DNA of 34,241 bases, taken from positions 1 through 34,241 of the forward strand of contig CAMYKD010000049.1 in NCBI GenBank assembly GCA_947258885.1, in the 5' to 3' direction. Below the pieces are notes generated by a model. That model made no database searches. It was not told where the DNA came from and saw nothing but the letters and a program-made list of their open reading frames with translations. Below are positions 1-34,241 of the stretch, piece by piece (the first letter of the stretch is position 1; each line of letters begins with the position of its first letter). A program made the translations under genes and the position numbers. Source of the DNA: an uncultured Kiloniellales bacterium (GTDB lineage: Bacteria; Pseudomonadota; Alphaproteobacteria; Kiloniellales; JAKSDN01).

Positions 1-971
1 GCGACGAGGCGATCGCCGGCAACATCGCCTCGATCCGGCAGGTCTTCGAGCGCTTCCTCGCCTTCGGCGACGGGCCGGCCGACGCCGTCCTGGTGAACAA
101 CGCCGACTGGCTCGATTCGCTCGCCTACATCCCGTTTCTGCGCGAGGTCGGCCGGCACTTCACGATCAACCGCATGCTGGCCTTCGATTCGGTCAAGCTG
201 CGCCTGGAGCGCGAGCAGCCGCTGACCTTCCTGGAGTTCAACTACATGATCCTCCAGGCCTACGACTTCCTCGAGCTGGCCCGGCGCCGCGACTGCGCGC
301 TGCAGATGGGCGGCTCGGACCAGTGGGGCAACATCGTCAACGGCGTCGAGCTGGGGCGCCGCATCGCCGGCAAGGAGCTCTACGGCCTCACCACGCCGCT
401 GATCACCACGGCCGCGGGAGCCAAGATGGGCAAGACCGCGGCGGGCGCCGTGTGGCTGAACGAGGCGCGGCTTTCGGCCTACGACTACTGGCAGTTCTGG
501 CGCAACACCGAGGACGGCGACGTCGGCCGCTTCCTGCGCCTCTTCACCGAGCTGCCGGAAGACGAGATCGGCCGCCTCGAGGCCCTCGAAGGGTCCGGGA
601 TCAACGAGGCCAAGAAGATCCTGGCCGACGAGGCCACGAAGCTCTGCCGCGGCGCCGAGGCCGCCGAGGCCGCCGCCGAAACCGCCCGCCAGACCTTCGA
701 GGAGGGCAAGCTGGGCGCCGACCTGCCTTCGATCGAGGTGCCCCGGAGCGAGCTGGCCGGCGGCGTCGCCCTCTTCGAGCTGATGCGCCGCGCGGGCCTG
801 GCCGAGAGCAACGGCGCGGCAAGGCGCCTCATCAAGGGCGGCGGCGCGCGCCTCAACGACGCGGTGATCGGCGAGGAGACCCGCCAAGTCGGCCCGGACG
901 ACCTGAACGCCGAGGGCGTCGTCAAGCTCTCGGCCGGCAAGAAGCGCCACGCGTTGGTACGCGCGGTCTAG
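1..971 (+). CDS. tyrS: Tyrosyl-tRNA synthetase, 5' end outside window
   Basis: This enzyme charges tRNA-Tyr with tyrosine in the cytoplasm. The reading frame is already open at base 3 and continues to the TAG at 969-971, so the N-terminus and the HIGH motif lie outside the window. The GTG at 93 is an internal codon, not the start. Visible family signatures are the tyrosine-pocket segment with MGGSDQWGN, the KMSKS-equivalent loop KMGKT (423-437), and a C-terminal S4-like RNA-binding domain (about 780-960, around [18 protein letters not shown]). The KMGKT form resembles the KFGKT loop of bacterial TyrRS of the E. coli type. Nothing in the visible part is broken. No clear terminator follows the stop codon. 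Confidence 0.96.
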
Positions 972-1353
972 CTCCTCTACGCATGGCTGGATTGGCGGCG
1001 TTGTCAGGGGGATATCTACTACCCCTAGAACTCCAGCCCTATCCACAACTGTATTTCCATGACGGTCCGTGGCCTGGACCCGACCTTTGGGCCATGAAGT
1101 GTGTCGACCGGAGGTGTAGCAATAACCAAGGTTTCCCGATCCTTCTGCGGCGCGAGCGGCGGAGGTGAGGCAGGGAGGCGGTGAGGCGCGTCGGTTTTGG
1201 CAACCTCCAGCATTGGGAAACGAAGTCCCCTTTACAGTGCTTTATTAACCGGTCCATCGATAAGATTGTCGCCATACTTGACGACAACGGTCGAGCGCAC
1301 CTTGTCCTTCGGGTTGGCCAAGCGCCGCTTGACCACGCCGAGGAGTTCGTGTG
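972..1353. other. Intergenic region, no convincing gene
   Basis: About 380 bases between tyrS and the small exported protein. No RNA gene or strong hairpin with a U-tract was found. A minus-strand frame ending at 1232 encodes a plausible-looking tail (NPKDKVRSTVVVKYGDNL), but its only starts lie inside the next gene on the opposite strand, so it is not called. The promoter of the gene at 1354 must lie here. A ribosome site AGGAG at 1341-1345 precedes that start. Confidence 0.5.
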
Positions 1354-1800
1354 ATGGTTGAGCGAGCTTTCCGAATTCCCTCCAGAATCCATCTGTTCGT
1401 CTTCGCGATAGGATGGCCTCTTGTCGCATCGAGCAATGCGGGCGCGGTCACAGCCACTGTAACAAGTTCCGCAGCGCCGATCGTGCAGGTCCGAGTCGGC
1501 GAGCACGCCGGCTTCAATCGAATGGTGTTCGACTGGACCTGGCGGGTGCCCTATCGGATCGAAACGCAGGAAGGCCAGGTTACCGTGATCTTCGAACGGC
1601 AAGCACGGCTCGACATGTCGCGCTTTCCGCACTGTCCTCCGCCCTTCTTCAAGAGCGTCAAGACACGCACTGGGAGCAATGGCCTGACAGTCGATCTCGA
1701 GATCCCGTCCGGGACGAAGCTGCGCCACTTCGTGCACGGCGCCAAAGTAGTGATCGACGTGCTGGCGCCGGGCACGCGAGAGGACGCTCCCGCCTCCTAG
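1354..1800 (+). CDS. Small exported protein, AMIN-like domain
   Basis: 148-residue protein of unknown function. The ATG at 1354 is preferred over the GTG at 1351 because AGGAG at 1341-1345 sits 8 bases upstream. The first 30 or so residues are basic then hydrophobic and end in a small-residue stretch (SSNAGA), which fits a Sec signal peptide. The mature part has the pattern VRVGEHAGFNRMVFDW, then short beta-like segments, ending in LRHFVHGAKVVIDVL. This resembles the N-terminal AMIN-like beta domain that in alphaproteobacteria often precedes long TPR regions. Here the protein stops right after that domain, so it is either a stand-alone version or a truncated relative. A periplasmic or cell-wall-associated role is inference only. 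Confidence 0.7.
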   Translation: MVERAFRIPSRIHLFVFAIGWPLVASSNAGAVTATVTSSAAPIVQVRVGEHAGFNRMVFDWTWRVPYRIETQEGQVTVIFERQARLDMSRFPHCPPPFFKSVKTRTGSNGLTVDLEIPSGTKLRHFVHGAKVVIDVLAPGTREDAPAS

Positions 1801-2107
1801 GCGCAGCCGGCGAACGCCCAGGGCACAAATGACCGTCACGTCATCCTGTCAGTGACGCTCCTGGTCCGCCGCCGTTCGTCGTTGCATGACAGGTTCTGTG
1901 GCAGGGCCGAAACGAAGCAGATCCGGACCTGATGATTGCGGGTCGGGACTGGATCGCGCCTGAGCTTTCGACGTCTATTCGTTGTTCATCCGGCTGCGAT
2001 CTGCGGTCATGTCCCGGGAAGTGGTGTATGACCGCCGAACATCCGCCCATCGGAGCGAACGGCCTTCATGAGTGTACGACCTAGCCGCCGGGCGCCGCCC
2101 CCGCCCC
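1801..2107. other. Intergenic region between convergent genes
   Basis: About 307 bases between the ends of two convergent genes. The open frames seen on either strand have no ribosome site or recognisable protein character. No clear intrinsic terminator with a U-tract was seen for either flanking gene. Confidence 0.5.
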
Positions 2108-5100
2108 TCACCGTTCGCGGCCTTCCGGGTAGACCGTTGCCTCGTCGCCGTCGATCCCGCCGAAGAGGCCGCGCAGGAAGCCGGGGGCGAGCGCCGAGAG
2201 CGGGTTGACCGAGACCTCCGGCGCGTCCAGCGCGCCCTTCATCTCGTAGGTGAAGGCAAAGAGGCCCTCGCCCTCGCCGCCGGTCAGAATCCGGCCCAGG
2301 ATCGGGATCGCCCCCAGGATCCGGTTGACCGTGTAGGCGGGAACTATCGTCCCCTCGAGATCGAGCTCGGCCGTGCCGAAATCGATGTCGCCCTTGGCGG
2401 TGATCCCGAGCGCGGAACCGTAGGCGTGCAGCAGCTCGGTGCGTGCGACGCCGTCGGTCAAGGTGAAATCGCTCGACAGGCGGTCGAAGTAGATGCCATT
2501 GCCGCCCAGGGTATCCATCAAGCCGGTCAGCGAGGCGACGCTCAGCATACGAGCCAGGATCGGCGCGCCCACCATGACGTAGTCGTCGGCCTCGATCCGC
2601 GCCGTCAAGGGGTGGGCGGGAATCGGTCCGCCGCTCTGTCCGCTGATCCGCAGGCGCCCGCCCCTGATCGTGTCGCGCAGGTCGAGCGCGCGCAGGAACG
2701 CACCTATGTCCCCGGTGGCGACCTCCAGCGTATAGCCGCCCTGCGCCGCGGGCCGGTAGTTCATATGGAACGACCGCTCACGCTCCGGCACTCCTTCCGC
2801 CGCCGGCGCCGTCGCAGGGCCTGGTGGCGGGTCGGTGTCTTTGACATCGATCCCGTTGCTGGGCAGGCGCGCCTGCTTGGCTCTGTCGACCGCTTCCGCC
2901 GCCTCGATGGTTTCGGTCCACAGCGCACGCGGGAGCTTGGCGTCGACGGACATGAGCCGCCATCCCTCCGCGCCCCGGTCGAGCGCGACGGCCACCTCCT
3001 CGAGCTGGCGCCCCTCGCCGAAGGTGATGGCCTCCAAGCGAGGCGCGGAGAACGTGAACACCGGTAAGGATCCCCCGTCTCCGCCGTCCTCTTCCGGCTT
3101 GCCGTCCTTGCCCATGAACGGCGCGGCGTCGAACACGCCGCCGCCCACGCTGACGTCGACCTGTGGCCTGCCCAGGACCAGAGTGACGTCCGTCAGGCGC
3201 GACTTGCCCCAGGCGAAGGTCTCCAGCTCGAGCCGGGTGACGCCGTTGTCCTGGAAGCGGCCCTTGCCCCGGGCCGACAGGCTTCCCCCCTTGACCTCGA
3301 TCTCCTCCAGATCGGAGACCTTGTCGTCCGTGAGCTTCAGGACGACCCGAAGCTCCCCGGGCACCGCCGGCGGCTTCTCCCAGTTGAGGAAGGGAATCGA
3401 CAGGCTGGCCTGGTCCAGGCTCATGACCGCCTCGAGAGTGCCGCTTTGGTCGGGGAAGAGGGCGACCAGCAGCGAAGCCGAAACCGGCCCGTTCAGATAG
3501 GGCGCCATGTCCAAGCCGAGCGCCTCCCGGTCGGGTTGCTCCAGGGCCGGGACCTTCAAGACAAAGACGCTCCGTGGGCCATCGCCCTCCGTGAACCGCT
3601 CATGCCAATCGAGGTCGATCGGCACGCCGGCCAGCTCGACCGGTCCCGCCACGGTCATGCCTTTGTTGTCGAGACTGAGCGTCAATTCGCCGTCGGTCAC
3701 CGAACGCTGCAGCACGGCGTCGCGCACGCTCACCTGTTCCAGATCGGCCTCGGCGGTGATCTCCATCCGGTCATAAGTGAGATCGTGCACCAAAGGCATG
3801 CGAAAGTCCGCGCGCACGGAGGCTTGCCCCGCGGTATGGGCCGGGTCGATGCCGAGCGGGGAAACCAGGCGCAGGCTCTCGTGGTCGAGCAGCTCGAGCA
3901 TGTTTCTGAGCGGGCCGTCCACCAGGATGTCGATATCGATCAGCTGGTCGTATTTGTCGAAATCGAAAATCTCGATATCGGCCTCCGCGACCTTCAGGTC
4001 ACCGAGGACACCGCCCTCGAGTTCGAAGGTCATGCGCGTCTGGTCGAAGACGGCCGAGCCCGAGATCCCCACGACCGGCGGCATGGGACGATTGTAGTGG
4101 ACTTCCAGATCGCGGTACCGGTAGCCGCCCGAAAGAGTCTCGATCTCGGCGGCCGCGAAGTCGCCGCCCGGGATCCTGAGCGCTGTCTTGAGCCAGCTCT
4201 TCTCCATCGTGCCCTTCGGTATGTTCTCGATGACCCATTCCCGGGCGTCGGTAGCGAGCCCGGGCGGCCAGTACCGCGTCAGGTCCCCGGCCGGCGCGCC
4301 CGTTGTCCGGGACTCGGCGTCGATCCGTAGATCGCCGTCCAGGACCGTCGCAACGCCGTTCAGCATGAATGCCGGCCCTGGCCCCGCCGTGGAACTCGCA
4401 TCCGGGCCCAGTTGCAGCGAGGCGTTTTCTATCTCAAGCCGCTGGGCGACCCCGTCCATCCGGCCGTGCAGTTCGAAGCCTTGCACCGGCAGCGGTTCGG
4501 GGAGCCACTGGGGCAAAGAAAGCGAGCCTGGACCACCGTTCAGGCCGAACGCCAGGGACCGGACCCGTCCGGCGGCGCCAAGCACGGCCGTGAGCGAGCC
4601 GTCGAGCGCGACCTGGAGACCCGACACCGGTGCAAGGCCCGGCACGAGCGAGGCCAGGGCCTCGAAACGCAGCCCGGAAAAACGCGTCAGGAAAACGCTT
4701 GTGCCGGCGGCCTTGTCCTGGCGAAAAGCTGCCTCGACATCGGCGGTCTGCTCGCCCAGGGCCAGGGTCAAGTCCATCTCTCCGGCCAGGCCGTCGCCGT
4801 CACGCCGGATCTCGATCCCGGCCAAGGGCGCGCGCCAGACCGCACCCAGTTTTCGGTCGATCACGGTGAGCGAGCCATCCACGATGCGCGCTGTCTTGAG
4901 GAACGACATGGGCCGCTCCGGGCTCGGGTCGGACTGGAGCTCTCTCAGGATCTCCGGCACCAGGGCCGAGAGATCGGCCTGGGCCGGTGGTTCCGCGGAC
5001 TCTGTCTCGGACTCCGTCTCGGCCGGGTCCAGGCCGAAATCGAAGCTGCCGTCCGACCACCGCACCAGGGTGACGCGCGCGCCGGCGACCTCGATCTCGG

Positions 5101-5440
5101 TGGGCGCGATGACGCCCTGCACCAAGGCGCGCAGGCTCAGGTTGACGGAAACGTCGGGCAGGTTCGCGATGGTGAAGCCGCTGGCGTCGCTCAGCCGCAC
5201 CGCGCGGGCCCTGAGGTCCACGGTGCGCGCCCAATCGGTCCAGGTCAGAACGGTCGCGCCGATCTCGACCCTCGGCGCCTTGTCGCCGCCGCCCAGGGCC
5301 GTCTCCAGGTAGGGCGTCAGGAAATCGACGCGGAGCGGCCCCTCGGACAGGCGCCAGACGGTGACGCCGACCAGCAAGGCCGCGGCGGCCAGGACGCCCA
5401 GGACGACCTCGATCAGGATTCGCGAGGAGCGTCGCAACAT
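2108..5440 (-). CDS. AsmA-like / YhdP-type DUF3971 envelope protein
   Basis: 1110-residue protein with one N-terminal membrane anchor (about residues 9-30, IEVVLGVLAAAALLVGVTVW) followed by a very long beta-rich periplasmic part. The N-terminal half matches the DUF3971 region of YhdP-like proteins. The C-terminal part matches the AsmA_2 type domain, including DFTLTDGVARTELLHAYGSA and the closing NPLSALAPGFLRGLF motif. Large AsmA-like proteins are thought to form hydrophobic grooves that move phospholipid between inner and outer membrane. That role is carried over from the family. The gene is divergent from glnE with 138 bases between starts, so both promoters share that space. The ATG at 5440 begins directly before the charged and hydrophobic anchor. 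No frameshift was seen. Confidence 0.88.
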   Translation of the reverse strand: MLRRSSRILIEVVLGVLAAAALLVGVTVWRLSEGPLRVDFLTPYLETALGGGDKAPRVEIGATVLTWTDWARTVDLRARAVRLSDASGFTIANLPDVSVNLSLRALVQGVIAPTEIEVAGARVTLVRWSDGSFDFGLDPAETESETESAEPPAQADLSALVPEILRELQSDPSPERPMSFLKTARIVDGSLTVIDRKLGAVWRAPLAGIEIRRDGDGLAGEMDLTLALGEQTADVEAAFRQDKAAGTSVFLTRFSGLRFEALASLVPGLAPVSGLQVALDGSLTAVLGAAGRVRSLAFGLNGGPGSLSLPQWLPEPLPVQGFELHGRMDGVAQRLEIENASLQLGPDASSTAGPGPAFMLNGVATVLDGDLRIDAESRTTGAPAGDLTRYWPPGLATDAREWVIENIPKGTMEKSWLKTALRIPGGDFAAAEIETLSGGYRYRDLEVHYNRPMPPVVGISGSAVFDQTRMTFELEGGVLGDLKVAEADIEIFDFDKYDQLIDIDILVDGPLRNMLELLDHESLRLVSPLGIDPAHTAGQASVRADFRMPLVHDLTYDRMEITAEADLEQVSVRDAVLQRSVTDGELTLSLDNKGMTVAGPVELAGVPIDLDWHERFTEGDGPRSVFVLKVPALEQPDREALGLDMAPYLNGPVSASLLVALFPDQSGTLEAVMSLDQASLSIPFLNWEKPPAVPGELRVVLKLTDDKVSDLEEIEVKGGSLSARGKGRFQDNGVTRLELETFAWGKSRLTDVTLVLGRPQVDVSVGGGVFDAAPFMGKDGKPEEDGGDGGSLPVFTFSAPRLEAITFGEGRQLEEVAVALDRGAEGWRLMSVDAKLPRALWTETIEAAEAVDRAKQARLPSNGIDVKDTDPPPGPATAPAAEGVPERERSFHMNYRPAAQGGYTLEVATGDIGAFLRALDLRDTIRGGRLRISGQSGGPIPAHPLTARIEADDYVMVGAPILARMLSVASLTGLMDTLGGNGIYFDRLSSDFTLTDGVARTELLHAYGSALGITAKGDIDFGTAELDLEGTIVPAYTVNRILGAIPILGRILTGGEGEGLFAFTYEMKGALDAPEVSVNPLSALAPGFLRGLFGGIDGDEATVYPEGRER

Positions 5441-5578
5441 CGCGCTATCCCGCCGATCGCAACGGGCTTCGTGCGCCCGGCCCGGGGCCGGCGCTCTTGA
5501 CCGGGACGAGCGCCTCTCGCACTTTGCGGGAGCCGGGGACGGCGCGGTTCAATACGTTCAATACCAAGGACCTTCGGT

Positions 5579-8578
5579 ATGACACAGGACCTCTTCTTCC
5601 TTTCTGTAACCGACCCCTTGCCGAAGGTAAACGATCCGGCACGCGCCGCGCTTGGCCTGCAACACTGGGAGGAGCGGACCGCTCTCCTGGACGACTCCGC
5701 GCTGGCGGCCTTCGCGCGCGAACTGGCCGAGGATCCCGCCGGCCGGCGCCTGCTCGAGGCGCTGTTCGCCAACAGCCCGTTTCTCACTCACTGCGTGCTT
5801 ACGGATATAGGGTTCCTGGCCCGTTTGTTGAAGCAGGGACCCGGGGCCGCCTTGAACGAGGTCCTGGCGGGACTGAAGGGCGAAGCTGGCCGCGAACCCG
5901 ACAAGGCGCGGCTGATGGCCGCGCTGCGCGTCGCGCGGCGGCGGGTCGCGCTGACCGTCGCCCTGGCCGACATCACGGCAAGCTGGCCGCTCGAGCGGAT
6001 CACCGAAGCGCTCACCGCCTTCGCCGATGCCGCCGTCTCGGCGACCGTCTCCCACCTCCTCTTGGGCGCCGCAAAGCGCGGCGACATCGCGCTCGCCGAC
6101 GGCACGGACCCGGAATGCGCCTGCGGCTATGCCGTGCTCGGCATGGGCAAGTACGGCGCGCGCGAGCTGAACTATTCATCGGACATCGACCTCATCGTGA
6201 TCTTCGACCCGGAGACGGCCGATTACCGCGGCCGGCTGAGCCCGCAGGAGGCCTTCGTCCGCATGACCCGGGACCTGGTGGCGATCCTGGAGGAGCGGAC
6301 CGGCGACGGCTACGTCCACCGGGTCGACCTGAGGCTCAGGCCCGACCCCGGCGCCATGCCGCTCGCGATCTCTTACACCGCCGCCATGACCTATTACGAG
6401 AGCATGGGCCAGAACTGGGAGCGCGCCGCGATGATCAAGGCGCGTCCGGCGGCGGGCGACCTCGCGCTGGGGGCGGCGCTGCTCGCCGAGTTGAAGCCCT
6501 TCGTCTGGCGCAAGCACCTGGACTTCTGGGCCATCGAGGACGTGCATTCCATCAAACGCCAGATCCACAGCCACAAGGGCGGCGGCAAGATCGCGCTGGC
6601 CGGACACAACATCAAGCTCGGCCGGGGCGGCATTCGCGAAATCGAGTTCTTCGCCCAGACCCAGCAGCTGATCTACGGCGGGCGCGACCCGCAATTGCGC
6701 TCGTCCGCGACGGTCGAGGCGCTGGACGCCCTGGCCCGGGCTGGCCGCATCGACCGGGCGGCGGCCCAGGACCTCGCCGCGTCCTACCGCTTCCTGCGCA
6801 CGCTCGAGCATCGCCTGCAGATGATCGACGACCAGCAGACCCACGATTTGCCCAAGGACCCGGCCGGTCTGGCGCAGGTCGCATCCTTCATGGGCTATGA
6901 CGGCCCCGGGCCGTTCCAGGAGACGCTGCTCGGCCATCTGCGCCGGGTCGAGAGCGCCTATGCCGAGCTGTTCGAGCAGGCGCCCACGCTGTCGGGACCA
7001 GGCAACCTGATCTTCACCGGGGGCGAGCCCGAGCCCGGCACGATCGCCACGCTGCAGGCCCTCGGGTTCGAGGACGGCGCCGCGGTCTTCCAGGTCGTGC
7101 GCGCCTGGCACCACGGCCGCTACCGCGCCACTCGCTCGACCCGCGCGCGCCAGATCCTGACCGAACTGATGCCGACCCTGCTCGAGGCGCTCGGCAAGAC
7201 GCCCGCGCCGAACGCGGCGCTCGTCAAGTTCGACGAGTTCCTGGCCGGGCTGCCGGCCGGCGTGCAGCTCTTCTCGCTGCTGCACGCCAACCCGGAGCTG
7301 CTCGACCTGCTGGCCCGGATCATGGGCGGAGCCCCGGCCCTGGCCGAGCACCTGAGCCGCCGTCCGGGACTGCTCGACGCCGTGCTCGCGCCGGATTTCT
7401 TCGACCCGGTCCCGCCTCGGGTCCGGCTTGCGGAGGAGCTCGGCAAGGTCCTCGTCCAGGCGCGGGACTTCCAGGACGTGCTCGACCTGTCGCGCCGCTG
7501 GGCCAACGACCGCAAGTTTCAGGCCGGCACCCATATCCTGCACCACACCGCCTCGATCGAGGAATCCGGGCGGGCGCTCAGCGACATCGCCGACAGCGTG
7601 ATTGTGACGCTCGCCGGGCCGGTTCTGGAGGAGGTCGCCAGGGCCCATGGGCGCGTTCCCGGGGCCGGCTTGGCGGTCCTGGCGCTCGGCAAGCTGGGGG
7701 GCCGGGAGATGACCGTCTCCTCGGACCTCGACTTGATCTTCATCTACGAGGCCGAAACCTCGGCCGAGACCTCGGACGGCCCCAAGGCGCTGCCGGTCAG
7801 CCAGTACTACGGCCGCTTGGCGCAACGCTTCATCAATGCGCTCTCCGCGCTCACCGCCGAGGGCCGGCTCTACGAGATCGACATGCGCCTGCGCCCCTCC
7901 GGCAAGGCCGGGCCGATCGGCGTGTCCCTGAACGCCTTCCGCCGGTATCAGGAATCCGAGGCCTGGACCTGGGAGCACATGGCGCTCACGCGCGCCCGCG
8001 TGGTCGCCGGCGACCCCGGCCTGGCCGAGCGCATCGAGGCCGCCGTCTCCCAGGTGCTGACCGCGCCGCGCGACGCGGAGCGGCTCCTGGTCGACGTCGC
8101 CGAGATGCGCGCGCGCATCGCGCGCGAGCACCAGGCCGCCTCGCTCTGGGAGGTCAAGCACCTGCGCGGCGGCCTGGTCGACCTGGAGTTCCTCGCCCAG
8201 TATCTGCAGCTGCGCCACGCCGAAGCGCATCCCGAGGTGCTCGACCGCTCGACCCAGGGCGCTTTCGCCAAGCTGGCCGAGGCCGGGGCGATCGGCGCCT
8301 CGCTGGCTGGCCGCCTGATCGAGGCCACGCGGCGGATGCGCCAGGTCCAGGGGTTCCTGCGCCTGACCGTGAGCGGCGGGTTCGACGAAGAGGCCGCGCC
8401 CGAGGGTCTCAAGAGCGCGCTGGCGCGGGCCGCCGGGGCGGCCGACTTCGCCACGCTCAAGGCCGACCTGATCGGGACCGCCCAGGCCGTGCACGAGGCC
8501 TTCGTCGAGATCGTCGAGGCGCCGGCCCGAGAGGCCGCCGCCCGTCTTCCAGATGCCCGGAACAAAAATCAAGAGTAG
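5579..8578 (+). CDS. glnE: Glutamine synthetase adenylyltransferase / adenylyl-removing enzyme
   Basis: Bifunctional enzyme that attaches AMP to glutamine synthetase and removes it again in response to PII, setting nitrogen assimilation. The 999 residues are close to the usual length. Two nucleotidyltransferase cores are visible. The N-terminal one (about residues 187-209, GMGKYGARELNYSSDIDL) is normally the deadenylylating domain. The C-terminal one (about 700-725, LGKLGGREMTVSSDLDL) is normally the adenylylating domain. Both keep the G-S-D-x-D type metal-binding aspartates. The ATG at 5579 has AAGGA at 5566-5570, 8 bases upstream. The gene is divergent from the AsmA-like gene and followed by an AT-rich stretch and two histidine kinases. 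Confidence 0.97.
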   Translation: MTQDLFFLSVTDPLPKVNDPARAALGLQHWEERTALLDDSALAAFARELAEDPAGRRLLEALFANSPFLTHCVLTDIGFLARLLKQGPGAALNEVLAGLKGEAGREPDKARLMAALRVARRRVALTVALADITASWPLERITEALTAFADAAVSATVSHLLLGAAKRGDIALADGTDPECACGYAVLGMGKYGARELNYSSDIDLIVIFDPETADYRGRLSPQEAFVRMTRDLVAILEERTGDGYVHRVDLRLRPDPGAMPLAISYTAAMTYYESMGQNWERAAMIKARPAAGDLALGAALLAELKPFVWRKHLDFWAIEDVHSIKRQIHSHKGGGKIALAGHNIKLGRGGIREIEFFAQTQQLIYGGRDPQLRSSATVEALDALARAGRIDRAAAQDLAASYRFLRTLEHRLQMIDDQQTHDLPKDPAGLAQVASFMGYDGPGPFQETLLGHLRRVESAYAELFEQAPTLSGPGNLIFTGGEPEPGTIATLQALGFEDGAAVFQVVRAWHHGRYRATRSTRARQILTELMPTLLEALGKTPAPNAALVKFDEFLAGLPAGVQLFSLLHANPELLDLLARIMGGAPALAEHLSRRPGLLDAVLAPDFFDPVPPRVRLAEELGKVLVQARDFQDVLDLSRRWANDRKFQAGTHILHHTASIEESGRALSDIADSVIVTLAGPVLEEVARAHGRVPGAGLAVLALGKLGGREMTVSSDLDLIFIYEAETSAETSDGPKALPVSQYYGRLAQRFINALSALTAEGRLYEIDMRLRPSGKAGPIGVSLNAFRRYQESEAWTWEHMALTRARVVAGDPGLAERIEAAVSQVLTAPRDAERLLVDVAEMRARIAREHQAASLWEVKHLRGGLVDLEFLAQYLQLRHAEAHPEVLDRSTQGAFAKLAEAGAIGASLAGRLIEATRRMRQVQGFLRLTVSGGFDEEAAPEGLKSALARAAGAADFATLKADLIGTAQAVHEAFVEIVEAPAREAAARLPDARNKNQE

Positions 8579-8719
8579 AAAATAAATATGGCCCTCCACA
8601 TATGCTGGAAAGATATAGCCTTGTCCGTCAATACTTCGATATTGCATGATAAATATATCAAGTATTTATTGTTATATTTACTTTTTCTAAATGCCGAACG
8701 TCCACTATCATAAGCTACC
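8579..8719. promoter_or_regulatory. AT-rich upstream region of first histidine kinase
   Basis: This stretch is strikingly AT-rich against GC-rich coding neighbours, especially around 8636-8692 where runs of A and T dominate. It lies directly before the first kinase and probably holds its promoter. A similar AT-rich stretch precedes the second kinase. No defined -35/-10 pair is claimed. Confidence 0.5.
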
Positions 8720-10345
8720 TTGATTGGGTCGGGTCAGGTGATTTCGCACGACAACTCCACTCGACGAGAGGCGGTCTCCCCTCGTCCCTACCGTCTGACG
8801 CGAAATTTCGCGATCGGCGCCATGCTTGTGATGTTCGTTGCCGCGGCGGGCCTCGTACAGGTGCACCGAAGCCATGCCATCGACCAAATCCGAACGATGG
8901 CCGAGCAGAACAACGCCACCCTGACCCAGGCGGTCGCCAACGGCCTGTGGCCTGAATACGCGTCGTTCATCGCGTCGGCCCGGCAGCTCGGGGCCGAGGC
9001 GCTGCGCCGCGATCCGCGAACGGCGGCGCTGAAGCGCGAGGTGACGACGCTTCTGCGGGGCACCGTGGTCCTGAAGGTCAAACTCTATGACGCCCGGGGA
9101 TTCACGGTGTTCTCGACCGACACGGCCCAGATCGGCGGCGACTACAGCGCCAACCCGCGCTTCCTCTCGGCGCGCGGCGGCGAAATCTTCAGCAACCTGT
9201 CCTTTCGCGAGCGGTTCGACGCGGCGGACGGCGCAAGGACGAACCGTTGGGTGCTGTCGAGCTACGTCCCGGTCCGGCTGTCCGGCGGCGCCGGCGAGGT
9301 CGTGGGCGTCGCCGAGATCTACAGCGATGTGACCGATGTCCACGGCTATATCCGGTATGTCGAGCTGGTCGAAACGCTGCTGGTCGGCGGCGCGTTTTTC
9401 GTCGTGTTCCTGCTCCTGCTCTGGGTGGTCTGGCGGGCCGACCTGAAGATCCGTTGGCAGCACACCGAAAACCTGGAGCTCGCCGCGAGTAAGGCGCGTG
9501 CGGAATCGGCCCACCGGGCCAAATCCGAGTTCCTGAGCAACATGAGCCACGAGCTGCGGACGCCGCTCAATGCGATCATCGGTTTCTCCGAGGCGATCCG
9601 GACCGGCGTCTACGGGCCGGCCGGCGACCCGCGCTATGTCGAATACGCCCACGACATCCACAACTCGGGCCAGCACCTGCTGAACATCATCAACGACGTG
9701 CTCGATCTGGCCTGGGCGGAATCGGGCAAGATGCCAGCTGCACACGACCCGGTGGACATCGTCGAAACGGCCCGCGGCGCGGTCAGTTTGCTCCGTCGGG
9801 AGGCAGAATCGGCCCAGATCGAGTTGAGCTTAGACGCGTTTGAGAGCAGCTGCACGATCGAGACGGACGGCAGCAAGGTTCGCCAGATCCTTCTCAACCT
9901 GCTCGCCAACAGCCTCAAGTTCACCCCGGCCGGCGGTTCGGTCGACCTGACGGTCGCGCGCGATCCGCGTGCCGGGATGGTCCAGCTGAGCGTGTCCGAC
10001 ACCGGCATCGGAATGCGTCGCGAGGACATCCCCCTCGCCCTGGCGCCCTTCAGCCAGATCGACGGCTCTTTGTCCCGCGAATACGAAGGTACAGGTCTCG
10101 GCCTGCCGTTGTCGATGAAGCTCGCCCGGTTGCTCGGCGGCGATCTGGAGCTCGAATCCGCGCCCGGCGTCGGCACCAGGGTTACCTTCACGCTTCCGGA
10201 TCGCGCGCCGCCCCGCGAGGCGGCAAACGAGAACGCGGACACCAAGGGCGAGGACGAGGCCACGTCCGACCGGCGCAACACAACCGAAACCCGCGCCGCC
10301 GGGGCGGCCTCCGGCAGACACGGATCCGCCGACCGGACTATCTGA
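8720..10345 (+). CDS. Membrane sensor histidine kinase (HisKA/HATPase)
   Basis: 541-residue orphan sensor kinase that should autophosphorylate on a histidine and pass phosphate to an unidentified response regulator. None is encoded next to it. Order of parts: a membrane helix at about residues 31-50, a periplasmic sensor region of about 160 residues (ARGFTVFSTDTAQIGG), a second helix near 220-238, then a HisKA domain with NMSHELRTPLN (His277), an N-box (NLLANSLKF), a G1 box (SDTGIGM), an F-box (PFSQIDGS) and a G2 box (GTGLGL). The start is uncertain: TTG at 8720 or GTG at 8738, neither with a clear ribosome site. It is closely related to the next kinase, so the pair probably arose by tandem duplication. 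The last 40 residues are hydrophilic and low complexity. Confidence 0.88.
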   Translation: MIGSGQVISHDNSTRREAVSPRPYRLTRNFAIGAMLVMFVAAAGLVQVHRSHAIDQIRTMAEQNNATLTQAVANGLWPEYASFIASARQLGAEALRRDPRTAALKREVTTLLRGTVVLKVKLYDARGFTVFSTDTAQIGGDYSANPRFLSARGGEIFSNLSFRERFDAADGARTNRWVLSSYVPVRLSGGAGEVVGVAEIYSDVTDVHGYIRYVELVETLLVGGAFFVVFLLLLWVVWRADLKIRWQHTENLELAASKARAESAHRAKSEFLSNMSHELRTPLNAIIGFSEAIRTGVYGPAGDPRYVEYAHDIHNSGQHLLNIINDVLDLAWAESGKMPAAHDPVDIVETARGAVSLLRREAESAQIELSLDAFESSCTIETDGSKVRQILLNLLANSLKFTPAGGSVDLTVARDPRAGMVQLSVSDTGIGMRREDIPLALAPFSQIDGSLSREYEGTGLGLPLSMKLARLLGGDLELESAPGVGTRVTFTLPDRAPPREAANENADTKGEDEATSDRRNTTETRAAGAASGRHGSADRTI

Positions 10346-10498
10346 CGTCACCGGAAAATAATTATACAAGATATTTTATATAAAATTGAGCTTAAAGCAC
10401 GATATATTCTTTCACGATTATTAAACAACACGTCGAGAATAATAACCACACTCAAAAGAAGTGTGTTTCGGTATAAGACGTGATTGGGGGCGATCGAC
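10346..10498. promoter_or_regulatory. AT-rich upstream region of second histidine kinase
   Basis: AT-rich stretch (especially 10355-10440) before the second kinase, echoing the one before its paralogue. A small hairpin CACACT/AGTGTG lies near 10447-10465. GGGGGCG at 10485-10491 is a reasonable ribosome site for the ATG at 10499. Promoter content is inferred from base composition and position. Confidence 0.45.
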
Positions 10499-11240
10499 AT
10501 GATCGATTCATCGTTGCTGAGCGGCTACCGCCTGACCCGGAATTTTGCGATCGGCGCGCTCGTCGTGACCGTGCTCGCCGCCGTCGTGTCGGTTCAAGCC
10601 CATCGCCACCTGCTGACCAGCCAGCTCCTCGAGACGATCGAGCGGTCTGCCGCCGTGCAGGCCCGGACGATCGCCGACAGCCCCTGGCCGAGGTTCGCGT
10701 ATTTCATCCACTCGGCAGAGCGCCTCGAGGCGGCCGAGATCCGCTCGTACTGGCAGACCGAGGACCTGCGACGGGACATCGGCGATCTTCTTGCCGGGAC
10801 CAAGGTTCTGAATGTCAGGCTCCACGATGCGAGGGGGCGCACGGTCTTCTCGACCGACGAGGCCGAGATCGGCGGTAACCGGAGCGCCGACCCCGGGCTC
10901 CGGGCCGCCCTCGCCGGCGATAACGCGAGCCGGCTGGCCTTAGCCGAGGGCTGGGTGCTGTCCAGCTACGTGCCGCTGCGGTCTCCGGACACCGATGGTG
11001 TGGCAGGGGTCGTCGAGGTCCACAGCGACGTCTCGGACTTGGAGCCCTACCTGGCGCAGGCGGGGACCGGCGGGACCGGCCTCATCGTCGGCGCCTCTGC
11101 AATCGTGTTCGTCCTGCTGCTCGCCATGGTCTGGCTAGAGCGTAATCCGTTGAGCTTGAATCGGATTTCTTGAAGAGGGGCTTTACGCGGCTCGGGGACG
11201 TGTGATTCAAGGGCTGTCGAAACCTTTTCAGGAGGGATCG

Positions 11241-12209
11241 ATGGGCAAGCCCTATTCGGAAGATCTTCGCCTTCGTGTGATCGGGATCTTCGCCTTCGTG
11301 TGATCGGCGCGGTTGAAGATGAGCAGATGAGCCGTCGGGGAGCGGCGGCACGCTTTGGGGTGGGCGTGAGCACGGCGATCAACTGGGTTCGGGACTGGCG
11401 GGCCGAGGGGCGCACGAAAGCGCGGGCGATGGGCGGAGATACTCGCTCGAAGCTGACCGGGCAGCGCGCCGTGGTGCTCGAGTTGATCGAGGAGCAGCCT
11501 GACCTGACGCTTGAGGAGGTACGCTCGGTATTGGCCGAACAGGGCGTTGATGTCGGCTATGGCACGGTCTGGCGTTTCTTCGACAAGGAAGGCATCAGCC
11601 TTAAAAAAAACCGTGCACGCCAGCGAACAGGATCGCCCTGACGTCGTCGAAGCCCGCGCCCGTTGGCGCCATGGGCAAGCCGGTCTGGCGCCCGAGCGCC
11701 TGGTCTTCATCGATGAGACCTGGACCAAGACCAACATGACCCGCAGCCACGGGCGCTGCGCGCGGGGCAAGCGTCTGGCCGGCAAGGCCCCCTTCGGCCA
11801 TTGGCACACATCGACCTTCATCGCCGCCTTGCGCGTCAACGGCATCGAGGCCCCGGCGGTGATCGACGGCCCGGTCAACGGCCTCATCTTCCAAGCCTAT
11901 GTCGAGCAGATCCTCGCCCCGGCCTTGAAGCCCGGTGACATCGTGATCATGGACAACCTGTCCAGCCACAAACGCCAAGCCGTGCGAACCGCCATCGAAG
12001 CCCGCGGCGCCGAACTCCGCTTCCTGCCGCCCTACAGCCCCGACCTGAACCCCATCGAGCAGGCCTTCGCTAAGCTCAAGACGCTCCTGCGAAAAGCCCA
12101 AGCACGAACCCGCGACGCGCTCTGGAAACGCATCGGAGCCCTGCTCGACGAATTCTCACAGCAAGAATGCCAAAACTACTTCATCAATGCAGGATATGCT
12201 CAATCCTGA
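11241..12209 (+). pseudogene. IS630-family transposase, frameshifted
   Basis: DDE transposase of the IS630 family. The natural start is the ATG at 11241 (GGAGGG at 11231-11236 upstream). A 23-bp tandem duplication (11262-11284 and 11285-11307) then pushes the frame into a TGA at 11301-11303 after 20 codons. Deleting one copy restores a continuous N-terminus with a helix-turn-helix (SRRGAAARFGVGVSTAINWV). A second frame change lies at eight adenines (11603-11610). It may be programmed slippage, known in this family, or a one-base gain. The C-terminal half carries the catalytic triad in [14 protein letters not shown] and PDLNPIEQ and ends at 12209. With the duplication, full-length transposase is unlikely to be made from the normal start. 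A restart at GTG 11300 is possible. Confidence 0.88.
11262..11307 (+). repeat. 23-bp tandem duplication in transposase
   Basis: Two perfect adjacent copies of GATCTTCGCCTTCGTGTGAT plus CGG, at 11262-11284 and 11285-11307. Because 23 is not a multiple of three, the duplication shifts the transposase frame and creates an early stop. Confidence 0.95.
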
Positions 12210-13087
12210 GCGGATAACGCTCTAGCCGAGCGGCGGCTCCATCGCCGGCAGGAGGCGGGTCTCGGCCGCGCGGCCGAACCGGCCGGTACCCCCTCCGCCG
12301 ACCAGCCGAAGCTGGAACTGATGGGCCATCTGAGCCACGAGATCCGCACCCCGCTGAATACCATCCTGGGCTTCGCCGAGACAATCAAGGACGGCCTCTT
12401 CGGACCGCTCGGCAACGCCCGCTATGTCGAATATTCCAACGACATCTATGATTCCGGCCAGCACCTGCTGAAGATCGTCAACGATGCGCTCGACATTGCC
12501 GATCTCGAGTCCGGCCGGCTGAAGGCCGACAACGGTCCCGTCGACCTCCTGGAGACGGCGCGCGCCGCGATCGGGTCGCTCGGCGACCAGGCGGAGGCCG
12601 CGAGGGTCGAGGTCCGCCTCGAGGCGCCGGCGGACATCGGCCGGATCGTCAGCGACAGAGAACGGATCCGCCAAGTGCTGGTCAATCTCCTGTCAAACGG
12701 CCTGAAGTTCACGCCGCCCGGCGGCAGCGTGACGCTCGCCATGGAGCGGGCCGCGCCCGCGGGGGCGGTACGATTCTGCGTCTCGGACACCGGCATCGGC
12801 ATGAAGCACGACGAGATACCTTTCGCCCTGTCGCCCTTCAGCCAGATCGACGTGTCGATCACGAACAAGCGGCCGGGCAGCGGGCTCGGCCTGCCCCTGT
12901 CGCGCAAGGTGGTCGAGCTGCTGGGCGGCAAACTAGAACTCGAGTCCGAGCTGGGCATCGGCACCACGGTGACCTTCACCCTGCCCGACCGCGCCGAGGC
13001 CGCCGCCGAGTTCGCCGCGGCCAGTGCCGCGTGACGACCCGCGGCCGCGCGCCCTGAAGCGGCTTGATTTCCGGACCGGCGTCCCCA

Positions 13088-13126
13088 GTTTCTTGCTTGC
13101 CGCGCAAGGCAAAGCAAGCAAGAAAC
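13088..13126. promoter_or_regulatory. 13-bp perfect hairpin upstream of bcp
   Basis: GTTTCTTGCTTGC (13088-13100) pairs perfectly with GCAAGCAAGAAAC (13114-13126) around a 13-base loop. It ends directly before the AGAAGGA ribosome site of bcp and 17 bases before its ATG. There is no U-tract, so it is not a standard terminator. It could end transcription of the kinase pair in a rho-linked way or act in the bcp leader. Function is inferred from position. Confidence 0.6.
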
Positions 13127-13143
13127 AGAAGGACACCGGACCC

Positions 13144-13608
13144 ATGACCGCAGCCATCGGCGCGCCCGCCCCCGATTTCACGATGCCGACCGACGGCGGC
13201 GGCAGCATCTCGCTGTCGAGGCTGAAGGGCCGCAAGGTCGTGCTCTACTTCTATCCCAAGGACGACACGCCGGGCTGCACCAAGGAGGCCTGCGGCTTCC
13301 GCGACGCGCTGCCGGACTTCTCGGCGGCCGAGGCGGCGGTGATCGGCGTTTCCAAGGACAGCGTGGCCAAGCACGACAAGTTCAAGGCCAAGTACGGCCT
13401 GCCCTTCGCCCTCGCCTCGGACACCGACGGCAAGGTCTGCGAGGCCTACGGGACGTGGATCGAGAAGTCGATGTACGGCAGGAAATACATGGGCATCGAC
13501 CGCGCCACCTTCCTGATCGACGAGACCGGCGTGCTGCGCGCGGAATGGCGCAAGGTCAAGGTGCCCGGCCACGTCGAAGCGGTGCTCGAGGCGGCCAAGG
13601 TGCTGTAG
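13144..13608 (+). CDS. bcp: Thioredoxin-dependent peroxiredoxin, BCP type
   Basis: 154-residue cytoplasmic peroxidase that reduces hydrogen peroxide and organic hydroperoxides using thioredoxin. The peroxidatic cysteine is Cys45 in DDTPGCTKEACGF and the resolving cysteine is Cys50, the same positions as in E. coli Bcp. The thioredoxin fold is complete, with VVLYFYPKD before the active site and GIDRATFLID towards the end. The ATG at 13144 is chosen because AGAAGGA at 13127-13133 sits 10 bases upstream and the protein then begins in the family's usual way (IGAPAPDF). The longer open frame upstream has no protein character. A perfect hairpin lies between the kinase remnant and the ribosome site, and another GC hairpin follows the stop codon. 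Confidence 0.96.
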   Translation: MTAAIGAPAPDFTMPTDGGGSISLSRLKGRKVVLYFYPKDDTPGCTKEACGFRDALPDFSAAEAAVIGVSKDSVAKHDKFKAKYGLPFALASDTDGKVCEAYGTWIEKSMYGRKYMGIDRATFLIDETGVLRAEWRKVKVPGHVEAVLEAAKVL

Positions 13609-13625
13609 CGGGCGCGGCGCGCCCG
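13609..13625 (+). terminator. GC hairpin directly after bcp
   Basis: CGGGCGC and GCGCCCG form a 7-bp stem around a 3-base loop, starting at the base after the bcp stop codon. No U-tract follows, so it is a weak candidate for transcript ending or 3'-end protection. Confidence 0.4.
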
Positions 13626-13790
13626 GTCAGGCTCGGGCGTAGCGGCCCACAATGGAACAAGCGGATACAGGTGTCGACCAGACCCACGGCACCGACCCGA
13701 ATTCTCCCGACAGATCGCAATTTCGCTGACTTTTTATGCCAATTCGCATATAAGAATCAATATCTTGCGGCGATGTTGGGGGGCTCGGCT

Positions 13791-14001
13791 ATGGCGTACC
13801 GGATGGGTGAGGCAAAATCGGAGCCTCTTCGGGTGGATTTCGACCGCCGCCCGAAGCCGGAATTCCACGGCAGCAAGATCACTTCGGATGCCGGCTTTCC
13901 AGCCTATCGCGAACGGGATCACGCGCTTGGGCCGACCGGCATGGCCGGATCGATCCTGAGCGAGGCGCCACGCGGCAAGAATATCCGGCACCTGGTCGCG
14001 T
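13791..14001 (+). pseudogene. IS1380-family transposase remnant
   Basis: The translated frame from ATG 13791 contains PLRVDFDRRPKPEFHGSKIT followed by SDAGFPAYRERDHALG and GKNIRHLV, which is the conserved start of IS1380-family transposases. Similarity ends near 14001, after about 70 residues of a protein that is normally over 400 residues, so only the 5' end remains. AT-rich sequence just upstream (about 13729-13770) may be part of the element's left end. The remnant lies between bcp and the glycosyltransferase, where housekeeping gives way to accessory genes. Confidence 0.75.
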
Positions 14002-14248
14002 TTCCTGGCTTCCTGGAGACGGGAGCCCAGCTTGAAGCCACACCATACGGTGCCGATGGTGGCGGCCGGAACCGGGGGTTTCTGGACGGAAGAGCCGGAC
14101 ATACCGAGCCCCGATCCCAATCGAATACGATGGCTCGACGACCTGGCGCGCCGGGAATGACAGACCGAACCTCGCGCAAGCGGGGCGAGCCCATCGCCGG
14201 GCACCGGCCCGTGGCCGCCGTCGCCCCCCCCGGCCGTCGAAGCCCGTC
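14002..14248. other. Sequence between IS1380 remnant and glycosyltransferase
   Basis: No complete gene is seen. One plus-strand frame ends at a TGA near 14158-14160 and carries a protein-like tail (FWTEEPDIPSPDPNRIRW, then LDDLARRE) that I do not recognise. It could be the end of a gene whose front was lost when the IS1380 element was inserted or deleted. The promoter for the glycosyltransferase pair may lie here, but no clear elements were found. Confidence 0.4.
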
Positions 14249-15286
14249 ATGAAGATCCTCTACATCGGCAACGTCCAGGGGTTCGGCAATGCGGAGCGGT
14301 TCTATCTGATCCCGCAGAAGCTGGTGAACGGCTTCACGCGCAACGATCACAACGTCTATCCCTTCAACGACCGGGACTACGCGCGCAGCAGCACGCTCTT
14401 CGGCTCCCGCAAGTTCGGCATCGTCCCGTTGAACCGGAAGGTCCTCGAGGTCAGCGCCGATTTTCGGCCCGACTTGGTGCTCCTGGGCCACTGCGAAATG
14501 ATCTGGAACCGGAGCCTCGAGCAGATGCGGCGGCTCTGCCCCGGGGTCAAGATCGTCTACCGGAACGTGGACCCCCTGAACGACGCCGGCAACGTCGAGG
14601 ATATCGAGCGCCGCGCCGGGGTCGTCGACGGTATTTTCCTGACCACGGCGGGCGCGCGCCTGAAGCGCTTCGCCAGGCCGGAGACCTTCGTGGCCTTCAT
14701 GCCGAATCCGATCGACCCCAGCATCGAGACCGGCCGCAGTTTCGCCGCCGCCGATCACCGTTTCGATTTGTTCTTCGCCGGCGGCCGGGTGGGCCGGGCC
14801 GATGTGCGCGGCGCCCGCATCCGGCGCATCGTGCACGAACTGCCCGAGCTCCGGTTCGCCCTCCACGGCGCCGGCTTCAACCAGGATTACGTTTTCGGAC
14901 AGCACTATCTCGACCGCTTGGCGCAAACCAAGATGGGCCTCAGCTTGAGCAAGTCGAACGACGATTATTTCTATGCCTCCGACCGCATGGCGCAGTACCT
15001 GGGCAATGGCCTCCTGACCTTCCTGCAACGCGGCGCCGGCTTCGAAGAGCTCTTCGAGGAAGACGATATCGCCTATTACCGGGATGACGATGAACTGCTG
15101 CGCAAACTGCGGCATTTCCAGTCGGAGGACGCGGCGTGGCGCCACGTGGCCGAGCGCGGCTGGCGCAAGGCCCATGCCGTCTTCGACTGCAAGCTGGTCG
15201 CCCGATACATGCTCGAGACGATCTTCGAGCTGCCGCTCTCCCATGCCTACCGCTGGCCCACCGAAGTGCACCGCGTGACCGTGTGA
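14249..15286 (+). CDS. CgeB-like glycosyltransferase
   Basis: 345-residue cytoplasmic protein that looks like a two-domain GT-B glycosyltransferase of the CgeB/Glyco_trans_1_2 type. It should transfer a sugar from a nucleotide donor, but donor and acceptor cannot be told. The N-terminal half begins MKILYIGNVQGFGNAERF and contains FRPDLVLLGH. The C-terminal half has GLSLSKSNDDYFYASDRMAQ, then GAGFEELFEEDDIAYY and a closing helical region, typical of the donor-binding half of CgeB-like proteins. Its TGA overlaps the ATG of the O-antigen-ligase-like gene by one base, so the two are probably translated together in surface polysaccharide synthesis. The ATG at 14249 begins directly at the first beta strand. 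Confidence 0.8.
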   Translation: MKILYIGNVQGFGNAERFYLIPQKLVNGFTRNDHNVYPFNDRDYARSSTLFGSRKFGIVPLNRKVLEVSADFRPDLVLLGHCEMIWNRSLEQMRRLCPGVKIVYRNVDPLNDAGNVEDIERRAGVVDGIFLTTAGARLKRFARPETFVAFMPNPIDPSIETGRSFAAADHRFDLFFAGGRVGRADVRGARIRRIVHELPELRFALHGAGFNQDYVFGQHYLDRLAQTKMGLSLSKSNDDYFYASDRMAQYLGNGLLTFLQRGAGFEELFEEDDIAYYRDDDELLRKLRHFQSEDAAWRHVAERGWRKAHAVFDCKLVARYMLETIFELPLSHAYRWPTEVHRVTV

Positions 15287-16497
15287 TGACGGCTTTCAAC
15301 GGTCTGCGGAGGTTGGGCGAGCGGTTCCGCGGCCTGGTTGTTCGGAACCGGGTCGCCGAGATCATGTTCTACGTCTTGATCGCGTCCTTTTTCCTCCTGG
15401 AGACCCGCCTGCATCGCAATTTGTTCTACCTGTTTCTGCCGGTCTTCATCGCCTGGCTCGCGCGCCGCGAGATCTGGCAGCGCCTCGGTCGGTCGCGCCT
15501 CTGCGGGCTCGTGCTGCTCTACCTGGGCTATTTCTGGGTCTCGCAATTCTGGTCCTCGGACTACGACCTCGAAGACTTCATGAATGCGACCCGGATCTTC
15601 CTGTTCATCGTGATCTTCCTGGCGGTCGGCATCACGCTTTTCGAGCAGGTGCCGGCGGCCGTCGCGAAGCTCTCGACGGTGACCTTCGTCGTGGCCGCGG
15701 TGACGGCTGGCATGGCGCTCGTCCTGTTTCTCGCGACGAGTGCCCCGCTTCACGACCGCTTCGAGGGCTTCGGCCGGGCCGGCCACCCGATTCTCGGCGC
15801 CCACCTCTACGCCGCCGCGCTTCTGGTTGTGGTGGCCTACCTCCTGCCGCGGGTGGAGAGCCTGTCGCTGCGTCTGCTTTATGAGTCGGCCGTCGTGCTT
15901 TTCGCGCTCGTGATCGGGCTCAGCCTCAGCCGCGGACCGATCCTGGCGGTGGCTCTGACGATCGTCGTCATGGCGCTCCTGAGAGGCAATGTCTGGATCT
16001 ACCTTTCGGCGGGACTGCTGCTGGTCACCATCCCCGTGGTCTACGCCCTCTTCGGGCTTGATCTCGGCGATCTCGTCTCGCGCGGCGCGAGCAGCCGTCC
16101 GGCGCTCTGGTCGGCGGCCTGGGACCTCGTTGGCGAGGCGCCGCTGTTCGGTCACGGCCTGATGGCCGAGGTCGCGTTCCGGAACGAGGCGGGCATCCCC
16201 TACCGCTCGCCGCACAACATCCTGTTGGCCAATCTCGTGCACGGCGGCGGCGTAGCGCTCGCCCTCGTCCTGGCGATCTATGCCTTGGCGTTTGCCGCCG
16301 TGTTGCGGCGGATACGCCGGCCCGAAGTCTTCCTCGCCGGCGCCCTGCTGCTGTTCGGATTTCTCGCCGGCCAGACCGACTACCGGCTGTTCTACGTGAA
16401 CCTCAATCCCGAGTGGCTGACCTTCTGGCTGCCGCTCGCGATCCTGGGCCGTACCGACCTCTCCAAGCCCGACACGCCCGCTTCGGGACAACCATGA
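15286..16497 (+). CDS. O-antigen ligase / Wzy-type polytopic membrane protein
   Basis: 403-residue inner-membrane protein with about ten to twelve hydrophobic segments. Proteins of the Wzy_C/O-antigen ligase superfamily join polysaccharide from a lipid carrier to lipid A core, or polymerise repeat units. The superfamily marks seen are GLSLSRGPILA before a hydrophobic pair, and the large periplasmic loop with ASSRPALWSAAWDLVGEAPL and SPHNILLANLVHGGG. The conserved arginine of SRG and the histidine of SPHN are present. The start overlaps the glycosyltransferase stop (TGATG), which suggests translational coupling. Ligase cannot be separated from polymerase on sequence alone. The protein ends in a short hydrophilic tail. 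Confidence 0.85.
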   Translation: MTAFNGLRRLGERFRGLVVRNRVAEIMFYVLIASFFLLETRLHRNLFYLFLPVFIAWLARREIWQRLGRSRLCGLVLLYLGYFWVSQFWSSDYDLEDFMNATRIFLFIVIFLAVGITLFEQVPAAVAKLSTVTFVVAAVTAGMALVLFLATSAPLHDRFEGFGRAGHPILGAHLYAAALLVVVAYLLPRVESLSLRLLYESAVVLFALVIGLSLSRGPILAVALTIVVMALLRGNVWIYLSAGLLLVTIPVVYALFGLDLGDLVSRGASSRPALWSAAWDLVGEAPLFGHGLMAEVAFRNEAGIPYRSPHNILLANLVHGGGVALALVLAIYALAFAAVLRRIRRPEVFLAGALLLFGFLAGQTDYRLFYVNLNPEWLTFWLPLAILGRTDLSKPDTPASGQP

Positions 16498-16553
16498 TCG
16501 GGCCGTTTCGCTTCATCTCGAGAGACAGGCTGCGGCCGGGCACTTCGGGAGAT

Positions 16554-16667
16554 TGAGTCAGACAGGGCCCAATTCCGCCGATTCTGCAGCAGCGCGAGGA
16601 ATTGGAGTCGGACCCTATTTAATTCCAATGGAACAGGCCCGCTAAATCGAGTCTGACCCCAATTCCA
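16554..16667. repeat. Three GAGTC...AATTCC repeat units
   Basis: Three related units lie at 16555-16576, 16605-16626 and 16649-16666. Each has GAGTC followed by A, G or T, then GAC, a short C-rich stretch and AATTCC. Between them AATTCC also occurs as its complement GGAATT, so parts can fold on themselves. Such GGAATTGGGGTCAGACTC-like strings are common dispersed repeats in proteobacteria and are often linked with REP-associated transposases. That link is general knowledge and was not tested here. The last unit runs into the 3' end of the acetyltransferase gene. Confidence 0.7.
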
Positions 16668-17169
16668 AGTCGGCCGGGCGCGCGATGCCGTAGACCAGAG
16701 CCTCCTCGCCGAACAGCTCGGTGCGGCGCTCCGGGCGCTCGCCCAGCTTCTCGGCGACCCGGATCGAGGCGGCGTTGTCCGGCCGGATCAGGCTGATGAC
16801 GTGGTCGGCGCCCAGCTCCTCGAAGGCGTAGGCCAGGGACGCGCGCGCGCCCTCGGTGGCGAGGCCCCGGCCCCAGTGGTTGCGCGCCACCAGCCAACCG
16901 ACTTCGAGGCCCGGCCAACCCTCCGGGTTCAGCAGGCCGATTCGCCCGATCAAGGCCCCGCTCGCCTTCTCTTCGGCGGCCCAGAGGCCGTAACCGCGCA
17001 GCGTCCAGTGGCCGAGGCACCAGGCGATGTCCATCCAGGCCCGCGGCCGGTCCCTCGGCCCGCCCATGAAGGTCATGGTCTCCGGGTCGGCCACGATCGC
17101 CGCATATTGGTCCAGGTCCGCCTCGCGGAACTGCCTGAGCCGCAGCCGCTCTGTTTCCAAGCTGGTCAT
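16642..17169 (-). CDS. GNAT N-acetyltransferase, RimJ/RimL-like
   Basis: 175-residue GNAT-fold enzyme likely to move an acetyl group from acetyl-CoA to an amine. It opens with the RimJ/RimL-type pattern LETERLRLRQF and has DPETMTFMGG, LEVGWLVARNHWGRGLATEG (the acetyl-CoA-binding turn), then LIRPDNAASIRVAEKLG, all in the order expected for the family. The substrate is unknown. Its last residues (LELGSDSI) are encoded by the third GAGTC/AATTCC repeat unit, so the original C-terminus may have been replaced when the repeat arrived. It is transcribed towards the O-antigen-ligase-like gene and divergently from the DUF455 gene, with only 62 bases between the two starts. Confidence 0.88.
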   Translation of the reverse strand: MTSLETERLRLRQFREADLDQYAAIVADPETMTFMGGPRDRPRAWMDIAWCLGHWTLRGYGLWAAEEKASGALIGRIGLLNPEGWPGLEVGWLVARNHWGRGLATEGARASLAYAFEELGADHVISLIRPDNAASIRVAEKLGERPERRTELFGEEALVYGIARPADLELGSDSI

Positions 17170-17231
17170 CGCCCGCCTCCGCCGTTATCACCTTGGGGGA
17201 CTACCCGAAGCGCGTCCCGAAAGACCATGCC

Positions 17232-18029
17232 ATGACCCTCTCGCTCCCGAAAGCCGCCGTCGCCGTGCTCTCGGCCGCTCAGCCGGCGGACAAGGTGAGG
17301 CTGACGCGGGACTACGCCGCCGCGTGGCAGGCCGGGGACCTGCCCAGTGTCGGCCCCGCAGAGCCGCCGCGGCACCCGGCCCGCCCGGACCGGCCCGCGC
17401 TGCGCCGGCCAGGCGAGATGCCCAAGCGGCGGGCCGGCGGCGTGCAGGGCCGGATCGCCCTGCTCCACGCGCTCGCCCACATCGAGCTGAACGCCATCGA
17501 CCTCGCCTGGGACCTGATCGCGCGCTTCGCCGGCGAACCCCTGCCCTGCGCCGTTTCGGACGACTGGGTAAGCGTGGCCGAGGACGAGGCCAGGCACTTC
17601 GAGCTGCTGGCCGGGCGCCTGGCCGAGCTCGGCGCGGCCTACGGCGACCTCCCGGCGCACGACGGCCTGTGGCAGGCGGCCGAGGAGACCGCCCACGACC
17701 TCCTGGCGCGCCTGGCCGTGGTACCGCTGGTGCTGGAGGCGCGCGGCCTCGACGTGACGCCGGCCATGATCGCCAAACTGACCGCGGCCGGCGACCCGGA
17801 GAGCGCGGCCGTCCTGCAGACGATCTACGACGAGGAGATCGGCCACGTGGCCGCGGGCAAGCGCAGCTTCGACTTTTTCTGCGAGAAGCGCGGCCTCGAG
17901 CCGCTCGCGACCTGGCAGGACCTGGTGCGCCGCCACTTCAAGGGCGCCCTCAAGCCGCCCTTCAACACCGAAGCCCGCGACCGCGCCGGCCTGCCCACCG
18001 CCTACTACGCGCCGCTCGCCGGCCCATGA
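17232..18029 (+). CDS. DUF455 ferritin-like protein
   Basis: 265-residue protein of the DUF455 family, a ferritin-like four-helix bundle. The first 70 residues are a linker with PARPDRPALR and the family-typical motif GEMPKRRAGG. Helices follow with possible metal-binding residues in HALAHIELNAIDLAWDL, VAEDEARHFELLAGRL and IYDEEIGHVAAG, the E...ExxH pattern of di-iron ferritin-like proteins. The reaction is not known. The ATG at 17232 is chosen because the protein then starts like the family. An in-frame TTG at 17193 lies further upstream. Its stop overlaps the start of the broken DUF2332 gene (ATGA), so the two were probably one transcript. Confidence 0.87.
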   Translation: MTLSLPKAAVAVLSAAQPADKVRLTRDYAAAWQAGDLPSVGPAEPPRHPARPDRPALRRPGEMPKRRAGGVQGRIALLHALAHIELNAIDLAWDLIARFAGEPLPCAVSDDWVSVAEDEARHFELLAGRLAELGAAYGDLPAHDGLWQAAEETAHDLLARLAVVPLVLEARGLDVTPAMIAKLTAAGDPESAAVLQTIYDEEIGHVAAGKRSFDFFCEKRGLEPLATWQDLVRRHFKGALKPPFNTEARDRAGLPTAYYAPLAGP

Positions 18030-18483
18030 CCGGCGCCGCCGCGCTGGCGGCGCGGTTCCGCCGCTTCGCCGCGCGGGAATGCGCGGGTGTCTCGCCGCTC
18101 TACGAGGCCCTCGGCCGCGCGATCGCCGAAGACGATCGGCTGCTGGCGCTGGCGGCCGGGGCGCGGCCCGGCCAGCCGGCGACCTCCTGCCGCGGGTCGC
18201 GGCAACCCTGCCGCGGGACGGCACGCTTTGCGTCTACCACTCCTTCACCCTGAACCAGTTCGGCGAAGCGGCGCGCGCGGACTTCGAGGCCGTCCTGCGA
18301 ATCCTCGCTCGCCAGCGCCCGCTGTTTCGGGTCGCCTTGGAATGGGGCGAGGGCCGAGCCCCGGAGCTGACGCTCACCCGCTACGACGAGCGTGATGCCC
18401 GGAGCGAACGTCTCGCGCACTGCGAAGCCCACGGCGACTGGCTCGAATGGCTGGGGCCCGCTCCGGGTGATCGCAGCGCCTAA
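18026..18483 (+). pseudogene. DUF2332 gene with large internal deletion
   Basis: The first about 52 codons (from ATG 18026, with RFRRFAARECAGVSPLYEAL) match the N-terminal region of DUF2332 proteins. From about 18185 a different frame continues with GDLLPRVAATLPRDGTLCVY and HSFTLNQF, which matches the C-terminal third of the same family, to the stop at 18481-18483. Full proteins are usually well over 300 residues, so most of the middle is missing and the frames no longer match. In the first frame, translation runs on to a stop at 18251-18253. The start overlaps the DUF455 stop by four bases. The gene is probably dead and its original function is unknown. Confidence 0.82.
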
Positions 18484-18488
18484 GCCTG

Positions 18489-19889
18489 TCACCTCTTTCG
18501 GGTGTCCGACAGCCCCAGGTCCCGAGCCAAGTCGTTCAATGTGGCCTCGAGCCGGCGGAGAAGCTCGCGGCTCTCCTCCTCGGTGATGGTCAACGGCGGA
18601 GAGACGATGAACCACTGGCCGTAGCGGCCCCCGGAGGTCGGGCGCGAATAGATCATCAGGCCGTTGCGGAGACCGTGAATACGCACCTTGTCGGCGGGGA
18701 GCAGGTCGTTGGGCAGCAGCGCTTTCGTCTCACGGTCCGCAACCAGCTCGACCGCCATCAGAAGTCCGAGCCCGCGCACGTCGCCGACGATCGGACTTCG
18801 CGTCCGCAGGTCCTCCAGGCCGGCGCGCAGCTGGGCGCCGCGCTCGGCCGCGCAGGCGACGAGGTCCAGGCGCTCGAACTCGTCGAGGACCGCCATACCG
18901 GCTGCGCAGGACACCGGATTGGCGTTGTAGGAGTATTGGAACTCGAAGCCCGTGAGGCCGGCCAGCTCGTCGACCATCGCCGCGGGCGCGAGCATGGCGC
19001 CCAGCGGGCTGTAGCCGGAGCCCAGTCCTTTCGCCAGCGTGACGATGTCCGGCAGCGCGTCCGGCCAATGGTGCGCCGCCAGGAACTTGCCGGTCCGGCC
19101 GGCGCCGCAGAGGATCTCGTCGAACACGAGGTGGACCTCGTGGCGGCTGCAGATGTCGCGGATGGCGCGCATGTAGGCCGCCGGCGGCACGACGCAGCCG
19201 GTCGAGAGGCCGCCGACCGGCTCGATGACGAAGGCCAGCACCTGCTCGGCGCCGAGCTCGCGGATCTTCTGCTCCAGCGCCTCGGCGCAGTGCCGGGCGT
19301 AGCTCTCGGCGTCGTGGGTCTCGGGCAGGCGGTAGCCGAAGGGCGCCGGCACTTTTTCCGACATCGCGGCGAATCCCTCGAGGAACGGGGCCATCGTCAC
19401 CTCGCCGTTCATCGCCAGAGTCGCGATGGTCGCGCCGTGATAGGACGGCTGGCAGGTGATGATGATGCGTTTCGATGGCCGGCCGGTGGCGATCGCATAT
19501 TGCCGGAGGAACTTCAGGGCGTTTTCCATCGCCTCGCTGCCGCCCGACGTCAGGCTGACCCGCTCGAAGCCCGGCCCGGCCAGCCGGGCGAGGCGTTCGG
19601 AATAGGCGATATTGGCGCGGTTTCTGGCGAGCCGGGCGAAGGCGTATTCGAGGGTCTTCGCCTGCGTGGCCATGGCGTCGGCCACCCGCGCGTTGCCATG
19701 GCCGATGTTGCTGACGACCGGCCCCGAAGAGACGTCGATATAGCGATTGCCGTCTTCGTCCCACATGTGAATGCCCGCCGCGCGCTCGATCACCGGGAGC
19801 GGCACGATGTTCCCCTTGGCATAGAAAGCGTCCTGTCCGCCGCCGAACGCGGGGGCCGCGTTATGGCTGACACCCTTGGGATCATCCAT
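18489..19889 (-). CDS. Class III PLP-dependent aminotransferase
   Basis: 466-residue pyridoxal-phosphate enzyme of the class III (omega) aminotransferase group, which moves an amino group, often from a non-alpha position, to a keto acid. Seen in order: a substrate-side opening (FYAKGNIVPLPVIERAAG), the phosphate-binding TSGGSEAMENALKF, the SYHGATIATLAMNG segment, the cofactor aspartate in HLVFDEILCGAGRTG, and the Schiff-base lysine, about Lys287, in LAKGLGSGYSPLGA. The ATG at 19889 has GGGGA six bases upstream. The ATG at 19895 almost touches that site and is less likely. A LysR gene lies 108 bases upstream in the same direction and is a natural candidate regulator. The substrate is not predictable from sequence. 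Confidence 0.9.
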   Translation of the reverse strand: MDDPKGVSHNAAPAFGGGQDAFYAKGNIVPLPVIERAAGIHMWDEDGNRYIDVSSGPVVSNIGHGNARVADAMATQAKTLEYAFARLARNRANIAYSERLARLAGPGFERVSLTSGGSEAMENALKFLRQYAIATGRPSKRIIITCQPSYHGATIATLAMNGEVTMAPFLEGFAAMSEKVPAPFGYRLPETHDAESYARHCAEALEQKIRELGAEQVLAFVIEPVGGLSTGCVVPPAAYMRAIRDICSRHEVHLVFDEILCGAGRTGKFLAAHHWPDALPDIVTLAKGLGSGYSPLGAMLAPAAMVDELAGLTGFEFQYSYNANPVSCAAGMAVLDEFERLDLVACAAERGAQLRAGLEDLRTRSPIVGDVRGLGLLMAVELVADRETKALLPNDLLPADKVRIHGLRNGLMIYSRPTSGGRYGQWFIVSPPLTITEEESRELLRRLEATLNDLARDLGLSDTRKR

Positions 19890-19997
19890 CTTCATTCCCC
19901 TGAGATCATCGGCGACCGGATTGCGCGAAAGCTCCCCGAATTGCCCTGATCGTCTTCATAGTATCGATATAGAGCGCGGGTCAAATCCGATCGCCGG

Positions 19998-20852
19998 TCA
20001 GCCGACGCGTTGATTCGAGGCGATCTTCCTCAAGTTCTCGAGAACGGCGTCCAGCAGGTTCGCATCCGCTTCGGCCGGGTAGACCACGTAGGCGGGGTAG
20101 TGGAAGACGGGCATCCGAGGCACGAGCTTGAGCGTCCCGCCTTTCAGATAAGGCGCGACCAGCCGCTTTGGGAAGTAGCCCGAGGCATGGTTCCTCAGGA
20201 GGTAGTTCAGGCTGAGGGAACCGAGCTCCATGTAGAGGCCCGGAGTCGAAAGGTCGGGGAAATTGAGGCTGTGGTCCGCCCGAAACTCGGGGCCCCAGTC
20301 ATTGTAAATGTAATTGTTGCCGGGCTCGGATGGCGGTCGCGGCTCGCTCGAGACAAGGACCAGCTGTTCCTCGAACAGCATCTCCACCTCGAAGCCGGGC
20401 CGGCTTTGCGGCGTGTACATGACGCCCAGGTCGAGGGTCCCGTCGACGAGGCGTTGCATCAACACATCGGAGAAACCCATCTGCGTCCTGATCGCGACAT
20501 CGGGAGACGTCGCGCGCATCCGGGCCAGCCATTCGAGGAGAAAACCGTGCCACAGGCTGTACTGGCCGCCGACGGTAAACGCCGCGTGATAGCCCTCCGG
20601 CAAAGAGACCTCGAGGCGCGCCTGCTGCCAGACCCGGACCATCGCCAGCGCATGCTTCTGAAATTGGGTACCGGCGGGCGTCATCGTCGCACCGGCCTTG
20701 CTGCGCTCGAACAGCGTCTTGCCCAGCTGCCCCTCGAGCGCCTTGATGCGCATTGAGACCGTGGACTGGGTGACGAAGACGCGCTTGGCCGCTTCAACGA
20801 AACTGCCGGCCTCAACGACGGCGAGGAACGTCCGCGCTTGGTCGATATCCAT
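19998..20852 (-). CDS. LysR-family transcriptional regulator
   Basis: 284-residue DNA-binding regulator. The N-terminal winged helix-turn-helix is complete (ARTFLAVVEAGSFVEAAKRV, then TQSTVSMRIKALEGQLG), with the FERSKAGATMTPAG wing that follows in LysR proteins. The remaining about 200 residues form a LysR substrate-binding domain that should sense a small ligand (RLVDGTLDLGVMY is a typical stretch). It lies upstream of, and in the same direction as, the aminotransferase gene, and is divergent from a small uncharacterised gene at 21034. The AT-rich divergent region is a likely place for its binding site. The ligand is unknown. Confidence 0.92.
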   Translation of the reverse strand: MDIDQARTFLAVVEAGSFVEAAKRVFVTQSTVSMRIKALEGQLGKTLFERSKAGATMTPAGTQFQKHALAMVRVWQQARLEVSLPEGYHAAFTVGGQYSLWHGFLLEWLARMRATSPDVAIRTQMGFSDVLMQRLVDGTLDLGVMYTPQSRPGFEVEMLFEEQLVLVSSEPRPPSEPGNNYIYNDWGPEFRADHSLNFPDLSTPGLYMELGSLSLNYLLRNHASGYFPKRLVAPYLKGGTLKLVPRMPVFHYPAYVVYPAEADANLLDAVLENLRKIASNQRVG

Positions 20853-20910
20853 GTCCCGTTCGTGCCCCGCTTCATTTCATCCATTTGATTCCACGATATC
20901 AACATATAAG

Positions 20911-20928
20911 TAAATTCGTTTGCCAAAT
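20911..20928. promoter_or_regulatory. AT-rich motif shared with 22037-22054
   Basis: TAAATTCGTTTGCCAAAT here and TTAATTCATTTGCCGAAT at 22037 match at 15 of 18 bases. Each lies in an AT-rich stretch upstream of a small uncharacterised gene group. A shared promoter or regulator site is possible. This one is also upstream of the LysR gene on the other strand. Confidence 0.35.
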
Positions 20929-21033
20929 TTCAACGAACGACCCATGTCGATGCTTTGGTTGACCGGGCACCGCAACGTATGCCTGCACCGTTTGGAGCTG
21001 AAGTCCAAAGTGCGCTCGGCGAAGAGAGGTCGA

Positions 21034-21372
21034 ATGGCCGCGATGGCAACAAAGTTTTCGTCGATTGAAAAGGAACGCCTGGCCCTGGAAAAAGCGGTCG
21101 AGCGATTCCGCTCTCGGGCCGTCTCGGAGTTCTGGCGCCTCCAGGACCGCCTGCCTCGATACGACCCGTCGGAGCGCAAGGTCACAAATCATGCTCCGCT
21201 AGCATCGGTGGAAGCTTGGGAACAGGCCCGCCAGCGGCACCATTTGGCGCGCCAAGGCTTGATTCCTTGGCAGGCCGACCCCATCGCGCCGACTCGTCCC
21301 GTGACCGTTTGGCGGAACGAAGACGGAGGGCCGGGCTGGCGCGATCGGCTTGCCACGCCCCGGGCCGCCTGA
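21034..21372 (+). CDS. Small uncharacterised protein, paralogue of next gene
   Basis: 112-residue hydrophilic protein that I do not recognise. The ATG at 21034 is chosen because AGAGAGG at 21022-21028 sits 5 bases upstream. Earlier in-frame starts lack a ribosome site. Residues about 9-45 (KEKERLALEKAVERFR-like, with SIEKERLALEKAVERFRSRA and a following VSE and DRLP) align with the same region of the next gene, so the two share an about 40-residue helical module. The rest is rich in arginine and tryptophan with no signal peptide or membrane segment. It is divergent from the LysR gene and 18 bases from its paralogue. A regulatory or binding role is possible, but nothing in the sequence shows a function. 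Confidence 0.65.
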   Translation: MAAMATKFSSIEKERLALEKAVERFRSRAVSEFWRLQDRLPRYDPSERKVTNHAPLASVEAWEQARQRHHLARQGLIPWQADPIAPTRPVTVWRNEDGGPGWRDRLATPRAA

Positions 21373-21390
21373 CTCACGGAGGCCCCGAGC

Positions 21391-21762
21391 ATGGACTCTT
21401 CCGTCGAACCGGGCCGCTTGACCATCGAACAAGCCGTGGAGCGCTTCCGCGCGCGGACTGTCTCCGAGCTCAGAGTCCTCAACAAGTACTTGCCTCAAAG
21501 CATGCACTTGGAGCGCAAGGAGATCGACCGCTTGGTGGAAAACCTGCTGTCCGCTATGCACGAGACGCCCAAGCGAAGGAACGCTTCCTTGCTCGACAAG
21601 GCGGTTTGGATGGCGAGTGGCGTGCTTGCCCACGCGATTCGGCACCGGAGCCGGCGGAGAAAAAGACCCGGCGCCACGGTCTATTGGACCCGACACGCCG
21701 TGGATGAGGGCGGACGACCGAAAGGCGATACCGGCGGGGAGGAGGGGAACCGGGTTGCCTGA
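21391..21762 (+). CDS. Small uncharacterised protein, paralogue of previous gene
   Basis: 123-residue hydrophilic protein with no recognised family. GGAGG about nine bases before ATG 21391 is a good ribosome site. The N-terminal 40 residues (SVEPGRLTIEQAVERFRART, then VSELRVLNKYLPQ) match the same module in the preceding gene, with the shared core AVERFRxRxVSE. After that the proteins differ: this one has a helical stretch (IDRLVENLLSAMHET), a short hydrophobic run (WMASGVLAHAI) and a basic patch (RHRSRRRKRPG), which could bind nucleic acid. It is 18 bases from its neighbour and probably in the same transcript. Confidence 0.65.
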   Translation: MDSSVEPGRLTIEQAVERFRARTVSELRVLNKYLPQSMHLERKEIDRLVENLLSAMHETPKRRNASLLDKAVWMASGVLAHAIRHRSRRRKRPGATVYWTRHAVDEGGRPKGDTGGEEGNRVA

Positions 21763-22118
21763 AACGACCGTTGCCATGCCCGATTGGCAGACGAGTTTGG
21801 ACGGTCAGGACCGAACCGTGGACCTCGAACCGGTCATTGCCTAAACCGCTCCTTGCCCGGCGGAATGAGGCAAGGCCAAGTCTGCCGATTCCCGTCCCGA
21901 CGACATTCTCACGCTTCGGGCAAAAGAGGGCACCGGTCGAAGACACCGGGAGTCTCTGGCCTCGCCCCCGTAGTGGCTGCCCTACACCGCGGACGGCTTC
22001 AGTCATTAATCGTATTTCCAAATATCAAATACCAATTTAATTCATTTGCCGAATGACCGCCGGCGCCACAGGTATGCCTCGTTCGGCGAATCCTCGCCGA
22101 CGTCTGGAGCAACACAAG
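21763..22118. other. Intergenic region, promoter likely at its end
   Basis: About 356 bases. A 22-codon frame at 21776-21844 (MPDWQTSLDGQDRTV) lacks a good ribosome site and is not called. The last 110 bases become AT-rich (22004-22055) and include the motif TTAATTCATTTGCCGAAT, close to one upstream of 21034. This part is a likely promoter for the two small genes that follow. Confidence 0.4.
22037..22054. promoter_or_regulatory. AT-rich motif shared with 20911-20928
   Basis: Second copy of the AATTC[GA]TTTGCC[AG]AAT motif, in the AT-rich stretch upstream of the small basic and acidic protein genes. A common regulator would explain it, but two copies are weak evidence. Confidence 0.35.
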
Positions 22119-22292
22119 ATGAAACCGACCAAGACCGGAAAATCGTCGAGCCAAGTGAAGACCGGCTCGCGGCAGCACCCCGCTTCCCAGGTCAAGACGG
22201 CGCCTCACCAAGCCTCGTCCGCGAAGCCGAAGTCCGACGGCAAGCCCTCCGGCTCGAACCAGCAATGGCACGGGAAGCCGCACAACAGGTGA
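22119..22292 (+). CDS. Small basic low-complexity protein
   Basis: 57-residue protein, mostly lysine, serine, glutamine, glycine and proline, with no predicted fold and no tryptophan-rich core. It contains two SQVKT pieces spaced about 11 residues apart, so part of it arose by internal repetition. ATG 22119 has a weak GGAG site 12 bases upstream. An in-frame start at 22053 is less convincing. It lies 20 bases before a gene for a small exported acidic protein and is probably cotranscribed with it. Strong positive charge and disorder fit a stress-related or nucleic-acid-associated protein, but this is only inference. It could also be a non-coding leader. Confidence 0.5.
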   Translation: MKPTKTGKSSSQVKTGSRQHPASQVKTAPHQASSAKPKSDGKPSGSNQQWHGKPHNR

Positions 22293-22312
22293 AGGATAGG
22301 AGCAAGGAACCA

Positions 22313-22603
22313 ATGACCACGAATCCCATGATTGCATTGACCGCGGCCGCTTTGGCTCTCGTTCTGACCGGCCCGGTCCAGGCCCTGACCTTGACCAACC
22401 GCGACGCGGTCGAGCAGCGTGTGCAGATCAATGAAGGCGGTGACGAGACGGTGACGCAAGACGTCGTCCTCGGGGCCGAGCAGACCCTTGAGGGCCTCTG
22501 CGAGGACGGTTGCACGATCGCCTTGGAGAACGGCGTCCAGGAAAGCTTCGAAGGCAACGAAGACGTCTACATCGAGAACGGTGGCTTTCAGATCGCCGAG
22601 TAA
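22313..22603 (+). CDS. Small exported acidic protein
   Basis: 96-residue protein with a clear Sec signal peptide: a hydrophobic core (IALTAAALALVLTGP) and a cleavage-site-like VQA before LTLTN. The mature 70 or so residues are strongly acidic, with two cysteines close together (LCEDGCTIAL) that may form a disulfide, and the closing EDVYIENGGFQIAE. It should be periplasmic and beta-rich. I do not recognise the family. AGGAGC and AAGGA lie 5-15 bases before ATG 22313. The gene sits 20 bases after a small basic protein gene, so opposite charges are encoded side by side. A strong hairpin follows at 22645. Confidence 0.72.
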   Translation: MTTNPMIALTAAALALVLTGPVQALTLTNRDAVEQRVQINEGGDETVTQDVVLGAEQTLEGLCEDGCTIALENGVQESFEGNEDVYIENGGFQIAE

Positions 22604-22644
22604 CCTCGAGCCGCCAGCGGATGAGAGGCGGAGTCTGGGAGATC

Positions 22645-22672
22645 GGGGCGCTTGGCAAAGGCCAGGCGCCCC
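22645..22672 (+). terminator. Strong 12-bp hairpin after small exported protein
   Basis: GGGGCGCTTGGC pairs with GCCAGGCGCCCC across a 4-base loop, 12 pairs with one G-U. It follows the gene ending at 22603. There is no U-tract, so it is either a rho-linked end or a 3' protective structure. Confidence 0.55.
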
Positions 22673-22722
22673 GTCCCATGCAAAGAACGCCTCGAAATCG
22701 GAACGCCTGACTGCGGGTCCCG

Positions 22723-22747
22723 AAAAAAGCCCGGGCACGGACCCGGG
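22723..22747 (-). terminator. Terminator-like hairpin, minus-strand reading
   Basis: Read on the minus strand, CCCGGG, a 6-base loop and CCCGGG are followed by one C and then six Ts (22723-22728), the form of an intrinsic terminator. No minus-strand gene runs into it within the window's calls, so it may block antisense transcription or be chance. It lies just before the ATP-grasp gene. Confidence 0.35.
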
Positions 22748-22781
22748 ATTCTGCGCAACGCGAGCATGGTATACGCAAGAT

Positions 22782-23810
22782 ATGTCCAGAAGACTCCGTC
22801 GCATCGCGGTGATCACGGGCGATCCCTCCCTGCCCGACCCGACCAAGCGGGGCGGACGCTACCACGAGGAGGACGCGGTCACCCACGAGGCCATGATGGC
22901 GGCGTTTCAAAGCCTCAAGGGCTACGAATTCGATTGCCGGAGCGAGCACGAACACCTGCTCGACCTGTTGCGCGACGACCCGCCCGACCTAGTGGTCAAC
23001 TTCTGCGACACGGGTTTCCGCAATGTCCCGACACAGGAACTCAACCTGCCCGCCTACCTGGAGCTTCTGGGCATCCCCTACACCGGCGCGCCGCCGGCCG
23101 CCATGGTCATCTGCTACGACAAGGCGATCGTGCGCCTCGTCGCCCAGTCGCTCGGCCTGCCGGTTCCCCGCGAAATCTATGTCCCGGCCGATATGCCGGT
23201 CGACGCCCTGCCCGAGATGTATCCCGCGCTGATCAAGCCGAACACGGCCGACGGCAGCGTGGGCATCACCAAGGACGCCGTTGTGCGCTCCCGAGGCGAG
23301 GCCCTGGACTACATCGCCTGGCTGCGCGCGGCTCTGCCCGGGCGCGACGCGCTGGTCCAGGAGTATCTGCCGGGCGCGGAGTACGGCATCGGCGTGATCG
23401 GCAATCCGGAAACGGGCCTGCGCATGCTGCCGCCTTTGGAGGTCGACTATACGCGGCTGCCGGCGGGGCTCAGCCCGATCCTGTCCTTCGAGTCGAAGGC
23501 GATGCCGGACTCGCCCTACTGGACGGACATCACCTTCAAGCGCGCGGACCTGAAACCCGAGATGCAAGCGCGGCTCGAGTCCTGGACCCGCAGGCTGTTC
23601 GGCCGCCTCGGCCTGCGCGACTACGGCCGCTTCGATTTCCGCGTCGCGGCAGACGGCGAGCCCAAGCTGATGGAGGTGAACCCCAATCCGGCCTGGGCCA
23701 ACGACGGCAAGCTCGCCTCCATGGCGGGCTTCGCCGGGATCGATTACCGCGGCATGCTGCGCCTGATCCTCGAGGCCGCGATCGCCCGCGTGGCAGGATC
23801 GCGCGGTTGA
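22782..23810 (+). CDS. D-Ala-D-Ala ligase-like ATP-grasp enzyme
   Basis: 342-residue ATP-grasp protein resembling D-alanine-D-alanine ligases, so it probably joins a carboxylate to an amine using ATP. Seen: an N-terminal domain with RRIAVITGDPSLPD and DLVVNFCDTGFRN, the ATP-grasp core with GIPYTGAPPAAMVICYDKAI, PALIKPNTADGSVGI and LVQEYLPGAEYGIGVIG, and the metal-binding MEVNPNPAW at about residue 302. The normal peptidoglycan enzyme would usually sit in the division cluster, so a separate amino-acid or peptide ligase is as likely. It is tail-to-tail with a CocE/NonD hydrolase (8 bases between stops). The ATG at 22782 lacks a strong ribosome site, but the protein begins well there. Confidence 0.83.
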   Translation: MSRRLRRIAVITGDPSLPDPTKRGGRYHEEDAVTHEAMMAAFQSLKGYEFDCRSEHEHLLDLLRDDPPDLVVNFCDTGFRNVPTQELNLPAYLELLGIPYTGAPPAAMVICYDKAIVRLVAQSLGLPVPREIYVPADMPVDALPEMYPALIKPNTADGSVGITKDAVVRSRGEALDYIAWLRAALPGRDALVQEYLPGAEYGIGVIGNPETGLRMLPPLEVDYTRLPAGLSPILSFESKAMPDSPYWTDITFKRADLKPEMQARLESWTRRLFGRLGLRDYGRFDFRVAADGEPKLMEVNPNPAWANDGKLASMAGFAGIDYRGMLRLILEAAIARVAGSRG

Positions 23811-23818
23811 ACCGCCGG

Positions 23819-25846
23819 TCAGACGAGCGCCCGCGGGATCGTCAGGTTCCACTCGCGCCGGGCGAAGGGCGCCTCGCCTTCATAAGTCTCCAGATCGCCG
23901 TTGAACTTGAACGACTCGAATGTGGCAGTCAGGCGCGTACGGCACTCGATACGCACGGACCAGTCGCCGCGCTGCAGCGTCGTAGTCTGGACGAGCTCGG
24001 TCTGGGCCGACAGCGGGTCGCTCTCGCCGATCCGATGGCGCCTTAGCAGCGAGTAGCCGAGATCGAGGTCGATCACCTCGATCCGTGCGAGCGTGGCGCC
24101 GCCCAGCTCGCCGCCGTCGCCGCGCAGGGTGAACACCGTTTCGTTGCTGGTCAGGTCGGTCTCGATGGTCCGGCGCATGACCATGTGGCGCAGCTTCTTA
24201 TGGCCCTTTGCCGGCGCGGCTTCCGGAGGCTCGAAGAGCAGCAGGCGTTCATCGCCCGCGCGCGGCGGCCGGACCGGCAGCGTCAGCGTGCTGGCCCCGG
24301 TGCGCAGGCCGATCACCGCTGCCTCCGGGGGCGGCCAAGCGATCGGCCAGTAGCTGGTGGAGAGCGCGAGCCGCAGGCGGTGGCCGGCCGGAATGGCGTG
24401 GGCGATGTCGTTGAGCTGAAGGCGCACCTGGTACCAGCGACCGGGCTCGAGCGGCGCGGGCTGTTCATGGCCATCGCGGTGCGTCAGGTTGAGCAGGCCG
24501 TAGCTCACCCGCAGCGACGAGCCGTCCGGCGCCACGTCGCAGAGCCGCGCGGCCAAAAGCGCGACCGGCGCGTCGGCCCGCAGCTCGAGCGCGAGGACCG
24601 GCGCGCCCAGGATCTCGAGCGGCTCGCCCAGCGGCTCGCCGTCGAAGGCAAGCGAGCCGCCGTCATCGGGGCGCTGGTCGGAGGGCATCTCGCCCTCGGC
24701 GCCGAAGCCGCACCACTCGCCGCTGCGCAGGCCGGTGGTCTGCGGCGAGCAGAACGACAGCTCGGTTTCGCGCGCGGGAACTGAGTCCAGGCGGCCCGGG
24801 TTCAAGTGCAGACGGCGCTGCTGGATACGTGGACTGGGCCAGGCCTCCTCGGCGACCCAGCGGCCGGGCCGGGTCTCGTAGTACGGTCGAGGCGCCACGC
24901 TGTCCTGCATCCAGACGCGGTAGAGCGGCTCGTCCATGATCCCCGTCTTCCGGCCCTTGAGCCAGTGGTCCCACCAGCGCACCGCCTCCTGCAGGAATCC
25001 GATCTCCGGGCCGGGCACGCCGTCGTGCGGGAAGACATGGGCCCAAGGGCCGATCAGCCCCTTCCGCGGGCAGTCGAGATGGGTGATTAACCGAGGCACG
25101 GCGTTCGAGTAGCCGTCGGCCCAGCCGCCGATTGCGTAGACCGCGCATTCGATCGCCCCATAGTCCTCGCAGACCGAGCCGTGCTTCCAGTAGTCGTCGC
25201 GCCAGGGGTGCCCCATCCAGAGCACCGGGAAGGGCTTGAGCGCCTCGATGCGCTCGCGCCACATGTCCCGCCACCGTTCTCCCACGATCTCCGGGTCCGG
25301 CGGCAGGGCGCCGTAGAGCGTGAGGATCGAGCCCCACTGCATGTTCTCGTTGAGGAGACAGCCGCCCATGTAGTGGGCGTCGTCGGCGTAGCGGTCGTCG
25401 GTCGAGCAGAGCGTGATGATGGCCTTGAGCGCCGGCGGCTTCAGCGCGGCCACCTGCAGCGCGTTGAAGCCGCCCCAGGAGATGCCCATCATGCCGACGG
25501 CGCCCGAACACCAGGGCTGCGTCGCGATCCAGGCGATGATCTCCAGCGCGTCCTCATGCTCCTGCAGGGTGTATTCGTCGTGCAGCAGTCCCCCGGAGTC
25601 GCCCGAGCCGCGGATATCCACCCGCACGCTGGCATAGCCCTCCAACGCGAAGTAGCGGTGGATTGGCTCGTCGCGCGCGCGCATGAAGTCGCGCTTGCGG
25701 TAAGGGATGTACTCCAGGATCGCCGGCACCGGCTCCTGGTCCGCCGACTTCGGCATCCAGATCCGGGCGGCGATTCGGCAGCCGTCCGACATGGAGATCC
25801 AGGCATTCTCGATTTCGCGGATGCTTCCGAGGCCTGTTGCTATCAT
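23819..25846 (-). CDS. CocE/NonD family hydrolase (peptidase S15-like)
   Basis: 675-residue alpha/beta hydrolase of the CocE/NonD group, which includes cocaine esterase and X-Pro dipeptidyl peptidases. It could cleave an ester or an acyl-peptide bond. The N-terminal catalytic domain has VDIRGSGDSGG, the nucleophile elbow GISWGG (Ser123) and the triad histidine probably in GPWAHVFPHDG. The C-terminal part (about from residue 340) is the jelly-roll domain typical of the group, with RLALSTSYWPIAWPPPE. There is no signal peptide, so it is probably cytoplasmic. It faces the ATP-grasp gene tail to tail, and the pairing hints at making and breaking related bonds, which is unproven. Confidence 0.88.
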   Translation of the reverse strand: MIATGLGSIREIENAWISMSDGCRIAARIWMPKSADQEPVPAILEYIPYRKRDFMRARDEPIHRYFALEGYASVRVDIRGSGDSGGLLHDEYTLQEHEDALEIIAWIATQPWCSGAVGMMGISWGGFNALQVAALKPPALKAIITLCSTDDRYADDAHYMGGCLLNENMQWGSILTLYGALPPDPEIVGERWRDMWRERIEALKPFPVLWMGHPWRDDYWKHGSVCEDYGAIECAVYAIGGWADGYSNAVPRLITHLDCPRKGLIGPWAHVFPHDGVPGPEIGFLQEAVRWWDHWLKGRKTGIMDEPLYRVWMQDSVAPRPYYETRPGRWVAEEAWPSPRIQQRRLHLNPGRLDSVPARETELSFCSPQTTGLRSGEWCGFGAEGEMPSDQRPDDGGSLAFDGEPLGEPLEILGAPVLALELRADAPVALLAARLCDVAPDGSSLRVSYGLLNLTHRDGHEQPAPLEPGRWYQVRLQLNDIAHAIPAGHRLRLALSTSYWPIAWPPPEAAVIGLRTGASTLTLPVRPPRAGDERLLLFEPPEAAPAKGHKKLRHMVMRRTIETDLTSNETVFTLRGDGGELGGATLARIEVIDLDLGYSLLRRHRIGESDPLSAQTELVQTTTLQRGDWSVRIECRTRLTATFESFKFNGDLETYEGEAPFARREWNLTIPRALV

Positions 25847-26093
25847 GGCGCTTCAACCCACTAGGCGACCCAAAGGATCCCGGCCCTTGCTCCCGTTAGG
25901 ACCGCTGCCCCCTCGCCCGCTTTACGCCTAGCCGTGCGCGGCGGCAAGAGCCGTTGTGTCGACCGGAATCCGAGCGCCGGCTTCTCTAGGGAATAGGCGT
26001 GCGCGCGGCGGTCCCTCGTAGCTGGAGTGCTTTGGATGCCAAAACCGGCAAGAGGGTTGGGTGGCGTGCGACGATTCGAACGCCGATACGAGG

Positions 26094-27101
26094 TCACAGG
26101 TACCGGTCGGCCGACAAATCGCTCGGCGCGAAACGACCTGCCTCATCAGGCCGGCCGTGCGCGCCGAAATGCCGCTTCGCGAAATCCACGCGCTGTCGGA
26201 TCTCGGCCAATTCCCCGGCGGTTCTCTCCGTCTGCCTAAGGCGATGAAGCAGGCCGCATCGGTTGGCGATCTGAATGCTCAAGCCGGGCCGCGCGTTGAT
26301 CTCCAGGATCAGCGGACCCTTGTCTCGGTCGAGCACGATGTCGATCCCCTGGTACCCCAGCCCGGTCAACTCGGAGGACCTGGCCGAGAGAGTCAGGAGT
26401 TCGTCCCAACGCGGTATGGAGAGGCCGCTCACGGACACCCCTGTATCAGGATGCTCCTCCACGACATCGTGACCGCGAACGGCCGTCAAGGTCCGACCAG
26501 TGGCTATGTCGATGCCCGCTCCGATCGCGCCCTGATGCAGATTGGCCTTGCCCTTCGACGCCCCCGTAGGCAAGCGCACCATCGCCATCACCGGGACACC
26601 CAGGAAGACGACGACCCGCACGTCGGGTACGCCCTGGTACGACACGTTCTCGAATACCGGGTCGAATCGTACCCGGTATTCGAACAGCGCCTTGTCCGGT
26701 TGGTTGGCCAAGGAGTACGTCCCACTGAGGATGTTGTTCACGTGAAACTGCAACTCTTCCGGGCTCATTAGCAGCCCGGTGGATAGGCGGTAGCCATTCT
26801 TCGTCCGGCCCGTGATGACAATGATGCCGTCGCCGCCGCTGCCGCCGGCCGGCTTGACGACGAACTGATCGTAAGCGCCCAGCAATCGCGGCAGATCCCG
26901 CACTTGGTAGGGGAACTCGACCACCGCATAGAGGTCGGGCACGGCAATACCCGCGCGCAAGGCTGCCGTCTTCGTCTCGAACTTGTCGTCGGCCAGGCGA
27001 TAGCAGCGCCGCTGATTGTATCTGAGGAGGAATTCGGCGTTGCGTGCATTGATTCCAATGACCCCGGCGTCGCGCAGCCGCCTGGCGAGCGCGAAGATCA
27101 T
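26094..27101 (-). CDS. RimK-related ATP-grasp ligase
   Basis: 335-residue ATP-grasp protein of the type annotated as alpha-L-glutamate ligase-like. It probably adds an amino acid, perhaps glutamate, to a protein or peptide. The N-terminal region (ARNAEFLLRYNQRRCYRLAD) is followed by the ATP-grasp core with QFVVKPAGGSGGDGI, ALFEYRVRFDP, GVPDVRVVVFLG and the metal-binding tail DKGPLILEINARPGLSIQIA. The ATG at 27101 overlaps the stop of the 7TM gene (ATGA). The open frame extends further but has no protein character there. In family context this ligase goes with a retropepsin-like protease and a transglutaminase-like 7TM protein, as here. The natural substrate is not known. Confidence 0.9.
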   Translation of the reverse strand: MIFALARRLRDAGVIGINARNAEFLLRYNQRRCYRLADDKFETKTAALRAGIAVPDLYAVVEFPYQVRDLPRLLGAYDQFVVKPAGGSGGDGIIVITGRTKNGYRLSTGLLMSPEELQFHVNNILSGTYSLANQPDKALFEYRVRFDPVFENVSYQGVPDVRVVVFLGVPVMAMVRLPTGASKGKANLHQGAIGAGIDIATGRTLTAVRGHDVVEEHPDTGVSVSGLSIPRWDELLTLSARSSELTGLGYQGIDIVLDRDKGPLILEINARPGLSIQIANRCGLLHRLRQTERTAGELAEIRQRVDFAKRHFGAHGRPDEAGRFAPSDLSADRYL

Positions 27102-28624
27102 GGTCTTCTTCCCGCCAGCACCGCAAAGCGGCGAAGTTCCAGGAGTCGATAGCCCGAATAGCGCCCAAGCAGCATTGTGACGCTCAACAGCACGAGCGCG
27201 AGTTCTGGAAACACGAAGAGAAGGTGGTCGACCACGGCCAACGTCATGATCAGGTAGCAAAAGACCGCAACCAACAAGCTGGCGAACGCTTGAGTGAGCG
27301 CCTCGCGAGCGCCCCTTTCGTCCCAAACCACCGACATTCGCTCGATCATCATTGTAAGGATGACCATTGGAAACAGCGCCACCGAGAGGCCGCGCTCGAT
27401 CCCGAGCCGGTGCGTGACAATGCTGAACGCGGCCATGAGCAGGATCACCAGAATTAGGACGGAACCCAGCCGCGGAATCACCAGAAGCTTCAGTGTTTCC
27501 AGATAGAATCTCGCGGCGAGCCCAAAGGTCACGATCACCGAAAAAAGAAAAAGCCCCCAGAGGAGTTCGGTCTCTCGAAAGGCCAGGGCAATCAGTATGG
27601 GCATGAAGGTCCCGAAGGTCTGGACTCCGACCACGTTGCGGAAGAACACGATAACCAGGACGGCCAGGGTAACCGGCATAAGCACCCGATAGACCTGCTG
27701 CGTCTCGAGCGGCAAACCGAACAAAGAGACCGCAAACAACGACGATTTCCTTTTCAACCCGGTACTCACCACGGTCTGGACGGCGCTTTCGGTTATGCGT
27801 TCCACAGCTAGGCTGTGGCGCAGCGCTTCGCCCCCTTCCAGGCGCACGAGCGGATTATCGCCATGCCACCACCTCATGTAGTCTTCTGGAATCTGCGGCT
27901 CGGCCGTCTCCAAGGAGAACGGCTGCCAAGCCGTGCCCAAATGGGCTTCGAGCCAATGGACCAATCCCGCCTCTGCCTTTTGAACCGGTAGTCGTACGCC
28001 GTGGACGGGGCGGGCCGCCACGCCTGCCAGTGCCAGGAGTTGGGCCGCGAGGCGGCTTCGTTTCCTGGGCGTGGGATTCGATCCAAGCAACGCCTCGGCA
28101 TTCATACCCGAAGCAGGGCCTAGGGCCCGGAGCAAAGCGATCACGAACGTTTCGGGGTCCGCGGATTCCCGTTTCGCCTGCTCCACGACCGCCTGGGCGG
28201 CGACTTGGTCCCGGCTTTCGAAGCGTGTCTCGAAGAGGCGTGGCGGATCTTCCGAGACCGGGGCCCCGACCTCGGGCCCGCGATGAATGACCGCCCGATA
28301 GTAGATGTTTTGTTCGCCCGTCGCCTGCCGGATGGAAAAAGTGGCCTGGCGGTTACCTTGGATCGATCTGGTGGACAGGCCATATCCGGGAGCGACGAAC
28401 TGTTGGTCGATAAGCATGAAATGGCCGACGTTCCGCGGCATGTGTATCGAGAGCTTGATCGGGTCGCCGAGACCGCGAAAGGTCGCTCGAATTTCAGCGA
28501 CCCAATGGCTCGTCTTATCCCCGGGCAGTATCGGGACTGCCAGCGCCAGGGCTTTGTACAGGAATACACCTAGGCCGGTCGCAGCGAGCACCAGGACAAG
28601 CATGTAGAGATGGCGTTGGGGCAC
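27098..28624 (-). CDS. Inactive transglutaminase-like 7TM protein
   Basis: 508-residue inner-membrane protein. It has an N-terminal membrane segment (about residues 7-30), a periplasmic domain of about 230 residues resembling a catalytically dead transglutaminase (GDKTSHWVAEIRATFRG near its start), then a block of about seven membrane helices from residue 300 onwards (FRNVVGVQTFGTFMPILIAL and later ERGLSVALFPMVILTMMIER). This matches the family called inactive transglutaminase fused to 7TM helices. It begins with GTG at 28624, one base after the protease stop, and its stop overlaps the ligase start, so the three genes form one tight operon. It may anchor or gate the other two at the membrane, which is inferred from conserved neighbourhood. 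Confidence 0.9.
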   Translation of the reverse strand: MPQRHLYMLVLVLAATGLGVFLYKALALAVPILPGDKTSHWVAEIRATFRGLGDPIKLSIHMPRNVGHFMLIDQQFVAPGYGLSTRSIQGNRQATFSIRQATGEQNIYYRAVIHRGPEVGAPVSEDPPRLFETRFESRDQVAAQAVVEQAKRESADPETFVIALLRALGPASGMNAEALLGSNPTPRKRSRLAAQLLALAGVAARPVHGVRLPVQKAEAGLVHWLEAHLGTAWQPFSLETAEPQIPEDYMRWWHGDNPLVRLEGGEALRHSLAVERITESAVQTVVSTGLKRKSSLFAVSLFGLPLETQQVYRVLMPVTLAVLVIVFFRNVVGVQTFGTFMPILIALAFRETELLWGLFLFSVIVTFGLAARFYLETLKLLVIPRLGSVLILVILLMAAFSIVTHRLGIERGLSVALFPMVILTMMIERMSVVWDERGAREALTQAFASLLVAVFCYLIMTLAVVDHLLFVFPELALVLLSVTMLLGRYSGYRLLELRRFAVLAGRRP

Positions 28625-28625
28625 C

Positions 28626-29123
28626 CTAAGAGGCGTCCGCGGCGCAGGTCGGTTTGGTCGTAAAGGTCGAGGATGAATCCACCAATATGGCGCCTTCCAG
28701 AAACCTTCGGCCGATCAGCAATTGATAGTTCAAGTCCGAACGGTCGGTAAGGTTGACCTCGACCCGCCTCGAGATCTGCGCGACGCACACGTCCAGCAAG
28801 ATGACGTAGCGTTCCTCTGCGTCCGCCCCGGCGCGTTTGATCGTGGCGATGCCTTCGACAGGGCGCTCGAATTTGACCGTGCGACCTTTGTTGTTGGTAA
28901 CGCTGAACCGCACCCATAGTCGCCCGTCCTTGCGAAACCTGGCGACATCCTGCGCGTTCAGCGAAGAGTTGCGCGCACCGGTGTCCAACTTGCCGCGCAG
29001 GATGAGTCGGTCGGGGCCAAGACGCGCGAGTTCCAGCCAGCCGAGAACGATGGGGTCTCCGGCCGCAGCGGCACGGGCGGCAACCAATGACAGGAGCAAA
29101 AGCACGGCCGGGATGAGTCGCAT
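28626..29123 (-). CDS. Exported retropepsin-like (RimB-type) protease
   Basis: 165-residue protein with a signal peptide (MRLIPAVLLLLSLVAARAAA) and a single retropepsin-like aspartic protease domain. The active-site motif is LDTGARNSSL (Asp47), and a family-typical ILIGRRFLEG-like stretch (QLLIGRRFLEGAILVD) lies near the end. Older annotation calls this family ATP-dependent zinc protease, but the DTG motif points to an aspartic enzyme that would act as a dimer in the periplasm. ATG 29123 is the only start that gives the signal peptide. A perfect 7-bp hairpin covers the two bases next to that start. It is first in the operon with the 7TM protein and the ligase. Confidence 0.88.
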   Translation of the reverse strand: MRLIPAVLLLLSLVAARAAAAGDPIVLGWLELARLGPDRLILRGKLDTGARNSSLNAQDVARFRKDGRLWVRFSVTNNKGRTVKFERPVEGIATIKRAGADAEERYVILLDVCVAQISRRVEVNLTDRSDLNYQLLIGRRFLEGAILVDSSSTFTTKPTCAADAS

Positions 29124-29452
29124 GAGCCCGGTTCGCCGGGCTTGTCGCAGACGGCAATCTGCGCGTCTCGTTCGTCGATTTTCGCATGGCAACGCCGATC
29201 GAGCGACGGCTCCGAAGCCTGAGAATCCATGGCCGCTCGCGGGCGGGGCCGTGCATCTACCATGAAACAAGATCATTCCGTCGCTCTCATCTGCGGCAGA
29301 CATCCGGAGGATCGTCTGCCCCCCCTAGATTCGCATCGTGTTGGACACCACACGGACCCTCCCGCTCAATAATTCCCAATCTGCCGCAGTGCGGCTACCT
29401 TCAAAGTTCTCCTTCGCGCGCGAGAGCGCCCGGTCTCACGGCTCGCAGCATA
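29124..29452. other. Upstream region of the protease operon
   Basis: About 329 bases between the protease start and the end of the third ATP-grasp-like gene. The minus-strand frame of the protease continues open up to 29303 but has no ribosome site or protein-like composition, so it is taken as leader. The operon promoter should be here. No defined elements were found apart from the hairpin at 29125-29142. Confidence 0.45.
29125..29142 (-). promoter_or_regulatory. Hairpin at the protease start codon
   Basis: AGCCCGG and CCGGGCT form a 7-bp perfect stem with a 4-base loop (CGAA on the transcript strand). It ends one base before the ATG at 29123 and covers the place where a ribosome site would lie. 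It could limit translation of the operon's first gene. Confidence 0.5.
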
Positions 29453-30415
29453 TTACGATGCCGCCGTGTCGTTCGCTTTGTGCCTGCGCCCGCCGCGCTG
29501 CAAGAGCTGCTGCGTCGACCAGAAGCTGAGCGCCAGCTTCTCGCGCACGGCGAAGCCGGTTTCCAGCGCCCAGCAGTTGACGATGCCGAGGCGGAAACCG
29601 CCGGGCGGCATCGAATGGGCGCTGGGCGGCCGGTCTTCGTGGAAGGTGACTTGGATGCTCGAAACCCCGGGCGTGCGGCGCAGTTCGTCGACCAGTCCTT
29701 GGGGCGGGTGGGCGTACTGGACGCCGTGGGCGCCGAACAGCACCACGCTGTAGCCTTCGCGGCGGTCCGCGTCCTCGAAATCCCATGTGCCCTCGGCATA
29801 GAGCCGGACCAAGGCCTTGGTCCACCCCTCGCCGTAGAGATCGGGCCACTGGTCCGCAAACCGCAGATGCGCCTCGATGATCCTGGCGCCAATGGTCTCG
29901 AAGTTGACCATGCCCGTATAGCCGGCCAAGTGCTCGCGCGTCCACCGGCCACAGTGGTCCTCGATCTCCGGGCGCGAGTCGGCCAGCACGGTCCAGTAGT
30001 CGAACATGCCGCCCTCGAGCGGCTTGCCGATGACGTGGCGCCACCACCTCGGCTCGCCCTTCACGACCGCGACGTCGCTGCTCACATGCGCGCCGTCCAA
30101 CATCGGCATCCACATGTGGCCGGGCCGCTGAAGGTATTTGTACTCCTTGAGCGTGCGGAAGGCTCGGGTCCCCGCGCCCATGCCGCGCAGGTTGTAGATC
30201 GGCTTGCTGAAGACGGGAAATGACGGCGGATCAAGCCCGTGCGGTCCGCAGGCCAAGTCCTGGCTCTCGGCTATCGAAAGCTTGTTGTAGACCCACTTGT
30301 ACTCGGGATTCCACGCCCAGGCGTCGCCATCCTCGGTCGGAATTCGGACCGTCTCCGGACAGGCCACGTTCTCGAAGTACTGCTGGCGCCAGGGGTCGGC
30401 TTCGCAGATCGGCAT
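29453..30415 (-). CDS. Compact ATP-grasp-like protein, unknown role
   Basis: 320-residue protein I cannot assign to a named family. Its layout resembles ATP-grasp enzymes without the usual N-terminal domain: a KWVYNKLSIAESQDL stretch, then SFPVFSKPIYNLRGMGAGTR (like a lysine plus glycine-loop nucleotide site), HMWMPMLDGAHVSSDVAVV (like the central acidic strand), and GYTGMVNFETIGARIIEAHL followed by RF (like the metal-binding end, but with E-x-H-L-R where E-x-N-x-R is usual). The last part (GIVNCWALETGFAVREKL) is distinct. ATG 30415 is preferred over TTG 30421. It is divergent from a MarR gene and lies behind the protease operon. ATP use and ligase activity are inferred, not shown. Confidence 0.6.
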   Translation of the reverse strand: MPICEADPWRQQYFENVACPETVRIPTEDGDAWAWNPEYKWVYNKLSIAESQDLACGPHGLDPPSFPVFSKPIYNLRGMGAGTRAFRTLKEYKYLQRPGHMWMPMLDGAHVSSDVAVVKGEPRWWRHVIGKPLEGGMFDYWTVLADSRPEIEDHCGRWTREHLAGYTGMVNFETIGARIIEAHLRFADQWPDLYGEGWTKALVRLYAEGTWDFEDADRREGYSVVLFGAHGVQYAHPPQGLVDELRRTPGVSSIQVTFHEDRPPSAHSMPPGGFRLGIVNCWALETGFAVREKLALSFWSTQQLLQRGGRRHKANDTAAS

Positions 30416-30610
30416 CGTCAATCCCGCAGATCAGTTCATCAAAGAACGGCTGCAGGATAGCCGGTTTTCGCGGGAAACGAAGACCCAATTGTTCCGGATT
30501 CCCAAAGCGCTGCCATGCCGACGGCTCCCGCCGCCGCACCGCCCGACGCTTTGCTTCTCGTGCCGGACGGGCCCCCAGGTCAAGGCCACCTTGAACGCGC
30601 GCGATAAAGG

Positions 30611-30620
30611 TGTATATACA
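30611..30620. promoter_or_regulatory. TGTATATACA palindrome before MarR gene
   Basis: A perfect 10-base palindrome 6 bases before the MarR start. A close copy (TGTATATGCA) lies at 31115-31124 before the next gene. MarR proteins commonly bind short AT-rich palindromes overlapping their own promoter, so this is a candidate autoregulatory operator. Confidence 0.5.
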
Positions 30621-30626
30621 TATATC

Positions 30627-31094
30627 ATGAATGCAAATCCGCCCTCACAGCTCGACATAGCGACAGCCGCGGAGATCGGCCGGTCCTGCCTGTTCCTGGG
30701 GCTGCGCCGCGCCGACCGGGCGGCGATGCAGATCTACGACGAGGCGCTCAGGCCCTGCGGCCTGCGCGCGACGCAGTTCGGCCTGCTGGTCGCGTTGCGC
30801 GTGTTGGCGCCTGTCAGTGTGAGCGCGCTGGCGCGCAAAGCGGTCATGGACCGCTCCACGCTGACCCGCAACCTCGCGCCTTTGGAGCGCGCGGGTCTGG
30901 TCCGGACCGAGCCCGGCGAGGACCGCCGCGTCCGTATGGTGTCGTTGACGGCCCGGGGTCAGCGCGCTCTCGCCCGCGCCTATCCCAGCTGGCGGGACGC
31001 CCAGACGCGCGCCCAAACTCTACTCGGCGAGGAGCTGTCTGGCGACCTGATCGCGCGGCTGCACACGGCCGTCCAAGCCCTCGTCCCCGACTGA
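30627..31094 (+). CDS. MarR-family transcriptional regulator
   Basis: 155-residue winged helix-turn-helix regulator that probably binds DNA as a dimer and is released by a small ligand. The pattern LRATQFGLLVALRVL, then VSALARKAVMDRSTLTRNLA (recognition helix), then GLVRTEPGEDRRVRMVSLT (the wing) is standard for MarR. The ATG at 30627 follows the palindrome TGTATATACA, which also appears in altered form before the membrane protein gene 70 bases downstream. It is 211 bases from the divergent ATP-grasp-like gene. Control of the membrane protein gene is the likeliest role. The ligand is unknown. Confidence 0.93.
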   Translation: MNANPPSQLDIATAAEIGRSCLFLGLRRADRAAMQIYDEALRPCGLRATQFGLLVALRVLAPVSVSALARKAVMDRSTLTRNLAPLERAGLVRTEPGEDRRVRMVSLTARGQRALARAYPSWRDAQTRAQTLLGEELSGDLIARLHTAVQALVPD

Positions 31095-31113
31095 TTTTTT
31101 TTTGGACATTTAC

Positions 31114-31124
31114 GTGTATATGCA
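31114..31124. promoter_or_regulatory. GTGTATATGCA, second candidate MarR site
   Basis: GTGTATATGCA differs in one base from GTGTATATACA at 30610-30620. It lies in the short spacer between the MarR gene and the membrane protein gene, with the start of the latter 40 bases further on, where an operator would be expected. A T-run (31095-31103) just before it may help end the MarR transcript. Confidence 0.45.
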
Positions 31125-31163
31125 ACTTTTTACCCCGTGACACCGCACAAAGGAGTATTCGAC

Positions 31164-31871
31164 ATGACCGTTTCGCACGACCTTCCGCAAGAACGCCCCT
31201 GGTCTTCCTCCATGAAGGCCCTCCTCGTCGCCGTCCTGCTGGCCTGGCTGGCTGCGGCTTACGCGCTGGGCGCCACAGAGGCGCTCACGACCGACGGCCC
31301 GCAACCGTTCCGGCCGGTCCTGCTCACGATCTTGGGACCGCTCGGCCTGTTCCTGGCCGCCTTGGCCGGCTCGGCCCGCTTCCGGACCTTCATATTGAAT
31401 CTTGATATCCGCCTGCTGACCATGCTGCAGCACTGGCGGGTGATTGGCTTCGCCTTCCTGCCGCTCACAGCCTTCGGCGTGCTGCCGGGCCTCTTCGCCT
31501 GGCCGGCCGGCCTGGGCGACGTCGCGATCGGAATCGCGGCGCCCTTCGTGGTCGCGGCCCTCGCCCGCCGGCCGGACTTCGCGCAGAGCCGCCGGTTTCT
31601 CGCCTTCCACCTGCTGGGCATATTGGACTTCGCCGTGGCCGCCGGGACCGCGACGCTCTCCTCGGGCGCATTCCCCGCGCTCCACGCGGGCCCGCTCACC
31701 AGCGTGGCGATGGAAGTCTGGCCGCTCAGCATCTTCCCGACCTTCATCGTGCCGCTGTTCCTGATGGCCCACCTGGCCGTGCTGTTCCAGGTCCTGGCCG
31801 TACGGGGCCTGGCGGCACGGTCGGCCGCCCGATCGACCCGACCAGCATGGACATCGACACAGGCACCATGA
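31164..31871 (+). CDS. Polytopic membrane protein, probably under MarR control
   Basis: 235-residue integral membrane protein of unknown function with about six hydrophobic segments, among them LLVAVLLAWLAAAYALG, LTILGPLGLFLAALAG, FAFLPLTAFGVLPGLFAW and LGDVAIGIAAPFVVAAL. Start ATG 31164 is set by AAAGGAG (31149-31155) 8 bases upstream. No transporter or enzyme motif was recognised, and the C-terminal tail is a short basic stretch. It lies 69 bases behind the MarR gene and shares its TGTATAT-type site, so it probably answers to that regulator. It may help in export or membrane adaptation, but this is guesswork. Confidence 0.7.
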   Translation: MTVSHDLPQERPWSSSMKALLVAVLLAWLAAAYALGATEALTTDGPQPFRPVLLTILGPLGLFLAALAGSARFRTFILNLDIRLLTMLQHWRVIGFAFLPLTAFGVLPGLFAWPAGLGDVAIGIAAPFVVAALARRPDFAQSRRFLAFHLLGILDFAVAAGTATLSSGAFPALHAGPLTSVAMEVWPLSIFPTFIVPLFLMAHLAVLFQVLAVRGLAARSAARSTRPAWTSTQAP

Positions 31872-31911
31872 CCTTGAGCCGTACGAGCCCGCTGGGGGCC
31901 GCCGCCCCGAC

Positions 31912-32058
31912 GGAGACCCTCTCCCTTGGGAGAGGGTTAGGGTGAGGGCGCTTTGTTTCCTGGGTTTCCCGGCACCTGCACTGCCGTATTCGGCCGAACC
32001 AAAACGCCCTCACCCGCTCGGCTCCGCCTCGCCACCCTCTCCCAAAGGGCGAGGGTCG
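31912..32058. repeat. 145-bp inverted-repeat element
   Basis: The left part (31915-31950, ACCCTCTCCCTTGGGAGAGG then TTAGGGTGAGGGCG) is matched in reverse complement by the right part (32005-32058, CGCCCTCACCC to CCTCTCCCAAAGGGCGAGGG), with about 54 bases between. The inner ends are the same GGTGAGGGCG/CGCCCTCACC. It can form a long hairpin and resembles the CCCTCTCCC/GGGTGAGGGC dispersed repeats common in GC-rich proteobacteria. No transposase is inside, so it would be a non-autonomous repeat. It lies in the 276-base gap between the membrane protein and the EamA gene. Confidence 0.78.
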
Positions 32059-32147
32059 ACGGGGCCACGGCTCATAGCCGGGGCGCTTGACGCTCCGGCA
32101 GCGAGGCCCTAGGCAGGCGGGCCCGACAAACCTTCGGCGTCCCCCCA

Positions 32148-33086
32148 ATGGCCACAGGGACCACGTCAACGCCAGCAGAAGAGCGTCCGGGCCGCCTCAG
32201 CCTATCCGGGCGGCGCGTGGCGCTCGTTCTGCTGTTCGTGGCGCCAGCGCTTTTCGCCGCCAACATGCTGACGGCGCGGGCGACCCACGAGTTGATCCCG
32301 CCGGTCGCGCTGGCTTTCTGGCGCTGGTTCGCGACCCTGCTTTTGCTGCTGCCCTTCGCGGCGGGCGCCCTGCTGCGCTATCGCCGGGAGGTCGCGCGCG
32401 AGGGACGGGATCTCGTGCTGCTGGGCGCGCTCGGCATGGGCGTCTGCGGCGCCTTCGTCTACATCGGCGCCGACACCACGACGGCGACCAACATCGGCCT
32501 GATCTACGCCGCCTCGCCGATCCTGATCGTCGTCTTCGCCCGCTTCGGCTATGGCGAGCCGCTCTCGGCCCTGCAGGGCCTCGGCGTCGCGCTGTCGCTG
32601 GCCGGGGTCCTCGCCGTGATCTGCCGCGGCGACCCGCGGGTGCTGCTCGGGCTGCGGCTTTCCGTCGGCGACCTTTGGATCCTGGCCGCCATGGTCGCCT
32701 GGGCTCTCTATTCCGTGCTGCTGCGCCACCGGCCGAGCCGCCTGCCGCCGATGGCGCGCTTCGCCGCGATCGTGGCCGGCGGCGTACTCGTCCTGCTGCC
32801 CTTCACGCTGGCCGAGGCCCTGGCCGGCGAGGTCCCGCGTCTCGACAGCGCGACGGTCGCCGCCGTGCTGTTCCTGGCGGTCGTCGCCTCCTTCGGCGCC
32901 TATCAGGTCTACGGCCTGATCCAGCGGACGCTGGGCGCCGGCCCGACCGGCCTCCTGATGTACCTGATCCCGCTCTACAACGGCGTCCTGGCCTGGCTGC
33001 TCCTGGGCGAGCGCCTCGAGCCCTACCATCTTGCGGGCGCCGCCCTGGTCCTGCCGGGGATCTACCTGGCGACCCGGCGGCGCTGA
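32148..33086 (+). CDS. EamA/DMT-family transporter
   Basis: 312-residue inner-membrane transporter of the drug/metabolite (EamA) type, usually an exporter of amino acids or metabolites. About ten membrane helices in two repeated halves are visible: the first half with LIPPVALAFWRWFATLLLLL and TTATNIGLIYAASPILIVVF, the second with DLWILAAMVAWALYSVLLRH and AGPTGLLMYLIPLYNGVLAW followed by LLGERLEPYHLAGAALVLPG. These are the normal EamA motifs. Start ATG 32148 has no good ribosome site but gives a short cytoplasmic lead before the first helix. The gene is convergent with the Ada-like regulator. The cargo is unknown. Confidence 0.9.
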   Translation: MATGTTSTPAEERPGRLSLSGRRVALVLLFVAPALFAANMLTARATHELIPPVALAFWRWFATLLLLLPFAAGALLRYRREVAREGRDLVLLGALGMGVCGAFVYIGADTTTATNIGLIYAASPILIVVFARFGYGEPLSALQGLGVALSLAGVLAVICRGDPRVLLGLRLSVGDLWILAAMVAWALYSVLLRHRPSRLPPMARFAAIVAGGVLVLLPFTLAEALAGEVPRLDSATVAAVLFLAVVASFGAYQVYGLIQRTLGAGPTGLLMYLIPLYNGVLAWLLLGERLEPYHLAGAALVLPGIYLATRRR

Positions 33087-33151
33087 GCCGACGGGTGCCC
33101 CACCGTTCGATTTGCGCTCGCAAGCGTACAGGGCCGGGCAAAGCGCCCGTG

Positions 33152-33757
33152 TCAGGGCCGGCCGTGGCGAAAACTCGAAGGGGGGCGCTTGTAGCTCTTC
33201 GCGAAAGCGTCGTTGAAGCGGCGGAGGCTTCCGAATCCCGCTTCGAAGGCGATTTGGGCCAAGGGCATGTCCGAGTCCGTGATCAGCCGCTTTGCGGCCT
33301 GGACCCGGCGGACCCGAGCGATCTCCCCCGGGCTCGCGCCGGCATGTCGGAGGAAGAGGCGCGACAGATGGCGCGCGCCGATGCCCAGAAGGTCCGCCAG
33401 CTCGGCAACCGAGTGGTGGTCGAGATAGCCCTCCTCGATCAGGCGTAGCCCCCGCCCCACGGTCGTCGCCGTTCCAAGCCAGGCGGGACTGCCCGGAGCG
33501 GTTTCCGGCCGGCAGCGCAGGCAGGGCCGAAAGCCGACCCGCTCCGCCTCGGCCGCCGTACGGTAGAAGACGCAGTTTCGCCGTTTCGGCTTCGGCGCCG
33601 GGCAGATCGACCGGCAGTAGACTCCGGTGGTACGTACGCCGACGAAGAACCTGCCGTCGAACTCCGGATCGCGGCGAAGCAGCGCGTCGTAGAGGCGGTC
33701 GTGACGGGCGTCTCCTTTCTTTACGCAATCCTGCCAATTCACGACGATTTCCTTCAT
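33152..33757 (-). CDS. Ada-type regulator (zinc N-domain plus AraC HTH)
   Basis: 201-residue protein with the N-terminal zinc domain of Ada followed by an AraC-type DNA-binding domain. The zinc ligands are Cys48, Cys52, Cys79 and Cys82 (GVYCRSICPAP and RPCLRCRP), with the same spacing as Cys38/42/69/72 of E. coli Ada, where the first takes a methyl group from DNA phosphotriesters and switches the protein on. The HTH part runs through LADLLGIGARHLSRLFLRHA and QIAFEAGFGSLRRFNDAF. There is no C-terminal methyltransferase or AlkA domain, so it is an AdaA-like sensor-activator. Its ATG overlaps the stop of the major facilitator gene by four bases (ATGA), an odd partner for a DNA-repair regulator. 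Confidence 0.92.
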   Translation of the reverse strand: MKEIVVNWQDCVKKGDARHDRLYDALLRRDPEFDGRFFVGVRTTGVYCRSICPAPKPKRRNCVFYRTAAEAERVGFRPCLRCRPETAPGSPAWLGTATTVGRGLRLIEEGYLDHHSVAELADLLGIGARHLSRLFLRHAGASPGEIARVRRVQAAKRLITDSDMPLAQIAFEAGFGSLRRFNDAFAKSYKRPPSSFRHGRP

Positions 33758-34233
33758 GCCTTGGGCGCCGTGACCAGTTTGGAGGCAACGATAACCGACG
33801 CGGCCGCCGTCGCGACCATACAGACTAACCCGACGGTCACGAACCCCTTGGATGAGTTGACGACCCCCATAGCGGCGGTCCCGATCGACGACCCCATGAA
33901 GACGCAGGCCGTGTTGATCGAAAACGCGCGCCCGCGAATCGCCGCCTCCGCCTTACCGACCGCCGTGGTGAAGGAGGTAAAGGCGGCGTTCTGGAAGACG
34001 CCCCAGAGATACATCGCGATGGCGAGCGGGACCGCCGAAGGGGTGGCCTGCGGAATCGCGAACAGGAGCACGCCGAGCGCCGCCGTGGCGATACACAGGC
34101 TGCGCTCGGGGCCGACCCGATCGATGATCCAGCCGTTGAGCGTTCCGGTCAGAAAGCCGAGGCCGTAGATCGAGACGAAAAGACCGGCCCCACCGGCCTC
34201 GAGGTCCCGCCGACCTGGAACGAGCCGCCGACG
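33754..34233 (-). CDS. Major facilitator superfamily transporter, C-terminal part
   Basis: C-terminal half of a major facilitator transporter, ending at 33754-33756. Helices are seen in LFVSIYGLGFLTGTLNGWII, LCIATAALGVLLFAI, LAIAMYLWGVFQNAAFTSF, FSINTACVFMGSSIGTAAMG and VGLVCMVATAAASVIVASKL. The loop GWIIDRVGPER is the standard motif between facilitator helices. Upstream of about 34205 similarity fades, and an in-frame TGA lies at 34234-34236, only a few bases from the window end. Either a frameshift or base error sits near 34205-34230 or the gene is broken. Its stop overlaps the start of the Ada-like regulator (ATGA), so the two are cotranscribed. The cargo is unknown. Confidence 0.72.
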   Translation of the reverse strand, partial: RRRLVPGRRDLEAGGAGLFVSIYGLGFLTGTLNGWIIDRVGPERSLCIATAALGVLLFAIPQATPSAVPLAIAMYLWGVFQNAAFTSFTTAVGKAEAAIRGRAFSINTACVFMGSSIGTAAMGVVNSSKGFVTVGLVCMVATAAASVIVASKLVTAPKA

Positions 34234-34241
34234 TCATCGCC

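Follow-up and report, generated by a model that had tools for sequence, protein, structure and literature searches.

Do the six genes within 7.6 kb of this contig, three of which encode ATP-grasp proteins, belong to one pathway? The initial annotation had placed three ATP-grasp proteins with three hydrolase-type partners in positions 22782-30415 of the window, by which we mean the whole stretch of 34,241 nucleotides that was analysed. We find that this segment probably consists of two functional units: a set of three genes that would both make and turn over a short peptide or other small amide (module 1), and the rloABC operon (module 2), which lies between two of these genes, P6 and CocE. The features discussed here are as follows:

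18489-19895: class III aminotransferase
22782..23810, plus strand: DALA-like gene of module 1, a D-Ala-D-Ala-ligase-like ATP-grasp protein of 342 aa (PF07478)
23819..25846, minus strand: CocE/NonD (peptidase S15-type) hydrolase of module 1, 675 aa (PF02129, PF08530, TIGR00976)
25847..26093: spacer of 247 bp between CocE and RloC, where the rlo operon meets CocE
26094..27101, minus strand: RloC of module 2, a RimK-related ATP-grasp ligase-like protein (TIGR02291)
27098..28624, minus strand: RloB of module 2, an inactive transglutaminase with 7 transmembrane helices (PF14400, PF14402, NF052267)
28626..29123, minus strand: RloA of module 2, a retropepsin-like protease with a DTG motif and an N-terminal signal-like sequence (PF05618)
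29124..29452: spacer of 329 bp between RloA and P6, where the rlo operon meets P6
29453..30415, minus strand: P6 of module 1, 320 aa, an ATP-grasp protein whose family has no name (AlphaFold2 model and structure comparison)

All six genes are real and lie where they had been placed, based on translation and family scans; the DALA-like gene has its ATG at position 22782, and P6 has its first base at position 30415. Five of the six, from P6 to CocE, are co-directional. The count of three ATP-grasp proteins stands, with the DALA-like protein and RloC assigned by their families and P6, described earlier as compact and ATP-grasp-like, by its predicted structure, but the hydrolases number two rather than three, since the transglutaminase family to which RloB belongs is inactive. 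Scans of the whole window for Rfam families and tRNAs gave no match. An anti-phage defence system was considered and rejected, as none of the six proteins matched a PADLOC model. Elsewhere in the window, two histidine-kinase-like genes lie close together (8720-10345 and 12321-13034); after them come two more genes, one glycosyltransferase-like and one O-antigen-ligase-like (14249-16497).

The predicted structure of P6 identifies it as an ATP-grasp protein. It has no match in Pfam or NCBIfam, and Pfam likewise recognised no sequence in the family alignment of 63 (P6 plus 62 homologues). The AlphaFold2 model built from this 63-sequence alignment (pLDDT 91.9, pTM 0.87) contains a complete ATP-grasp fold, and its best solved matches by Foldseek are L-amino acid ligases (6e-12), PylC and GAR synthetase, with a VIA Z of ∼20 over ∼280 residues against GAR synthetase and the L-amino acid ligases. 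The closest folds are those of the L-amino acid ligases BL00235/RizA and BacD/YwfE and of PylC (Foldseek E from 6e-12 to 9e-10; VIA Z ∼19 for the ligases), from which P6 differs in sequence (9-20% identity), in its shorter length (320 versus 353-471 aa) and in a His in place of the Asn of the metal motif. In the family alignment E173, H183 and R185 do not vary, and E181 is conserved in >90%; these four residues correspond to metal and phosphate ligands by motif rather than by superposed residues. Compared to the canonical metal ligands Glu...Glu-x-Asn, His183 occupies the position in the last metal-binding motif that is Asn in most ATP-grasp enzymes, and the activity of P6 is thus not certain. 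P6 also resembles phrog_3577 of Synechococcus phages, which matches residues 36-187 with ∼31% identity, but covers only about half of P6. A short P6 homologue annotated as hypothetical adjoins baseplate genes in T4-like cyanophages (L137:3971-4579, from Synechococcus phage ACG-2014f); no plasmid relatives of P6 were found.

The other two module 1 proteins belong to recognised families. The DALA-like protein scores 57.3 bits to PF07478 (Pfam cut-off 24) and 82.3 bits to the D-Ala-D-Ala ligase model TIGR01205, below the curated cut-off of 245.65, and its best PDB matches are VanA (83 bits) and Ddl. It shares the ATP-grasp domain and the overall alignment with D-Ala-D-Ala ligase and VanA, but has NPNPAW where Ddl and Van proteins have the N-T-x-P-G motif, and a Glu aligns with His244 of VanA. 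A separate, true Ddl scores above cut-off elsewhere in the window genome, and this together with the score far below cut-off led us to reject the DALA-like protein as the cell-wall Ddl. CocE scores above cut-off to PF02129 (215 bits), TIGR00976 (242.5 bits) and PF08530. It keeps the domain order and catalytic triad of cocaine esterase and the CocE/NonD hydrolases, with Ser123, Asp244 and His270 of the alignment to cocaine esterase retained in >=97% of the 38 sequences compared, but differs from them in an extended C-terminus. No signal peptide was seen by eye on the DALA-like protein, CocE or P6, and we therefore place all three in the cytoplasm. Just ahead of the DALA-like gene, the plus strand encodes a small acidic protein (22313-22603, 96 aa) whose N-terminus is signal-like; it has no match in 80 P6 loci at E<=1e-6.

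These 80 named loci encoding P6 were obtained by a P6 profile scan of named genomes with two degenerate peptide patterns, by which distant relatives are missed, and adjacency was judged within 8 kb or up to the contig end. CocE adjoins P6 in 37 of the 80 loci, on the same strand in 36, and the distance from the P6 stop to the start of the CocE match ranges from -2 to 172 nt in relatives. The DALA-like gene is present in 30 loci, all of them with CocE, and is convergent with CocE in 29 of the 30; four of the seven loci with CocE and without the DALA-like gene stop at a contig edge. The contigs that carry module 1 come from bins of Pseudomonadota, Myxococcota, Nitrospirota and Rhodothermota, although most P6 loci are from metagenome bins and the contigs of the last three phyla may include binning errors. 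No further neighbour is consistently conserved: occasional ones are an MFS transporter (5 loci) and single instances of a BCCT transporter, an MscS channel, a PF04199 cyclase, a ferritin and a peptidase M1. The class III aminotransferase that had been pointed out as nearby is a real gene, but it lies outside the conserved set, being found in at most one of the 80 loci, and we rejected it as a module member for this reason. In two loci that lack CocE (L090 and L099), a different gene lies next to P6 and converges with it; the neighbour in L099 resembles an amidase-signature enzyme by eye and the neighbour in L090 clusters with it, and from these two loci P6 may often be paired with an amide hydrolase.

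The genes at 26094-29123 on the minus strand are rloABC, a known envelope-stress operon, judged by their families, gene order and tight spacing. RloC scores 422 bits to TIGR02291 (cut-off 314), and RloB scores above cut-off to both PF14400 (123 bits) and PF14402 (313 bits) and 408 bits to NF052267, a curated Pseudomonas model that requires 900. RloA is above cut-off for PF05618 and matches NF052264 and NF052262 below cut-off; its translation contains the motif LDTGA and begins with MRLIPAVLLLLSLVAARAAA, which resembles a signal peptide by eye. Because RloA and RloB fall below the narrow NCBIfam cut-offs for Pseudomonas, the operon here is a divergent member. The three genes lie in one operon, with a gap of 1 bp between rloA and rloB, and with the start of RloC overlapping the stop of RloB by 4 bp.

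In Pseudomonas aeruginosa, rloA, rloB and rloC act jointly in one process: RloA is a protease that is secreted and can cleave polyglutamate in vitro, the operon is associated with a hypo-osmotic phenotype, and the rloA triple mutant is suppressed by loss of rloB or rloC (PMC12239564). The operon in the window has the same three families in the same A-B-C order, with the DTG motif and N-terminal signal-like sequence of RloA, but differs in the score of RloB (∼408 bits versus the 900 required) and in sitting inside another operon. It is also similar to the RimK-RimB polyglutamylation system in pairing an ATP-grasp ligase with a retropepsin-like protease, but in rlo the protease is secreted and RloB is additional (PMC12239564). 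RloC, a RimK relative, would build a glutamate-rich chain, its putative product, inside the cell, RloB would span the inner membrane, and a secreted RloA would trim the product of RloC in the periplasm.

If all six proteins tagged and trimmed one peptide or protein at the envelope, we would expect the two modules to travel together. Six genes within 7.6 kb, five of them co-directional, are consistent with such an integrated route, but rlo genes lie within 8 kb of P6 in none of the 80 loci, and the two modules do not overlap in their distribution. Of 77 genomes related to the window genome, five have P6 (G019, G031, G034, G060 and G071, of which the first four contribute loci L054-L057 and the last L123 to the 80) and four others have RloB (G020, G023, G026 and G030), with an overlap of zero; in the phylum sample of 298 other genomes, RloB is found in 49 and P6 in 2, one of them weak, and the overlap is again zero. 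Indeed, in G019, G031, G060 and, over two contigs, G034, the DALA-like gene, CocE and P6 are in the same cluster without rlo between CocE and P6. The co-occurrence check that had been proposed for the six genes thus gives a split result: rlo and the P6-CocE-DALA set are unlinked and independently distributed in relatives, and linkage inside each module is strong. We therefore rejected a single envelope route for all six genes, and consider it very unlikely that they serve one integrated process, although the two modules could cooperate in this one organism. The suggestion of an envelope route holds for rloABC, as RloA of P. aeruginosa is secreted (PMC12239564), but is not supported for the DALA-like protein, CocE and P6, which carry no visible signal peptide and occur almost everywhere without rlo. 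The opposite reading, that all six genes are neighbours by chance, is the least credible of those considered: ATP-grasp proteins are common (12 matches to the Ddl model in the window genome), but chance is excluded inside each module by the linkage of module 1 across phyla and by the known rlo operon. Chance may account solely for the two modules having come together. The density that had been taken as more than chance suggests is not that of one unusual cluster: it amounts to two ordinary-sized clusters, one nested inside the other.

How, then, did rloABC come to lie inside module 1? The operon sits exactly between P6 and CocE, in the same direction, and its genes have the lowest GC3 in the segment (rloB 0.72, rloA 0.76, rloC 0.80), compared to ∼0.88-0.90 for the three module 1 genes and the aminotransferase; a few other genes of the window show the same tendency less strongly, such as that at 11511-12209 (0.78). 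The junctions carry short matches of the kind expected by chance but no convincing insertion repeats, and no sigma-70-like promoter was found in 25800-30800. The low GC3 of the rlo genes fits horizontal insertion of rloABC between P6 and CocE. We infer this direction of change because an ancestral six-gene cluster, with loss of rlo in all others, would require many more losses elsewhere, and is disfavoured for that reason. The gene order is read from a contig of a draft assembly, but an assembly error is unlikely to have set three whole genes exactly between two neighbours.

P6 has a second recurrent setting, beside genes for ergothioneine synthesis. In 19 other loci (L084, L088, L089, L092-L095, L100, L101, L103-L106, L108, L111, L112, L115, L117 and L121), its direct neighbours are EgtB and/or EgtD; three gene orders occur, the gaps span 14-625 nt, and the examples of EgtB and EgtD that were tested score above curated cut-offs. 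In L095, P6 and EgtB share one open frame of 774 codons (473-2797), which may be a fusion protein or a sequencing slip. One reading of this setting is that P6 is an ergothioneine-pathway ligase and that module 1 would form a conjugate of ergothioneine, hercynine or a related betaine, which CocE would later release. Consistent with this idea, P6 lies 1.4 kb from EgtD in a complete genome of the phylum sample (G294), and EgtD occurs elsewhere in the genome in 21 of 37 module 1 genomes versus 75 of 299 genomes in the phylum (Fisher p 1.6e-4, kinship ignored). However, the window genome has no match to EgtD and only EgtB-model matches of <=67 bits (cut-off 360), the four closest Kiloniellaceae have no EgtD, and 24 P6 loci have neither a CocE nor an Egt partner. 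In the P6 tree, the module 1 and ergothioneine settings are largely, although not cleanly, separated. We regard this reading as possible but unlikely. A narrower version, in which P6 replaces EgtA and supplies gamma-glutamylcysteine to EgtB, would account for a ligase fold adjoining EgtB, but the one adjacent EgtB that was tested scores 533 bits to the EgtB of Chloracidobacterium versus 150 bits to mycobacterial EgtB. Chloracidobacterium EgtB takes cysteine directly. Since the adjacent EgtB resembles this cysteine-using type, P6 is probably not a gamma-glutamylcysteine supplier, and we give the EgtA replacement very little credence.

The reading that we prefer remains that of two units. In module 1, P6 and CocE would form one operon, with the DALA-like gene convergent to it. 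Each of the two ATP-grasp ligases, P6 and the DALA-like protein, would convert a carboxylate into an acyl phosphate and couple it to an amine, and the CocE-type serine hydrolase would cleave or transfer an acyl group. The product is most likely a soluble, cytoplasmic small amide or short peptide.

Thus, the segment joins a known system, rloABC, to a little-known one, the three-gene P6-CocE-DALA cassette, in which the P6 family is undescribed; we found no published description of the cassette, although a survey of ATP-grasp amidoligases may hold one. In this genome, the rlo operon and the cassette should not be taken for a single pathway. A ligase-ligase-hydrolase cassette around a family that Pfam and NCBIfam do not recognise points to an undiscovered small molecule in diverse bacteria, and the setting of P6 beside ergothioneine genes offers a concrete class of substrates. 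As a speculation that we consider improbable, P6 would be the founder of an undescribed family of ATP-grasp ligases that link an amino acid to ergothioneine, hercynine or a similar betaine, and the P6-CocE-DALA cassette would make and release a new class of soluble conjugates in diverse bacteria.
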